The notes under the pieces: generated by a model | Databases searched by the model: none | Seen by the model: the letters and a program-made list of their open reading frames with translations, nothing else | Told to the model about the DNA's origin: nothing | NCBI RefSeq assembly: GCF_000376885.1 | Contig: NZ_AQXR01000005.1 | Coordinates: forward strand, 1 to 64,000 | Length of the DNA stretch: 64,000 bases | Direction: 5' to 3' | DNA from: Alloscardovia criceti DSM 17774 | GTDB lineage: Bacteria > Actinomycetota > Actinomycetes > Actinomycetales > Bifidobacteriaceae | In this document: one piece after another, positions 1-64,000 of the stretch | Layout of the letters: every line of letters starts with the position of its first letter | Numbering within the stretch: the first letter of the stretch is position 1 | Position numbers and translations under genes: made by a program

Positions 1-4
1 GAAG

Positions 5-37
5 TGAGGGGTGGCACCGTGTTGGTGTCACCCCTCA
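5..37 (-). terminator. Hairpin downstream of the rRNA operon
   Basis: A 9-bp perfect inverted repeat (TGAGGGGTG / CACCCCTCA) lies 14 bases beyond the 3' end of 5S rRNA. The inner arms also pair (GGCACC with GGTGTC, allowing G-U), giving a long near-continuous stem. There is no clear U tract within the visible bases, so the terminator role is inferred from position and stem strength. Confidence 0.6.
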
Positions 38-50
38 TCATACGTGTGAT

Positions 51-168
51 TGCGGCGGTTTGTTACTCTCCCACACCCTATCGAGTGCAGTACCATCACC
101 GTACTAGGTCTTAGCTACCAGGTTCGAAAAGGATACTGGGCGTTTCCCCTAGGCCATGACCACCGCAA
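51..168 (-). rRNA. rrf: 5S ribosomal RNA
   Basis: On the minus strand the RNA begins near TTGCGGTGGTCATGG at 168 and ends near CCGCCGCAA at 51. The two ends pair, and the internal CGAACC loop E/helix III motif typical of 5S is present. It is the last gene of a leftward 16S-23S-5S operon. About 150 bases separate it from 23S. The ends are estimated to within a few bases. Confidence 0.93.
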
Positions 169-321
169 AATCTTCAATTATCAACCCCATCAATAATGGG
201 CTCATGTATCATTTGTTTCGTGTTTGTGGTTCGGGGACCGGCTAGTAGACGCGACACGTTTCGTGTTCTCATATAATGCTCCTTGTTGAGTATTAATCGT
301 ATTCGCATAAGGAGTGTTCAA

Positions 322-5336
<5,015 letters not shown>

Positions 5337-5700
5337 CTTGCAAAAAGGCCATCAAAAATGACTCACAAAAATAAAATCAACGAAAAAACAAAAAGTTTCA
5401 ACGCACAAAAAAAGACACTCATCAAACCATCACAGTACCCAAACACAAAACAATATTCAGGCGAGCATCACTGGCATTATCAAAACAATAAAAAGTAGTA
5501 CAAAACACGCTCTTGAGTTCTCAAACCACCACAACACAAACCAGCACAACCACTCACAAACCAAGCAATCACACCGCATCAGGCAGCGAATAAAAACAAT
5601 ACACCAAACCACAACCCAGTGCAACCCACACCCCCACAACCCAACAAACACAACCCCACCACGGCGTGTCGAAAAATGGAAGAAAGATCCTCAAAATTCG
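5337..5700 (-). promoter_or_regulatory. rRNA operon leader region
   Basis: This A/C-rich (on +) stretch upstream of 16S contains no credible gene. On the minus strand it carries GGTTTGAGAACTCAAGAGCG near 5508-5527, a TTGAGAAC-like block matching the element in the spacer and expected in rRNA leaders for antitermination. A precise minus-strand -35/-10 pair could not be fixed. The rrn promoter probably lies between 5600 and 5800. Confidence 0.5.
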
Positions 5701-5838
5701 GAAAATTTCATCCACCGAGTTGTAGGAAGTAAAAAATTGCTCGGATTTCAGTTTTCGTGTCGTTCTATTTTACCAACGCAAACCTGAAATCCCTAAAAGC
5801 AACCACATTGAAGCTGACCGAGAACTGTATAAACATGC

Positions 5839-5867
5839 ATGACAACGTTAATTCAATTAACTATACT
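5839..5867 (+). promoter_or_regulatory. Sigma-70-type promoter for the acetoin reductase gene
   Basis: ATGACA at 5839-5844, a 17-base spacer and TATACT at 5862-5867, followed by a leader of about 75 bases and a good ribosome binding site (AAAGGAG) before the ATG at 5950. It points away from the rRNA operon. Confidence 0.6.
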
Positions 5868-5949
5868 GTTTTTATGAAATATTAAAGATTTAAGCTCTTC
5901 TTCTTAAATTCTTTTCGAGATATTTCATTTCTCATACAAAGGAGTATTT

Positions 5950-6726
5950 ATGGCAGATAAGAAAGTTGCGCTCGTCACGGGCGGTGCACAGGGTATTGGT
6001 GAGGCTGCAGTTCGTCGTCTAAGCGCAGATGGTTTTGCTGTTGCTATCGCAGACCTCAATCTGGAGGGAGCGCAGGCTCTGGCAGATGAATTGAACGCCA
6101 ACGGCGGTACGGCCCTCGCGATTAAGCTGGATGTTTCCGACCAGGCGGCAGTTGATGCGGCTGTGGATGAGGCTACTGAAAAGTTGGGCGATTTCAACGT
6201 TATCGTCAATAACGCAGGTCTTGCACCTACCACTCCAGTAGGTACGGTTACACCAGAGCAGTTTGAGCTCGTAACCAAGGTCAATATTGCAGGCACTATG
6301 TGGGGCGTACAGTCCGCTACGCGCAAGTTCCGCGAGCTTGGTCATGGTGGCAAGATTATCAACGCCACATCCCAGGCCGGCGTGGTAGGCAATCCAAATC
6401 TTATGTTGTACTGCTCCACGAAGTTCGCTATTCGTGGCATCACTCAGGTTGCTGCACGTGAGCTCGCTTCTGAAGGCATTTTGGTAAACGCGTATGCACC
6501 TGGCATTGTAAAGACTCCAATGATGATGGATATTGCGCATCAGGTTGCAGTCAATGCCGGCAAGGATGACGAGTGGGGTATGAGCACATTCTCCAAGGAT
6601 ATTGCGTTGGGTCGTTTGAGCGAGCCCGAGGATGTGGCTGCTGCTATTTCCTTCCTCGCTGGTCCGGACTCGGATTACGTCACCGGTCATACCTTGGAAG
6701 TCGATGGCGGCATGCAGTTCCACTGA
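5950..6726 (+). CDS. budC: (S)-acetoin-forming diacetyl reductase / 2,3-butanediol dehydrogenase (SDR family)
   Basis: A 258-residue classical short-chain dehydrogenase. The N-terminal TGGAQGIG motif is the Rossmann nucleotide loop, NNAG follows near residue 90, and the catalytic Ser and YCSTK (Tyr-x3-Lys) lie near 141-160. The ending ([11 protein letters not shown], then [11 protein letters not shown]) and the SQAG/GNP segment match the acetoin/diacetyl reductase (BudC) subfamily rather than fatty-acid reductases. Reaction: NADH-dependent reduction of diacetyl to acetoin and acetoin to 2,3-butanediol, in the cytoplasm, probably as a redox sink. It is monocistronic. The start is set by AAAGGAG 8 bases upstream. 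Exact stereochemistry and preferred substrate are inference. Confidence 0.85.
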
Positions 6727-6925
6727 TACGCACATCTCCATCGCTTGCCTCTCCCGTAACAGAGAGCTAAAGCATAGGCAGCAGGCGATGGGCACACCAT
6801 GAACGTGTGGTTTTCACAGCAATGTGGGCCACACGTTTTGTATGCGAGCGTCTACGGCGGCAAGGTGGACTATTGAATTAAACAGCCGAATTGGACATTA
6901 GGTAAAAACACAGGATGTTCTCAAA

Positions 6926-6956
6926 ATAAAAAAACCTCAGTCAAAACTGACTGAGG
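6926..6956 (-). terminator. Rho-independent terminator after tRNA-Lys(CTT)
   Basis: Stem CCTCAGTC (6935-6942) / GACTGAGG (6949-6956) with a 6-base loop. On the minus strand it is followed by a run of seven T (the A run at 6928-6934). It ends the leftward tRNA transcript and may also insulate the convergent acetoin reductase gene. Confidence 0.85.
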
Positions 6957-6964
6957 AAAAAACG

Positions 6965-7038
6965 TGCCCCCTCAGGGATTCGAACCCTGGACACGCGGAT
7001 TAAGAGTCCGCTGCTCTAACCAGCTGAGCTAAAGGGGC
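6965..7038 (-). tRNA. tRNA-Lys (anticodon CTT)
   Basis: Minus-strand cloverleaf: acceptor GCCCCTT / AGGGGGC, D-arm with AGCTCAGCTGG, anticodon loop CTCTTAA giving anticodon CTT (reads AAG), and T-arm CAGGG-TTCGAAT-CCCTG. The discriminator is A and the CCA end is not encoded. It has its own promoter and terminator. Confidence 0.95.
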
Positions 7039-7061
7039 GTTGTTTCTGGCAACGTGTAATT

Positions 7062-7089
7062 ACTATACTCAGTTTTTGTCCGAGTGCAA
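7062..7089 (-). promoter_or_regulatory. Promoter of tRNA-Lys(CTT)
   Basis: On the minus strand TTGCAC (7089-7084), a 16-base spacer and TATAGT (7067-7062), placed so that transcription would begin about 15-20 bases before the mature tRNA 5' end. Confidence 0.6.
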
Positions 7090-7241
7090 ATACGACACGC
7101 CGAAAAATCATCGAATATATCCGAGGCGTCTTAGCGCATCCACGAACCCGCCTTATACCCGCCATATAAGCGTGGGCGCCCAGCCACAAAACTGAACGCC
7201 CACACAATGTCTTAACTCATGAGAATCTTAACGCGTTAGAA

Positions 7242-8762
7242 TCACACAATCTTTGGCATAGGTGTGGTCAACGATGTGGTGAGGTTGATATGCACAACGC
7301 CTGCCCCAGCGTGTATTTCCACCTTCTTCAGAGTGACGGTGCGCTCAGCCTCCGGCAAAGAATCGTTATCCGTCATCGTTGCTGGAGACTTCACTGGCAA
7401 AACTGCCAATGAATTGAAGTCAATGCCGAGTTCCTCAGCGCGAGCCTTCTCTGCAGCCAGAATGTCTTCAAAGCCATCCTTGAGGATAACGCGTTCAGCA
7501 GGCACACCATAAGCTTTTTCGATGACCCAGCGCACATTATCCATGAAATCAGCTCCACGCTTGCTCTCAGGACGGAAGTTCGGGTCTGCCTTATCCAGTG
7601 CATTGATGAGGCCATCGAGCTGATCGACTAAGCCTTCTCCACCATCGCGCCAAAGGTTGCCAGCAATTGGATCTCTAAATCCAAGCTCTGCAGCCGTTTC
7701 ACGTAGCTGAGGCAGCTCATCATCCTCACCCTCCCACAGGTTGATCATTGGGAAGGATGCGATGCCCAGCTTTTCCAGTCTGCCCACAGCAAATGGGTAA
7801 CGCCACTGCAAGGTTGGATCGTCACGCCATGTAGTAGCACGCGTAACGACGACTGCAGCTGCCGGCCACTGAGCGCCATACTCACGAGAAGCAATATCCA
7901 GCCACTTCTGTGCGCCCGCATCTGTGCCATAACCTGCTTCTACGACGATGACATCGTGCAAAGCACACGCCAAATCCACAGCCGTCAAGCCTGGGATGCC
8001 CAAGGACACGTTACCGAATGGACCGCAATGGATGTAGACAGGAGAGCCTTCAGAGCTTTCCATATATGCTGGCTGCACAGCGTTGCCAATAACGCGCACA
8101 ATGCGTTCGATATCCACGAATTCTTTTACCCGTACAGGCTTGCCCGTTTCCGCAGAATTACCGGCAATCATGGCACCAATGCGTTCGGAAATTTCCTCCA
8201 CGCTACGAGACAAGGTGACGATTTGCATCATCTCGCTAGCTGGTGTGAGCACTGTGCGCTCGGCAAGCTTTCCACCGTCTACGCTGATAGAACGCAAAGA
8301 ACGGCTTGGTGTCTCAGATACGCGAGGAATAACCACTGTGGATAAAATGCCATCATCCACGGCTTTTTCACAGAAGGCCACAAGAAGGTTCTGCGCGTCC
8401 GCAATGCGTGCCATTTCTCCCGTAAGACCCCAGTCTGCGATTTCCGGATGAGAAAGTGTGGACTTTCCACCGCCGGAAGCGCCGCCCTTGGAACCTGCTG
8501 CAGTAATGCCCATGCTTGGTTGGCGCAAAACCGCAGCAGCATCGATGCCACGCTTGCGCAACGCATCGATTAACGCGATGGTGGTAGTCGTCTTACCCTC
8601 ACCACGGGATGCCTTCAGTGGCGTAGAAGCCGTAACCAGAACGACCTTGCCCTGCTTGTAATGCGCAGGATTCCGCTTTACTTCGTCCAAAAATGCCATT
8701 GCATCAATTTTTTGCACATCGCCATATGTGCTTGCATACTGGGTTAATTTTTCAGCAATCAT
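7242..8762 (-). CDS. fhs: Formate-tetrahydrofolate ligase
   Basis: A 506-residue protein matching the compact formyl-THF synthetase family: ATP + formate + tetrahydrofolate to 10-formyl-THF, feeding purine and fMet-tRNA synthesis. The P-loop is RGEGKTTTTIAL near residues 53-64, followed by RQPSMGIT and the K/G-rich segment SKGGASGGGKS that contacts substrates. VEAGYGTDAGAQKW (near 290) corresponds to the conserved ATEAGFGAD-type motif. The ATG at 8762 is preceded by an AGGAAGG-like Shine-Dalgarno. The family is useful to organisms that make formate by pyruvate formate-lyase. It lies 100 bases downstream of the dipeptidase gene on the same strand, so partial co-transcription is possible. Confidence 0.93.
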   Translation of the reverse strand: MIAEKLTQYASTYGDVQKIDAMAFLDEVKRNPAHYKQGKVVLVTASTPLKASRGEGKTTTTIALIDALRKRGIDAAAVLRQPSMGITAAGSKGGASGGGKSTLSHPEIADWGLTGEMARIADAQNLLVAFCEKAVDDGILSTVVIPRVSETPSRSLRSISVDGGKLAERTVLTPASEMMQIVTLSRSVEEISERIGAMIAGNSAETGKPVRVKEFVDIERIVRVIGNAVQPAYMESSEGSPVYIHCGPFGNVSLGIPGLTAVDLACALHDVIVVEAGYGTDAGAQKWLDIASREYGAQWPAAAVVVTRATTWRDDPTLQWRYPFAVGRLEKLGIASFPMINLWEGEDDELPQLRETAAELGFRDPIAGNLWRDGGEGLVDQLDGLINALDKADPNFRPESKRGADFMDNVRWVIEKAYGVPAERVILKDGFEDILAAEKARAEELGIDFNSLAVLPVKSPATMTDNDSLPEAERTVTLKKVEIHAGAGVVHINLTTSLTTPMPKIV

Positions 8763-8862
8763 GCCAAGCCTTCCTCGTTGTTGTCCTCACATGTAGCGTG
8801 CGGCGCACGCCATCATATGCTTTAAAGTTTGTCTTCTCCGTTGTGCTGTGAAAGTTCCACAT

Positions 8863-10389
8863 TTAATTGTCGGACATGAAGAATGCGTTCTGCATACTCA
8901 TGCTCGTGGTGTACAAAACTCGGGAAAGCACATCATTGGTTTCTTTTTGAGCGATATCGCAGATGGACTGATTTGCCGCCTCCAAAATGGTGCGCACGCG
9001 CTGATCCTTGGTATCTGCCACCGCCTGCTCGCCCTCGCGGGCAGCGAAGGCGGCGACCTTCTTATCGGTATCGATAATGGTTGCTACGCCCGCAGCGCCG
9101 GTCTTTTGGGTATAACGGTCGATGTGTGCACGGTTTTCATGGAAACGTGCATCGGCGAGCGCGGCAATGACGCGATTTGCCCAGTAGAAGTTCTGCGCAG
9201 TGTCCACTGTTTCCGTTGTACCCGTGAGATAGCGCGGAATGGAATCCACATTGGTAAATACAGGGATAAATGCGTTGAACGGATTTGAGCCATATGCAGT
9301 CCACTGAATAGCGCGGGAAGCCTCCGGCGCATATGGACGAATCTGGATGGCGCACAGGTCACAATTACGGTTGATGCCCACGGTGCGGAATTGGTTGCGC
9401 GTCGCCTCAGTGCCATTCTTGCCATAAGGGTCGAACGGCGTGCCTTGATAATGACTGCTCAAGGCGTACTTCACGTCTTCGATAGTGATCTTGTTTTCTG
9501 GCTGGCGAGCCCATGGAATGTCATCACTCATTGGGCTATGCAACGCGTTTGGTGTATCCCAGTCCTCATCATATGGATTGAAGAATCGCTGAATCCACCA
9601 CGCGCGAGGCGTGTTATACACGTGATCAGAATCCGAATGAGAGCCGAAAGCTAGGCGTGGGTTAAACAGGCTGACATTTTCTACAGCCAAATCCAAATGA
9701 TGTTCTTCTACAAAGTCCAGCAAATCTGCCGAGCACATGTGATCTTCTTGATTGCCAAACGCATCATCAAAGTCGAATTCGTCGATGCCTAACTGATTTG
9801 GCATAACCACATACGAATCGTCTGGCACACGCTTAGCCATCCAGTGATGACCACCCACGGTTTCCAGCCACCAAATTTCATCCACGTCACTGAAAGCAAT
9901 GCCGTTCATCTCGTAGGTGCCATACTGCTCCAGCAAAGCACCGAGACGCTCCACACCTTCGCGAGCGGAGCGAATATACGGCAAAACGATGGTGAGCATA
10001 TCCTCTTCGCCAATGCCCCCAGGGATTTCCGGCTGACCACCCTGCGCCTTTACCAGCTCAACCAACGGATCTGCACCCAACACACGCTCGTTGCTTGTCA
10101 AAGTTTCTGTAGCGCTCATCGCCACATTGAGCTCGTTCACACCATGCTCAGCCCACAAGCCGTTTTTCAACAAAGCATCCGGCACCGAAGTGTAGCGCAT
10201 AGGATTATCTGGCAAATCAATCTCTACATGGCTAATCACGCTCTTGTAATGGCGTGGCTGATCTTCTGGATGAACAACCTTGAATTCTTTTTCTGTGAAT
10301 TCGCCATTGGAAGCATCTTCATTACGAGCAATAATGGTGGAACCATCATAACTAGCATTTTTACCGACGAGGATAGTTGTGCAAGGCAT
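8863..10389 (-). CDS. pepD: Family C69 dipeptidase (PepD type)
   Basis: A 508-residue Ntn-hydrolase-type peptidase. The very short leader MPC places the expected nucleophile at Cys3 after trimming, and the following TTILVGKNASYDGSTIIARNE-like stretch is the hallmark start of family C69. Further family blocks are NELNVAMSATETL (near 85), WWLETVGGHHW (near 170) and TVGINRNCDLCAIQIRP (near 345). It hydrolyses a broad range of dipeptides in the cytoplasm, the last step of peptide use. No signal peptide. The gene starts at ATG 10389 after a GAAAGGG ribosome binding site. It is possibly co-transcribed with fhs downstream. Confidence 0.9.
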   Translation of the reverse strand: MPCTTILVGKNASYDGSTIIARNEDASNGEFTEKEFKVVHPEDQPRHYKSVISHVEIDLPDNPMRYTSVPDALLKNGLWAEHGVNELNVAMSATETLTSNERVLGADPLVELVKAQGGQPEIPGGIGEEDMLTIVLPYIRSAREGVERLGALLEQYGTYEMNGIAFSDVDEIWWLETVGGHHWMAKRVPDDSYVVMPNQLGIDEFDFDDAFGNQEDHMCSADLLDFVEEHHLDLAVENVSLFNPRLAFGSHSDSDHVYNTPRAWWIQRFFNPYDEDWDTPNALHSPMSDDIPWARQPENKITIEDVKYALSSHYQGTPFDPYGKNGTEATRNQFRTVGINRNCDLCAIQIRPYAPEASRAIQWTAYGSNPFNAFIPVFTNVDSIPRYLTGTTETVDTAQNFYWANRVIAALADARFHENRAHIDRYTQKTGAAGVATIIDTDKKVAAFAAREGEQAVADTKDQRVRTILEAANQSICDIAQKETNDVLSRVLYTTSMSMQNAFFMSDN

Positions 10390-10613
10390 GTGCGCCCTTT
10401 CTTCGGCCGTTTGCGATTGTGAGTAATCGTGTCATTCTGTTATTTTTGCAAGATTTTGCACAGGACACTTCACGCGGAAGTTTCATATGAAAAATCACCG
10501 CAATTTCAAGGTATGTGACAATTACCTTGTCCTTCAGATACTATCACTACGACCCCATTTTATAAGCTGTCATGGCTAGACGATTGCACGATGAAGCCCC
10601 GTCAGAACGCGTT

Positions 10614-11168
10614 TTACGATGCGCGTGAGTTGAGATAAATCTCACCGTAATCGATGACCATCTGTGTGCGGAAAACAACTGAGCGCAATTCATTGAGATA
10701 AAAACCCTCATGAAGTTCAAGGATGGGCTCATCCGTACCGTACACGCACAATTTGTAAGCGTGCTCTTTATCCGGCGGTTGTGGGCCGTTATATCGGGTG
10801 ATAACCGCAGGATTCGTTTGGCGGGCAAGGGCACCACCGGCGGAATTCCTTCCCTGAACCGCTTCCGGGATAAGCGTTGGAAGATTACGAGAAAAATCTT
10901 CCGGCACTTGCAACGCATGCGCATCGTTAAAGTCATACATCAGAGCGTCCACAGGCACATTCGCCACTGTCCAATGAATCCATTGGAATCCGCAAACAGG
11001 GATAGCATCGTCATCGAAGAACTCCCAATGCAGATAACGCACTGCTGGATTCATACGGTCAATATAAAACGGAAACGACGTCGTTGGGTATCCGTCTGTT
11101 ACATGCTCCTGAGGAGCAAACTTGCCGTATTTATCAGGAATTTGAGTAAAATCAGCAGAAATCTTCAT
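10614..11168 (-). CDS. YbhB/YbcL family PEBP-like protein
   Basis: A 184-residue protein of the phosphatidylethanolamine-binding / Raf-kinase-inhibitor-like family. The family fold markers are HWTVANVP (near residue 66), GRNSAGG (near 107) and the ligand-pocket block YNGPQPPDKEHAY (near 126). It has no signal peptide and is slightly longer than the usual 150-160 residues because of an N-terminal extension. Bacterial members lack a settled biochemical role; anion or lipid-headgroup binding is inferred from the fold. It is a lone minus-strand gene between holB and pepD. Confidence 0.85.
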   Translation of the reverse strand: MKISADFTQIPDKYGKFAPQEHVTDGYPTTSFPFYIDRMNPAVRYLHWEFFDDDAIPVCGFQWIHWTVANVPVDALMYDFNDAHALQVPEDFSRNLPTLIPEAVQGRNSAGGALARQTNPAVITRYNGPQPPDKEHAYKLCVYGTDEPILELHEGFYLNELRSVVFRTQMVIDYGEIYLNSRAS

Positions 11169-11301
11169 ACTTCCAGTATGCCACTGTTTAACTTTTCTCA
11201 GTTATATTTTCATATCATCCACGCAATGTAGACGACATTTTGCGCAAAACGTTCAGTCAGTACTTTCTTTTTACCTTCTTCCGTCCTTCTTTACGCAAAC
11301 T

Positions 11302-12465
11302 CTATGCAAACACCAGCGAGGTCAACAATGCTTCCAATGCCAGAAGAATAGGCGTATTGCCTTGAATGCGGCGCTTCGCCACATCGATGCGCGCGATGGC
11401 GTCCAGTGCCTGCTGACGGCTGACGCGCACAGATAGTGCGGCTATTTCTTCGGAAAATTCCTGATTGATTAAACCACTGACCAGCTCGGCATTATTGTGA
11501 ATCACACAAATATCGCGGAATACGCTGGCGATGGTGCTCAAACCACGGTCGATGACATCTCTCGACAAACGTGTCACTCTGCGTTTGACATCATCCTTCT
11601 TGCCGATGGCATTGAATTGCGCACGCAGAGAAGCATCCATGGAGTCCTTGTCCCCTAAACCATGAATGCGTCTAAATTCTAACTGTTCCTTTTCTACCTG
11701 AGCGTTGACGGTCGTTTCGGCTTGATCTTGGGCGGACTTTGTTAATTCATCCGCAAGCAGCACAGCATGCGAGGAGCGCGTCATGGAGACTAAATTATCG
11801 ACGATATCATTGCGCATGCGCACGGCTTCCGCATCCGTGGCATACAGACGCGCAATGCCAATGTGTCCCTGAGCTAAGCGGGCAAATTGCTTGGCTTTGT
11901 GCTCATCCACGCCTGTGCTATCCATTAAGAAATCCGCCACGGCCTGCAAGGGTGGCACGGCTAATGTAACAATGCGCGTACGCGAACGAATGGTCGGTAG
12001 CACGTCTTGCGCAGAAGGTGCGCACAAGAGCCAAATTGTGTGATCGCTCGGCTCTTCGATATCCTTGAGCAACACATTGGTCGTGCGCTCGCTCATACGA
12101 TCCACGTCTTCAATAATGATGATTTTCCACGGCGCAAGCACAGGCATCTGCTCGGAAGAAGCCACGAGTTGGCGCACTTGGTCGATGGTAATGCTGACGC
12201 GGTCTGTAGCCAGCGTCACCACATCCGGATGCGTGCCCGCCTGGATAAGGTGGCAGGTTTCGCACTGCCCGCAGCCATGGTTCGGGCAATTCAACGCCAT
12301 GGCAAACGCTTGGGCTATATTCGAGCGTCCCGATCCTGCTGGACCGCAAATAAGCCAAGACTGCGCAATGTCCTTTGTAGAAACGGCGACACGGCTGAGC
12401 AAATCCACCACAGGTTGCTGGCCGATAATCGATGACCACACCGATGAGGTTGTGAGGCTATCCAT
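11302..12465 (-). CDS. holB: DNA polymerase III delta-prime subunit
   Basis: A 387-residue clamp-loader subunit when started at ATG 12465 (MDSLTTSS), 8 bases after the tmk stop. An open frame continues upstream but only inside tmk. The N-terminal AAA+ module has a P-loop with Arg in place of Lys (GPAGSGRS, near 33), as expected for delta-prime subunits that do not hydrolyse ATP. It also has the Zn-binding cluster Cys...CGQCETC, an SRTRI sensor-like motif and the helical collar domain. It acts with DnaX and delta to load the beta clamp. Order topA-tmk-holB on one strand suggests co-transcription. Confidence 0.92.
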   Translation of the reverse strand: MDSLTTSSVWSSIIGQQPVVDLLSRVAVSTKDIAQSWLICGPAGSGRSNIAQAFAMALNCPNHGCGQCETCHLIQAGTHPDVVTLATDRVSITIDQVRQLVASSEQMPVLAPWKIIIIEDVDRMSERTTNVLLKDIEEPSDHTIWLLCAPSAQDVLPTIRSRTRIVTLAVPPLQAVADFLMDSTGVDEHKAKQFARLAQGHIGIARLYATDAEAVRMRNDIVDNLVSMTRSSHAVLLADELTKSAQDQAETTVNAQVEKEQLEFRRIHGLGDKDSMDASLRAQFNAIGKKDDVKRRVTRLSRDVIDRGLSTIASVFRDICVIHNNAELVSGLINQEFSEEIAALSVRVSRQQALDAIARIDVAKRRIQGNTPILLALEALLTSLVFA

Positions 12466-12473
12466 GTGCTGCC

Positions 12474-13124
12474 TTACTGATCGGATTGCTTGGACTCGGA
12501 CAGGGATGCACTCTGTGCACTGAGTTTTTCGGCATCCGAGCGAATGGACTGCCACACCTCGTCGATGCTCTGAGAGGCATCGATAATGCAACATCTGCGC
12601 GGATCGGCCTGAGCAATGTCTAAAAAGGCTTGACGGGTACGATCGAAAAATGCTTTGCCAGAGGATTCAAGTCGATCCAATTCACCCGTTAAGCGTGCAC
12701 GAGACTGCTCGAAACTCATATCCAAAAGATAAGTACGCTGCGGTTGCAGGCCGCGCGTAGCAAATGTGGATAATTCACGAATATCGCTCATGGTCAGCTC
12801 GCGACCGCCACTTTGGTACGCCAAGGAAGAATCCACATAGCGGTCAGAAATCACAACATGTCCTGCCTCCAAGGCGGGACGAATAACCGTATCCACATGA
12901 TGTGCGCGATCCGCGGCATAGAGCAAGGCCTCGGCGCGTGCGGAAATGTCATCACCATGCAGAAGCATGTGACGGATGCTCATGCCGAGCTGTGTGCCAC
13001 CCGGCTCGCGTGTCACAACTACACGGCGTCCGAGCTGCTCGAAATAGGCTTGGAGCTTTGCCACCTGCGTGCTCTTCCCCACTGCGTCCACGCCTTCAAA
13101 GGTGATAAAAAGACCTGAAGTCAT
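12474..13124 (-). CDS. tmk: Thymidylate kinase
   Basis: A 216-residue dTMP kinase: dTMP + ATP to dTDP + ADP, essential for dTTP supply. Motifs are the P-loop [11 protein letters not shown] (residues 8-18), REPGGT (near 40), and the substrate motif [11 protein letters not shown] (near 93-103). It continues to a short, Ser/Gln-rich C-terminal tail that is slightly longer than usual. The stop at 12474 lies 8 bases before the holB start. topA ends 67 bases upstream, so the three genes are probably one transcription unit. Confidence 0.95.
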
Positions 13125-13191
13125 CTTTTCCTCAGTTATTTCCTTACGTCTGTGCGCATCTTACACGTATGCGGATGCGTTACTCGTTCGA

Positions 13192-16041
13192 CTATTCTTT
13201 CAACTGTGCGCTTGTAGCGGACTTCGTAGAAGATTTAGCAGTAGATTTCGTTGCAGCCTTCTTCGTCGCAGTTTTCTTTGCAGTCGTCTTTTTGGTCGTA
13301 GATTTTTTCGCCGTGGTCTTCTTTGCGGTCGTCTTCTTGGCAGTAGACTTCGCGCTCCGACGACGTTTCACAGGACCGGCAGCACGCTTTTCTGCAAGTA
13401 AGCGAAATGCTTCCGCAGGTTCTATAGACTCCGCCGTGTACTGCTTCGGCAAGGTGCGGTTCGTTTCACCATCGGTGATGTACACGCCATAGAAACCATC
13501 CTTGATAGTGACATTCTTGCCTGTTTCTGGATCAGCACCCAGCTCACGCAGCGGTGGCTTAGCAGCTCCGCGCGTTCTTCTGCCGTACTTCGGCTGGGCA
13601 AAAAGTTCCTTCGCTTGCTCGAGCGTAACGGTGAAAATCTCTTCTTCGGAACCCAACGAGCGTGTTTCTGGCTTACCCTCGGCGCTGTTCTTGGTCAAAT
13701 ATGGACCGTAGCGGCCGTTATTTGCCAAAATTTCAACCTGCTGACTCTCGCCCGTTTCCGCGTTCGTCTCCTCAACCGTGCCTACCACACGTGGCAAATC
13801 GAGCAGACGAACGGCGTCCTCCAGAGTGATAGCCTGTGGAGTCATGGTTTTAAACAGCGAAGCCATTTTTGGCTTTTCAGTCGAAGCTGTTTCTTCACCT
13901 TCCTGAGTTGGAGATACAAGCGCCACGTATGGACCAAAACGACCATTGCGCACTTCCACCGTGCCACCGGTGACTGGATGTGTGCCCAGCACGCGTGGAC
14001 CGCTGGAGTTATTTTCAATGAGTTTATGACCTTCTTCAACCGTTAACTCATCTGGAGCCAGGGTATCCGGCAGGCTTGCACGCTTTGGTTTGCCCTCTGC
14101 ATCCACGTTACGCGAGTCTTCCAAGTATGGACCGTAACGTCCTACGCGGACGGCGAGACCATCGCCAATTTCGATTGTATTGATTTCACGCGCATCGATT
14201 TCGCCTAATTGATCCACCAAAGAGTGCAGACCTTTGTGCACATCTTCCGCGGTTTGAGCAGAATCGTCGGATAAGCCGAAGTAGAAACGTGTCAACCATT
14301 GGCGACCCGTTTCCTTACCTTGAGCAATGTTATCCAAGCCGTTTTCCATCTCCGCTGTGAACGCATAATCCACATACTGAGGGAAATTCTGCTCAAGAAG
14401 TTTAATAACGGCAAAAGCAAGCCAAGATGGAATCAGCGCTCGACCACGCTCATACACATATCCACGATCGATAATCGTAGAAATAATGCTGGCATACGTC
14501 GATGGACGCCCAATTTCCTTGGCTTCCAAGGTGCGCACCAAGGAGGCTTCCGTGTAACGCGCTGGAGGCAATGTTTCATGTGAAACGGGCTCTACCTTGA
14601 GAGCGTTAAGCATATCGCCCTCACTGAGCGGAGGCAAAATCGTATTATTATCCTCACGAGATTCCTTTGAGGAGCCCTTTGACGATCCCATAGCCTTTAA
14701 GAAGCCTGGGAATTCGATAACCGTTCCACTGGCTTGGAAGGTCGCCACGCCCTGATCTGCCGCGTCTGCACTCAGGCGAACAGTAGCCGTGGAGCCTGTA
14801 GCTGGCGCCATTTGTGATGCCAGCGTACGCCTCCAAATAAGGGTGTACAACTTCAACTGATCCGTAGGCAGGCTGCTTGCCAAGTCCGCAGGATTGCGGA
14901 AGGAGGATCCTGCTGGGCGGATAGCCTCATGCGCCTCCTGAGCGCCCGCAGTTTTCGTAGCAAACTGACGCGGTTTTTCGGACAAGTACTGCTCACCCCA
15001 CTGCTCGGTTACACTCTTTCGAGCGGCGGAAATAGCCTCCTGAGACAGCGTGACGGAATCCGTACGCATATAGGTAATATAACCGTTTTCATACAAGCCC
15101 TGTGCGGCTCGCATGGTGGCGCGGGAAGACATGCCTAGGCTATTGCCGGCTGCTTGCTGCATGGTGGAGGTGGTAAATGGTGGCAAAGGATTGCGCGTAT
15201 ATGGTTTGGTGCCCACATTTTCTACGACAAAATCGGCTTCTTGTAACGCCTTACTCAGCGCTTGAGCAGTCGCCTCATCAATGACAATTACGCCATCTTT
15301 TTCGGCAGCCTCCGTCAGTTCACCACGATCCGTGAAATCTTTAGAACCAGCTACGCGCACATCATCCAAAGAAATAAGCCGTGCCGTAAAAGCATCGGAT
15401 GAGTCTGCAGCCAGCTGCGCATTGAGATCCCAATATGCGGATTTGATGAACGCCATTCTTTCACGCTCGCGCTCCACAATCAGGCGGGTAGCCACAGACT
15501 GCACACGTCCCGCAGAAAGGCCAGGACCTACCTTGCGCCACAAAACAGGCGAAAGCTCGTAACCATACAAACGATCGACTACACGGCGCGTTTCCTGAGC
15601 ATCCACCATTTGAGCATCCACGTCACGCGTATGATTCAAAGAATCCGTAATAGCTGACTTCGTAATTTCATGGAAAACCATGCGCTTCACGGGAACTTTT
15701 GGCTTTAATGTTTCCACCAAATGCCATGCGATGGCCTCGCCCTCGCGATCCTCATCAGTAGCGAGGAAAACTTCGTCAGCATTTTTCAACGCAGATTTAA
15801 GCTCGCGAACGGTTTTCTTTTTATCATCGCCCACAATGTAATACGGCTTGAAACCGTCATTGACATTGACACCAAATTTACCGTAGTCAGCCTTGTCTGC
15901 AGCAGGAATTTGAGAAGGCTGGGCTAGATCTCGGATATGACCCACTGAAGCAAGTACAGTGTAATCGTCACCCAAGTATCCACCAATTTTCTTTGCCTTC
16001 GTTGGTGATTCGACGATAACGAGTTTACTTCCCTTTGCCAC
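13192..16041 (-). CDS. topA: DNA topoisomerase I
   Basis: Type IA topoisomerase of 949 residues, relaxing negative supercoils. The Toprim domain begins at once (KLVIVESPTKAKKI), DEDREGEAIAW gives the metal-binding acidic residues, and the active-site Tyr is in GYITYMRTDS (near 310). No Zn fingers. The C-terminal half holds four topoisomerase repeats of the RYGPY/GRFGPY type, then a tail of about 50 residues rich in AKKTT-like repeats, as in other actinobacteria. I chose GTG at 16041 because AGAGGAG lies 5-6 bases upstream; a TTG at 16077 would add 12 residues but has no ribosome binding site. Confidence 0.94.
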   Translation of the reverse strand: MAKGSKLVIVESPTKAKKIGGYLGDDYTVLASVGHIRDLAQPSQIPAADKADYGKFGVNVNDGFKPYYIVGDDKKKTVRELKSALKNADEVFLATDEDREGEAIAWHLVETLKPKVPVKRMVFHEITKSAITDSLNHTRDVDAQMVDAQETRRVVDRLYGYELSPVLWRKVGPGLSAGRVQSVATRLIVERERERMAFIKSAYWDLNAQLAADSSDAFTARLISLDDVRVAGSKDFTDRGELTEAAEKDGVIVIDEATAQALSKALQEADFVVENVGTKPYTRNPLPPFTTSTMQQAAGNSLGMSSRATMRAAQGLYENGYITYMRTDSVTLSQEAISAARKSVTEQWGEQYLSEKPRQFATKTAGAQEAHEAIRPAGSSFRNPADLASSLPTDQLKLYTLIWRRTLASQMAPATGSTATVRLSADAADQGVATFQASGTVIEFPGFLKAMGSSKGSSKESREDNNTILPPLSEGDMLNALKVEPVSHETLPPARYTEASLVRTLEAKEIGRPSTYASIISTIIDRGYVYERGRALIPSWLAFAVIKLLEQNFPQYVDYAFTAEMENGLDNIAQGKETGRQWLTRFYFGLSDDSAQTAEDVHKGLHSLVDQLGEIDAREINTIEIGDGLAVRVGRYGPYLEDSRNVDAEGKPKRASLPDTLAPDELTVEEGHKLIENNSSGPRVLGTHPVTGGTVEVRNGRFGPYVALVSPTQEGEETASTEKPKMASLFKTMTPQAITLEDAVRLLDLPRVVGTVEETNAETGESQQVEILANNGRYGPYLTKNSAEGKPETRSLGSEEEIFTVTLEQAKELFAQPKYGRRTRGAAKPPLRELGADPETGKNVTIKDGFYGVYITDGETNRTLPKQYTAESIEPAEAFRLLAEKRAAGPVKRRRSAKSTAKKTTAKKTTAKKSTTKKTTAKKTATKKAATKSTAKSSTKSATSAQLKE

Positions 16042-16078
16042 AACCGCTCCTCTGCTTAGCTTTCGCCTTTGTGTCAAT

Positions 16079-16099
16079 AAAACGAACTAGTTCTAGTTC
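16079..16099 (-). terminator. Possible weak terminator after the PAP2 gene
   Basis: Minus-strand GAACTAG / CTAGTTC with only a 2-base gap, then GTTTTATT. The loop is very tight and the U tract is poor, so this may equally be an operator-like palindrome in front of topA. Confidence 0.3.
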
Positions 16100-16154
16100 A
16101 TTATTATGCACAGCCCCCCGCCAAAGTATTTATTCACCTGTGTTATGCACCAAG

Positions 16155-17294
16155 TCATGAGGCTTCAAAATTCTTCGGTGGCACCGGGGGTGCGCCTAAC
16201 AGTCCCAACCGTGTCAATGGCGCAGCCGTCGCCTGACGCAAAGCCAGAATGCATCCATACATAAAGGCCGACATGCCTGAAATTAATGCAATAGTAGCGT
16301 AAATTCCGCTGACAGACAGTGCATCCGGCATATATTGAACGATATCGTACATTTGGCTGACAATATAGGTGCCGTACGCCGCCGCCGAAAGTCCGAGCAC
16401 AATTAAGGCTGTCGCAACGATTTGCACGCTGACGCTGGATTTGCGCTTGCCAATTTCATCCATACCGCTGGCACGGGTAAATGCCAAGGCCAGCAATCCC
16501 AAAGAGCCTGCCAGCATAATCGCCGTCAAAGAATCCGTTGGACGATGCCAGCCATCATAAATCACCATAATGGCCACCGCGGTGGTATATGCCGTGGCCA
16601 GCAATGCGGTCACGGCGCGCAAAATACGAGGTACCGCCATCACCAAGGCCACGCCGGCAATCATCGTCAGAGCCGTATGCCCCGACGGTGCGGAGTTTGC
16701 CGGATCAGGAATCAACGGATCCAACACCGGCCGTGGTAGCACGCGCTTGGATACAAAGGCGATGCCAAACGCCAGCACCACATACACGGTGATAATGCCG
16801 AAAGTATAAAAACGTTTACGGAAAATAGCAAAAAGCATGGCCAGAGCAATCATCGCCACGCTGACCGCGATAATCCAAATGGAATCTGTAAACAGTCGCG
16901 GCATAAAGCCTTCCACACTCGGGAACCGGGCGGACATATCCGACCACATCCAGCTATCAAAATACTGACCCGTCAGCGTAAAAACACCTACATAAAAGAC
17001 ACCGACCGTAGCTAACAGACCAATCATGCTCAGCAGCACAGCGCTCACCACGGAGCCGAGGCGTGGATGCGTGGAAAGATAGACATCCGAACCGCGATCT
17101 ACGGGTTTTTTCTCAGCACGACCGTTCTGCGTACCCTTCTCACCTAAAGTAGCAGAAGCCGTATCTGTGTCATCCGAAAAATCGTCCATTGAATTGCTCT
17201 CAATGGCGGAGCCCGACAGGAGTGTGTCTTCTGGCTCAGCGTCATCGTGAGATTTCTGAGGAATATTCACGTCTAAAATCTTATCGTCTGCCAT
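16155..17294 (-). CDS. PAP2-superfamily membrane phosphatase
   Basis: A 379-residue integral membrane protein with an acidic cytoplasmic N-terminal stretch of about 75 residues, then eight or so hydrophobic segments. The three PAP2 signature motifs are present in order: KRVLPRP, APSGHTALT with the catalytic His, and GWHRPTDSLTAI with the second catalytic His and Asp. Such enzymes dephosphorylate lipid phosphates such as undecaprenyl pyrophosphate or phosphatidic acid on the outer membrane face; which substrate applies here is not visible. It lies upstream of topA on the same strand, 113 bases away. Confidence 0.88.
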   Translation of the reverse strand: MADDKILDVNIPQKSHDDAEPEDTLLSGSAIESNSMDDFSDDTDTASATLGEKGTQNGRAEKKPVDRGSDVYLSTHPRLGSVVSAVLLSMIGLLATVGVFYVGVFTLTGQYFDSWMWSDMSARFPSVEGFMPRLFTDSIWIIAVSVAMIALAMLFAIFRKRFYTFGIITVYVVLAFGIAFVSKRVLPRPVLDPLIPDPANSAPSGHTALTMIAGVALVMAVPRILRAVTALLATAYTTAVAIMVIYDGWHRPTDSLTAIMLAGSLGLLALAFTRASGMDEIGKRKSSVSVQIVATALIVLGLSAAAYGTYIVSQMYDIVQYMPDALSVSGIYATIALISGMSAFMYGCILALRQATAAPLTRLGLLGAPPVPPKNFEAS

Positions 17295-17450
17295 GTGTGA
17301 CTACCCTAGTTCATTTGCTGTGTGGATGCATGTCCGAATATATAATATGCACTGAATGCGAACATCCTAAGTCGGCATGCACAGTGTCATTGCGCACAGT
17401 ATCGTTACACAGATGAATGGTGCCGCATCTATTCCACTTTAACGAATTCA

Positions 17451-17544
17451 CAAAAAGAAAAACTCTCACGCACCCGACAGAGGCCACTTACCCTTGCTGC
17501 ATTCCTGCCCTGGGGGAGTTGGGTGACATATCGCCACGTGAGAG
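17451..17544 (-). ncRNA. ffs: Small signal recognition particle RNA (4.5S type) with terminator
   Basis: The minus-strand transcript has complementary ends (CTCTCACG / CGTGAGAG) and an inner hairpin carrying the conserved SRP domain IV apical and symmetric-loop sequence, recognisable as GGGCAGGAATGCAGCAAGGG. The 3' end of the closing stem is followed by TTTTTCTTTTT, so the RNA stem also serves as terminator. It binds Ffh to target membrane proteins. Mature ends are estimated at about 17463-17544. Confidence 0.92.
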
Positions 17545-17642
17545 CAATCTTTAGTGTACACTACATGCGCGAACTGCGCTAGTATGCGCGTCATACCCGT
17601 GCATACGGCGCAAACCGCTGCGAGAACGCTAGGATATTGGCG

Positions 17643-19682
17643 CTAGGAAATGGTCATAAAGCCCAAATCCTTCAGATACTGGTTTCCCGCCGTAATGTCG
17701 TACTGAATTAACTTATAGTCTTCCAACAGCTGCTTCGTTTGATCATCGGCCTGGCTGACATCCAAGTAGTTTCCTTCGTTGTCCAAATACAAGGCTTGAC
17801 CGTCTGGGATACGATCCCAGCCTTGGATGTGATTGACCACGGCTGGCTCCATAGCCGGCACCTTCGTGTGCAAAGCGGTGAGGAAGGCTACGTATGGGCT
17901 GACCTTCGCGTTCATATGCTCGGAGAGCTGAGCTTGGAAGAAGTTCGGCGAAGTGTAAGCACTGTTTGTCGCGGACTGCCCAGCCGCCTGATTATCGATG
18001 CCCGAGGCCTTGTTTGACCAGATGAAGTAATCCGTTTCGTGCAAGGCGACGGAATTATCCAAATTCTTACCCGCAGTCGTGTATACGCCTGGCAAGTGGT
18101 CGCCGTAGAAGACCACGGTAATTGGCTGATCCAGCTCATCAAGTTGGTTGAGGAAGTCCTGTGTATAGCCGTCCGTGTACTCGGCGCCTTTTGCGTATGT
18201 TTCGATGGCCAGCGTTTCACTATTGCTGAGCTGCTTATCCGTCGTACTCTTCACCTTCACCTCATTATCGTCATAATAATTTTGGTAAGGCATATGATTT
18301 TGCATGGTAATGACCTGGTAGAAGTAGTTTTGACCTGCCTGATCATTCTTCAAAGAATTCAGCACTGCCGTGTAGGTGGACTCATCCGACACGTATGGCG
18401 AGCTTCCCAAGGAATCCGTTGGCGTGATAAATTCCGGTCCATCCAAAGTCCAGAAGTGGGAGAAACCAAACTTCTGGTAGTTCACATTACGCGAGTACAT
18501 ATTGGAATAATACGGATGGAAAGCATAAGAATTCTCCGTATTCCAGAGCTGATTAAAGGTTGGAGACCACACTTGGCTTTGTACCAATTGCTGGTACGGC
18601 GAGCTCAAGGATGGGGCGAAATTCAGCATAGACAAGCCCGTTAATGCCATGTACTCCATATTTGCCGTACCACCACCGTAACCGGCTGACAGCATTAGAC
18701 CCGAAGTCGTGTTGTTTTTTATTTCACGAATATTTGGCATGATGTCCTTGTTCAGCTCAATGCCTGGTACACGCGATGGGTCGGAGAAGGACTCAGACAA
18801 GAGGAAAATAACCGTGGAATTCGTCACGCTGTTGGCTCGACGCGCATTAATGCTTGTAGCCGTTTGCGCATAGCGTGAAGCGATTTCTTTCATGGTTTCT
18901 TCGGAATAATTCGCAGGCTCGTCCATAATTTTTGGCTTGACGAGCCGTGCAAATGCCACAGCAGCACCATTAGCCTGGGCGTCAATCTTCGAATCCCAGA
19001 GTTTTGGAGAATCACCCAAAGCGGTGGCAAAATTGTTAGCCCAGGTACCGATAGAGGACATGGACAGGACAAAACTGACTAAGAAGGAGGTGGACACAGC
19101 TACACATACGAGGCGCACCAGCCAACGGATTAAGGATACGCGCGTGTAAATCACACCTTTGCGCGTATCGCGGTGACCCACAATCAGGAAAATAGCCGTC
19201 GTCGCAATCATCACCAGCAAGGCACCCACCACAATGGGCCCAATGCCATTAGGCACCCAAGAGGTCAGATTGTCAAACCTGCCACCGGTAAGAAAGCCCA
19301 AATCCGTAGGCACAATGGTTTCCGAACGCGCTAAAATTTTCGACTTTTCCAGCACCGTAATGACCAGCACGGCATCGATAAAAATCTGCGTGGCTAACCA
19401 AAAACGGTTAAAGAGCATGATGAGAATGAAGTACACCAGGCCTGTGAGCAAGAATTCATTGATAACCATGAATTTGCCCTGAAAAATCTGGAAAACGAAG
19501 CCTAATGGGTCGGCAAGACCGTTCGTCTCATTCACGCCCCATTGCAGGCTCATAACCGCCAAAAGATTGACAATGACGAACCATAGAATATACGACCAGC
19601 TACTGAAATCATGCCGATGTGTGATGCGCGACCACCATCCAGCGAAGCCTTTTTTCTTTTCTTCTGAAGTTGTTTGGCTCAT
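17643..19682 (-). CDS. LTA synthase-like membrane sulfatase-fold enzyme
   Basis: A 679-residue protein with five hydrophobic segments in the first 230 residues and a large extracytoplasmic sulfatase-fold domain. This is the LtaS/phosphoglycerol transferase architecture. Catalytic features are LLSESFSDP (metal Glu), the nucleophile Thr339 in GGGTANMEY, and the late metal motif FYGDHLPG. Family role: transferring glycerol-phosphate from phosphatidylglycerol to build polyglycerolphosphate on a lipid anchor. The true product in this organism is inference. It starts at ATG 19682 with GGGGAA upstream. It stands alone between ino1 and the SRP RNA. Confidence 0.88.
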   Translation of the reverse strand: MSQTTSEEKKKGFAGWWSRITHRHDFSSWSYILWFVIVNLLAVMSLQWGVNETNGLADPLGFVFQIFQGKFMVINEFLLTGLVYFILIMLFNRFWLATQIFIDAVLVITVLEKSKILARSETIVPTDLGFLTGGRFDNLTSWVPNGIGPIVVGALLVMIATTAIFLIVGHRDTRKGVIYTRVSLIRWLVRLVCVAVSTSFLVSFVLSMSSIGTWANNFATALGDSPKLWDSKIDAQANGAAVAFARLVKPKIMDEPANYSEETMKEIASRYAQTATSINARRANSVTNSTVIFLLSESFSDPSRVPGIELNKDIMPNIREIKNNTTSGLMLSAGYGGGTANMEYMALTGLSMLNFAPSLSSPYQQLVQSQVWSPTFNQLWNTENSYAFHPYYSNMYSRNVNYQKFGFSHFWTLDGPEFITPTDSLGSSPYVSDESTYTAVLNSLKNDQAGQNYFYQVITMQNHMPYQNYYDDNEVKVKSTTDKQLSNSETLAIETYAKGAEYTDGYTQDFLNQLDELDQPITVVFYGDHLPGVYTTAGKNLDNSVALHETDYFIWSNKASGIDNQAAGQSATNSAYTSPNFFQAQLSEHMNAKVSPYVAFLTALHTKVPAMEPAVVNHIQGWDRIPDGQALYLDNEGNYLDVSQADDQTKQLLEDYKLIQYDITAGNQYLKDLGFMTIS

Positions 19683-19927
19683 TTTTCCCCAACTACATCT
19701 TCCGCATGAACTGCTTATCTTTATTATCTCTAATTTCTCGGTACAGAGCTTCTTCTCTCAGATTTCTGCTCGCCTGTCTCTCTGATGAGACTCTCTTCTT
19801 CTCGACAGCCCTCAAATTATGTGCCCGCATCGTGACAAATAATGAAATCCTACTGAAACGAGGACAAACAAAAACGCAAGACCACGCATCTACATGATGC
19901 AGCAGCCTTGCGTTTTACTTGTGAAAA

Positions 19928-21070
19928 CTATGCGTGCCACACATCCTTGCCCTGGGCCTGAGCTTCTGCCACATCAGCATTAAGCTGAGCGTCGTTGGCT
20001 TCTACCTCGCCGGCAATGTACTTTTCCACCAATTGGCGTGCTTCATTATCTTCGTGCTGAACGGCTGGAGACTTCATGAAGTATGCGCTTGGAGCCAGAA
20101 TTGGGCCAGCCAAGCCGCGATCCAATGCGATTTTGGCTGCGCGAACGGCATCGATAACCACACCCGCAGAGTTTGGCGAATCCCAAACCTCCAGCTTGTA
20201 CTCCAAGCTCAATGGCACATCACCGAAGGTGGTGCCTTCCAAACGTACGAATGCAAACTTACGGTCGTCCAGCCATTCCACATAGTCCGAAGGACCAATG
20301 TGTACGTTACGGCTCTCCATTTCGTGAGGCACGATGGAAGTGACAGCGCGGGTCTTGGAAATCTTCTTGGATTCCAAACGGCTACGCTGCAGCATGTTCA
20401 TAAAGTCCATGTTTCCGCCCACATTGAGCTGATACGTGCGATCGACGCGCACGCCGCGATCCTCGAACAAACGCGCCAAAGTGCGGTGCGTAATGGTTGC
20501 ACCCACCTGACTCTTGATGTCATCGCCCACAATAGGCACGCCCGCATCGCGGAACTTTTGTGCCCACTCAGGGTCAGAAGCAATGAACACAGGCAAACAG
20601 TTGACAAAACCGCATCCTGCTTCCATAGCTGCTGTGGCATAGAACTTATCGGCTTCCTCAGAACCCACAGGTAGGTACGACACCAGCACATCAACCTGCT
20701 TGTCCTTCAAAACCTGAGCTACATTCACGGGCTGGGCATCAGATTCTTCAATCATTTCACGATAGTAAGTGCCCAATCCGTCATGCGTAGGTCCGCGCAA
20801 AACCTCGACATCCAACTGAGGGACATCGCTGAACTTGTACGTGTTGTTTTGGGAAGCAAAAATAGCCTCACTCAGGTCTTTGCCCACCTTTGCAGCATCA
20901 ACATCGAATGCCGCCACGAACTCGATATCACTGATGCGATATCCGCCAAAATTCGCATGCATAATTCCAGGAATTTTCTCATCATCCTGTGCATTCATGT
21001 AGTACTGAACACCCTGTACAAGCGAGGATGCGCAGTTTCCTACGCCCGCAATAGCTACGCGTATTGTCAT
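19928..21070 (-). CDS. ino1: Inositol-3-phosphate synthase
   Basis: A 380-residue NAD-dependent isomerase converting glucose 6-phosphate to 1L-myo-inositol 1-phosphate. N-terminal Rossmann motif [12 protein letters not shown] (residues 10-21); family blocks [27 protein letters not shown] (active-site Lys region), LNVGGNMDF and the ending [13 protein letters not shown] are all intact. In actinobacteria the product feeds phosphatidylinositol and related lipids. AAGGAGAATA precedes the ATG at 21070. It is transcribed divergently from the penicillin-binding protein gene, with 263 bases between them. The 245 bases downstream of it (19683-19927) hold no gene. Confidence 0.94.
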
Positions 21071-21333
21071 TATTCTCCTTCAATCACGAATATGACATTT
21101 TTCATTCTTATAACGGTACTCGGTTGCCCTGATATGAGCAACAAAGATCAATACTTTGGCACACATGCGTGCAAAGCTTGCACAAACCGCATTAATACGG
21201 CATTTATAAAGTATTCAGATGATTTTCAGTTATCGTAAATTGTGCGTGGGCTATGTGAAAGTAGCGTAAATAATCTGTTGCGATTTAGAAAAATTGATGA
21301 TAGAAAGCCGCGCTTCTTACTAGCCTTGAACGA

Positions 21334-23652
21334 ATGGCTACTCATAATAATGGCGGCAATACGAAATCGCGTCGCGTATCGAGCTCATCGGTGAAACGCA
21401 ATTCTTCCGGATCAGGTTCCTCAGGCCCCCGTGGAAATTCACGACGATCTCATAAACAAGCTACGAAAAGACGTCCGTGGTGGAAGTATATTGCATTCTT
21501 CATCCTCGGCGTCTTCGTCATAAGTGCCCTAGGCTTAGGCATCGCCTACGCGACTATTCAGGTTCCTAGCCCGGAATCCGTGGCTTTAAGCCAAAAAACA
21601 ACCGTGTACTACAATGACGGCACCACGGAAATTGGCAGTTTCCAGCAAGAAAATCGTGAAATTATCCAGTGCTCTACCCTGCCCGATTACGTAGGAAATG
21701 CGGTGGTCGCCTCCGAGAATCGCACCTTCTGGAGCGATAGTGGCATCGATCTCAAGGGCATTACACGCGCGCTCTTCAACAACATCACCACCGGCTCCCG
21801 CCAAGGTGGATCGACCATTACTCAGCAGTATGCAGAGCGCTATTATCTGGGCGAGACAAAGACTTATATCGGTAAGGTAAAAGAGGCCTTGCTGGCTTTG
21901 AAAATTGCCCAAACGCAAGATAAATCCACCGTATTATGCGGTTATCTCAATACGATTTACTTCGGCCGCGGCGCCTATGGCATCCAATCGGCTGCTAAGG
22001 CATATTTCAACAAGGATGCCAAGGATTTGACCGTGAATGAGGCTGCGTTGCTGGCCGGCATTATCCCAGCGCCATCCGTTTGGGATCCGGCTGTGGACAG
22101 CACGGCGGCTCAAAAGCGCTTCACCCGCGTCATTGGCATTATGCAGGAGGAAGGCTATATCACCTCGGATGAGGCGTCTTCGGCCACCATGCCAGAAACC
22201 GTAGAGCAGACATCCACAGATCAGTATGCGGGCGACAAGGGTTACTTGCTCACCATGGTGAAAGATGAACTGATCAATACGGGTAAATTTACCGAGCAAG
22301 ACATTATGACCGGCGGGTACCAAATTGTCACCACCATTGACAAGGACAAGCAGGCCTACATGCAGGAAGTGGCCAATGGTGACTCTTCTGTACCGGACAC
22401 CGTGGAAACGGGCGGTATGAGCGCGGATGTGGATACGGGTGCCATTCTTGCAGTGTACGGCGGTAAAGATTACAACACGAAGCAGCTCAACAATGCTACG
22501 CAGGCCATCTACCAGGCCGGTTCTACGATGAAGACCTTTACCTTGCTTGGAGCTATCCAGCAAGGCGTAAGTTTGAATACCTTATTTAATGGAAATTCTC
22601 CACGCTCCTTCTCTGGGTTGAGCCAGTCCGTGTCCAATTACGGCAATATCAGCTATGGAAATATCACATTAACGAGAGCGCTGGCGCGTTCTGTCAACAC
22701 TGTATTTGTGGACTTAAACCAAAAAGTTACGCCACAAAAGACTGCGGAAATAGCGAAGGAAGCGGGCATTTCCTCCGATATTCAAACGGATTCCTTGTAT
22801 AACACTTTGGGTATCGACGCTATTCATGTCAGCGAAATCGTGCAAGGCTATCAAACTATCGCACATGATGGCGTGCGCAATGAATTGCACATCGTAGATA
22901 CGGTAAAGTCTGACCAGGGGCAGACCACCGTGTATACGGCAAATACCGAGGGTACGCAGGTCTTCTCCTCGAATGACACGGCCAATGCGATGATGGCTTT
23001 GCGCGCTGTGGTAACTTCTGGCTATGGAACGCCCGCACTTGCAATCGGCAAGACCGTGGGCGGAAAATCCGGTACCGCTAACGATAACTCCGCTGTAAGC
23101 TTCGTGGGCTTTAGCCGTCATGTCGTCACCGCGTTTGCTACATGGAATCCAAGCGATGATGGCAGCACGAATGAGGAAGTGCCAACCTTCGGATCCTACG
23201 AAAATGGTATGGGTTACCCAACGCATCTGTTTACGGAGTATATGACCGAGGCCTTGGCCGATGCTCAGGATGAGGCTTTCCCTACGCCGACAAGCACAGG
23301 TACCGTGGGCGGCACCGATGGCACGTGGGGACTCGGAGCGACACGTACCTATACGGGCACGGAAACCCAGCGCACGCCTCAAGAGTTTCAGAACGAGACG
23401 ACGCAGACGCCAGATAATTCCACAAATTCGAATTCGAATTCCAACTCAAACTCAAACTCGACCACGCAGTCTCCTTCAACCCAAAGTGATAGCTCGCAGT
23501 CGACGGATTCGAGCAATCAGTCTAGTAATTCGGATTCATCCTCGAGTTCAGGCACGAATAGTGGATCGAGTTCGTCGAATAATCAGTCGAATTCGAATGA
23601 GTCGTCCAGCCAGTCGCAGAATAATGGGCAAACCTCAAATAGTTCACAGTAG
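21334..23652 (+). CDS. ponA: Bifunctional class A penicillin-binding protein
   Basis: A 772-residue murein polymerase. A basic, Ser-rich cytoplasmic N-terminus of about 48 residues precedes one membrane anchor. The glycosyltransferase domain has the catalytic Glu128 in SENRTFW and the QGGSTITQQ motif. The transpeptidase domain has Ser397 in STMK, SVN, and KSGT at 578-581. After about residue 685 comes a low-complexity tail made almost wholly of Ser, Asn, Gln and Thr, encoded by repeated TCG/AAT codons. No ribosome binding site precedes the ATG, so it may be leaderless or start elsewhere within the basic tail. Confidence 0.93.
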   Translation: MATHNNGGNTKSRRVSSSSVKRNSSGSGSSGPRGNSRRSHKQATKRRPWWKYIAFFILGVFVISALGLGIAYATIQVPSPESVALSQKTTVYYNDGTTEIGSFQQENREIIQCSTLPDYVGNAVVASENRTFWSDSGIDLKGITRALFNNITTGSRQGGSTITQQYAERYYLGETKTYIGKVKEALLALKIAQTQDKSTVLCGYLNTIYFGRGAYGIQSAAKAYFNKDAKDLTVNEAALLAGIIPAPSVWDPAVDSTAAQKRFTRVIGIMQEEGYITSDEASSATMPETVEQTSTDQYAGDKGYLLTMVKDELINTGKFTEQDIMTGGYQIVTTIDKDKQAYMQEVANGDSSVPDTVETGGMSADVDTGAILAVYGGKDYNTKQLNNATQAIYQAGSTMKTFTLLGAIQQGVSLNTLFNGNSPRSFSGLSQSVSNYGNISYGNITLTRALARSVNTVFVDLNQKVTPQKTAEIAKEAGISSDIQTDSLYNTLGIDAIHVSEIVQGYQTIAHDGVRNELHIVDTVKSDQGQTTVYTANTEGTQVFSSNDTANAMMALRAVVTSGYGTPALAIGKTVGGKSGTANDNSAVSFVGFSRHVVTAFATWNPSDDGSTNEEVPTFGSYENGMGYPTHLFTEYMTEALADAQDEAFPTPTSTGTVGGTDGTWGLGATRTYTGTETQRTPQEFQNETTQTPDNSTNSNSNSNSNSNSTTQSPSTQSDSSQSTDSSNQSSNSDSSSSSGTNSGSSSSNNQSNSNESSSQSQNNGQTSNSSQ

Positions 23653-23715
23653 TTGCAACTGCGCGGCCGGGCTGAGTTGAGTTGAACTGAGGTAAGACTG
23701 AACAAAGCCGGAATT

Positions 23716-23749
23716 AAAAAGGAGCTCCAGTTACCTAGAGCTCCTTTTT
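23716..23749 (+). terminator. Rho-independent terminator of the penicillin-binding protein gene
   Basis: AAAAAGGAGCTC (23716-23727) / GAGCTCCTTTTT (23738-23749) with a 10-base loop. The rest of the gap (23750-23988) holds nothing I recognise. Confidence 0.88.
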
Positions 23750-23986
23750 GTGTACGCCGTTGTACATAAATCTTTCAACTCTCTTAGTTTAGCTTATTTT
23801 CGCTTTTTTGGGCACAGAAAAGGCATGAAAATCATAGGGTTTGTGAGTAATGTGACATATTCATCCAAATTGGGATTTAAACGCACATGAATGTGTCTTT
23901 TATGATGCTTCACTGCACAAATTGAGCGCTAAATAATCAACTTCGAAAATTTAAGACACGCCGTAGGCGGCACGCGGCAAAGAAAG

Positions 23987-24026
23987 ACAAAAAAGAGGAG
24001 ACAGGACTGCTGCCCTATCTCCTCTT
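23987..24026 (-). terminator. Rho-independent terminator of leuA
   Basis: Minus strand AAGAGGAGA (24026-24018) / TCTCCTCTT (24001-23993) with a 16-base loop and a T run, 29 bases past the leuA stop. Confidence 0.87.
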
Positions 24027-24054
24027 GTGAATATGCGTAAATCCAGTAGGGAAT

Positions 24055-25947
24055 TTAACGCTGCGTTCTATTCACCGCGGACAAAATCGCCTTCAAAGAG
24101 CTGGTGGTAATGGACGAATCGATGCCCACACCCCAAATAATCTGATCTTCCGGCACATCCCCGATTTGGCATTCCAGATAGGATGCTGCCACTGCGTCGC
24201 CACCGGCACTCAAAGCGTGCTCCACATAGTCGAGCACGGAAACAGTTACACCGAGGACGCTGATGGCATTGATAAAGGCCGCAATTGGACCATTGCCCAC
24301 GCCGGACAGATTATGCACGACAACTTCGCCATCGCTGCCCGGCACACCACTATCTTGAATCTTCACCTTGATAACGGTGTCCGTGCTGGATTCATCAGAC
24401 ATGATATGCGCCCCCAGCAGACGGAAGCGACCCCAATTATTGAGAGTATCGTCCTCAGAATCTGCCAGTGCCGGATGCTTGCCGCTCTCCTCGATAGGCA
24501 GATACTCGTCCTTAAACAGACGCCAAATATCGTCATCCTTTACTTCACGCTTGGTTTCATCGGCATAACGCTGTACCACCTTCTCAAACTCCACCTGGAG
24601 ACGCTTTGGCAAATCCAGATTATGATTCGTCTTCAGCAGGTAAGCCATGCCGCCCTTGCCGGACTGGGAGTTGACACGAATGACAGCCTCGTAAGTGCCG
24701 CCCACATCCTTCGGATCAATTGGCAGATAAGGCACTTGCCACAGGAAGGAATCGAGGTCTGCATTCTGCTCGGCCGCGGCCAGCTCGCGTGCTTCGATGC
24801 CCTTCTTAATCGCATCCTGATGGGAGCCAGAAAATGCGGTAAAGACGAAGTTTCCAATATATGGGTGGCGTTCCGACAGTTGAATTTGATTGCAATACTC
24901 CACAATCTTGCGCACTTCATGCAGATTGGAGAAATCGATTTGAGGATCGATGCCTTGTACGAGCAGATTCAAGCCTACCGTGCACAGGTCCACGTTACCG
25001 GTGCGTTCGCCGTTTCCGAAAAGGCAACCCTCCACACGGTCTGCACCGGCGAGCAAAGCCAGCTCCGTAGCCGCCACGGCCATGCCTTCATCATTATGAG
25101 GGTGCAGGGAGAGCACGATGGCATCGCGATGTGCGAGGTTATTGCTCAAAAATTCGATTTGGTCCGCAAACACATTCGGCGTGGTCATTTCCACCGTAGC
25201 GGGAATGTTAATAATCATTGGATGCTCTGGTGTTGGCTGGATGACATCCACCACCGCATCACACACCTCGAGGGCGAATTCCGGCTCCGTGCCCGTAAAG
25301 GACTCTGGCGAGTATTCGTAAGAAATATCAATGTCAGCCGCATCGGCTTCGAGCTTCTTACACAGCGTAGCGGCATCTACTGCCAGCTTCTTCACACCTT
25401 CTTTGCCCATACGGAAGACCACTTCACGCTGCAGCACGGAGACCGAATTGTAGAAATGCACGATGGCTCGCTTGCAACCGCGCAGGGCTTCGTATGTCTT
25501 ATGGATTAGATGCTCACGCGCCTGCGTCAGCACCGCAATCGTCACATCATCTGGGATGAGATCGCGCTCGATTAGCATGCGAATAAAGTCGTAATCCGTT
25601 TGGGAAGCCGAAGGAAAACCGACCTCGATCTCCTTGTAGCCCATGGATACGAGCAGATTCCAAAAACGCAGTTTACGCTCGGAATCCATCGGATTGACCA
25701 AGGATTGATTACCATCGCGCAAATCCACCGAACACCAGCGTGGGGCACGTTGCAGTTTTTTATCCGGCCAAGTGCGTTGAGGATACTCGAATTTCACCTG
25801 CTGCGAGTACGCGATGTACTTGGTGTAGGGCATGCGGCTCGGCCTTTGTGGGCATCCCACAAAACGCTGCTGAGGCAATCGCGGATCGTTATTTCCACCA
25901 TTTGAAGCTGCTGCTATAGGAGCTAAATCAAATACAGATTCTGTCAT
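24055..25947 (-). CDS. leuA: 2-isopropylmalate synthase
   Basis: A 630-residue enzyme making 2-isopropylmalate from 2-oxoisovalerate and acetyl-CoA, the first step of leucine synthesis. The catalytic TIM barrel has SVDLRDGNQSL (metal Asp, near residue 72) and the metal-binding SLHPHNDEG (near 285), followed by NGERTGN. The C-terminal LeuA dimer/regulatory domain (about residues 490-630, with GNGPIAAFINA) is present, so leucine feedback is expected. The length and N-terminal extension match the long actinobacterial type. Start ATG 25947 follows AAAGAGGTAAG. No leader peptide or T-box was found in the 140 bases read upstream. Confidence 0.93.
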   Translation of the reverse strand: MTESVFDLAPIAAASNGGNNDPRLPQQRFVGCPQRPSRMPYTKYIAYSQQVKFEYPQRTWPDKKLQRAPRWCSVDLRDGNQSLVNPMDSERKLRFWNLLVSMGYKEIEVGFPSASQTDYDFIRMLIERDLIPDDVTIAVLTQAREHLIHKTYEALRGCKRAIVHFYNSVSVLQREVVFRMGKEGVKKLAVDAATLCKKLEADAADIDISYEYSPESFTGTEPEFALEVCDAVVDVIQPTPEHPMIINIPATVEMTTPNVFADQIEFLSNNLAHRDAIVLSLHPHNDEGMAVAATELALLAGADRVEGCLFGNGERTGNVDLCTVGLNLLVQGIDPQIDFSNLHEVRKIVEYCNQIQLSERHPYIGNFVFTAFSGSHQDAIKKGIEARELAAAEQNADLDSFLWQVPYLPIDPKDVGGTYEAVIRVNSQSGKGGMAYLLKTNHNLDLPKRLQVEFEKVVQRYADETKREVKDDDIWRLFKDEYLPIEESGKHPALADSEDDTLNNWGRFRLLGAHIMSDESSTDTVIKVKIQDSGVPGSDGEVVVHNLSGVGNGPIAAFINAISVLGVTVSVLDYVEHALSAGGDAVAASYLECQIGDVPEDQIIWGVGIDSSITTSSLKAILSAVNRTQR

Positions 25948-26117
25948 TGCGCTTACCTCTTTCTCTTCGCGTTTTGGGGATAAATATTGAGTTTTATTGT
26001 ACGAGTTTCATTTGCAGTCGCGCTGAGGCGTCCCGATATAAGAACCGAAAATGACGAAAATAAAATAATTCTAGGTATTTGTCATGATTGTAGTCGCCGG
26101 AATGCCTGTGAGGATAG

Positions 26118-26154
26118 AAAAAATCTCGCAAACGCACAGGCGTGGCTTGCGAGA
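26118..26154 (-). terminator. Rho-independent terminator of the DUF5701-like gene
   Basis: Minus strand TCTCGCAA (26154-26147) / TTGCGAGA (26131-26124), then a run of six T (26123-26118). It separates this gene from leuA downstream. Confidence 0.85.
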
Positions 26155-26211
26155 GAAAGAATGAGAAAATCAAAGATTGTACAGCTAGCACAGCTCACAC
26201 TGTCCACCGCG

Positions 26212-26877
26212 TTACAGCGTAATCAGCGAAAAGCTATGCGAATGCGCTAAGGGCACACCTAGCCGGGCGTGGCAGTAAGCATTACCTAACCACGTATGAC
26301 GCGAATTTGGCCAGACAGCACCCAAGCGCGGCGAATTCTGGCTTATCCAAATGCTCGGCACGCGACCATCCGCACTCCGCGAACCGATGAGATTGTAGCC
26401 ATTCTTATCCGTCAACCAGTCTGGATGCTGCGTGGCAATAGACAAACCCTCTTCCAAGGTCAAAGGAAACTTATTATCCGAATCGATGAGCTTTCGGGCA
26501 ATATCTGGCTCGCGATTGGTGTATTTCGTACCCGTATGAGGATCTACCACGATATAAAATGGACCTTCCGGCGGTTCACAACCCTCTTGAGGCAGGAAAC
26601 TAGCAATATCGCGTGGCGGCATTGTGGTAAAGCCCGCATTGCGTCCCACAGCCGTTCGAGCAATCAGTGATTCGGGAGATACGAGCTCTCGGGTAGGCAC
26701 GAGCAAAATATTTGCATCCAAAGACGCATACTCATCGCTGTTAATTTCTGCGATGAGTGGATAAGCTAAAGCCCGGAATTCTGCATCGCTTAAATCGGCT
26801 ACATCCGCATATCCTAAAGCAACAAGGCGGTTAAGTTGCTTAACCGCCTCATGAGCTGCCACATTTAATACTGCCAT
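26212..26877 (-). CDS. Conserved hypothetical protein, resembles DUF5701
   Basis: A soluble 221-residue protein. The first 80 residues look helical; the centre has FYIVVDPHTGTKYTNREP, and the C-terminal half has LTLEEGLSIATQHPDWL and SADGRVPSIWISQNSPRLGAVWPN. That layout (a Pro/Gly-rich core with conserved P.iWi...P.lG) resembles the actinobacterial DUF5701 family; I recognise it only by feel. No catalytic motif or signal peptide is visible. It has its own terminator and follows asd on the same strand after a 151-base gap. Confidence 0.55.
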   Translation of the reverse strand: MAVLNVAAHEAVKQLNRLVALGYADVADLSDAEFRALAYPLIAEINSDEYASLDANILLVPTRELVSPESLIARTAVGRNAGFTTMPPRDIASFLPQEGCEPPEGPFYIVVDPHTGTKYTNREPDIARKLIDSDNKFPLTLEEGLSIATQHPDWLTDKNGYNLIGSRSADGRVPSIWISQNSPRLGAVWPNSRHTWLGNAYCHARLGVPLAHSHSFSLITL

Positions 26878-26950
26878 ACTTTCAAATTTTACACTGTTTT
26901 GTACAGTTTCGAAGTTTTTGAGCTGGCGTCGCGTGGGAGGTAGGTCGCTG

Positions 26951-27001
26951 ACGTTTCATGAAGGCTGGCTATAATGCAGCCTTCATGGCTATGTGAAACG
27001 T
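26951..27001 (-). other. Long imperfect hairpin between asd and the DUF5701-like gene
   Basis: Outer arms ACGTTTCA / TGAAACGT and inner arms ATGAAGGCTG / CAGCCTTCAT, joined with a 7-base bulge on one side and a 9-base loop. It lies 28 bases beyond the asd stop. There is no U tract on either strand. It could be an asd terminator, an RNA processing site or a DNA-binding palindrome. Confidence 0.5.
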
Positions 27002-27028
27002 TGTTGAAACGATGCTATATGCCGTCTC

Positions 27029-28099
27029 TTAGATGCGATCCGCGAAATGCTTGGATACGAGCACTTCTGCAATTTCGATGGCATTGAGCGCAGCACCCTT
27101 GCGCAGATTGTCGTTAGCGATGAAGAAGCTTAGGCCCTTCTTGCCTTCTACAGACTGGTCCTGCCTGATGCGACCCACAAAACTTGGATCCTTGCCTGCT
27201 GCATCGAGCGGCGTTGGAACGTCCATGAGCTGTACGCCTGGCGCCTGACTCAGCACCTCGCGAGCCATGTCTGGGGTGACATCCTTATCAAATTCTGCTT
27301 GGACGCTCATACCGTGCGCCGTAAAAACACCAATGCGCACGCACGTGCAGGCTGCCCGCAGACCTGGAATATGAAGAATCTTGCGGCTTTCATTGCGCCA
27401 CTTTTGCTCTTCATCCGTTTCTTCACTACCGTCATCCACGATGGCGCCAATGAATGGCACGGCGTTAAAGGCAATCGTCTTCACAACCTTCGTCGGCTCT
27501 GGGAAATCAATAGACTCACCATCAAAGACGAGCTTATCCGCACCCTGATCGAGTGCCGTCTGAGCTTCATTCATCAGCTGCAGTACGCCATCGCGACCTG
27601 CTCCAGCCACTGCCTGATAGGAGGATGCCACCAAACGAGTCAATCCAAAGTTCTCATGCAAAGCCTTCACCGCTGGCATAGCAGCCATGGTGGTGCAGTT
27701 TGGATTTGCAATAATATGGCTTGGCACATCATTGAGGTCTTCAGGATTAACCTCTGCTACCACCAATGGCACATCGTCATGCATGCGCCACTGCGAGGAA
27801 TTGTCGACCACATACGCGCCGGCCTCAGCAAAACGTGGAGCCCACACCTTAGACGTGCCGCCACCCGCAGAGAAGATAGCGATGTCAATGCCGCTCAAAT
27901 CCGCCTGAGCCACATCCTCGACGGTGATATCGTGTCCCTCAAAATTGAGCACCTGACCGGCAGAGCGTGCGGAAGCCATAAAACGCAAGTCCTTAATAGG
28001 AAAATCACGCTCAGCAAGAATGGAGCGCATCACCATACCTACCTGACCGGTGGCTCCAAGAACGGCTAAATTTACGCCTTTTTCGTTAATCTGTACCAT
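27029..28099 (-). CDS. asd: Aspartate-semialdehyde dehydrogenase
   Basis: A 356-residue enzyme reducing aspartyl phosphate to aspartate semialdehyde with NADPH, for lysine, diaminopimelate, threonine and methionine. LAVLGATGQVG (near residue 12) is the NADP loop. NPNCTTMAAMPAVKAL (near 130) holds the catalytic Cys, and the IPGLRAACTCVRIGVFTAHG stretch holds the catalytic His near its end. Start chosen at ATG 28099, one base after the stop of the upstream lysC beta frame. An ATG 21 bases earlier lies inside that gene and lacks a ribosome binding site, while GGAGGA precedes 28099. Translation is probably coupled. Confidence 0.92.
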   Translation of the reverse strand: MVQINEKGVNLAVLGATGQVGMVMRSILAERDFPIKDLRFMASARSAGQVLNFEGHDITVEDVAQADLSGIDIAIFSAGGGTSKVWAPRFAEAGAYVVDNSSQWRMHDDVPLVVAEVNPEDLNDVPSHIIANPNCTTMAAMPAVKALHENFGLTRLVASSYQAVAGAGRDGVLQLMNEAQTALDQGADKLVFDGESIDFPEPTKVVKTIAFNAVPFIGAIVDDGSEETDEEQKWRNESRKILHIPGLRAACTCVRIGVFTAHGMSVQAEFDKDVTPDMAREVLSQAPGVQLMDVPTPLDAAGKDPSFVGRIRQDQSVEGKKGLSFFIANDNLRKGAALNAIEIAEVLVSKHFADRI

Positions 28100-28100
28100 T

Positions 28101-28673
28101 TTAGCGACCTGTTCCTCCATAAACGACTGCTTCTACAGTACTAGCATCCAAACCGAATGCTGTGTGTACACTACGTACCGCAGTATTGAGGTTTTCTAAT
28201 GGAACGACTGCAGAAATACGAATTTCTGATGTTGAAATCATGAGCACATTTATAGACTCATCTGAAAGCGCTTGGAAGAAACGTGCGGTAATGCCCGAAT
28301 GCGTTTTCATACCTACGCCCACGAGAGAAATCTTGCCAATTTGAGTATTGACATCGGCTGTTTTGTATCCGAGCTGCTCTTTGTGCTCTTCCACATATGC
28401 CTGAACCTTGCGCAGCTGCGATTCTGGGAATGTAATAGAAATATCCGCCACACTGTGCTCGGAATCGGTAGCAGCCAAGGCCTGAACGATAATATCGATG
28501 TTGATACCAGCTTCAGCAAAACCCGTAAACACGGCGGTTACGCGTCCTGGAATATCTGGAATGCCACGCAAGGTCACCATTGCTTCGCTGCTGTCATGAG
28601 CCACTCCAGAAATGATAGGAGCCTCAGGTCCAGTCATGTCTGGGAAAATATCACCAATTGATGTGTCTGCCAT
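28101..28673 (-). CDS. Aspartokinase regulatory (ACT-domain, beta-like) subunit
   Basis: A 190-residue protein made of two ACT modules: VTLRGIPDIPGRVTAVFTGF starts the first (near residue 33), and ISLVGVGMKTHSGITARFF starts the second (near 114). They match the C-terminal half of ordinary LysC, which binds lysine and/or threonine. Here it is a separate gene, 14 bases after the kinase gene, with its own ATG (28673) and AAGGAGATC ribosome binding site. It probably pairs with the 254-residue kinase to form a regulated enzyme. Its stop adjoins the asd start. Confidence 0.85.
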   Translation of the reverse strand: MADTSIGDIFPDMTGPEAPIISGVAHDSSEAMVTLRGIPDIPGRVTAVFTGFAEAGINIDIIVQALAATDSEHSVADISITFPESQLRKVQAYVEEHKEQLGYKTADVNTQIGKISLVGVGMKTHSGITARFFQALSDESINVLMISTSEIRISAVVPLENLNTAVRSVHTAFGLDASTVEAVVYGGTGR

Positions 28674-28687
28674 GAGATCTCCTTAGA

Positions 28688-29452
28688 TTAATCGCGGTTA
28701 GGAATGGACTCTAAATCGGCTTGTGGGCTGAGCACAATTGTGCCCTTACGGCGTGAGAATGAGCTGCGCACGTGCAAAGGCATGCTGAAACGGCGTGCGT
28801 ACTCGACGCAACGCAGCGCTAAGACTTTGGAACCGCTTGCTGCCATTTCCAAAATTGCATCGTATGTGATGGAGTCGATGCGTTGTGCGGTTGGAACAAT
28901 GCGCGGATCAGCTGTAAAGACGCCATCGACGTCCGTGTAAATTTCGCAGACATCGGCGCCTAAAGCTACGGCGAGCGCGACGGCGGATGTGTCGGAGCCG
29001 CCTCTACCCAAAGTAGTGGCATCGCCCACGGTATTGACGCCTTGGAAGCCCGCGACGATGGCAATTTCGCCGTTGTTGATGGCCGCCTTTACGCGTTCAG
29101 GCTTGACGGCACGGATATGAGCTGCACCATACTGAGCATCGGTCATAAAGCCCGCTTGAGATCCTGTAAAGGAATGAGCCTTCTCACCTTGGGCTTGAAT
29201 GGCCATAGCCAGCAAAGACATGGAAATGCGTTCTCCCGCGGTCATTAGCATATCCATTTCACGGGCCGAAGGATTTGAATCGATACTCAGGGCTTGATCG
29301 ATGAGTTCGTCAGTGGTATCGCCCATTGCAGACACAACCACAGCTACATCATTTCCCTTTTTTTGTGTATCGATAATACGACGCGCAACGCGTTTGATCG
29401 ACTCGGCATCCGCGACGGACGAACCGCCATATTTTTGAACAATAAGAGCCAC
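28688..29452 (-). CDS. lysC: Aspartate kinase catalytic subunit (split LysC)
   Basis: A 254-residue amino-acid kinase domain: ATP + aspartate to 4-aspartyl phosphate. Motifs are [11 protein letters not shown] at the N-terminus, [14 protein letters not shown] (near 71), [13 protein letters not shown] (near 149) and [13 protein letters not shown] (near 172). It ends just after the kinase fold; ordinary LysC (about 400-450 residues) continues into ACT domains that here form the next gene. The join is a stop codon and a new ribosome binding site, not a decayed frame. Order dnaX-recR-lysC-asd on one strand is typical of bifidobacteria. Confidence 0.9.
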
Positions 29453-29608
29453 AGCAACCCAATCTGATTGAACCTGTTACGTATTTTCCTTATCTTACGC
29501 AAGTCCATTGATTTCCACAGGGGTATCAATCAATGCGTGAGATAGGCGCAATTTATGTCTACGATCTCTGTGAATTCTTCGGCCGCTTGTGCATTTTGAG
29601 AAGATTGA

Positions 29609-30238
29609 CTATTCATTGACCGCTTGGCGACCGGATAATGCACGACCAAGCGTAATTTCATCTGCATACTCCAGATCTCCGCCGACCGGCAATCCGCTGG
29701 CCAGGCGTGTAATGCGAATGCCAACCGGTTCGAGCAGGCGACTGAGATACGTCGTCGTAGCTTCACCCTCGATATCCGGATTTAAAGCCAAAATGACTTC
29801 TTCAATGCTTTGCGCATATTCATCTTTTTCGGCTTCCTGCATGCGACGTACTAAAGAAGCAATATTGAGATCTTGCGGGGAAATATTGGCCATAGGATTG
29901 ATGGCACCGCCCAGCACGTGGTAGAGACCACGATATTCGTGGGTTCTTTCGATGCTCAGTACATCCTTTGGCTCCTGAACCACACAAATGGTAGTTCGGT
30001 CCCGGCGCGGATCTCGGCAAATAGGACAAGGGCTGCTTTCGCATACGTTTCCGCAAATATCGCAAAATCGCACGCGCTCGCGCATGTCAATAATGGCTTG
30101 AGCGAGTGCCTGAGCTTCGGATTCGTCGGTGGACAGCAGATAGAATGCAATACGCTGCGCTCCCTTCGGCCCAATGCCTGGAAGCTTCGCAAAATCATCG
30201 ATGAGCGTTTGAATGGCTCCATCATATGTTATTGGCAA
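29609..30238 (-). CDS. recR: Recombination protein RecR
   Basis: A 209-residue RecFOR-pathway protein that helps load RecA at gaps. It has an N-terminal helix-hairpin-helix (KLPGIGPKGAQRIAFYLL), the four-Cys zinc finger (CDICGNVCESSPCPIC, near 57-72), a Toprim domain with VVQEPKDVLSIE, and the C-terminal Walker-B-like region. Length is normal. It sits between dnaX and lysC on the same strand, the usual dnaX-recR pairing. Confidence 0.95.
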   Translation of the reverse strand: MPITYDGAIQTLIDDFAKLPGIGPKGAQRIAFYLLSTDESEAQALAQAIIDMRERVRFCDICGNVCESSPCPICRDPRRDRTTICVVQEPKDVLSIERTHEYRGLYHVLGGAINPMANISPQDLNIASLVRRMQEAEKDEYAQSIEEVILALNPDIEGEATTTYLSRLLEPVGIRITRLASGLPVGGDLEYADEITLGRALSGRQAVNE

Positions 30239-30352
30239 GGTGTATCTCCTCAGCTCTGTGTCTGGCTCTGTGTAGGCTCTCTCTGCCCGGGTGGTCTGTG
30301 TGGTTCGGGTATGCGTATGCCCGCTTTGGGACGGATTTATGCCTATTCGTTT

Positions 30353-32890
30353 TTAGCTCTCGTTCAGAGGATTCTTTTCGTCATCCGCGCTAAATTCCAC
30401 GACTTTCTTGGCATTAAACATTTTTTCGATGTCCTCTACGCTCATGGTCTGACTCGAGCCCAGCTGCGCGTCCTGCAGAGAATAATTATCCTCTTCCGCA
30501 TTTACCTTTGGCTGGTTTTCCTCTTCAGAGCGAAGAGGAGCGTTAGTATTCTCTCGTGTAGCCTGCGAAACTGGATTGTCGACAGCGGATGGACGCTGCG
30601 CATTTTCGGCAGGATTGCTTGTTTCAGTCTTGAGAGCTGGTGCGGCTTGTTGCTGGGCAGGCTCCGTAGGCGTTGCTACTGTCGTGCTGAGCACTACCCC
30701 ATCCAGCTGCCCATACTCATGCTGGACCTCCGGTTGAGCCCACGGATCGTAGTTATCATCCGTGGATGAGTGGGCAGAGTGAGGCTGCTCTGGGCTGTGC
30801 ACGGATGCTGGATTTTCTGTTTCCTCCGCTGCTGATGAAGAGTTTTCGTTCTGCATCTGGTGGGAGGTTGCGTGTGGCTGCGAGCGCGATGGCGTCTGCT
30901 GAGCCCACGGATCAAATTCGCTGATATTCTGCGCATCTTCTTCTGGCGTATCACGAGCGGACTCATTTACTGAGCCGCGCCCGTCACTCTCCGTATCATC
31001 CTGCGTGCTTTTCTGATCAGAAGCAACTGAGGTGTGACTCTGCTGCCCATGCGCCTGACCATGAGACGCCATTAATGCGTTGACTTGTGACAAAGCATTT
31101 TGTGCTGCCATCTGAGCCACCTGTGCTTTGACTTGTGCACGCTGAGCAGGATTGAGATCTCTCATCGGCGTCACCGTTTGACCATCTGCTGTGCGTGGAG
31201 CTGGGGCTACTCGAATTGGCTCACCCAACTCCTCCTGCAAGCGCGAATCTAAGATACGTTGCAAGGATGTTTCCCCATTCACCGGCTCGCTGGATACGGC
31301 AAGTCCAAAGGCGTGCTGGCTTAATGGCTGAGCAAACGTAAGAATCATTAAACGTCGCCCCGCCCGTATTTGAAACTCTACATGGGGAATATGCTCAGCA
31401 TTAACCACGACACGAATCTTCTCTGGCAGTGAGGAAACGACGACATTCCACACCTTTTGAGCATCCGGCGCCTGTGTGGCGTGCTCGTGTACTGTTGGAG
31501 ATTTCATTTGAGCCGGAGATTCCATGCTTGTGCTCTGCTTTACGACATCACCGCGCGCTTGTTCCTCCTCGACCGGTGGCTGCGTGCTGGAAACCGGCGC
31601 AATCTGAGCCGAATGAGCAGTTTGTGACGCCACAGGCTGCTGAGGAGGCGTAGTCTCCGGCGTGGACTGCGTAGCCGTTTGACGTGCTTGAGCGCGTGGA
31701 GACAAGCTGGCATTGCCTCGGGCGGTAGCACGTGACGATGCGATACCTCGGGATTCCCCGTTTTCGGAAGCAGTAGAAATCACACTTTCCTGAGGTACTA
31801 GGAGCTGCGCAGCCAGCAATTCAAGACGCATACGCGCTGGCATAGTACCACTCATCGATTCAAGCGAATCGTTGATATGCTCAGCCATGCTATTAAGCGT
31901 ACGAATATTCAGCTCGTTAGCCTGACGCTGCATATCCTCCATCGTCTGAGCCGATTGCCCCGAGCTCAGCGCCGATTCTGCTTGATGTCCTGCAATGGAC
32001 AGCACAAGAAGATCTCTCACATAAGCAAGCAAATCCTCCACGAATTTACGTGGGTCAAATCCTCCTGTTACCACCTTTTCCACAACTGTATACAGAGCCG
32101 CACCATCGCGGGCAATAACAGCGTCTATAGCCTCGCTAATTAAATGATCCGGTGTAAAACCAAGCAAAGCCACAGAATCCTCATACGTGATTAGCCCATC
32201 TGTAGCCCCCACCATCAGTTGATCGAGCACGGACAGCGTATCGCGCATAGATCCACTGCCCGCGCGCATAGCCAAGCGCAATACACCTGGCTCCAAACTT
32301 ATGCCTTCTTTAGCGCAAATATCCTCCAAATACGGTTGCATAATTTCCGACGGCACAAGCCTAAACGGGTAATGATGCGTACGCGAACGAATCGTTCCAA
32401 TGACCTTATCCGGTTCCGTGGTAGCAAAAATAAACATGACATGCTCCGGCGGTTCCTCCACCGTTTTGAGCAAGGCATTAAAGGCGCTGCCTGTTACCAT
32501 GTGCGCTTCGTCCAAGATAAAAATCTTGTAACGGTCACGCGCCGGGGCAAACTCTGCGCGTTCACGCAGTTCGCGCGCATCATCCACGCTTCCATGGCTT
32601 GCCGCATCGATTTCCACCACGTCAATAGATCCCGGACCATTCGTAGCGAGATCTCTGCAGCTATCACACACGCCACACGGGTGCGAAGTCGGTCCTTTTA
32701 CACAGTTAATGCACCGTGCAAGAATGCGTGCGGATGATGTTTTTCCACAACCTCGGGGACCTGAGAAGAGATAGGCATGCGTTAATTTGCCCTCATCGAG
32801 CGCTCGAGACAAGGGTTTTGTCACATGATCTTGCCCTACAACTCCATCAAATGTGTCTGGTCTGTAACGTCGATACAATGCTAATGCCAT
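30353..32890 (-). CDS. dnaX: DNA polymerase III gamma/tau subunit
   Basis: An 845-residue clamp-loader ATPase. AAA+ module: Walker A GPRGCGKTS (residue 45 on), the zinc cluster CxxC...CGVCDSC, Walker B LDEAHM, and the SRTHHYPFR sensor/Arg-finger region. Domain III follows to about residue 370. The last 450 residues are low-complexity, rich in Gln, Ser, Pro and acidic residues with repeated WAQ segments (DPWAQ), and end in a short conserved acidic C-terminus, presumably a polymerase/helicase contact. I saw no convincing slippery frameshift site for a separate gamma form. The upstream gap 32891-33311 holds no recognisable gene. Confidence 0.94.
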   Translation of the reverse strand: MALALYRRYRPDTFDGVVGQDHVTKPLSRALDEGKLTHAYLFSGPRGCGKTSSARILARCINCVKGPTSHPCGVCDSCRDLATNGPGSIDVVEIDAASHGSVDDARELRERAEFAPARDRYKIFILDEAHMVTGSAFNALLKTVEEPPEHVMFIFATTEPDKVIGTIRSRTHHYPFRLVPSEIMQPYLEDICAKEGISLEPGVLRLAMRAGSGSMRDTLSVLDQLMVGATDGLITYEDSVALLGFTPDHLISEAIDAVIARDGAALYTVVEKVVTGGFDPRKFVEDLLAYVRDLLVLSIAGHQAESALSSGQSAQTMEDMQRQANELNIRTLNSMAEHINDSLESMSGTMPARMRLELLAAQLLVPQESVISTASENGESRGIASSRATARGNASLSPRAQARQTATQSTPETTPPQQPVASQTAHSAQIAPVSSTQPPVEEEQARGDVVKQSTSMESPAQMKSPTVHEHATQAPDAQKVWNVVVSSLPEKIRVVVNAEHIPHVEFQIRAGRRLMILTFAQPLSQHAFGLAVSSEPVNGETSLQRILDSRLQEELGEPIRVAPAPRTADGQTVTPMRDLNPAQRAQVKAQVAQMAAQNALSQVNALMASHGQAHGQQSHTSVASDQKSTQDDTESDGRGSVNESARDTPEEDAQNISEFDPWAQQTPSRSQPHATSHQMQNENSSSAAEETENPASVHSPEQPHSAHSSTDDNYDPWAQPEVQHEYGQLDGVVLSTTVATPTEPAQQQAAPALKTETSNPAENAQRPSAVDNPVSQATRENTNAPLRSEEENQPKVNAEEDNYSLQDAQLGSSQTMSVEDIEKMFNAKKVVEFSADDEKNPLNES

Positions 32891-33311
32891 GGCTCTAGGC
32901 TACCGATTTCTTGGGACACATTCCTATAACCATTTTTATCATTCGACATTGTCGTTATACGCATACAATACTGCACAACATGCGTCTCGATATTCCACGG
33001 AATCGATCATCTGCATCTTCCACTATCAAACTGATAGTGTTTCATAATTCATACATTTAAGGATTCACACGGGCATTGGTTTGAATGAGAAAATCACTAC
33101 CACCGCGATTACTTATCCCCGGGCATAAAAACCTGATACGAATAGAGTTGTCACGACGAACCTGAATAAGTTCTTTCACAAACTGTAAAGAGCACCCTGC
33201 ACCACTTGAAGCTTGTCGCCTGTGATATGAACGAGTTTTCCAGATTGATTTAAATGCTTCCACACATCAAGTGTCTATAATCCCATATTCTCTCACAGAG
33301 CTACAGAATAT

Positions 33312-34113
33312 TTAGAAGCTCTTATCATATTTATTGACGCCAATTTTTGCTGACAAAAATCCTATTCCCTTTTTCCACCAATTGACTGGTTCCGGACTTA
33401 CTACGGGAACCTCAGTATATGAATAATTGTTCGTCTCCAGCCAAGGATCCAATAATCGTTCACTGACTCGACCTAAATAACGTGCTTGAAAAGCATCGCC
33501 ATATTTTTCAGGGCTCAGTTTTTTCCAACTCGAAAAGGATTGGAAACAGCCACGCACAATATTCATCGAACTTTTTCTGCCTCATGACAAACATATTAAA
33601 AACATGAGCATTTCTGCTATGCATAAGCCTATCCCAAGCTTCAACGTATTGAGGAGCTAGATCAATCAACACTTCCCTGCAGGTGTCAAACCGTTCGCTA
33701 TGGAATGTGTGCGCATAGTGACTATAAATCGATTCGATGTAATAATTACGTTTCTTAGCCAGTACAATATCATGTTGGCTTAGTATTTCTGATAATTCTG
33801 GCTCTTGAATTACCCTTTGATACGGGTCACGGGACATTCTATTTTTCAGTTGTTTTGATCCCAGAAGACGGCGATAATGAACTATCCCCTTATATGCAGA
33901 ATCGTTATTTTTCCAAAGCCAGTAAAGCGCTGTTAATTCCGAATAGTACGCATTCTTGGCCGAAATATTGTTTCCTGTATCATCGCTTTGATAATTCTCG
34001 CCAAGATTAATGTCAGGATGAAGTGCCTTACCGACGTACAACGGCAAATACATTAATCCTTCTGGCATAGATTATTGTTTGTGAGGTGCAACCGCAATTG
34101 TTATATCGGACAT
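33312..34113 (-). pseudogene. DUF4422-type capsular glycosyltransferase, broken by a stop and a frameshift
   Basis: Starting at ATG 34113 (MSDITIAVAPHKQ) the frame hits TAA at 34074-34072 and continues in the same frame as SMPEGLMYLPLYVG. Family members have a HK-x-MP segment here, so one sense codon seems to have become a stop. The frame then runs through DDTGNNISAKNAYYSELTAL and GIVHYRRLL (family hallmarks). At a run of six A (minus strand, 33524-33519) it must shift: with five A the reading continues into KLSPEKYGDAFQARYLGRVSERLL, the normal family C-terminus. Restored length is about 267 residues, the usual size. Two independent lesions argue for decay rather than a sequencing error. Confidence 0.8.
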
Positions 34114-34252
34114 TCCTATCTCGTTTTTCTTAGTTTCCAATACGCCGCATCGAAATGACTAAGCGTGCTCCTAGTGCTGAATCAAGCACTACTCCATAGC
34201 CTTTAAACAGGATTCGGCCCCTTCCTCATGCTGCATCACTCAGCGTGAGGAA

Positions 34253-34978
34253 ATGTTACTTTGTGCCGATTTCACAATCGCAAAGAATATTGCAAATGTC
34301 AGTGGTGCACGGTTACGAACTCGCTCAACGTCTACGATGCCTATTATTTTGGCGAGCCTGCCGCAGTACAGCACCTTGACAGCACTGATCAAACGCTTCT
34401 TTGACATAGTGTTGTCAACTTTGGCTCTTATCCTAAGCACTCCAGTCATGGCTTATGGGGCTCTACGCATTAAGCTGGAGGACGGCGGCCCTGCAATTTA
34501 CAAGCAACAGCGCATCGGTAGATATGGAAAGCCTTTTACAATATATAAATTCCGCTCCATGAGGGCCAATGCTGATAAACAAGACGAATCCCTCGCCGGC
34601 AAAATGGGCGTTTCGCATGGAATCCTCTTTAAAGCCAAGGACGATCCAAGAATTACTCCGTTTGGTAAATTCATTCGCAAAACTTCACTGGATGAATTCC
34701 CTCAATTCTTCAACGTGCTTAAGGGTGATATGAGTCTTGTAGGACCTCGTCCACAACAGCAATACGAAGTAGATGAGTATGGCTCACTCTATTCCACGAG
34801 ATTGCTTGTAAAGCCAGGAATCACTGGTCTGTGGCAGATATCTGGCAGAAGCGACCTGTCGCAGGAAGATTCTGAGCGTTTGGACGTATCCTACGTAGAG
34901 AATTGGTCGGTTACAGGCGACATAGCCATTCTTATTAAAACCGTTGTAGCGGTAATTAGAGGATCTGGTTCGTACTAA
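34253..34978 (+). CDS. N-terminally truncated undecaprenyl-phosphate sugar phosphotransferase
   Basis: A 241-residue bacterial sugar transferase domain (WcaJ/RfbP C-terminal type). It has one membrane segment (FFDIVLSTLALILSTPVMAY), the KFRSMR motif, DDPRITPFGKFIRKTSLDE with the catalytic Asp-Glu pair, SLVGPRPQ and GITGLWQISGR. It transfers a sugar-1-phosphate to undecaprenyl phosphate to start exopolysaccharide synthesis. Residues before the membrane segment (ARLRTRSTSTMPI) resemble the inner linker of full-length enzymes, so the usual four-helix N-terminal half (about 250 residues) is lost. The open frame extends back to 34181 without a good start. The catalytic core is complete, so activity is possible. 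Confidence 0.75.
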   Translation: MLLCADFTIAKNIANVSGARLRTRSTSTMPIILASLPQYSTLTALIKRFFDIVLSTLALILSTPVMAYGALRIKLEDGGPAIYKQQRIGRYGKPFTIYKFRSMRANADKQDESLAGKMGVSHGILFKAKDDPRITPFGKFIRKTSLDEFPQFFNVLKGDMSLVGPRPQQQYEVDEYGSLYSTRLLVKPGITGLWQISGRSDLSQEDSERLDVSYVENWSVTGDIAILIKTVVAVIRGSGSY

Positions 34979-35453
34979 TCGGCATTGACGTCTCCTTCAT
35001 CTCCACAGATAGACGATGCGTGTTGCTTTGCAAAGATTGGTGCCTTGGCATTAATGTCAAGGCACCAATCTTTTTTGCGAGACATTCACGCGGTCCTGCA
35101 CGCGCGGATGAAACCGGCTGAGGCAGAAAATTCATGGAGGGAAATCCACGAATACTTACCTGAACCGATCGATCCATTACTCTGCAATCTTCGATAATGA
35201 ATGATGATTCGTCGGCAGACATCTGCGCTTGTGAGCAAATCTGGGTATCTGAAATTTGCTTATTTTCGAGTTCGGAAAGTTGCAGTTCAAAGGCCAATTC
35301 AAATGAAATTCTCTGGGCAACGGACTGCGCAGTGGACGCGCACACGAGATAACTTCCAGTGCATGCAACGAGAAACGCGAGTGCACCACAGATCGCTACC
35401 AGAGAGACACCTAAAACCGTTCCTGAGCCTTCATCAGTCTTCGCTGTGCACAT
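34956..35453 (-). CDS. TadE/TadG-like pilus protein with an abnormal C-terminal extension
   Basis: A 165-residue protein with a cytoplasmic DEGSGTVLG-type prepilin-like start and one hydrophobic segment (VSLVAICGALAFLVACTG). It matches the small TadE-like protein that closes actinobacterial Tad loci next to a helicase gene. The conserved part ends at SSARAGP (near residue 120), where relatives normally stop. Here 40-odd further residues run through the stem of the sugar transferase terminator and overlap that gene's end by 23 bases, so they are probably read-through into foreign DNA. It overlaps the tadE gene by 20 bases at its start, which suggests translational coupling. Confidence 0.7.
   Translation of the reverse strand: MCTAKTDEGSGTVLGVSLVAICGALAFLVACTGSYLVCASTAQSVAQRISFELAFELQLSELENKQISDTQICSQAQMSADESSFIIEDCRVMDRSVQVSIRGFPSMNFLPQPVSSARAGPRECLAKKIGALTLMPRHQSLQSNTHRLSVEMKETSMPISTNQIL
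35033..35076 (+). terminator. Strong terminator after the sugar transferase
   Basis: A perfect 15-bp stem, AAGATTGGTGCCTTG (35033-35047) / CAAGGCACCAATCTT (35058-35072), loop of 10, then six T. It lies opposite the C-terminal extension of the TadG-like gene. Confidence 0.88.
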
Positions 35454-35859
35454 ACCTGATCCCCTTTGCTTGTCCTTGCATCACAAGTGGCACGTGATAA
35501 TTTCCTGCACTGAGTACAGGGCAGCTCGTAGTTACCACGAATTCCTCATCAGACCATTCCATACTTACAGAGCTGCTGTTTCCAACCAGCTTTTTCACCG
35601 TTTTTTCTGCTTCGATGACCGATTCAGAGATAGGCTGACCTGCTTGGTCAGACATAATGGCCACATAAGCAGCTTGCCGAGCCGCATCATGACAGTCCAA
35701 TTGAACTATGACAACTCTCACTAAACTGATGAGCAGCATAGCCACAGCCACCACGGTCGGAAAGACTATAGCGAATTCTGCGGTAACCGTGCCTGCATCC
35801 GAGCGATGCAGGCATCGAGTCACCTGTGCAGTCAGTTTGCTAAACAATAGAGAGAGCAT
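35434..35859 (-). CDS. tadE: TadE-family pilus assembly protein
   Basis: A 141-residue protein with a short basic N-terminus, a prepilin-like DAGTVTAEFAIVFPTVVAVAMLLISLV segment (AEF with a conserved Glu, then one membrane helix), and an extracellular domain with two Cys. It is a pseudopilin-like component of the Tad/Flp machine. The start at 35859 overlaps the end of the pilin gene by 20 bases, and the next gene overlaps its own end, so the three are translationally coupled. The ribosome binding site for this start is weak; a slightly later start is possible. Confidence 0.78.
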   Translation of the reverse strand: MLSLLFSKLTAQVTRCLHRSDAGTVTAEFAIVFPTVVAVAMLLISLVRVVIVQLDCHDAARQAAYVAIMSDQAGQPISESVIEAEKTVKKLVGNSSSVSMEWSDEEFVVTTSCPVLSAGNYHVPLVMQGQAKGIRYVHSED

Positions 35860-36073
35860 CGGTTATAAGATTCGTTACGATAGAACGCACTGCATCCGAT
35901 TTGAACAAAGCCACCAACACTCCAGCAAAACTTGTGGCAGCTACAAGCACGATGGCATACTCTGCTGTAGCCATGCCTTCGTCGCTGGTGTTTAACTCTT
36001 CTAATCCTTTGCGCACTAAACCTGTGCAATCACTGCTAGCTTTAATTATCAATTCGTTTATCTTGTCTTTCAT
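35840..36073 (-). CDS. Flp-type / DUF4244-like pilin subunit
   Basis: A 77-residue protein when started at ATG 36073, which has AAAGGA 7 bases upstream; an open frame 17 codons longer has no ribosome binding site. The segment DEGMATAEYAIVLVAATSFAGVLVALF carries the processing-site Gly/Met-Ala boundary followed by the Glu at +5 and a hydrophobic helix typical of Flp/DUF4244 pilins. It is therefore the probable major fibre subunit. A prepilin peptidase is not encoded in this window. About 160 gene-free bases separate it from tadC, perhaps allowing separate expression. Confidence 0.8.
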   Translation of the reverse strand: MKDKINELIIKASSDCTGLVRKGLEELNTSDEGMATAEYAIVLVAATSFAGVLVALFKSDAVRSIVTNLITDALSIV

Positions 36074-36234
36074 AGTTTTTCCTTTAACAGATAGCGGGGT
36101 GGTATGTGGATATGGACATCTCACTCGTCATGGAGTCCATATCCATAATTCTCAGGTACATCAATCCATCTCGAAGTATTGAACAGACGATGTGAACGGA
36201 TGTGGATAACCGTGTCGCACATCGCAGAACCCTG

Positions 36235-36744
36235 CTAAGACAAGGAAAACCAAGACGAGAGGAGAGGCACAACGGTCAGGATGATAAAGCCTGGTAAAAA
36301 ACAGAGTCCTAACGGAAGCAGAATTTTGATAGACAACTCATGGGAGGCTCGCAGCAAAGCTTGATTTTGTTCATCCTTCAACTGCTCGATAGCATGCTCA
36401 ATGCGTAGCTGCGGCGATACACCTCTTTTATATGAAGGCTCTAATATCTTATGAATAATCCCGAGCACAGGTAATCTTGGATGAACCGCTAGATGCGCTT
36501 TCCAGACTTTGTCCCAGTCTTGCCCAAACATGAGCCGTGTGCCAATATCCATGAGAATAGCACCGTGCGCATCGCCCAACACCTGTCCTACCATCCACAA
36601 AGCCCGCGGCAGCGACGCACCTTGCTGGAGTGTAACCTCAAGCATTTCTAGGATGAGCTCGGCATTATAACCTGCCGAGGTTTCACCATCGAGGCCGGTC
36701 ATAACCTCTCGAGATTCTAGGATTCTCTGTATTCTCTGTTTCAT
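36235..36744 (-). CDS. tadC: TadC-like type II/IV secretion membrane protein
   Basis: A 169-residue GspF/TadC-family protein. The GspF-type helical part is visible (ELILEMLEVTLQQGASLPRALWMVG, near 29-53), and a hydrophobic segment near the C-terminus (IKILLPLGLCFLPGFIILTVVPLL) spans the membrane. It forms the inner-membrane platform of the pilus with TadB. It is shorter than full TadC proteins of other phyla but normal for the compact actinobacterial type. AAGGTG precedes the ATG, which lies 12 bases after tadB. Confidence 0.8.
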   Translation of the reverse strand: MKQRIQRILESREVMTGLDGETSAGYNAELILEMLEVTLQQGASLPRALWMVGQVLGDAHGAILMDIGTRLMFGQDWDKVWKAHLAVHPRLPVLGIIHKILEPSYKRGVSPQLRIEHAIEQLKDEQNQALLRASHELSIKILLPLGLCFLPGFIILTVVPLLSSWFSLS

Positions 36745-36756
36745 CGCTGCACACCT

Positions 36757-37395
36757 TTACGAGCGCATACTCGTACTGTGCGCAATCTGTGCTGCACAGG
36801 GCGCAGACTGATGTTCGAACTTTCTCAGCAAGCTCTGCGCCCACAGGGTGCCTACTATATAGAGCATTCCTGAGCTCGTAAGACAACCCACACCCACTGG
36901 AGTAGAAAACAGAAATTGCAGAGAGTCTGATCCAGTTATCCCTCCGATTGAGAGCACGAGCAAGGGCAGACCCAGCAAGATTTTGATAGTCATGCGCGCT
37001 ATTGCGGTAGCATCATTTTTACGGCTTTCTCGCTCCTGAGTGCGTTTCATATCCTCATTAAGGATTTCTAGGCAATGCACGGCAGAGCATCCCGCAATTT
37101 CGCTGAGCTTGCACACAGCGTACAGTTCGGAAATAAACCTTGTGCGCAGAGCTTCTTTATGAAAGGACGTATCACGCACTCGACGTCTGACGAGGGAACG
37201 GATTGCGTAGGTATCTAAAACAGAAGTCTGTACACGCTTTTTCCCCACCATCGCGAGCGCGGAATGCAGCGATAATCCTGATTTCAGCGCAGAAATCAAA
37301 CCAACCACGAGCTCCACGGGCGTAAAATCTTTCAAAAAACTGTACACAGCACGTTGATTCATCTGCCGTAGTCTTTCATACTCCATGAATGCCAT
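36757..37395 (-). CDS. tadB: TadB-like secretion membrane protein
   Basis: A 212-residue GspF-family platform protein. Start ATG 37395 is chosen because AAGGAGGT lies 5 bases upstream, inside the end of tadA; a further-upstream start is within tadA and lacks a ribosome binding site. The helical GspF segment (VVGLISALKSGLSLHSALAMVG) comes first, then SELYAVCKLSEIAGCSAVHCLEIL, then two membrane segments near residues 130-190. It partners with TadC and the TadA ATPase. Confidence 0.8.
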   Translation of the reverse strand: MAFMEYERLRQMNQRAVYSFLKDFTPVELVVGLISALKSGLSLHSALAMVGKKRVQTSVLDTYAIRSLVRRRVRDTSFHKEALRTRFISELYAVCKLSEIAGCSAVHCLEILNEDMKRTQERESRKNDATAIARMTIKILLGLPLLVLSIGGITGSDSLQFLFSTPVGVGCLTSSGMLYIVGTLWAQSLLRKFEHQSAPCAAQIAHSTSMRS

Positions 37396-38515
37396 GCGTA
37401 CCTCCTTGTACCACGCGCGCAAATTCAATAGTGCTATCGCTTATCTCCTCCGTATCATTATCATTCGAAAAAGTCTGAATCTCTGATGGCGAAGGATGGT
37501 ACTGTGCTAGTCCCTGACGAAAACTCTCATACCATGTCATAAATCCGTCCGCATACTGCGCTTCCCCGTGCCCATCCCACCGCGTAAGAACCTGTCCCTG
37601 CAGACGACCATTCGAATCCACACTAAGGGTGCCGATTTGAGCAATATGCCGGCTCTTTTCAGTGCGTTCCACATGCAAAACCACATCGAAAGCACCAGCC
37701 GCCAGCATGGACATGGCCGGAATATCAATCCCTGCAAGCAATCCTAAAGCACAAATCCTTGCCGGCACTCGCTCGATACTATCCGCATGAACGGTGGCGA
37801 TGCTGCCCTTATGCCCCGAATTGAGCGCTCGCATAAGATCTGCAACTTCCTCTCCGCGGCATTCACCCAAAACAATGCGGTCCGGCCTCATGCGCACCGT
37901 TGCGCGGATCAAATCACTCAAAGTAATTTCGCCCGCGCCCTCCACATTGGATTCTCTAACCACCAGTGACTCGCTATTGTGATGCACGTTGTGCTCCAGC
38001 TCTCGAATTTCTTCGACCAGCACCACGCGCTCGCTCGCCGGCACAGCTGCTAGAAGCGCTTTGACAAGCGTTGTTTTGCCCGTGCCTGTTCCGCCACAAA
38101 TAAGAACCGACTGTTTCGATGCAACGATGGCTTCTAAGAGAGGTTTCCACTCCTGCGGAAACATGCGCCGCTTTGCCAGCTCATCCAGTGTTGCCAAATG
38201 ATGATGAGGCAATCGTATAGAAATCGACGCCCCACGCGATACGATGGGCGAAAGCACAGCATGCACGCGCAAGCCCTCTGGCGAGGAGGCATCGGCAATA
38301 GGGCACGCATCATCAAGCCGCTTGCCCAAGCTAGCGCACAGTTGAATGGCAAAATCTCGCACCATGGGAGCCGTTAGGCTGCCGGATTCCAGTGTCTTTT
38401 CTACCATGCCATTGCCGTAATCCGCCCATATGCGCCCATTGCTTGTTACCGCAATATCCGTCACCAAAGGATTTTGCACTATGTCAGATAAGGGCCCCAG
38501 AAGATTTCTCATCAT
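37376..38515 (-). CDS. tadA: TadA/CpaF-type secretion ATPase
   Basis: A 379-residue hexameric ATPase powering pilin assembly. Start at ATG 38515 (MMRNLLGPL), which follows the cpaE stop by four bases; an earlier open frame lies inside cpaE. Motifs in order: N-terminal domain with DIAVTSNGRIWADYG, Walker A CGGTGTGKTTLVKALL, the Asp box VVLVEEIRELE, Walker B with RMRPDRIVLGECRGEE, and the His box TVHADS. All catalytic residues are present. The stop overlaps the tadB start region by 20 bases. Confidence 0.9.
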   Translation of the reverse strand: MMRNLLGPLSDIVQNPLVTDIAVTSNGRIWADYGNGMVEKTLESGSLTAPMVRDFAIQLCASLGKRLDDACPIADASSPEGLRVHAVLSPIVSRGASISIRLPHHHLATLDELAKRRMFPQEWKPLLEAIVASKQSVLICGGTGTGKTTLVKALLAAVPASERVVLVEEIRELEHNVHHNSESLVVRESNVEGAGEITLSDLIRATVRMRPDRIVLGECRGEEVADLMRALNSGHKGSIATVHADSIERVPARICALGLLAGIDIPAMSMLAAGAFDVVLHVERTEKSRHIAQIGTLSVDSNGRLQGQVLTRWDGHGEAQYADGFMTWYESFRQGLAQYHPSPSEIQTFSNDNDTEEISDSTIEFARVVQGGTHGIHGV

Positions 38516-38519
38516 GACC

Positions 38520-39512
38520 TCAGCCTTCAGACCACGCGTGCACAGTTTCACTAGGCACGATTGGTGTAATCGAATCGGCTCGGACTGTGCGTGTACGATG
38601 TTCCTGCCTACAGACGCCATATTCATGGACAAAGGCTTGGAGCTGAGAATCGAAGGATCTCGGAAGCTTTACCATCCCCCAACCTCTCTGCTCGTAGACC
38701 GGTGCTTGCCGGATATAAGGAATCTGCCCAAATATCCGCGAGCCTAAATACTCCTCCGCCTGATACGCACTGAGTGCCGCACCCTTTGAAAGCAAACGAG
38801 AAGATTTGCGAGGCGCCACAAAAAGCACTGGATCATCCCATCTCCAGCCTGCAGGACGAGTCTGAGACGTCTCGCCTGAGTTCAGAGCCTCTACCACCTG
38901 ATGCGCACGCACAAGGGACAGAGTAGTCAATGGCGAAATAATTATCGGCTGAATGCACACCAACTGGCTTATTGCACTCCATGCACGTGCTATATCTGAG
39001 TCCATGCCCTGCCCACAATCGCAAATGACCACTTCGAAGTTTTCTAGTAGCGCCTCAAAAATGGCCTTAATTTCCCACCATTTTTTCGCCTCCGAGCGCC
39101 ACACATGCCATGGTAGAAGCCGAAAATTCTCGCAGGCAACCAGCTCTTCGCCAAAATCAGTAGAATCCACCATGCCCAAAGGAGCTTGAATATTATGCCA
39201 ACGCAGACCTTCCGTCTCTTCGCATCCCGCGAGGATATCGATACCTCCCCTGAAGAAGTCACAATCCACCACACAGACTTTTTGAAGATTCTCCGCACAG
39301 CTTTGCGCCAGATACAAGGCAAAAGAACTGGCTGTGCATCCCCCACTCGCTCCAAACACAGCAAAAACACGGGAAGTGCTGTGATACCCATCCCGAGAGG
39401 GTACAGGATTTATCTGCTCGGCGTTGTAAGCACGCACCTCGTTGTGCGTATTGTCTGGTGACGTACTCGTGCGGAAATCTGAGCTGCCTTGCCTGTTGTG
39501 AAAATTCTCCAT
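38520..39512 (-). CDS. CpaE/Ssd-like Tad locus ATPase homologue
   Basis: About 330 residues from ATG 39512 (MENFHNRQG). A MinD/ParA-fold protein with a degenerate P-loop (FGASGGCTASSFA, Lys missing), VVDCDFFRGGIDIL and VVICDCGQGMDSD. This is the septum-site-determining/CpaE-like protein that heads actinobacterial Tad loci and positions the machine. The open frame reaches back to 39647, but that would need a TTG start with no ribosome binding site; the ATG chosen also lacks a clear one, so the 5' end is uncertain. First gene of the leftward Tad operon. Confidence 0.78.
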   Translation of the reverse strand: MENFHNRQGSSDFRTSTSPDNTHNEVRAYNAEQINPVPSRDGYHSTSRVFAVFGASGGCTASSFALYLAQSCAENLQKVCVVDCDFFRGGIDILAGCEETEGLRWHNIQAPLGMVDSTDFGEELVACENFRLLPWHVWRSEAKKWWEIKAIFEALLENFEVVICDCGQGMDSDIARAWSAISQLVCIQPIIISPLTTLSLVRAHQVVEALNSGETSQTRPAGWRWDDPVLFVAPRKSSRLLSKGAALSAYQAEEYLGSRIFGQIPYIRQAPVYEQRGWGMVKLPRSFDSQLQAFVHEYGVCRQEHRTRTVRADSITPIVPSETVHAWSEG

Positions 39513-39744
39513 GCATCCACTGTGGGTTCTACGAACTGCGAAATCCAACGGGACGTGACCTGTTAGCAGATGTGGAAAAACGCCGTGCAACACGCACCTC
39601 AACAGCAAAACTAACAAAATCGAACATTTTTTGGTTAATTCAATCAAAAAGAAGGGATTAAAACTTTATGCTTACGAGCATTTTCTCAACCAAGTGATCA
39701 ATTGTGAAGATTCCCAATTTTTCGGCATTTTTCGGCGTTTTTAT

Positions 39745-39773
39745 TTGATATATCCACCAGAACCGAGGATAAT
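39745..39773 (+). promoter_or_regulatory. Sigma-70-type promoter of the candidate structured RNA
   Basis: TTGATA (39745-39750), exactly 17 bases, GATAAT (39768-39773). It points rightwards, away from the Tad locus. Expected transcription start is about 39780, which coincides with the first base of the RNA's outer stem. Confidence 0.65.
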
Positions 39774-39779
39774 AATAAG

Positions 39780-39940
39780 TACCAAGGAAAACTAAAGAGT
39801 GGAAGCCCACACGAGTAACAGCAACTGATAGGCTGAATGAGGTTGGGCGGATGGATGAGACTTTTACCGCCAGAACAATGATGTTGTGCAGAGATTCCAC
39901 TTAGTGACTTGGTAAGCCGGCTCTTCGGAGCCGGCTTTTT
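39780..39940 (+). ncRNA. Candidate structured small RNA upstream of ppk
   Basis: About 160 bases bounded by a good promoter and a strong terminator, with no reading frame of note. Nested long-range pairs are visible: TACCAAG (39780-39786) with CTTGGTA (39908-39914), then AGTGGAA (39798-39804) with TTCCACT (39895-39901), extended by CTA/TAG. Inside, GCCCA (39805-39809) can pair with TGGGC (39844-39848), but those bases overlap GGCGG (39846-39850), which can instead pair with CCGCC (39867-39871). I could not match it to tmRNA, 6S, RNase P RNA or a familiar riboswitch. It is either an independent sRNA or a leader controlling ppk. Confidence 0.6.
39916..39940 (+). terminator. Rho-independent terminator of the candidate RNA
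   Basis: GCCGGCTC (39916-39923), tetraloop TTCG, GAGCCGGC (39928-39935), then five T. A textbook terminator 236 bases before ppk, with no protein gene ending in front of it on this strand. Confidence 0.92.
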
Positions 39941-40175
39941 AATTGCTTTTACGCCTTTATCCGGATCCGAATTCTTGTCCAAACATCATGAAATTACGGA
40001 AAAGCGAAAACATTTTTTTCACCACCATTCAGCATCATTATTTCAGACATCCCATTTTGTTTTTATTCATACTTTTTAAAATTTACTCAGGTGTTTTTCC
40101 ACAACCTAAGAAGAAAACGCAAAGACCTAACATTTGCGCACACATAAAAGTCGCGGATGCCCTTAAACTAGAGGT

Positions 40176-42422
40176 ATGGCACAACAATTTACCGGACCCA
40201 GTAAGCAAATCTTGCGCAATCAAATTGCTGAGCATATTGCTGAAACCGAAAAAGAAGACAAGTATTCCGCCCTTACCGCAGATTATCAGCCTCTTCCTGC
40301 CAATCGTTTCTACGATCGTGAATTAAGCTGGCTTAAGTTCAATCAACGTGTATTCGAACTTGCTCAAGACTCTACATTGCCTCTATTGGAACGCACCAAT
40401 TTCGAGGCAATTTTTGCAAGTAATCTGGATGAATTCTTTATGGTGCGAGTTGCTGGTCTGAAACGACGCATCAACTCAGGAATTGCTGTACCCAGTGCAA
40501 GCGGTATGAGTGCACGCCAACAACTGCGTGAATTATCCGAAGAAGCACATCGCTTGCAAGATGAGCATGCACGCTACCTCCGCGATAATTTGCTACCTGC
40601 TCTAGCTAAAGAAAACATTATTTTGCTGAAGTGGGCTGATTTAACTCCAGCTGAGCAGGAGCGTTTGACGAAGACCTATCGTCGTTATATTTTCCCTGTG
40701 CTGACGCCATTGGCCGTGGATCCTGCTCACCCATTCCCTTATATTTCCGGTAAATCGTTGAATCTCGCCGTTCTCGTGGAAAACGCCGTAAGTGGTAAAA
40801 CTCACTTTGCTCGTGTGAAGATTCCTGACAATATGCCACGTTTGCTGTCTGTGGACGATCCTAGCGAGAGCACCACTCCGGTAGCTGAAAATACGACACG
40901 TCGTTTCGGCTTTATCACCTTGGAAAACCTGATTCTTAGCCATATTGAGACACTGTTCCCAGGTATGACCATTAAGGAAGCACGCGCATTCCGCCTGACC
41001 CGTAACGAAGATATCGATGTGGAAGAGGATGATGCAGAAAACTTGCTGAACGCTATGGAGCGAGAGCTTTTGCGTCGCCGTTTCGGACCTCCAATTCGTT
41101 TGGAGCTTTCGGATGTGACAAGCCCTTACTTGAGCAAGGTGTTGAGTACACAGCTGGGCGTGGATGATTCTGAAGTGTATCGTCTTCCAGCTCCACTGGA
41201 TTTGACCTGTTTGTTTGAGCTCCATGGCATTGACCGCCCTGAGCTGAAGTACAAGTCCTTCATCCCAACCACAAACCGTCAAATTGCCGAGGTGGAGTCC
41301 AGTAGTGCGCAGGATATTTTCGCTGCAATTCGTGAAAATGATATTCTTTTGCACCATCCATATGATTCCTTCTCCACGTCTGTGCAGGCATTCTTGGAAC
41401 AGGCTGCAAACGATCCTAAGGTTTTGGCTATCAAGCAAACCTTGTATCGCACATCTGGAAACTCTCCAATTATCGATGCTTTGATTGATGCTGCACATGC
41501 GGGCAAGCAGGTACTTGCCTTGGTCGAGATTAAGGCTCGATTCGATGAAGAGGCGAATATTGCTTGGGCTCGTAAGCTGGAGCGCGCGGGTGTGCACGTG
41601 GTGTACGGCATCGTCGGCCTCAAGACTCACTCCAAGCTGTCTATGGTAGTACGCAACGAAAGTGATGGTTTGCGCCGCTACTGCCACATCGGTACGGGTA
41701 ATTACAATCCAAAGACCGCACGACTCTACACGGATATGGGCTTGCTCACCTGCGACCCTGTGGTAGGTCAGGATTTGACACGTCTGTTTAATCAGCTTTC
41801 GGGTTATGCGCCAAAGTCCAGCTTCCACCGCTTGCTCGTAGCTCCTCGCACCATTCGCACGGGCTTAATTGAACGCATTCAGCGTGAAGAACAAGCCGCA
41901 CGCAACGGTCAAGAGGCATGGATTAAGATCAAGGTGAATTCTTTGGTTGATGAAAAGTGCATTGACGCTTTGTACCGTGCAAGCCAAGCGGGTGTGAAGA
42001 TTGACATCGTAGAGCGTGGAATCTGCGCCCTCAAGCCCGGTGTGCCAGGTTTGAGTGACAATATTCGCGTGCGTTCCATCTTGGGTCGATTCCTTGAGCA
42101 CAGCCGCATCTTTGCCTTTGCAAACTCTCAAGGCCCACAGATTGGTGAAGGCCCAATGAGCGGCCCAGAGGTGTGGATTGGCTCTGCTGATTTGATGCAT
42201 CGCAATCTTGACAGGCGCGTTGAAGCATTGGTACGCATTACCGATGCTCGTCAGATTCAAGATCTTTTGGATTACATCGATTTGCAGATGTCTGATTCCA
42301 CCAGCTCGTGGCATATGCTGCCAGATGGTTCCTACGAACGTCACGCATTTGATGAAGAAGGCAAGCCATTGCAGGATAGCCAGTCCCTCCTCATTGCTCG
42401 ACATTCACGTCGGAAAAATTAA
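40176..42422 (+). CDS. ppk: Polyphosphate kinase
   Basis: A 748-residue PPK1 that reversibly transfers the gamma phosphate of ATP to long-chain polyphosphate. The N-terminal domain begins [17 protein letters not shown], followed by [17 protein letters not shown] and the head domain. [13 protein letters not shown] carries the His that becomes phosphorylated, [19 protein letters not shown] follows, and [18 protein letters not shown] with the later EHSR contributes the second catalytic His. Length is normal and all core residues are present. Upstream (39941-40175) I see only A/T-rich sequence after the RNA terminator; ppk therefore needs its own promoter or read-through. Confidence 0.95.
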
Positions 42423-42460
42423 AGAACAGTACTTTTAAGTACAAATTTTTAGAGCTTACG

Positions 42461-42506
42461 AAAAATTCACGATGGGCAACTTTTGAGCAACCCATCGTGA
42501 ATTTTT
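42461..42506 (+). terminator. Terminator after ppk, possibly bidirectional
   Basis: AAAAATTCACGATGGG (42461-42476) / CCCATCGTGAATTTTT (42491-42506), a perfect 16-bp inverted repeat with a 14-base loop. The A and T ends are part of the stem. Confidence 0.88.
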
Positions 42507-42557
42507 CTCAGCTGATCCATCTCGCTTTTATTGAGCACTTTGAATGAAACGATTCGC

Positions 42558-43742
42558 ATGAGTAAAAATGTCATACAAGCAGCCGGTTCTGTACTCTACC
42601 GTTTTACCGAGTCTGGTGAGTTACGCCTGTGCATAATTCATCGGCCTCGGTATGACGATTGGAGTTTGCCGAAAGGAAAACTTCGCGCTCACGAGTCATT
42701 AGCACATGCCGCCGTGCGTGAAACTGCAGAAGAGTCGGGCGTTCAAGCGATTTTGCAGTCACCCCTGCACTCCGTGTCCTATGTTTTAGGCCCGGATAAC
42801 TCGGATGCTCCCCTGCCCGAGCATCTCAATGTCAGTGACGAAATTGGAAGCGAACAGCCCGCTCAGCAGTTGGCCCAGTCGCAGGCTGCTCAAACCCAAG
42901 AATTGATGCACAAGAAAGTGCATTACTGGATGGCATATCCACTGCCGGATGATCAGCGTCATGCGCGCACGGCTAGCTTTGGCGAACTCGTGCATTTCAC
43001 TCCTGAGGAAATAGATAATATCCGGTGGATTAGTGCACACGAGGCCATCTCACAGCTGACGCGTGAGGATGACAAGGATATTATCCGTGATTTTCTTTTG
43101 CACATTCAGTCGGGCGAATCTCAAGCCTCGACTTTGATATTGGCCCGAAATGCTAAAGCCATGCCAAAGAGTTTATGGGCGAAGGATCCCCAGCAGCGTC
43201 CGCTCACACCGTTGGGCGCAGCGCAAGCACAGGCATTAACCGCAGAGCTCAGCTGCTACGCTCCGGAACGTGTTTATACCAGCGATAATAAGGCTTGTAG
43301 GGAAACAGCACGCCCTTGGCAGCAAGCCAGCGGCGTGCATACGATGATTTTTGCCGCTCCAGCGCCTGCGGCTGTTGCACTGCATCGTCAAAGTGCTAAG
43401 ACTACCAATGCAGAGGTCATTTCTGATACGGACCCGGATACCTTGGCGATGTCTGAAAATCTTGCCGAAGTTATGGAATTTCTCGTGTCCAAGCCACGCA
43501 GTCGTGCGGCCGTGATCGCCACCAAGTCACAGCTACGTCATGCTGCAGAAATCTTGGCGGAATTGGCCGATAATCGAGCCGTAGCTCATCGCATTAAGCA
43601 GGAATTAAGCGCTAAGAAAGCTTTGGATTATGCTGAGGCGGTAGCGATTACTATAGTGCCTACACGTGGTGCACTGTATGAAAACACCAGTCGTTTATGT
43701 TCTATTCGGCACGTCACGAAGGTGAAACCCATTGTCTTCTAA
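42558..43742 (+). CDS. NUDIX hydrolase fused to a degenerate histidine-phosphatase domain (MutT1-like)
   Basis: 394 residues from ATG 42558. The N-terminal NUDIX domain is intact: GKLRAHE...RETAEESGV fits the 23-residue Nudix box at residues 40-62. An insertion of about 40 residues precedes the end of the NUDIX fold. The C-terminal domain aligns with the phosphoglycerate-mutase-like half of MutT1-type proteins, which clean oxidised or diadenosine nucleotides. However, the expected RHAKA catalytic motif reads RNAKA (Asn198), and the late SHG motif reads TKS, so the phosphatase half should be inactive. The TTG-started frame at 42531 has no ribosome binding site; none is strong here either. Confidence 0.82.
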   Translation: MSKNVIQAAGSVLYRFTESGELRLCIIHRPRYDDWSLPKGKLRAHESLAHAAVRETAEESGVQAILQSPLHSVSYVLGPDNSDAPLPEHLNVSDEIGSEQPAQQLAQSQAAQTQELMHKKVHYWMAYPLPDDQRHARTASFGELVHFTPEEIDNIRWISAHEAISQLTREDDKDIIRDFLLHIQSGESQASTLILARNAKAMPKSLWAKDPQQRPLTPLGAAQAQALTAELSCYAPERVYTSDNKACRETARPWQQASGVHTMIFAAPAPAAVALHRQSAKTTNAEVISDTDPDTLAMSENLAEVMEFLVSKPRSRAAVIATKSQLRHAAEILAELADNRAVAHRIKQELSAKKALDYAEAVAITIVPTRGALYENTSRLCSIRHVTKVKPIVF

Positions 43743-44412
43743 TTCTCATGGCATTTCTCATGCGGGCTCGTCTTTTGCTGCGCATCGTTCCGGTTCAGCG
43801 CGTTTTTCACGCCCTATGCAACTCGACCAAGCACTGCTCGACCATATGGCTGGCGGTGCGGACCCACAGGCCTTGCGTGAACTCGCACACACGACAGCGG
43901 CTTCTTTACTCGACCGTGTACATCACACGCAAAATCCGGACATCGTCCAACGCGTTATTACGGTAGTGGATAGCGAGGGCATTGAACCCATTGCCGAACT
44001 GTGGTCCAGTAGCGATGCGCAGTCTTTGCCGGGCATTTTGTGGCGTCTGTATACCATGCGCACGTGGATGCATCGCAATCAGCAGTCGCTTGCTGTGCTG
44101 TGGCGCGAGGGCGACTTCCCTCCGACTGCGGCGAGCGCGATTACGGGGATAAACAGCTCCCCAGACGCCAGCGATATTGCGCTTACTGCGGATTCCATTC
44201 TTTCCGGTGCGTTTACTGGGGACTTTGCCGTAGCTTTGGAACGCTCTTCTAGCTTCTGCCATGTGGTGGCAAAGGCTTTAGCGGAACGCGCGAAGAAGCT
44301 TCCTCAAGGCAGTCAGCGCGATGCCGTGATTAAGAATGCCAAGCATTTACTCAGCACGGCTCAGGACTTCGCGGCTGGCGCAAATCTGTGGAGAAACGGC
44401 GAGCTGTATTAG
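43732..44412 (+). CDS. Conserved-looking hypothetical protein
   Basis: A 226-residue soluble, helical protein I do not recognise. It has no signal peptide or known catalytic motif; the middle has LPGILWRLYTMRTWMHRNQQSLAVLW and the C-terminal part is a helical repeat ending in AAGANLWRNGELY. The frame begins with TTG 43732, overlapping the end of the NUDIX gene by 11 bases with AAGGTG about 8 bases upstream; the alternative ATG is 43816. The tight overlap suggests translational coupling with the NUDIX gene. Confidence 0.7.
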   Translation: MSSNSHGISHAGSSFAAHRSGSARFSRPMQLDQALLDHMAGGADPQALRELAHTTAASLLDRVHHTQNPDIVQRVITVVDSEGIEPIAELWSSSDAQSLPGILWRLYTMRTWMHRNQQSLAVLWREGDFPPTAASAITGINSSPDASDIALTADSILSGAFTGDFAVALERSSSFCHVVAKALAERAKKLPQGSQRDAVIKNAKHLLSTAQDFAAGANLWRNGELY

Positions 44413-44535
44413 GCCGTGTTTAGTACGTACGGACGTTGTGCGAAATTTTCATTCACTTGCAGAAGAATTGCGCCTCGCTAGCTTGTGCATTTCATCCTTA
44501 TCACGGTAAGATAATAGTCGCGCTGAACCGTGCTT

Positions 44536-44590
44536 AAGCCCCGGGCTTCATTTTTTGCCGCTGCGAGCGGCCTTCGCGCCGACTGGCGCT
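44536..44590 (+). terminator. Cluster of short GC-rich hairpins after the NUDIX operon
   Basis: Three adjacent inverted repeats: AAGCC/GGCTT (44536-44548) followed by CATTTTTT, then GCCGCT/AGCGGC (44557-44571), then GCGCC/GGCGC (near 44576-44589) with TTT after. The first with its T run could be a terminator; the others are unexplained. The rest of 44413-44676 has no gene. Confidence 0.4.
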
Positions 44591-44676
44591 TTCGCGGTTC
44601 GGCGTTTCTTTTATTTTCTTCGTTTGCTGAGGATGTACAGAATCGGTAGGTTTTACCACTTTTCCCGTGTCATAAT

Positions 44677-44705
44677 TTGGCAGGCGTCACCGATTATGCT
44701 ATTAT
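44677..44705 (+). promoter_or_regulatory. Promoter of tRNA-Lys(TTT)
   Basis: TTGGCA (44677-44682), a 17-base spacer, TATTAT (44700-44705). The mature tRNA begins 11 bases after the -10 box. Confidence 0.65.
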
Positions 44706-44715
44706 TTCAAAAGTT

Positions 44716-44788
44716 GCCCCTCTGGCTCAATGGTTAGAGCAGCGTCCTTTTAAGTCGTGGGTTGTGGGTTCGAGTCCCACGGGGGGCA
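44716..44788 (+). tRNA. tRNA-Lys (anticodon TTT)
   Basis: Acceptor GCCCCTC / GGGGGGC, D-arm GGCTC-AATGGTTA-GAGC, anticodon loop CTTTTAA (anticodon TTT, reads AAA/AAG), T-arm GTGGG-TTCGAGT-CCCAC. One U-U mismatch appears in the anticodon stem as I fold it. CCA is not encoded. It is the second lysine tRNA in the window. Confidence 0.9.
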
Positions 44789-44935
44789 CACATTTTTTCT
44801 TTTTCCTAGGCAATTCAAAAAGGCCTAATAAAACGTCTCCTCCCCATTGTCATCAATGAGCGAGCACGTTCTATCAAGCCTTCTCCAATACCAAGAAAAT
44901 CGCCTATTCAGTTATAGATATCCTCGAACTCAAGT

Positions 44936-46132
44936 CTAAGACAGATGTTCGGAAGCAATCCGTGCTCCCTTAGCCAAGGTTTCCAGCTTAGCCCAGGCGA
45001 TGTGCGCATGAATACGTCCGCCTAAACCACAGTCGGTGGAAGCCACCACGCGATCAGCACCTACGATGGAGGTGAAGCGTTCGATGCGCTCGGCGACGAG
45101 TTCAGGATGCTCCACGATGTTGGTGGAATGAGTGACTACGCCTGGGATGAGGTATTTTTCTGCAGGAAGTTCAATGTCCTTCCAAATCTTCCATTCATGC
45201 TCGTGACGCGCATTTGCGGCCTCAAAAGTCAGACCATTTGCATGCACAGACAGAGCCAAATCCACGATATTCTTGAATTCCAAATCAGTGGAATGAGGAC
45301 CATGCCAAGAACCCCAGCACACGTGATAACGCACTTGGGCAGGATCGATACCCTCCAGCGCATAATTTAAGGCCTCGATGCGCGCGCGGGAGAACTCGCG
45401 GTAATCATCCAAATCTGGCTCAACCTTGAACTGATCCCAGGACTCAGTTAAATCAGGCGCATCAATCTGAACTGTCAGACCTGCATCGGTGATGGTCTTG
45501 TATTCCTCACGCAATGCCTTTGCCCAGGCCCACACGGACTCTTCATCATTGTCGTAATACTGATTGCCCACACGAGCTGCGGAGGCCGGGGAAACGCTGG
45601 CGATGAAGCCGTCGCTTACCGGCTTTCCCACCTTCTCCAATGCCGACTTCAACGAGTTGATATCACGCTGAACGATGGCCTGTCCGGTGTACGTGACTTC
45701 GCCGGTAATGGTTGGGAAGACTACGCTTTGACCGTTCGCGAGGTGGATGCCAGAGGTTGGGTCACTGTATGCATCTGCAAACTTTACCCAGTCACGACGG
45801 TCTGCAAAGCTGTCTAATTCGAGCTTGCCTTCCGGCGTTGGCTTGTGCTCTGGGACGTGGTCGAGGACTTCCAAACCGCTGAATCGCTGGAAGGAGTAGC
45901 TCCACCACGCACCATAATCAACCTTCTCTGTCATAGCATGACCGTATTCGCCGTCGTTGACGATGTCGATGCCAATTTCCTTTTGCTTGGCAACGACTTG
46001 GTCGGTTTCCTGCTCCACGATGGCGGACAGCTGGTCTTCGCTCAGCTCCCCCGCAGCAAAATCGGCATTAGCTTTCAGCAAGGTATCGGTGCGTGGCAAT
46101 GAACCTACATGCGTTGTGCGAATAGTAGTCAT
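44936..46132 (-). CDS. MetE-like cobalamin-independent methionine synthase family protein
   Basis: A 398-residue single-barrel protein that corresponds to the catalytic C-terminal half of MetE, without the N-terminal barrel. TTHVGSLPRTD starts the barrel. The zinc ligands can be traced as His and Cys in RYHVCWGSWHG (near 268), Glu in FEAANARHEHEW, and Cys in ASTDCGLGG (near 368). It therefore probably transfers a methyl group to homocysteine or a similar thiol; the donor (folate or another methyl compound) cannot be read from sequence. It lies downstream of glyA, which supplies one-carbon folate, but a hairpin separates them. Confidence 0.85.
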   Translation of the reverse strand: MTTIRTTHVGSLPRTDTLLKANADFAAGELSEDQLSAIVEQETDQVVAKQKEIGIDIVNDGEYGHAMTEKVDYGAWWSYSFQRFSGLEVLDHVPEHKPTPEGKLELDSFADRRDWVKFADAYSDPTSGIHLANGQSVVFPTITGEVTYTGQAIVQRDINSLKSALEKVGKPVSDGFIASVSPASAARVGNQYYDNDEESVWAWAKALREEYKTITDAGLTVQIDAPDLTESWDQFKVEPDLDDYREFSRARIEALNYALEGIDPAQVRYHVCWGSWHGPHSTDLEFKNIVDLALSVHANGLTFEAANARHEHEWKIWKDIELPAEKYLIPGVVTHSTNIVEHPELVAERIERFTSIVGADRVVASTDCGLGGRIHAHIAWAKLETLAKGARIASEHLS

Positions 46133-46335
46133 GATTCTCCTCGAATAAGTGGCGTTTTTACTGATGTTTCCGATTCTATGGGACGCTAGTGGGCAAATAA
46201 CTGAAGAACTTCAAAATCGATATACGCGTAACTTATAGCAGGTCAAAGAAGAGCGAAATCTCGGGTTTTCCACATGTCGGCACACTTCGGCTACACACAG
46301 ATTTTCTCAGAATCAATCTCAGCACATGGAAAATG

Positions 46336-46371
46336 AAAAAGCGCGAGAGCCGGCTGAGCCCTCACGCTTTT
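46336..46371 (-). terminator. Terminator of glyA
   Basis: Minus strand AAAAGCGTGAG / CTCGCGCTTTT (one mismatch) around a partly paired GGCTCAGCCGGC interior, followed by TCATTTTC. It lies about 50 bases past the glyA stop. Confidence 0.75.
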
Positions 46372-46418
46372 GTGCGATTTTTTGTTGCACACACACCTTC
46401 ATTCAGGTGAAACTCACG

Positions 46419-47699
46419 TTAATGCGTCTGATCTAAACCCTCATACAGGGGGAAGTCCTCAGCCAGCTTAGCCACGCGAGCGCGCAATGCTGGGACATCC
46501 GCAGACAATCCGTCACGCAACGTAGTGGCAATAATATCAGCCACTTCGCGGAATTCCTTATCGCCAAATTCTCGCGTAGCCAGCGCAGGCGTGCCGATGC
46601 GCAAACCGGAGGTGACCTGTGGTGGGCGTGGATCCCAGGGCACGGCATTGCGATTTACCGTAATACCCACCTGATCGAGCAAGTCTTCCGCCTGCTTACC
46701 GTCCAACGCGCTATTGCGAAGGTCTACGAGTACCAAATGCACATCCGTGCCGCCTGTTACCAAGCTGATACCGCTTTCAGCCACATCCTGAGCGTTTAAA
46801 CGTTCCGCCAAAATCGCAGCACCTTCTATGGTTCGCTGCTGGCGTTCTTTAAATTCCGTGCTTGCTGCAATCTTGAAGGCTACAGCTTTCGCAGCAATAG
46901 TATGCATGAGCGGGCCGCCTTGCTGACCTGGGAAAACGGCAGAATTCAGTTTTTTCGCATAATCCGCATTGCGCGACAGCAACATGCCCGAACGCGGACC
47001 ACCCAAGGTTTTGTGGATGGTCGTGGAGACAACATCCGAATACGGCACCGGGTTCGGATGGAGCCCCGCGGCCACCAAACCTGCAAAATGAGACATATCC
47101 GTCCATAGGACAGCTCCGACTTCGTCGGCAATCGAACGGAAAGCTTCGAAGTCCAGCTGTCGAGGATAGGCCGACCACCCGGCAATAATCATGCGTGGAC
47201 GCGTTTCCAACGCACGCTCGCGCACCAAATCCATATTGATGCGATGCGTTTCAGGATCGAGACCATAGGACACCGCATTGTAGATTTTGCCGGAAAAATT
47301 AATTTTCATGCCGTGCGTTAAATGACCACCATGCGCAAGTTCCAGACCCATTACCGTGTCACCTGGTTTGACAAAAGCATGGTACACAGCAGCATTTGCT
47401 TGAGCACCGGAATGTGGTTGAACATTGGCATATGCAGCTGCGAAAAGCTTTTTGGCACGCTCAATTGCCAAGCTTTCCACCTTGTCCACTTCCTGACAGC
47501 CTCCGTAATAGCGACGTCCCGGGTATCCTTCAGCGTATTTATTGGTCAGCACAGAACCCATCGCCTGAAGCACAGACTGCGGTACAAAATTTTCTGATGC
47601 GATCATTTCCAAATATGTCTGCTGCCTTACAAGCTCAGCATCGAGCACGGAAGCAATATCTGGATCTACAGCTGCAAGTGGTTGATAAAAAACGGACAT
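46419..47699 (-). CDS. glyA: Serine hydroxymethyltransferase
   Basis: A 426-residue PLP enzyme interconverting serine + THF with glycine + methylene-THF. [27 protein letters not shown] and CQEVDKVE are near the N-terminus. The PLP Lys is in [14 protein letters not shown] (near 230), and [15 protein letters not shown] mark the C-terminal domain. Start ATG 47699 has AGGGGAG upstream; the open frame runs 69 codons further back but as hydrophobic nonsense without a start signal. Divergent from the C-S lyase gene with 181 bases between. Confidence 0.94.
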
Positions 47700-47880
47700 A
47701 TTTACTCCCCTTACAAACAATTTTTGTAATACTAGACTATCGTGAAATATGAAAGCTAAAGAATTTTTCTGTGTTTTTATGGAAAGTAAAAAATGAATCT
47801 GGGCGATGCTTTTTGAAATTTGAAGGCACAGAAACACTAGAAGCACACATACGTAGCCAAAAGAATTAAGGAGTATACCA

Positions 47881-49095
47881 ATGCAGTACGATTTCACCAG
47901 CATCATGGATCGTCACGGAAAAGATGCGCTTGCAGTGGATGGACCCGGATCGACTCCAGACATACGCCCAACGGCTCCAAAGGACGGATTTAGTCTGATA
48001 CCAATGTGGGTAGCAGATATGAATTTCCCTACCGCTCCAAGCATTACCGAGGCAATTATTGAACGTTCCCATCATCGCGCTTTTGGCTATTTTACTCCGA
48101 CAGATGAGTATTACAAAGCGATTATCGACTGGCATCGCATACAAAACGGCGTGAAAGATTTGAAATCTTCGCATATTGGCTACGAAAACAGCGTTTTAGG
48201 TGGATTAATGTCTGCATTAAACGCTTTTGCATCCCCTGGCGATGGCGTGCTTTTGCACAGTCCTACATACATCGGCTTTACTCATGCCATCGAAAACGGC
48301 GGTTATCATATAGCGCATTCGCCACTTGTACTCGATGAAAATGGCGTGTGGCGTATGGATTATGAAGATATGGATCGCCAATTGAAGGAAAACCACATAC
48401 ATGTGGCAGTATTTTGTAGTCCTCATAATCCTTCTGGTCGCGTGTGGGAACGTGAGGAACTTGAACGTGCAATGCAGGTTTACAAGAATAATGATTGCAT
48501 TGTTATTTCCGATGAAATCTGGTCAGATATCCTCATCAATAATCACAAGCATATCCCAACGCAGTCGGTGAGCGATGATGCTCGCAATCGCACAATTGCT
48601 TTGTATGCACCAACAAAGACCTTCAATTTGGCTGGGCTGGTCAATAGTTACCACATTATTTATAACTCATATCTGCAAGACCGCGTCGTAGCACAGTCAT
48701 CAAAATCACATTACAATGAAATGAATGTGCTCTCCATGCATTCACTTATCGGCGCATACTCTGAGACTGGACGAGAATGGCTTGAGCAGCTTTTGGATAC
48801 ACTCAGCGAAAATGTGAACTACGCCTACAATTACATCACGAAGAATTTCCCTGAAGTTAGTCTTTTCAAGCCTGAAGGCACGTATATGCTTCTGCTGGAT
48901 TGCACTCAATGGTGCGAAAAGCATGGCGTAAGCATCCAGGAAATCGAGCAGCGCGGCTGGGATGTGGGTGTGGCGTGGCAAGATGGCGAAATGTTCCACG
49001 CAAAGAATTCCATCCGCGTCAATCTTGCTTTACCGAAGAGTCTACTCGAGGAGGCAATGCAACGTCTGAGTAAGTATGTGTTTGTAAAAAAGTAA
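47881..49095 (+). CDS. MalY/PatB-type cystathionine beta-lyase (PLP aminotransferase fold)
   Basis: A 404-residue class I/II aminotransferase-fold protein of the PatB/MalY group. It shows [49 protein letters not shown] (PLP-binding Asn), [10 protein letters not shown] (Asp pairing with PLP), and the PLP Lys in [10 protein letters not shown]. Members cleave C-S bonds of cystathionine or cysteine, releasing homocysteine or sulfide, so it could supply homocysteine to the neighbouring MetE-like enzyme. AAGGAG precedes the ATG. It is monocistronic with its own terminator. Confidence 0.88.
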
Positions 49096-49144
49096 AACTA
49101 TGCTAAATCTGCACTGAACCTGCGCTCAAGCGTGAACGTATATG

Positions 49145-49178
49145 AGAAGGTGATGCCTTATGTATCACCTTCTTTTTT
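49145..49178 (+). terminator. Rho-independent terminator of the C-S lyase gene
   Basis: AGAAGGTGAT (49145-49154) / ATCACCTTCT (49164-49173), 9-base loop, followed by T residues. Confidence 0.88.
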
Positions 49179-49245
49179 ATCAGAACTTTACTTTTGAATT
49201 CTCTAAAAATCTCATAATAATTTCAGTAGTCATGACTTCATATAA

Positions 49246-49304
49246 GTTAACAAAATTAACATTTCATGTGTTATGTTGCTATGGTTGCGCAAACATTCTA
49301 CAAT
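49246..49304 (+). promoter_or_regulatory. Promoter and possible operator of the arabinogalactan gene pair
   Basis: TTGCTA (49276-49281), 17 bases, TACAAT (49299-49304). Just upstream (49246-49260) is the inverted repeat GTTAA-CAAAA-TTAAC, a plausible repressor or activator site. The predicted leader to ATG 49583 is unusually long, about 270 bases, and holds no credible small gene. Confidence 0.55.
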
Positions 49305-49582
49305 GATATTGGGTGGATAACTTCAGACACAGATGTCTGTTTCATCCATGACATACACCCCTTCTGAAGGAGAAGAAGATATACCCAACATTTTCAAACA
49401 AACCATGACTACAAATTGCTGAGCATTTCTTCTACATACATCTACCCATAACAACAACACGAAACCCTATATAAATTAAGGATTTCAAAGCATATTGGCA
49501 CTTACTTTTTATCCGTAAGAGCTGAAAATACCAAGACATGTGCTTTCTCATCGACGAGTAGGCACATGAGAAAGAGAAAAGT

Positions 49583-52500
49583 ATGCACATCAAAATCAGA
49601 CGAATCATAGCAGCACTTATCACAACAACTGCTCTATTCGCCGGTGGCAACGTTGCCATATCTGATGATTCATCTCCATCTGCGAATGAATCAAACACAA
49701 CGGCTGGTCCACAAAATCAATCTGATAATTCAACTTCTACACTCGAAAAATTAAAGGAAACGTTGAACTCCACAAAGCCCGAACAGCTTACACCGCTAGC
49801 TTCAGGTTTCCGAGCAGACGACTCTGGCACAGCACCTTATGATTCATACACCACGAATAACGATGATCTCGATGCTCTCCATAAGGCACGGGAAGCTGCC
49901 CAACAACTCATCGATGAAGGTAGCACAGATGAGACCGCTCTCACTCAAGCACAAGAAAAACTCACAACTGCCTTCAACTCTGTGCGTTTTATTTACCATT
50001 ACACCGCAATTACCGGAACCAACGGTATGCGCATTTTTGACAATAATGGCAATCTCATTCAGGCACATGGAGCAGGTTTTGTGACTGCTCAAACCTCAAC
50101 GTTAGCAACCGAAGATCAGTACATCGATGCTAACCACGATGGCAAAGTTTATATTTGGATGGGAGAAGATAAAACAGACCGTCTTATTGCTCATGGCGTT
50201 CGAATTTATTATTCCGATGATCTTATGAACTGGATTGATAAGGGCCGTGGATTTGAAACATACCTGGGCGATAAAGATCTTCAAGAAAAGCTCAACGGCT
50301 CAGATCCTGTGTACCAAAAGTTCTACAACACGACCTCTATGCAATCTGACCCTGATTATACAAATATTTATGGCAACGATTTCACTGCTTTTTCAAAGGA
50401 TAGTTCGAATAGCAATATCAGCAATGCTGGCCAAGCTCTCGATCATCTTCTGTGGGACTTAAAAGCGCTCAAAGGTGATGGATCTAATCCAACTCTTTCC
50501 AGTGCCGTATTTGAACGACCAAAAATGGCTTATAACGAAAAGACCGGAAGATGGGTCATTTGGTTCCACGCAGACGGACCACTTTATGGAGATGAGACCA
50601 AAGCAACGTATTCCAAAGCTAAGGCAGGCGTAGCAATCAGTGTCGATTCCAATCCAGCTGGCCCATACAAATATTTAGGCTCATTCCGCCTCAGCCCTGG
50701 AAATAATGCAAACAATCCTGGTATGGCCCGCGATATGAATCTGTGGATTGATGATAAAGACGCAAATCACGATGGGGTTAATGATGCTTATCTCGTGTAT
50801 TCCAGCAATGAGAATAGAGATTTGACAATTTCTTTGCTTGACAGCACTTATACCAAGCTTGTAGTACCAAATGCGCAACAAAAACGTGGAACCGACATCG
50901 CTGCAGGCGCCACGTATAACATCGTTGCTACAGACTCTCGGGAGTCACCTGCACCGTTCAAATGGAATGGCAAGTATCACATCATTTACTCGCATACCAC
51001 CGGGTGGGCGCCAAATGAGAATGAATACATTTCGAGCGAAACTGATAACTTCCTCGGACCATATGTTTCACATAAGACACCATTCATCAAGGGCGATGGA
51101 TACCAACAAAACCCATCCAACTCCTTCTACACACAATCTAGTTACGTCATACCTGTAGATCAGGAAGCAGGAAAATTCATTTATTGGGGAGACCGCTGGT
51201 TTAATCCGGATACTGGTGCCGATATCAGCCAGTCTCGATATGTGATGACTCCACTACAGATGGAGGGAGATAACGTAAAAATTCACCCACATGGCGACTG
51301 GACACTTGACACACTCAACCAATACGAAGCTGTAAAAGTCACGACTCCATTCCCTACGGAGACCGGCTCTATGTCAGAGCTTATGAAATCTCTTCCACAG
51401 GAAATCGATATTGTGCGCGGTAGTGATGCAACCCCAACCACAACTAAAGTGACGTGGGATCATTATTACGGTCCTGACCAGCCAGCAGGAAAAGTCACCG
51501 TGAACGGTACTCTATCCAATCCTCAGGGAGCTCGTATCAGCTTTACTGTCACCGTATACCCTAAGAACACTGTGCTTTTCATTGATTCTGGAAGCAGTGC
51601 AGAAAATGAATCGGATTATTACAATTCTATTCGTGCTAATGCTCCTGATTTGATGAATAAAACTACCTCAGACCAACCGTATTCGCAAGGAACATGGGGA
51701 TACACAAGCGCAGAAGGTGAAGATGGCGATATACAAAAATATGGTACTTCATCAAATGACATCTATGACACTGGCTGGTACGCAAACAAGGGGAAAAACA
51801 TTGATTACAAAGCTGATCTTCCAGCCGGAACTTACACCGTTACGGCCGGCGTAAAAGACTGGTGGGCACAATGGAACAACCGAACAGTACAGTTTGTGAT
51901 TTCTGATAATTCTGGCACAATTCTTGCTAAGGATAATGTAAATGCGAAACAGGCAAGTTCCACAAAACCTTTGAAATTTACCCTGGCCCAAGCACAAACA
52001 GTAACTTTTTCTGCTCAGAAATCCTCGGTCAACAATCTCGACCCAATTCTGAACTGGATTAATGTAATTCGAGCTGGTGACGACGAAGTAGTTAGTGCTG
52101 AGAGCACTGGTTCAGTCGGTGTAAAAGAAGGGGAAAACGTCAAGCTCCCAGATTCAGTCAACGTTAGTCTTGCAGATGGCACAACCCAAAAGCGCTCTGT
52201 TTCTTGGGAAGAAATACCACACAATGTACAACCTTTTATGCCTGCATATGTACGAGGCACAGTAGATGGTACTACCCTTCCAGCAACTGCAACAGTGTAT
52301 ACAACGCCAGACCATCTTGAATATTTCATTGATGTCAATTCTGACCAATCACCTGCATATGCAGCCATAGATGATGTATTTGATAACGCTCTTGTCAATC
52401 GTACGTCTGATCAGGCAGACAACGGAACATGGGGAAACACTTCTAAAGACTATGGGACTCAAAATACAAATTCTGATAATCCATACCTATCAGGACTCTA

Positions 52501-53098
52501 TGCAGGTAAGTCAAATACTAACCGCCCATTGTCTTATCGCTTAACTCTTTCCCCTGGAAAGCACACAGTTTCCGTGGCAATGCATGACTGGTGGAATCAT
52601 GAGCGCCTTACGACTATCACCTACACGGTTGGAGACAGTGAAGCACAAGATTTTGCAACTGCTACTGCCACGCAGTATAACGCTATCGCGACGAATACCA
52701 TTGAAATCACTGGAGATGCGCCGCAATCAGTTGAAATAACTCTCACGTCTGAGCATGGTACTGGCCCTGTGCTGAGCTGGATTAGTTCACGTAGAGTTAT
52801 TGAATCTACACCTGAACCAGACTCGGATACACCTCCAGATTCAAATGACTCTGACAATTCCGAAAATAATGGTGAAAATCAAGGAGAAACACCTAAAACC
52901 AATGATGAAAACAACACAGAGAAGACTAACAGCAATGATGCGAATGAGGAAAACTCACAGGCTTCTCAGGTCAACACTAGTAAAAAATCAACTATAGCTC
53001 TTGCTGAAACAGGTAGTGCAGTTCTTGCTCTTACGGTCGTAATCGCCGTAAGCCTTGTAATGGGCTGCGCCATAACCCTCGCAAGAAAAATCTCATAA
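49583..53098 (+). CDS. Cell-wall-anchored GH43 exo-beta-1,3-galactanase-like enzyme
   Basis: A 1171-residue surface protein. It starts with a signal peptide (about 1-27); residues 90-130 look like a FIVAR-type helical module. The GH43 catalytic domain spans about 135-560; its opening (NNGNLIQAHGAGF), YIWMGEDK, the VFERPKMAYN segment and NEYISSETDNFLGPY match the GH43_24 galactanase group. Next are an Ig-like module (about 600-660) and two related beta-sandwich modules (about 665-830 and 910-1070), a charged linker, LAETG at 1140-1144, a membrane helix and a basic tail. It probably releases galactose from the beta-1,3-galactan backbone of type II arabinogalactan. First gene of a pair with the GH30 enzyme. 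Confidence 0.85.
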   Translation: MHIKIRRIIAALITTTALFAGGNVAISDDSSPSANESNTTAGPQNQSDNSTSTLEKLKETLNSTKPEQLTPLASGFRADDSGTAPYDSYTTNNDDLDALHKAREAAQQLIDEGSTDETALTQAQEKLTTAFNSVRFIYHYTAITGTNGMRIFDNNGNLIQAHGAGFVTAQTSTLATEDQYIDANHDGKVYIWMGEDKTDRLIAHGVRIYYSDDLMNWIDKGRGFETYLGDKDLQEKLNGSDPVYQKFYNTTSMQSDPDYTNIYGNDFTAFSKDSSNSNISNAGQALDHLLWDLKALKGDGSNPTLSSAVFERPKMAYNEKTGRWVIWFHADGPLYGDETKATYSKAKAGVAISVDSNPAGPYKYLGSFRLSPGNNANNPGMARDMNLWIDDKDANHDGVNDAYLVYSSNENRDLTISLLDSTYTKLVVPNAQQKRGTDIAAGATYNIVATDSRESPAPFKWNGKYHIIYSHTTGWAPNENEYISSETDNFLGPYVSHKTPFIKGDGYQQNPSNSFYTQSSYVIPVDQEAGKFIYWGDRWFNPDTGADISQSRYVMTPLQMEGDNVKIHPHGDWTLDTLNQYEAVKVTTPFPTETGSMSELMKSLPQEIDIVRGSDATPTTTKVTWDHYYGPDQPAGKVTVNGTLSNPQGARISFTVTVYPKNTVLFIDSGSSAENESDYYNSIRANAPDLMNKTTSDQPYSQGTWGYTSAEGEDGDIQKYGTSSNDIYDTGWYANKGKNIDYKADLPAGTYTVTAGVKDWWAQWNNRTVQFVISDNSGTILAKDNVNAKQASSTKPLKFTLAQAQTVTFSAQKSSVNNLDPILNWINVIRAGDDEVVSAESTGSVGVKEGENVKLPDSVNVSLADGTTQKRSVSWEEIPHNVQPFMPAYVRGTVDGTTLPATATVYTTPDHLEYFIDVNSDQSPAYAAIDDVFDNALVNRTSDQADNGTWGNTSKDYGTQNTNSDNPYLSGLYAGKSNTNRPLSYRLTLSPGKHTVSVAMHDWWNHERLTTITYTVGDSEAQDFATATATQYNAIATNTIEITGDAPQSVEITLTSEHGTGPVLSWISSRRVIESTPEPDSDTPPDSNDSDNSENNGENQGETPKTNDENNTEKTNSNDANEENSQASQVNTSKKSTIALAETGSAVLALTVVIAVSLVMGCAITLARKIS

Positions 53099-53109
53099 CG
53101 AGTTAGCTT

Positions 53110-53149
53110 CTGGGGTGGCATGGTTTTCAGCCTAAGCATGCCACCCCAG
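53110..53149 (+). other. Strong intercistronic hairpin between the two glycosidase genes
   Basis: A perfect 13-bp stem, CTGGGGTGGCATG (53110-53122) / CATGCCACCCCAG (53137-53149), loop 14, with no U tract directly after. It lies 12 bases after the first stop and 25 before the next ATG. It could lower read-through, protect the upstream mRNA, or be a cleavage site. Confidence 0.7.
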
Positions 53150-53173
53150 TTCACTGATTTTAAGGAATTTGTA

Positions 53174-56100
53174 ATGAAAACAAGCAAACCTCTTGCTGCT
53201 TTCGCAGCAGCCTCATTGCTGGCAATGGGAACGGCCATACCAGCAAGCATGTTTAGCTCACCGGCATTTGCCGAGGATACTCAAACGGTTACCGTCACAC
53301 CTAATCCATGGTATGCACATGGAACCTTCGATGGGTGGGGAACCTCCCTTGCATGGTTCGCTAACGCTACAGGAAAATATGGCGAAGAAGGTTTTGTCAC
53401 TAACCGTGATGACATCAGCGAAGAAGCCTATCAAAAGGCACTCGAAAACGGTAAAAAATTAAGACAAGACTTTTATAACAGCATTTTTAGCAGTGATGGT
53501 CTCGATTTAAATATGGCTCGATACAATATCGGCGGCGGAAATGCTTCAGATGTTGCATATGATTATCCATTTATGCGTCAAGGTGCGGCAGTTCCAGGCT
53601 ATTGGGCAGATGATCCGACAGGTTCTCACAACTTGTATGGAGGAATATCCACTACTCAAAATAACAAGGATGAAATTGCCAAAGCTTTTGACCCCGCCGA
53701 TAAATCACAGTACGACTGGTCCAAAGGACTTAGCCAGGAGTGGTGGATCGAGCAAGGACATAAAACTGGGGACATTACGCATATCGAAACTTTTGCTAAC
53801 TCCGCACCATGGTTCCTCACATCCAGCGGTTATGCAACGGGCGGATCCAATTCCAGCACCAATAACTTACAAGACCCTGAAAAATTTGCTCAATACTTAT
53901 TGACTGTAACCAATTATCTTGAGCAAAAATACGGTGTAAATGTTAACACCATTGAGCCATTTAACGAATCTGAAACCAATTATTGGGGCACACCAAGTTT
54001 AAGAGCAGGCGCTAATTGGGATGCCTACTATAATGATTCAGGTAAAAATACGACTCGGGCACAAAATAATATCGACTTAGTCAATCGTTATTGGCAGCGT
54101 TATTTCAGCGACAAGAATAAAGATGTAACTCCTTACAGCACTGCTGTGAAGAAGCCACAAGAAGGAATGCATGTGAGCAATGACATGCAGCAAAAAACTA
54201 TTAAAGCCTTGCACGCGCTGATGGATAAAAACGATCAGACCATTATTGCCGCCACCGATGCTACCGATTCAGGACATCTTGTCAATTCATATAATGCATA
54301 CTCTTCCGAAATACGCAATATGATTGGGCAATACAATACACACTCTTATGGCACAAATAATCAACGCGTAGCTCGTGATATTGCTCAATCTGAAGGCAAA
54401 GAACTATCTATGAGCGAGGTGGATGGAGCGTGGCAATCCGGAGGATTTAATCCTTACGAGTTTAGCAATGGTCTGGGCATGGCAGGAAAGATAAATAGCG
54501 ATATTTATGCCCTGCAATCCAAAGATTTTAATTTCTGGCAGGTTGTCGAAGATTTGTATAACATGTCTACCGGAAGCACTGATGTGTATGGAAATGAAGC
54601 AAATCCAGCAGGCGAAAATACCAATTGGGGTACCGTATTTATCAGCTTTGACTGTACAGTTGCCGATGAGGATGGAAACCTGTATTCCGAACGCGATGTG
54701 GATAATAATGAAGGGAAAACCGAAGGCCTACAGCCTTGCTCTGTAATTGTAAATTCGAAATACAACGCAGTTCGAGCATACACCAAATTTATCCACGAAG
54801 GCGATTCTATCATTGCCAATAATCGCACAAGCGATACTCTAACTGCAAAGTCTAACGATGATAAGACACAAAAAATCATCCATACGAACTCTTCTTCACA
54901 GGATCAAACGCTCATTATTGACTTGTCCCAGTACGGCACAATTAGCTCTGATGCTTCTGCCCGATTGTTCCTGACAACGTCTCCAGCAGAGGATGAAAAC
55001 TCCACAGCATACTTTGGCGCAACGCCTGAATATATGAATACATTCAGCAATGTGGAACAAAAAGATGCTGTGAAAATTGATGTCCAGGCTAAAACAGCAA
55101 TGGTGACTGTTCCTGCACGTTCTATCGCATCCATTGAATTATCTGGAGTAAGCGGTGTAGCCGAAAATGCTGGCATCAAGTCGGGTCACACTTACGAGCT
55201 TGTGGGTCAATCATCAAATAAAATTCTCACCGCCCAAGCAACTGACGACAGTGCTCTTTCCATACAAGATTCAGCTACAACTCCTGAGCAAGCAGCACTT
55301 CAGTCTTGGACATTCCACGAAGTTACTTCCCCATCACTTCGTCCATCTTTGCATCAGTACATCATAACTGGTTCAGAGAGCAAAGTGCTTATTTCTAAAA
55401 ATGGCACTAACGCTTTGGAATCTATGAGTGTGGACGAAGCAAAACAAAATCCAGCAGCCATCTGGATAGTGAATACAGAAAACGGATCATCTTTCAGCTT
55501 CACCAATAAGCAAGCGCAACGCTCCATGGATGTCAATAATCAAGATACTGCTGCTGGAACTAAGGTCGGCTTGTGGCTCTCAGGCGGAGGAGCACATCAA
55601 GCATGGTATGTACGCAGTATGGAGGCGATAAATGCTCAAGATGCAATAATTCACACTGCCGTGGGTAGCGATCCGGTATTACCTGAGCAAGTTATGCTTA
55701 ACTACACTTGGGGAACAGCTCAGTCATCCAGCGTAGTCTGGGATACTGAGGGGATTTCTCAGAAAGTTCAGAATGAAGGAACTTTTGATATTTCCGGTAA
55801 GGCTCAAACACTCTTCGGACAAGAGATTCCAGTTACAGCTCATGTGCACGTAGGCGCTTTGACCGTTACAGACCCAGCTTCAATAACGATTGCCATAAAT
55901 AGTACCGTTGATGACGTAAAAGAGGCAGCGCCTTCTACAGTGAATGCTCATATCTTATCTTCCCCTAGTTTTACGGCACCAGTAACTTGGGATTTCAGTG
56001 GTCTTACAAAAGATCTCTTAGAAAAGGAGGGGTCCTTCAGTATTACCGGGACTGCTCAAGACACCAGTTCGGGGTCAGATTTACCAGCAATGCTTACTGT

Positions 56101-57187
56101 GTATGTCACACAGCGTAATACTCTCGAAAATATCGCGCCTGACCATGCTACGGCCACTGCTTCAAGCACAGAAGGTAGTTATTCTGCATCAAACACTATC
56201 GACAAGCAATTGAACACAAACTGGTCTAATTGGAAGTCAGGTGGCGGCGATACAAATCCGTGGCTGAAATACGATTTTGATAAAGCCTATCCAGTGGATG
56301 AAATTCATTTCTATGTGGACCAAAAACGTGCCGAAGCAGCACCAAGTAAGATTGTTGTACAAGCAAAGAATGAGAAAGGAGAATGGGAAGATGTCTCGGA
56401 AACTTCTGCAGTAGAAACGGAGCAAGGTAAAGCTACTGTGATTGCTCTTCCTCATCCAGTATTTACTCAATCAATTCGACTCAATCTCAGTTACAGCTCA
56501 AAGGAACAGGAAGACTACTTTGCAAAGGTATCCGAAGTACAAATTATGGCTAAGGTCAATAACTCTCCAGCTTCTGATGCCTCACTTGCAGATTTACGTC
56601 TCGACGGAACTCAGTTACCTGATTTTAACCAAGATACGCGTACCTACACCGTTGACTTAGCAGATGATGTTACAACTTACCCACTCGTACAGGCATATGC
56701 AAGAGATACTTCAGCCACAATCAGTATTGAGCAGGCAAGCGTCAACAATAGGGGCGTCTCTGTTATTCAAGTTACTTCTGCCGATGGCTCTGTAACTGAA
56801 AAGACTACGGTAATCTTTGGTGAGCTACAGCAAACTCACCCAACTCCAGAGCCTAATCCTGATACTGACCCAAGCACAGATCCAGAAACAGACTCGGATT
56901 CCGATACCATCCCAGAGACAGATTCCAACTCCACTGAATCTTCTGACAACAATTCAACCGATAACACCACTGTTGCTACAAACAAGGACGATAAGGACAA
57001 TCAGCACAAGTCTGTGAAGAAAAACAGCACCGAAAAGCATGAGTCTCTAGCATCTCCATCGGGACTTGCCAACACAGGCAGTTCAATACGATTAATTGCT
57101 GTGATTTCTATGGGTCTTATGGCATTAGCATTAGCTGTAATTATTGGTCAGCGTTTCAACCACAAGGAGGAGAATTTTCACAATTAA
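53174..57187 (+). CDS. Cell-wall-anchored GH30 exo-beta-1,6-galactobiohydrolase-like enzyme
   Basis: 1337 residues from ATG 53174 (MKTSKPLAAF), which has AAGGA upstream and opens a proper signal peptide (to about residue 34); the frame from 53120 does not. The GH30 domain (about 40-570) has acid/base Glu265 in PFNESETNYWG and nucleophile Glu415 in SMSEVDGAW. It is followed by a ricin-B-like domain (about 660-810), two bacterial Ig-like modules, an F5/8-type C (CBM32-like) domain (about 985-1130), a cadherin-like beta-sandwich, an acidic linker, LANTG at 1298-1302, a membrane helix and tail. By kinship with bifidobacterial GH30 enzymes it probably removes beta-1,6-galactobiose side chains from type II arabinogalactan. 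Confidence 0.85.
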   Translation: MKTSKPLAAFAAASLLAMGTAIPASMFSSPAFAEDTQTVTVTPNPWYAHGTFDGWGTSLAWFANATGKYGEEGFVTNRDDISEEAYQKALENGKKLRQDFYNSIFSSDGLDLNMARYNIGGGNASDVAYDYPFMRQGAAVPGYWADDPTGSHNLYGGISTTQNNKDEIAKAFDPADKSQYDWSKGLSQEWWIEQGHKTGDITHIETFANSAPWFLTSSGYATGGSNSSTNNLQDPEKFAQYLLTVTNYLEQKYGVNVNTIEPFNESETNYWGTPSLRAGANWDAYYNDSGKNTTRAQNNIDLVNRYWQRYFSDKNKDVTPYSTAVKKPQEGMHVSNDMQQKTIKALHALMDKNDQTIIAATDATDSGHLVNSYNAYSSEIRNMIGQYNTHSYGTNNQRVARDIAQSEGKELSMSEVDGAWQSGGFNPYEFSNGLGMAGKINSDIYALQSKDFNFWQVVEDLYNMSTGSTDVYGNEANPAGENTNWGTVFISFDCTVADEDGNLYSERDVDNNEGKTEGLQPCSVIVNSKYNAVRAYTKFIHEGDSIIANNRTSDTLTAKSNDDKTQKIIHTNSSSQDQTLIIDLSQYGTISSDASARLFLTTSPAEDENSTAYFGATPEYMNTFSNVEQKDAVKIDVQAKTAMVTVPARSIASIELSGVSGVAENAGIKSGHTYELVGQSSNKILTAQATDDSALSIQDSATTPEQAALQSWTFHEVTSPSLRPSLHQYIITGSESKVLISKNGTNALESMSVDEAKQNPAAIWIVNTENGSSFSFTNKQAQRSMDVNNQDTAAGTKVGLWLSGGGAHQAWYVRSMEAINAQDAIIHTAVGSDPVLPEQVMLNYTWGTAQSSSVVWDTEGISQKVQNEGTFDISGKAQTLFGQEIPVTAHVHVGALTVTDPASITIAINSTVDDVKEAAPSTVNAHILSSPSFTAPVTWDFSGLTKDLLEKEGSFSITGTAQDTSSGSDLPAMLTVYVTQRNTLENIAPDHATATASSTEGSYSASNTIDKQLNTNWSNWKSGGGDTNPWLKYDFDKAYPVDEIHFYVDQKRAEAAPSKIVVQAKNEKGEWEDVSETSAVETEQGKATVIALPHPVFTQSIRLNLSYSSKEQEDYFAKVSEVQIMAKVNNSPASDASLADLRLDGTQLPDFNQDTRTYTVDLADDVTTYPLVQAYARDTSATISIEQASVNNRGVSVIQVTSADGSVTEKTTVIFGELQQTHPTPEPNPDTDPSTDPETDSDSDTIPETDSNSTESSDNNSTDNTTVATNKDDKDNQHKSVKKNSTEKHESLASPSGLANTGSSIRLIAVISMGLMALALAVIIGQRFNHKEENFHN

Positions 57188-57212
57188 CAACCTTTAAACA
57201 CTAGCTAACCTG

Positions 57213-57245
57213 GGACGTGCAATATCATACCGATTTTGCACGTCC
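57213..57245 (+). terminator. Terminator-like hairpin after the glycosidase pair
   Basis: GGACGTGCAA (57213-57222) / TTGCACGTCC (57236-57245), loop 13, followed by TCATTGTCAT, so the U tract is weak. The rest of the gap up to 57762 has no gene; a lone TATAAT at 57612-57617 may be the -10 box of the next gene, but I see no matching -35. Confidence 0.6.
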
Positions 57246-57762
57246 TCATTGTCATAAGGTCCTCGTATATAAAATCAAGCTTCATCTTACCCATACCATC
57301 GCATATAAAAGTTATACGACCATCATCAGCTCTGTCCAACAAAACAGCTCGTTTTCACTACACGAGTTGCACTCCTGAACTGTATAGTTTTTACTTAGCA
57401 ATACTTATAATTTCTATTCTTTTAGACGAATAACTTACCAACTCATAAAGTCCCACGTCAACGCAACTGATATACTTGTGTGCGATTGTTATGCGAAAGC
57501 ATATTTAATGATTGTTAAATTCAATTATTTCTACGAAAAATACAAAAGAGTTTGTATGCGAAGTAATTTCTACGCATAAGAAAATTTCGGATAACTTTTG
57601 ATTGCAAGAGTTATAATGCCGCAGCAGCGGAGACTTAGAATCGAAAGGTTTACAACCCTACGCATACAGATTCATAAAAGCGAAACATTGTTTTCCGTTA
57701 TGCGGAATTCTTAATGTGACGCGAGTGTATTGACGCGAAACGCGCATACGGAAGGTTGAAAC

Positions 57763-58998
57763 GTGAAAAAGGAATATGTAAAAGTAGCCTTCGCTTACGT
57801 AGGCATTATTGTAGGAGCGGGGCTTTCATCAGGACAGGATATTTTGCAATACTTTGTGTCCTTTGGTTTGCCGGGCGTCATTGGAGCAGCCGTACTAACC
57901 ATAATGAGTATATTTTTTGGCAAGGTCATCATCAGTTTGGGCTCGTATTACGGCTCTGAAAATCATGATGAGGTTTTACGCGAAATATCACATCCGGTTA
58001 TTACTAAAATTATTGATTATACGTTAATTGTTTCAAATTTTGTCATCGCTTTTGTAATGCTTGCTGGTGCTGGGGCAAATGCAAACCAACAGTTTGGCAT
58101 GGCACCTTGGCTTGGCGCGTTAATTTGTGCACTTTTGACCATTGGTGTGGCTTTCTTGGATTTTGAGAAAATTACCAACATTTTAGGTATTTTTACGCCA
58201 ATTTTACTGGTACTGATTTGTATTATTGGCGGGTATACACTGTTTACTGCTGATTTTAATACAGCACATCTAGATGCTGTGGCGAGCACGGTGCCGTCCT
58301 CTATGCCTAACCCTGTGATGTCTGTGATTAATTACTTTGCATTATGCGCCATGACAGGTGTGCCGATGGCGTTTGTGCTAGGCGGTTCTGTACTACGCTT
58401 GTCTACATCGCAAAAAGCGGGTCGAGTAGGTGGACTTCTTGTGGGGCTCATCATTTTTGTCGTTTCAGCAATTCTTTACGTAAATATTGATATCGTTAAA
58501 GACGCCGATATTCCAATGCTTATGGTTGTGAACAAAATGAATCCTGTGTTCACTTATTTATATACATTCACAATTTTTGCTCTAATTTTTAATACATGTT
58601 TCTCGCTGTTTTACGCAGTAGCAAAACGATTTGGAAAATCAAATGAAAAGAAAACGCGACTAATCTTAATTGCTCTTGTGGCAGTAGGTTACGTGCTAAG
58701 TTTCTCCGGATTTAAACAACTGGTTTCAGTGATGTATCCAATTATGGGGTATGTAGGAATTCTGCTGCTTGCTGTACTTGCAGTTGGTTTCTTTCGCAAG
58801 AAAGAGAGCCTCAAAAAAGAACAGGGCATTCGCAAACGCATGATTCATCTTTTCTCTAAGAAAATCGATGACACTCAGGAGTTTACTTCCAAAGATGCTC
58901 ACGAATTTGACATTTTAGGAAAGAAATCTTCTATGGATACTCAGAAGATTAAGGTTGCTGTGAAGGAGCATGTGACAGAGGAATTTGAGACCGAGTGA
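57763..58998 (+). CDS. YkvI-like membrane transporter
   Basis: A 411-residue membrane protein with about ten hydrophobic segments between residues 5 and 345 and a charged cytoplasmic tail of about 65 residues. The N-terminal segment YVGIIVGAGLSSGQDILQYFVSFG has the unwound, Gly-rich first helix of LeuT-fold amino acid transporters and resembles the YkvI family. The substrate is unknown; an amino acid or similar small solute is inference. It starts with GTG 57763, supported by GGAAGG 7 bases upstream. It stands alone and is terminated before the initiator tRNA. Confidence 0.8.
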   Translation: MKKEYVKVAFAYVGIIVGAGLSSGQDILQYFVSFGLPGVIGAAVLTIMSIFFGKVIISLGSYYGSENHDEVLREISHPVITKIIDYTLIVSNFVIAFVMLAGAGANANQQFGMAPWLGALICALLTIGVAFLDFEKITNILGIFTPILLVLICIIGGYTLFTADFNTAHLDAVASTVPSSMPNPVMSVINYFALCAMTGVPMAFVLGGSVLRLSTSQKAGRVGGLLVGLIIFVVSAILYVNIDIVKDADIPMLMVVNKMNPVFTYLYTFTIFALIFNTCFSLFYAVAKRFGKSNEKKTRLILIALVAVGYVLSFSGFKQLVSVMYPIMGYVGILLLAVLAVGFFRKKESLKKEQGIRKRMIHLFSKKIDDTQEFTSKDAHEFDILGKKSSMDTQKIKVAVKEHVTEEFETE

Positions 58999-59071
58999 TG
59001 AGCGATTAAATTATCGAATTAAGGGATGGCTCAATAGGCAGGCGTTTAAGCATAAGCGGACGCTTAAGCCG

Positions 59072-59105
59072 TCACTTCTGATCAATTTTGGTCAGAAGTG
59101 ATTTT
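59072..59105 (+). terminator. Rho-independent terminator of the YkvI-like gene
   Basis: TCACTTCTGA (59072-59081) / TCAGAAGTGA (59092-59101), extended by one or two inner pairs, then TTTTATC. Confidence 0.85.
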
Positions 59106-59167
59106 ATCTCATCTTTTTCTATGCCCGTTCTTTTTTACTATGCATACAAAAAATGCGACACGCATAG

Positions 59168-59195
59168 TTGACAAAAAGCAGATTCCTAATAGAAT
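59168..59195 (+). promoter_or_regulatory. Promoter of initiator tRNA
   Basis: Perfect -35 box TTGACA (59168-59173), 16-base spacer, TAGAAT (59190-59195), about 30 bases before the mature tRNA. Confidence 0.75.
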
Positions 59196-59226
59196 AGATA
59201 AAGCTGTCTTAAACAAGATAAGTCGA

Positions 59227-59300
59227 CGCGGGGTGGAGCAGCTCGGTAGCTCGCTGGGCTCATAACCCAGAGGTCCATGGTTCAAATCCATGCCCCGCTA
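59227..59300 (+). tRNA. Initiator tRNA-fMet (anticodon CAT)
   Basis: Loop CTCATAA gives anticodon CAT. The anticodon stem CTGGG/CCCAG contains the three consecutive G-C pairs that mark initiator tRNA, and the first acceptor position is unpaired (C1 opposite U72), another initiator trait. T-arm CATGG-TTCAAAT-CCATG. CCA is not encoded. Its 3' end faces the tyrosine recombinase gene, so it is a likely integration site. Confidence 0.94.
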
Positions 59301-59305
59301 CTAGC

Positions 59306-59338
59306 AACCGTGGTGCCTATAAGGTGTCACGGTTTTTT
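59306..59338 (+). terminator. Terminator of initiator tRNA
   Basis: AACCGTG (59306-59312) / CACGGTT (59328-59334) and T run to 59338, immediately after the tRNA. Confidence 0.87.
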
Positions 59339-59428
59339 CATGCTTCAAACCGCTATCTATCTAATGAGTCAACTATGCGTGTTTGTCAGATTTGTTTAAC
59401 CTCGATCAACTCTGAACTTATATATATT

Positions 59429-59680
59429 TCAATTATATTGTTCCGGCCAATGCTCGTGTATCAACGTTTCGACAGGAACGTCAAAGTACTCCGACGCTTT
59501 CTCCAAATCAGACACTTTCCACTCAACTCTTCCCGTCATCCTTTTATTTACCGATGATGGGACAATCCCGAAATAATCAGCCAAATCGTGCTGATTAATT
59601 CCGCGTCTTGCCATGAGCACTTGGATATTTGTGGAAATTATCCTATTTAGCATTGATTCCGCTTCAAACGTCCTTCGCAT
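59429..59680 (-). CDS. Small Cro/CI-type helix-turn-helix regulator
   Basis: An 83-residue protein that is almost entirely one HTH_3/XRE domain: VLMARRGINQHDLADYFGIV (helices 1-2), SSVNKRMTGRVEWKVSDLEKAS (recognition helix onward), and a C-terminal helix VPVETLIHE. The start at 59680 has AGAAAGGTG about 10 bases upstream; ATG 59653 is an alternative. It is divergent from the integrase gene with 108 bases between, the arrangement of a mobile-element repressor controlling excision, but the target is not shown. Confidence 0.82.
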   Translation of the reverse strand: MRRTFEAESMLNRIISTNIQVLMARRGINQHDLADYFGIVPSSVNKRMTGRVEWKVSDLEKASEYFDVPVETLIHEHWPEQYN

Positions 59681-59788
59681 TTTTGAAATTCACCTTTCTA
59701 AACTTCTCAATAAGAATTCTATCACAACTTAAAGAACAACAATGCCCCAACAATTATTCGGCGTGTTGCATAAGGGTTAAATATATGT

Positions 59789-60649
59789 ATGGGGGTTATG
59801 TCTAGAGAAATTGTTTTGAGAAAGAGTTTTCCTGTGGCTTGGTTGCCTTATGCGGGTAGGTGGGCGTATTGGTTAGAGGCGAGTGGGTATACGTCGGAGA
59901 CGGTAACGACTCGTGCGCGTAAGTTGCGGTATGTGGCGGAGTTGGTGGATTGTGATCCGTTGGATGTGACGTCTTCGTTGTTGGTGGATGTGTTTGCTCG
60001 TCAGGAGTGGAAGCGGGAGACGCGTAAGGCGTATACGGCGACAGTGCGATCGTTTTATCAGTTTCTGGTTGGTGAGGGTTTGTTGGATGTGGATCCAACG
60101 CAGCGTTTGCCTCATGTGCGGCGTGAGCGTGCTGTTCCTCATCCGTGTCCTGAATATGTGTTGCGTCAGGCTGTGGTGAGGGCTCAGGGTGATAAGAAGC
60201 TTATCGCAATGTTGAAGTTAGGTGCGGAGTGTGGTTTACGGCGTAGCGAGATCGCTCAAGTGAATTCTCATGATGTGATCGAGGTGAATGGGTGTTCTCA
60301 GCTTTTGGTGCATGGTAAGGGGCGTAAAGAGCGTGTGGTGCCGTTGCCTGATGATTTAGCGGTGTTTATTCAGCATCAGTATGGGTTTGTTTTTCCTGGT
60401 CGTTTTGGTGGGCATGTGGAGAGTTCGTATGTGACGAAGCATTTATCTCATTTGCTTGGGGAAGGCTATTCTGCGCATTCTTTGCGTCATAGGTATGCGA
60501 CGCGTATGTATGAGGGTACTCATGATTTGTTGCTTGTGTCTAAGTTGTTGGGTCATGAGAGTGTGGAGACTACGCAAGTGTATTTGAGTTTGCAGGTGCC
60601 TGATTCGGTGGATATTGTGTCCGCGGTCAGTATCGGTATTCGTCTCTAA
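59789..60649 (+). CDS. Tyrosine recombinase / integrase
   Basis: A 286-residue site-specific recombinase. There is an N-terminal SAM-like core-binding domain (about 15-105), then the catalytic domain with all active residues: Arg in GLRRSEIAQV, Lys in HGKGRKERVVP, His-x-x-Arg in HSLRHRYATR, His in LLGHESVETTQ and Tyr in QVYLSL. It is compact, like XerC/D-size integrases of plasmid-type elements. The start may be 59789 or ATG 59798; neither has a textbook ribosome binding site. Its codons are strongly G/T-rich, unlike the host genes to the left. It lies just downstream of tRNA-fMet, the presumed attachment site. Confidence 0.9.
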   Translation: MGVMSREIVLRKSFPVAWLPYAGRWAYWLEASGYTSETVTTRARKLRYVAELVDCDPLDVTSSLLVDVFARQEWKRETRKAYTATVRSFYQFLVGEGLLDVDPTQRLPHVRRERAVPHPCPEYVLRQAVVRAQGDKKLIAMLKLGAECGLRRSEIAQVNSHDVIEVNGCSQLLVHGKGRKERVVPLPDDLAVFIQHQYGFVFPGRFGGHVESSYVTKHLSHLLGEGYSAHSLRHRYATRMYEGTHDLLLVSKLLGHESVETTQVYLSLQVPDSVDIVSAVSIGIRL

Positions 60650-60653
60650 ACTC

Positions 60654-62447
60654 TTATGCTGTGGTTTTTATGGGTATGAGGCGACTGATCATGTTGCGCG
60701 CGGTGGCGTAGTGTGCTTTATTGTTTTTTCTTGGGTATTGACTCAGGGTGAGTTTGTGCACACTCGTGGCTGTGTGGGCTGGTGGTCTGCCTGTGATGTG
60801 TCGGGCAGGGCTGGTCATATGGTCGAGTTCTTGACACCACCATGCCCATAGGGCGCGTTCTACCGTATAGGTAGCTTCTCTGATGGCTACTGTTCCTTCA
60901 CACTGATAGGCGTAAGCAATCCGATCGAGCTGGGTGTTGAGTGTGTTTTCGGGTGTATCGAGGTGGGTGGTGGCGTAGGTATTTCCGCGGAGGATGCCTA
61001 GTCCGTGGTAGGTGCAGGCGTCATGGCTGGTGGTTGTGAGCCAGCGGGTGAGCATGTGCACAAGCTGGGTGTGAATAATCGGGAGTGTGTTTTCCTGGGG
61101 GGCGTATTCACTTGTGTCAGGGTTTTGACGTTGAGAGGTCCTAAGGCTAGTGTTTTGGCTGTTTTCACGTATCGTGTAGGTGTGTGCTTGACGTCCCGTG
61201 GCTGGACTGGTCAGACTGATGATGTTGTTGTTTCTTAAGCGTGTGAAGCTTACTGCTGCGCTTTGTCTACTGATTCCTGTGGTGAGAGCTATGCGTCTCG
61301 TATCGGCTTGAATGGTCAGACTGTTTGCTTGCAGGCTAAACAGGCAGAGGGCGTTGAGGACGCGTTGGTCTGTGGCTGCTCCTGTACCTGTCAGTGTGGT
61401 GTTCATATTGCGTGCCACAACACTGTCGATAACACGGGTGACATGGTTTCTGCGTTGAATGAACTCTGTGTCTGTGCCTGTGTGCTGCTGTGTGGTGTTG
61501 GTTATGGTGGTGTAGGCTTTGGTCCACATGCGGGCCACGACGTGTGGCATCGAGTTGATGCCTTTCTCGGGCCGTGGAATTCGCGTGTGTGCTTTTTTAC
61601 GGCTGAATGCGTGGGTGAAGCCTGGCAGTGTGGCGTGGGTGTGCATGTAGGTGATGAGGGTGGCGTAGTGCCAATGGTTTTTCACCATGCCTAACACGAT
61701 GGCGTACAAGCGTGCAGACGTATCCGTGGCTGCGCTGATAGGTGTGCGCATGAGTGTGTCGATATGACGACTTGGTGTACGTGGCGTGCCTGGCAGGTAC
61801 GGCATTCCTTGACTATCCCTCTGCTCTGTCTCATTCTTGCTTTCTACACGAGCATGGTGGGGCTGATTCTGAGCAAGGAGCGTTACTGCATCGAGTAGGT
61901 CGAGTATTTGATTTTCGGTTGTTTCAGGATTAAGTAATGTGCTGATGTTGCCTTGGACGGGTGTGCTGGCGCCTTTGGTGTGGTGTGCGACGTAAGGTGG
62001 GCGCACGCATCCCGTGGCGGGATTGGTTAATGGTGTGATGTCTAATGATTCGAACAGGCTACTCATGGTGTACGCCACATGGCGTACGAGGGCAGCGTCC
62101 AGGCTGTCTTTCATTGCGATCCAGATATGGTAGCCTCCATTGGCTGACGACGAGCATACAAGATACTGGATATGTTGCTGGTCCAATAGTTGCATCATGT
62201 CGGCTAGGTTCGTATCTACAATCGCCTGATAGTCCTTGTTTTTCTCATGGTTGTCGAGGTCGAACACGATGTACTGGTAGGTGCCTTCCCATGCCAGATA
62301 CATGGCCCACGGTGTGACTGGTTGCCCTTTACTCATGGTGTGGTCGCGTGTTTGGTTCACGACTTTTCCTCCGTGGCGTTTGTAGGCGCGTACGGTGTCT
62401 CTTAAGCTGAGTTCACAGGTGAGTTGCCATGCGTCAATAGGGTGCAT
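60654..62447 (-). CDS. Primase-polymerase (AEP-family) replication protein
   Basis: A 597-residue protein. The N-terminal domain has the archaeo-eukaryotic primase signatures: YIVFDLDNHEKN (acidic metal pair, near 60), SSSANGGYHIWIA (sxH motif, near 99-111) and a third block GCVRPPYVAHHTKG (near 145). The C-terminal half contains a winged-helix segment (IALTTGISRQSAAVSFTRL, near 385-403) that may bind an origin. It probably starts replication of the mobile element. It is rich in Thr, His and Gln because its strand is A/C-rich. Start ATG 62447 follows GAGGA. It converges with the integrase gene; the stops are five bases apart. Confidence 0.8.
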   Translation of the reverse strand: MHPIDAWQLTCELSLRDTVRAYKRHGGKVVNQTRDHTMSKGQPVTPWAMYLAWEGTYQYIVFDLDNHEKNKDYQAIVDTNLADMMQLLDQQHIQYLVCSSSANGGYHIWIAMKDSLDAALVRHVAYTMSSLFESLDITPLTNPATGCVRPPYVAHHTKGASTPVQGNISTLLNPETTENQILDLLDAVTLLAQNQPHHARVESKNETEQRDSQGMPYLPGTPRTPSRHIDTLMRTPISAATDTSARLYAIVLGMVKNHWHYATLITYMHTHATLPGFTHAFSRKKAHTRIPRPEKGINSMPHVVARMWTKAYTTITNTTQQHTGTDTEFIQRRNHVTRVIDSVVARNMNTTLTGTGAATDQRVLNALCLFSLQANSLTIQADTRRIALTTGISRQSAAVSFTRLRNNNIISLTSPATGRQAHTYTIRENSQNTSLRTSQRQNPDTSEYAPQENTLPIIHTQLVHMLTRWLTTTSHDACTYHGLGILRGNTYATTHLDTPENTLNTQLDRIAYAYQCEGTVAIREATYTVERALWAWWCQELDHMTSPARHITGRPPAHTATSVHKLTLSQYPRKNNKAHYATARNMISRLIPIKTTA

Positions 62448-62539
62448 TAGTTGTCCTCACTTTCTGTGAATCAGTTCCCACCCTTGTGGGCGTGAAAAAA
62501 ATTTCTCTCTTACTAAGAAATGTAAAGTCGGTTGTCTCG

Positions 62540-62555
62540 TCATCGATATCGATGA
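62540..62555. promoter_or_regulatory. Perfect 16-bp palindrome, candidate operator or parS
   Basis: TCATCGATATCGATGA, fully self-complementary. It lies 133 bases before parA and 92 bases before the start of the divergent primase gene, and shares its core with a second palindrome at 62632-62655. Confidence 0.65.
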
Positions 62556-62631
62556 GCAGGCGTGGGGTTTGTCATTACTTAGTAGAAGCCCATGCGACTA
62601 GGTTTTGTGCCGTGTGCGGGCTGATTGGGTT

Positions 62632-62655
62632 GTTTCATCGATATTGATGAAACAC
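62632..62655. promoter_or_regulatory. 24-bp near-perfect palindrome, candidate parS/operator
   Basis: Left arm TGTTTCATCGAT and right arm ATTGATGAAACA pair at 11 of 12 positions. The outer half-sites TGTTTCA / TGAAACA equal those of the chromosomal parS consensus but are set 10 bases apart instead of 2. It lies 33 bases before the parA ATG. Confidence 0.65.
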
Positions 62656-62688
62656 GCGACACGCCGATAGAGCGGAAAGAGGATTGTC

Positions 62689-63276
62689 ATGAAAATTGCG
62701 ATTGCGAATGCGAAGGGTGGTGTGGGTAAAACCACGACTGCATTGTATTTGGCAGCGGCTGCTGCTTTGCGCGGTATGCGTACTCGTGTGTGGGATGCGG
62801 ATGCGCAAGCATCGGCGTCGTTGTGGGCGGATAAAGCGTTAGAGATCGGTCAGGAACTACCTTTCGAGGTATATCCCGCGAATCAGTCCACGTTAATGAA
62901 AACCACATCTCCTGATGAGTTGGTGTTTATTGATACGCCTCCCGCGGGTGAAGTCATGCTTAAAGCGTTAACGGTCGCGGATGTGGTGTTGGTGCCGATG
63001 AGTGATACGGCGATGGATTATCAGCAAACCTGGATCACGATGCAAAACATTCCAACTGGCACGATGAAGTTTATTTTGTTGACGCGTGCGGAAGAGAACA
63101 CGAACTCGTTTAAGAGTCTTGTGGCCGCGTTGGATGCGCAACAGTTACCACGTTTTGATGCGGTGATCAGGAAGCGTCAACCCTTGAAACTCGCTGTGGG
63201 TACGAACCCAACGAAATTGTACGAATACGCTGACGTACTCACGGAGTTATTGGCGGCAATGAGGGAGCGTGCGTGA
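62689..63276 (+). CDS. parA: ParA-family partition ATPase
   Basis: A 195-residue Walker ATPase with the deviant P-loop NAKGGVGKTTTALYLA (residues 7-22), VWDADAQASASLW, and the Walker B VFIDTPPAGEVM (near 81). No N-terminal helix-turn-helix, so it is of the short (type Ib-like) kind found on plasmids and integrative elements. It probably moves or positions element DNA together with ParB. The ATG follows AAAGAGGATT. Its stop overlaps the parB start (TGATG), so translation is coupled. Base composition is balanced here, unlike the G/T-rich block to the left. Confidence 0.9.
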   Translation: MKIAIANAKGGVGKTTTALYLAAAAALRGMRTRVWDADAQASASLWADKALEIGQELPFEVYPANQSTLMKTTSPDELVFIDTPPAGEVMLKALTVADVVLVPMSDTAMDYQQTWITMQNIPTGTMKFILLTRAEENTNSFKSLVAALDAQQLPRFDAVIRKRQPLKLAVGTNPTKLYEYADVLTELLAAMRERA

Positions 63277-64000
63277 TGGTGAGTGGTAATCCTTTCCAAC
63301 CCGCGAAACGTAGCGTCCAGTCGGGCGGGAAAACAAGTATTTTTTCCGCAGCGGATAAAGAATTGGCTACGGTCAACCAGAGCGAGCGTATTATTCACGT
63401 GAACACGGGTCTGCTTGTCCCTTTTCATGATCATCCCTTCAAGGTTCTGGATGATGATGCGATGGCCTCGCTCATGGCATCAATCGAGCATGATGGGATC
63501 CGCTCTCCCCTGTTGGTGCGCAAACTTTCGGATGGGGCTCATTACGAAATCTTAAGCGGGCATCGCCGCCATCATGCTGCCGAACTGCTTGGTCTGGACA
63601 CGGTTCCTGTGATTGTTTTGGATGTGGATGATGATACGGCCACGATTGTGATGGTCGATGCGAATCTGAATCGTCCCTCACTGCTGATTTCCGAGCAAGC
63701 TAAGAGTATGAAGCAACGCTACGACGCGTTAAAGCACCAAGGTGTACGGTTAGGCGATGTAGCGTTAACTACTGCAGAAAAACTTGCGCAGAAGTATCAG
63801 AAAAGCCAGGTAGGTATTCGTCGTCTGGTGCAGTTGGGTTCTCTTCCTGACTCTATTCTCGATCTTGTGGATGCTCGACGTTTGAGTGCTGCTTCTGCAC
63901 GCAATTTGCGTACCATGAGTCCACAGGATCTTGATACTCTCACCCGTTTTATGGATCACAATCCGCATGTACGTCTCAAGCCTTACATGGTGGCTGTGCT
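63276..64000 (+). CDS. parB: ParB-like partition protein (partial, runs off the window)
   Basis: The first 241 residues are visible. The start MVSGNPFQP at 63276 overlaps the parA stop. The ParB/Spo0J N-terminal CTPase fold is seen as PFHDHPFKVLDDDAMASLMASI (near 50-71) and ILSGHRRHHAAELLGLDTVPV (near 92-112), with the GHRR motif intact. VDANLNRPSLLISEQAKSM takes the place of the usual NxxRExL segment. A helix-turn-helix (AEKLAQKYQKSQVGIRRLVQL, near 167-187) follows. It should bind parS-like sites in the element. Confidence 0.88.
   Translation, partial: MVSGNPFQPAKRSVQSGGKTSIFSAADKELATVNQSERIIHVNTGLLVPFHDHPFKVLDDDAMASLMASIEHDGIRSPLLVRKLSDGAHYEILSGHRRHHAAELLGLDTVPVIVLDVDDDTATIVMVDANLNRPSLLISEQAKSMKQRYDALKHQGVRLGDVALTTAEKLAQKYQKSQVGIRRLVQLGSLPDSILDLVDARRLSAASARNLRTMSPQDLDTLTRFMDHNPHVRLKPYMVAV

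Follow-up and report, generated by a model that had tools for sequence, protein, structure and literature searches.

A small RNA beside cpaE in Bifidobacteriaceae is probably a diverged form of Ms1

What kind of RNA occupies the 528-base gap between cpaE and ppk in Alloscardovia criceti? The window, i.e. the whole stretch of 64,000 nucleotides that was analysed, holds in this gap a structured sequence that the first-pass annotation read as either a new class of sRNA or a leader controlling ppk. The RNA gene is real: it has a promoter, a fold of ~160 nt, a terminator and conservation. We interpret it, with a probability of roughly 0.7, as a free-standing small RNA that is a strongly diverged Bifidobacteriaceae form of Ms1. 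Common descent with Ms1 is likely, though not proven.

Ms1 binds core RNA polymerase through contacts at its bubble region (PMC4191392). In work on M. smegmatis and S. coelicolor, this central bubble is important for the binding (PMC4191392, PMC9130861). The RNA is reported from 824 actinobacterial species, none of them in Bifidobacterium, which was described as lacking Ms1 because a syntenic gap of 20-100 nt seemed to leave too little room (PMC9130861). Papers from 2022 and 2024 state that neither Ms1 nor 6S RNA is known from Bifidobacterium (PMC9130861, PMC11077062), and a unique polymerase-binding RNA is expected in Bifidobacterium bifidum (PMC11077062).

The limits of the RNA given in Table 1 follow from the promoter at the 5′ end and the terminator at the 3′ end, both of which lie where the first-pass annotation had placed them, the terminator at 39914-39937. 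By hexamer count alone, comparable promoters occur in the region at chance level (2 found, 1.6 expected), so the promoter draws its support from the fact that its -35 and -10 elements are kept in 15 aligned orthologues. Because it closes with a terminator, the RNA forms a transcription unit of its own. No plausible gene runs across 39745-39940, as had been observed before. Minus-strand ORFs of 80 and 94 codons cross this stretch; indels among the orthologous RNAs have lengths that are not multiples of three, which argues against coding. The Rfam search agreed with the initial impression that the RNA fits no known family. No family matched the window RNA at gathering scores, and permissive settings gave only weak matches, far below the cut-offs and mostly to the terminator or the flanks. 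In the open-access literature we found no paper on a transcript at this locus or describing the present RNA.

Table 1. Features of the RNA gene and its neighbours (positions in the window)
Feature	Position	Strand	Basis or remark
cpaE (actinobacterial CpaE/Ssd-like protein)	38520..39647	-	divergent neighbour; start codon uncertain; TIGR03815 match below cut-off
Promoter	39745..39773	+	-35 TTGATA 39745-39750, 17-nt spacer, -10 GATAAT 39768-39773
Ms1-like small RNA, ~160 nt	39779..39940	+	fold z, covariation, R1 match
P1 closing stem	39780-39786 with 39908-39914	+	folding, covariation
P2a	CUAA 39792-39795 with UUAG 39901-39904	+	folding; variable among orthologues
P2	GUGGAA 39799-39804 with UUCCAC 39895-39900	+	both-sided changes in 2 of 5 pairs counted
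Bubble between P2 and P3	39805..39894	+	5′ GCC 39805-39807 starting CCCAC motif; 3′ CAGAGA 39889-39894
P3	CACA 39808-39811 with UGUG 39885-39888	+	RNAalifold consensus
Hairpin A	CAGC 39819-39822 with GCUG 39832-39835	+	covaries in orthologues
Hairpin B	outer GUU 39842-39844 with AAC 39874-39876; inner GGCGG 39846-39850 with CCGCC 39867-39871	+	covariation, RNAalifold
Competing pairing	GCCCA 39805-39809 with UGGGC 39844-39848	+	cannot form together with hairpin B
Intrinsic terminator	39914..39940	+	folding and sequence inspection
ppk (polyphosphate kinase)	40176..42422	+	downstream neighbour here, outside RNA unit

Folding of 39780-39940 gave -57.5 kcal/mol (z = -4.52), a stability reached by 0 of 200 shuffles, and both the 7-bp outer stem and the nested stem described earlier are present. 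RNAalifold applied to the bifidobacterial alignment alone recovers P1, P2 and P3 as well as a pair of hairpins, of which the second has GUU/AAC as its outer stem. The structure first used for our covariance model R1 had drawn AAC/GUU as a separate hairpin; once RNAalifold was run on a better alignment, P3 and hairpin B with its outer stem took the place of that hairpin. P3 shows no covariation inside Bifidobacteriaceae because it is near-invariant. The 3′ side of the bubble is highly conserved and faces the CCCAC motif; GAUGUUGUGCAGAGAUUC is a conserved stretch within the RNA.

Orthologues were collected by blastn from several genera of Bifidobacteriaceae, and 14 were aligned. In this alignment 96.2% of pairs are standard, eight pairs have changes on both sides, and the covariation score is 0.301 (0.188 in shuffles, at most 0.102 when slid). 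Of the stems first proposed, P2 and the inner helix of hairpin B covary, and conservation extends across the family. Model R1, which matches the window at 39778-39912 with 115 bits, finds the RNA in 160 of 189 Bifidobacteriaceae genomes and in 9 of 16 genera, in a single copy per carrier genome save for one contaminated assembly. Many carriers are Bifidobacterium species per named records. Outside the family, R1 gave no convincing match when run on 248 genomes from the order and 296 from the class; two hits of ~76 nt (L077 and L078, E 0.08-0.09) were taken as chance. R1 also found nothing in Bifidobacteriaceae genera with genomes of ~1 Mb or smaller. Two genera without a match, g4 and g12, have genomes of 0.7-1.0 Mb, several in incomplete assemblies, and a loss of the RNA there may be tied to genome reduction.

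Two mutually exclusive pairings had also been proposed. Both are exact in the sequence, but only that of 39846-39850 with 39867-39871, a covarying conserved helix in orthologues (hairpin B), clearly belongs to the conserved fold. The GCCC/GGGC pairing survives in nearly all orthologues as complementarity only, and in some of the Bifidobacteriaceae its GGG sits a few bases away. In one clade ACCC faces GGGU, a single coordinated change that falls short of proof. Computed ensembles are divided between the hairpin B state and the GCCC/GGGC state, and it is possible that the RNA is a two-state molecule.

The RNA occupies the Ms1 locus: Ms1 (RF02566; known as MTS2823 in Mycobacterium tuberculosis and as scr3559 in Streptomyces coelicolor) likewise occurs beside cpaE/ssd, with its own promoter and terminator and in single copy. 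In mycobacterial loci, Rfam puts Ms1 and 6C RNA at cpaE/ssd, Ms1 being directed away from cpaE. A Streptomyces-type locus has a HAD hydrolase followed by a scr3559-type RNA with CACCCACGCG ... CGCCUGGUAACC and a terminator immediately after. (Both locus labels derive from Rfam matches and synteny.) RF02566 at its cut-off finds only the mycobacterial type, and misses the Streptomyces type (e.g. L140) and the Ms1 RNAs of Actinomycetales. The order was searched with a short Ms1 and then with R2, a model built from 22 short Ms1-type RNAs. Since R2 recovers Ms1 widely in the order, and at the known places in the mycobacterial and Streptomyces-type loci, we regard it as a sound Ms1 model.

The constant neighbour of the bifidobacterial RNA is cpaE, which is adjacent in 34 of 43 orthologous loci (divergent in 26, co-directional in 8). 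The inverted orientation distinguishes a large set of Bifidobacterium species, group g13. Both orientations recur with Ms1: in families f2, f4, f11 and f13 it lies directly beside cpaE, divergent and without a HAD match, as in the window, and in family f17 Ms1 and cpaE run in the same direction, as in g13. The HAD hydrolase that often accompanies Ms1 at the cpaE/ssd locus does not adjoin the bifidobacterial RNA, where HAD matches lie elsewhere in the genome and below cut-off; it is missing beside Ms1 in the same five families. Within Actinomycetales (L205-L234, L240-L249), Ms1 is found after HAD, divergent from cpaE, co-directional with it (f17), or facing HAD on the opposite strand (f15), and the cassette has therefore flipped more than once. 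Four large families (f5, f6, f9 and f19) have few or no credible R2 matches to Ms1. They may have lost it, or may carry forms that diverged as far as the bifidobacterial one.

The fold points in the same direction. As in Ms1, a long hairpin with an internal bubble carries two short hairpins, the parts being a closing stem, a bubble, a second stem, two hairpins and, directly afterwards, a terminator. Both RNAs have the CCCAC motif, and a housekeeping-type promoter and an intrinsic terminator are recognizable in the sequence. In 25 diverse Ms1 RNAs with the same topology, 16 of 24 pairs have changes on both sides (score 0.321 versus 0.120), although these counts lean towards the structure because the alignment was fitted to it. 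From this alignment (A8) a compact consensus for the core of Ms1, ~100 nt in length and supported by covariation, can also be drawn.

Sequence similarity to Ms1 is weak and collinear. Profile-profile alignments of the bifidobacterial RNA with Ms1 run collinearly over the core with z-scores of 3.5 and 3.7, values that 1 and 2, respectively, of 400 column shuffles equalled. Among single bifidobacterial sequences the highest value against Ms1 was z = 6.2; several others were at chance. Model R3 was built from lower-GC and diverse Ms1 RNAs with zero bifidobacterial sequences. Over 89 kb of bifidobacterial DNA it ranked the RNA in L006 first, in the expected register (E = 0.3, not significant), and those in L008 and L005 among the top nine, all three loci belonging to one genus. 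Leader and bubble motifs are common to lower-GC Ms1 RNAs and the bifidobacterial RNA. In L240, the lower-GC Ms1 carries AACAGAACAGCG followed by ACCCACG, with CUUGAUACCC on the 3′ side; the bifidobacterial counterparts are AACAGAACAGCGG, GCCCAC and AGAGAUUCC.

No search gave a statistically significant match between the two RNAs. R2 scored 8.8 bits at the bifidobacterial RNA (not significant), an R1 search for Ms1 found none, nhmmer with an Ms1 profile returned nothing at the bifidobacterial RNA, and RF02566 had no match in the window genome and close relatives. R2 did hit five bifidobacterial genomes elsewhere (E 0.015-0.88), but these matches do not represent Ms1. Four lie within a single homologous coding region, which we read as the ribosomal protein S4 gene, and the fifth in another apparent coding region. 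The bifidobacterial RNA also differs from Ms1 in being AT-richer and shorter (~160 nt, compared with 300 nt in mycobacteria). It lacks the canonical GCACGC(C/U)UGGUAACC strand, and its 3′ bubble strand is AGAGAUUCC where Ms1 has CCUGGUAACC.

The first-pass proposal of a new sRNA class is partly sustained. The RNA is free-standing, belongs to no Rfam family, is conserved and covarying, and has its own promoter and terminator. Its novelty is weakened because it sits at the Ms1 locus, has the Ms1 fold and shows weak, collinear similarity to Ms1 in sequence.

By analogy with Ms1, we infer that the bifidobacterial RNA is expressed, binds core polymerase and functions accordingly. It would be transcribed from its own housekeeping-type promoter and end at its own terminator; its fold consists of a long stem interrupted by a bubble, a short second stem and, at the apex, two hairpins. 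As expected of an Ms1, it would build up in stationary phase and bind sigma-free core RNA polymerase at the bubble region, whereby polymerase might be stored and its amount tuned. The family, which is of medical and industrial importance, thereby gains a concrete candidate for a polymerase-binding RNA in 160 genomes, and how bifidobacteria handle RNA polymerase in stationary phase can now be tested with one probe. Our data suggest a wider spread and a greater variability of Ms1 than its Rfam family shows, and the covariation-supported core of ~100 nt narrows down which part of Ms1 matters.

The RNA could instead be a polymerase-binding RNA of its own kind, either a two-state version of Ms1 that binds and frees the enzyme by means of exclusive, conserved helices, or an RNA of a new class standing in for Ms1 at its locus. 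We regard this as unlikely. In a related and less probable scenario, the RNA is not descended from Ms1 at all, but took over its locus and, like it, binds RNA polymerase. A parallel is offered by CoRP RNA of Corynebacterium glutamicum, an actinobacterium with no recognised Ms1, in which CoRP is an abundant RNA that binds polymerase (PMC11077062). By its description, CoRP differs from the present RNA in its length of ~500 nt and its place beside tRNA genes. The lack of a significant Ms1 model match would fit such a replacement, as would the unique type that the Ms1 group expects in Bifidobacterium (PMC11077062), but the shared locus, topology and collinear motifs would then be hard to explain.

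A function unrelated to RNA polymerase, as a trans-acting base-pairing sRNA or a protein-sponge RNA, is about equally doubtful. Base-pairing sRNAs usually have a short unpaired seed, but nearly the whole of this molecule is structured and conserved. A free-standing unit with a terminator and possible exclusive pairings would suit such a role; the locus and fold, however, are those of Ms1.

To our knowledge, actinobacteria generally lack a recognised 6S RNA. A true 6S RNA (RF00013), binding the sigma-A holoenzyme and not the core enzyme, would be of similar length (~160 nt), with a long stem and central bubble. This identity is very improbable given that RF00013 matches 0 of 19 related genomes while control genomes are positive, and that the two-hairpin apical part differs from 6S and is Ms1-like. 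Neither 6S nor another Ms1 was found in the window genome or close relatives.

The proposed leader or riboswitch of ppk is hardly credible, and we reject the RNA as a switch controlling that gene. In the window ppk does lie 236 bases downstream on the same strand, but no conserved same-strand position upstream of it emerged from the 43 orthologous loci: ppk is downstream on the same strand in 13, divergent in 17 of the 30 where it is within range, and out of range in the rest. Another ORF separates the RNA from ppk in L099, the stretch examined around the RNA in L096 contains no ppk, and the gene is absent nearby in some genera. Moreover, the RNA has a strong terminator of its own, and no overlapping antiterminator was seen in folding.

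6C RNA (RF01066) also adjoins cpaE/ssd in actinobacteria. Unlike the bifidobacterial RNA it is only ~75 nt, and in mycobacterial loci it lies on the cpaE strand, opposite Ms1. RF01066 had no match in the window, and was present in 5 of 12 other actinobacterial cpaE loci. In L249, Ms1 and 6C RNA stand side by side (2018-2117 and 2292-2369) upstream of cpaE, with no HAD gene between them.
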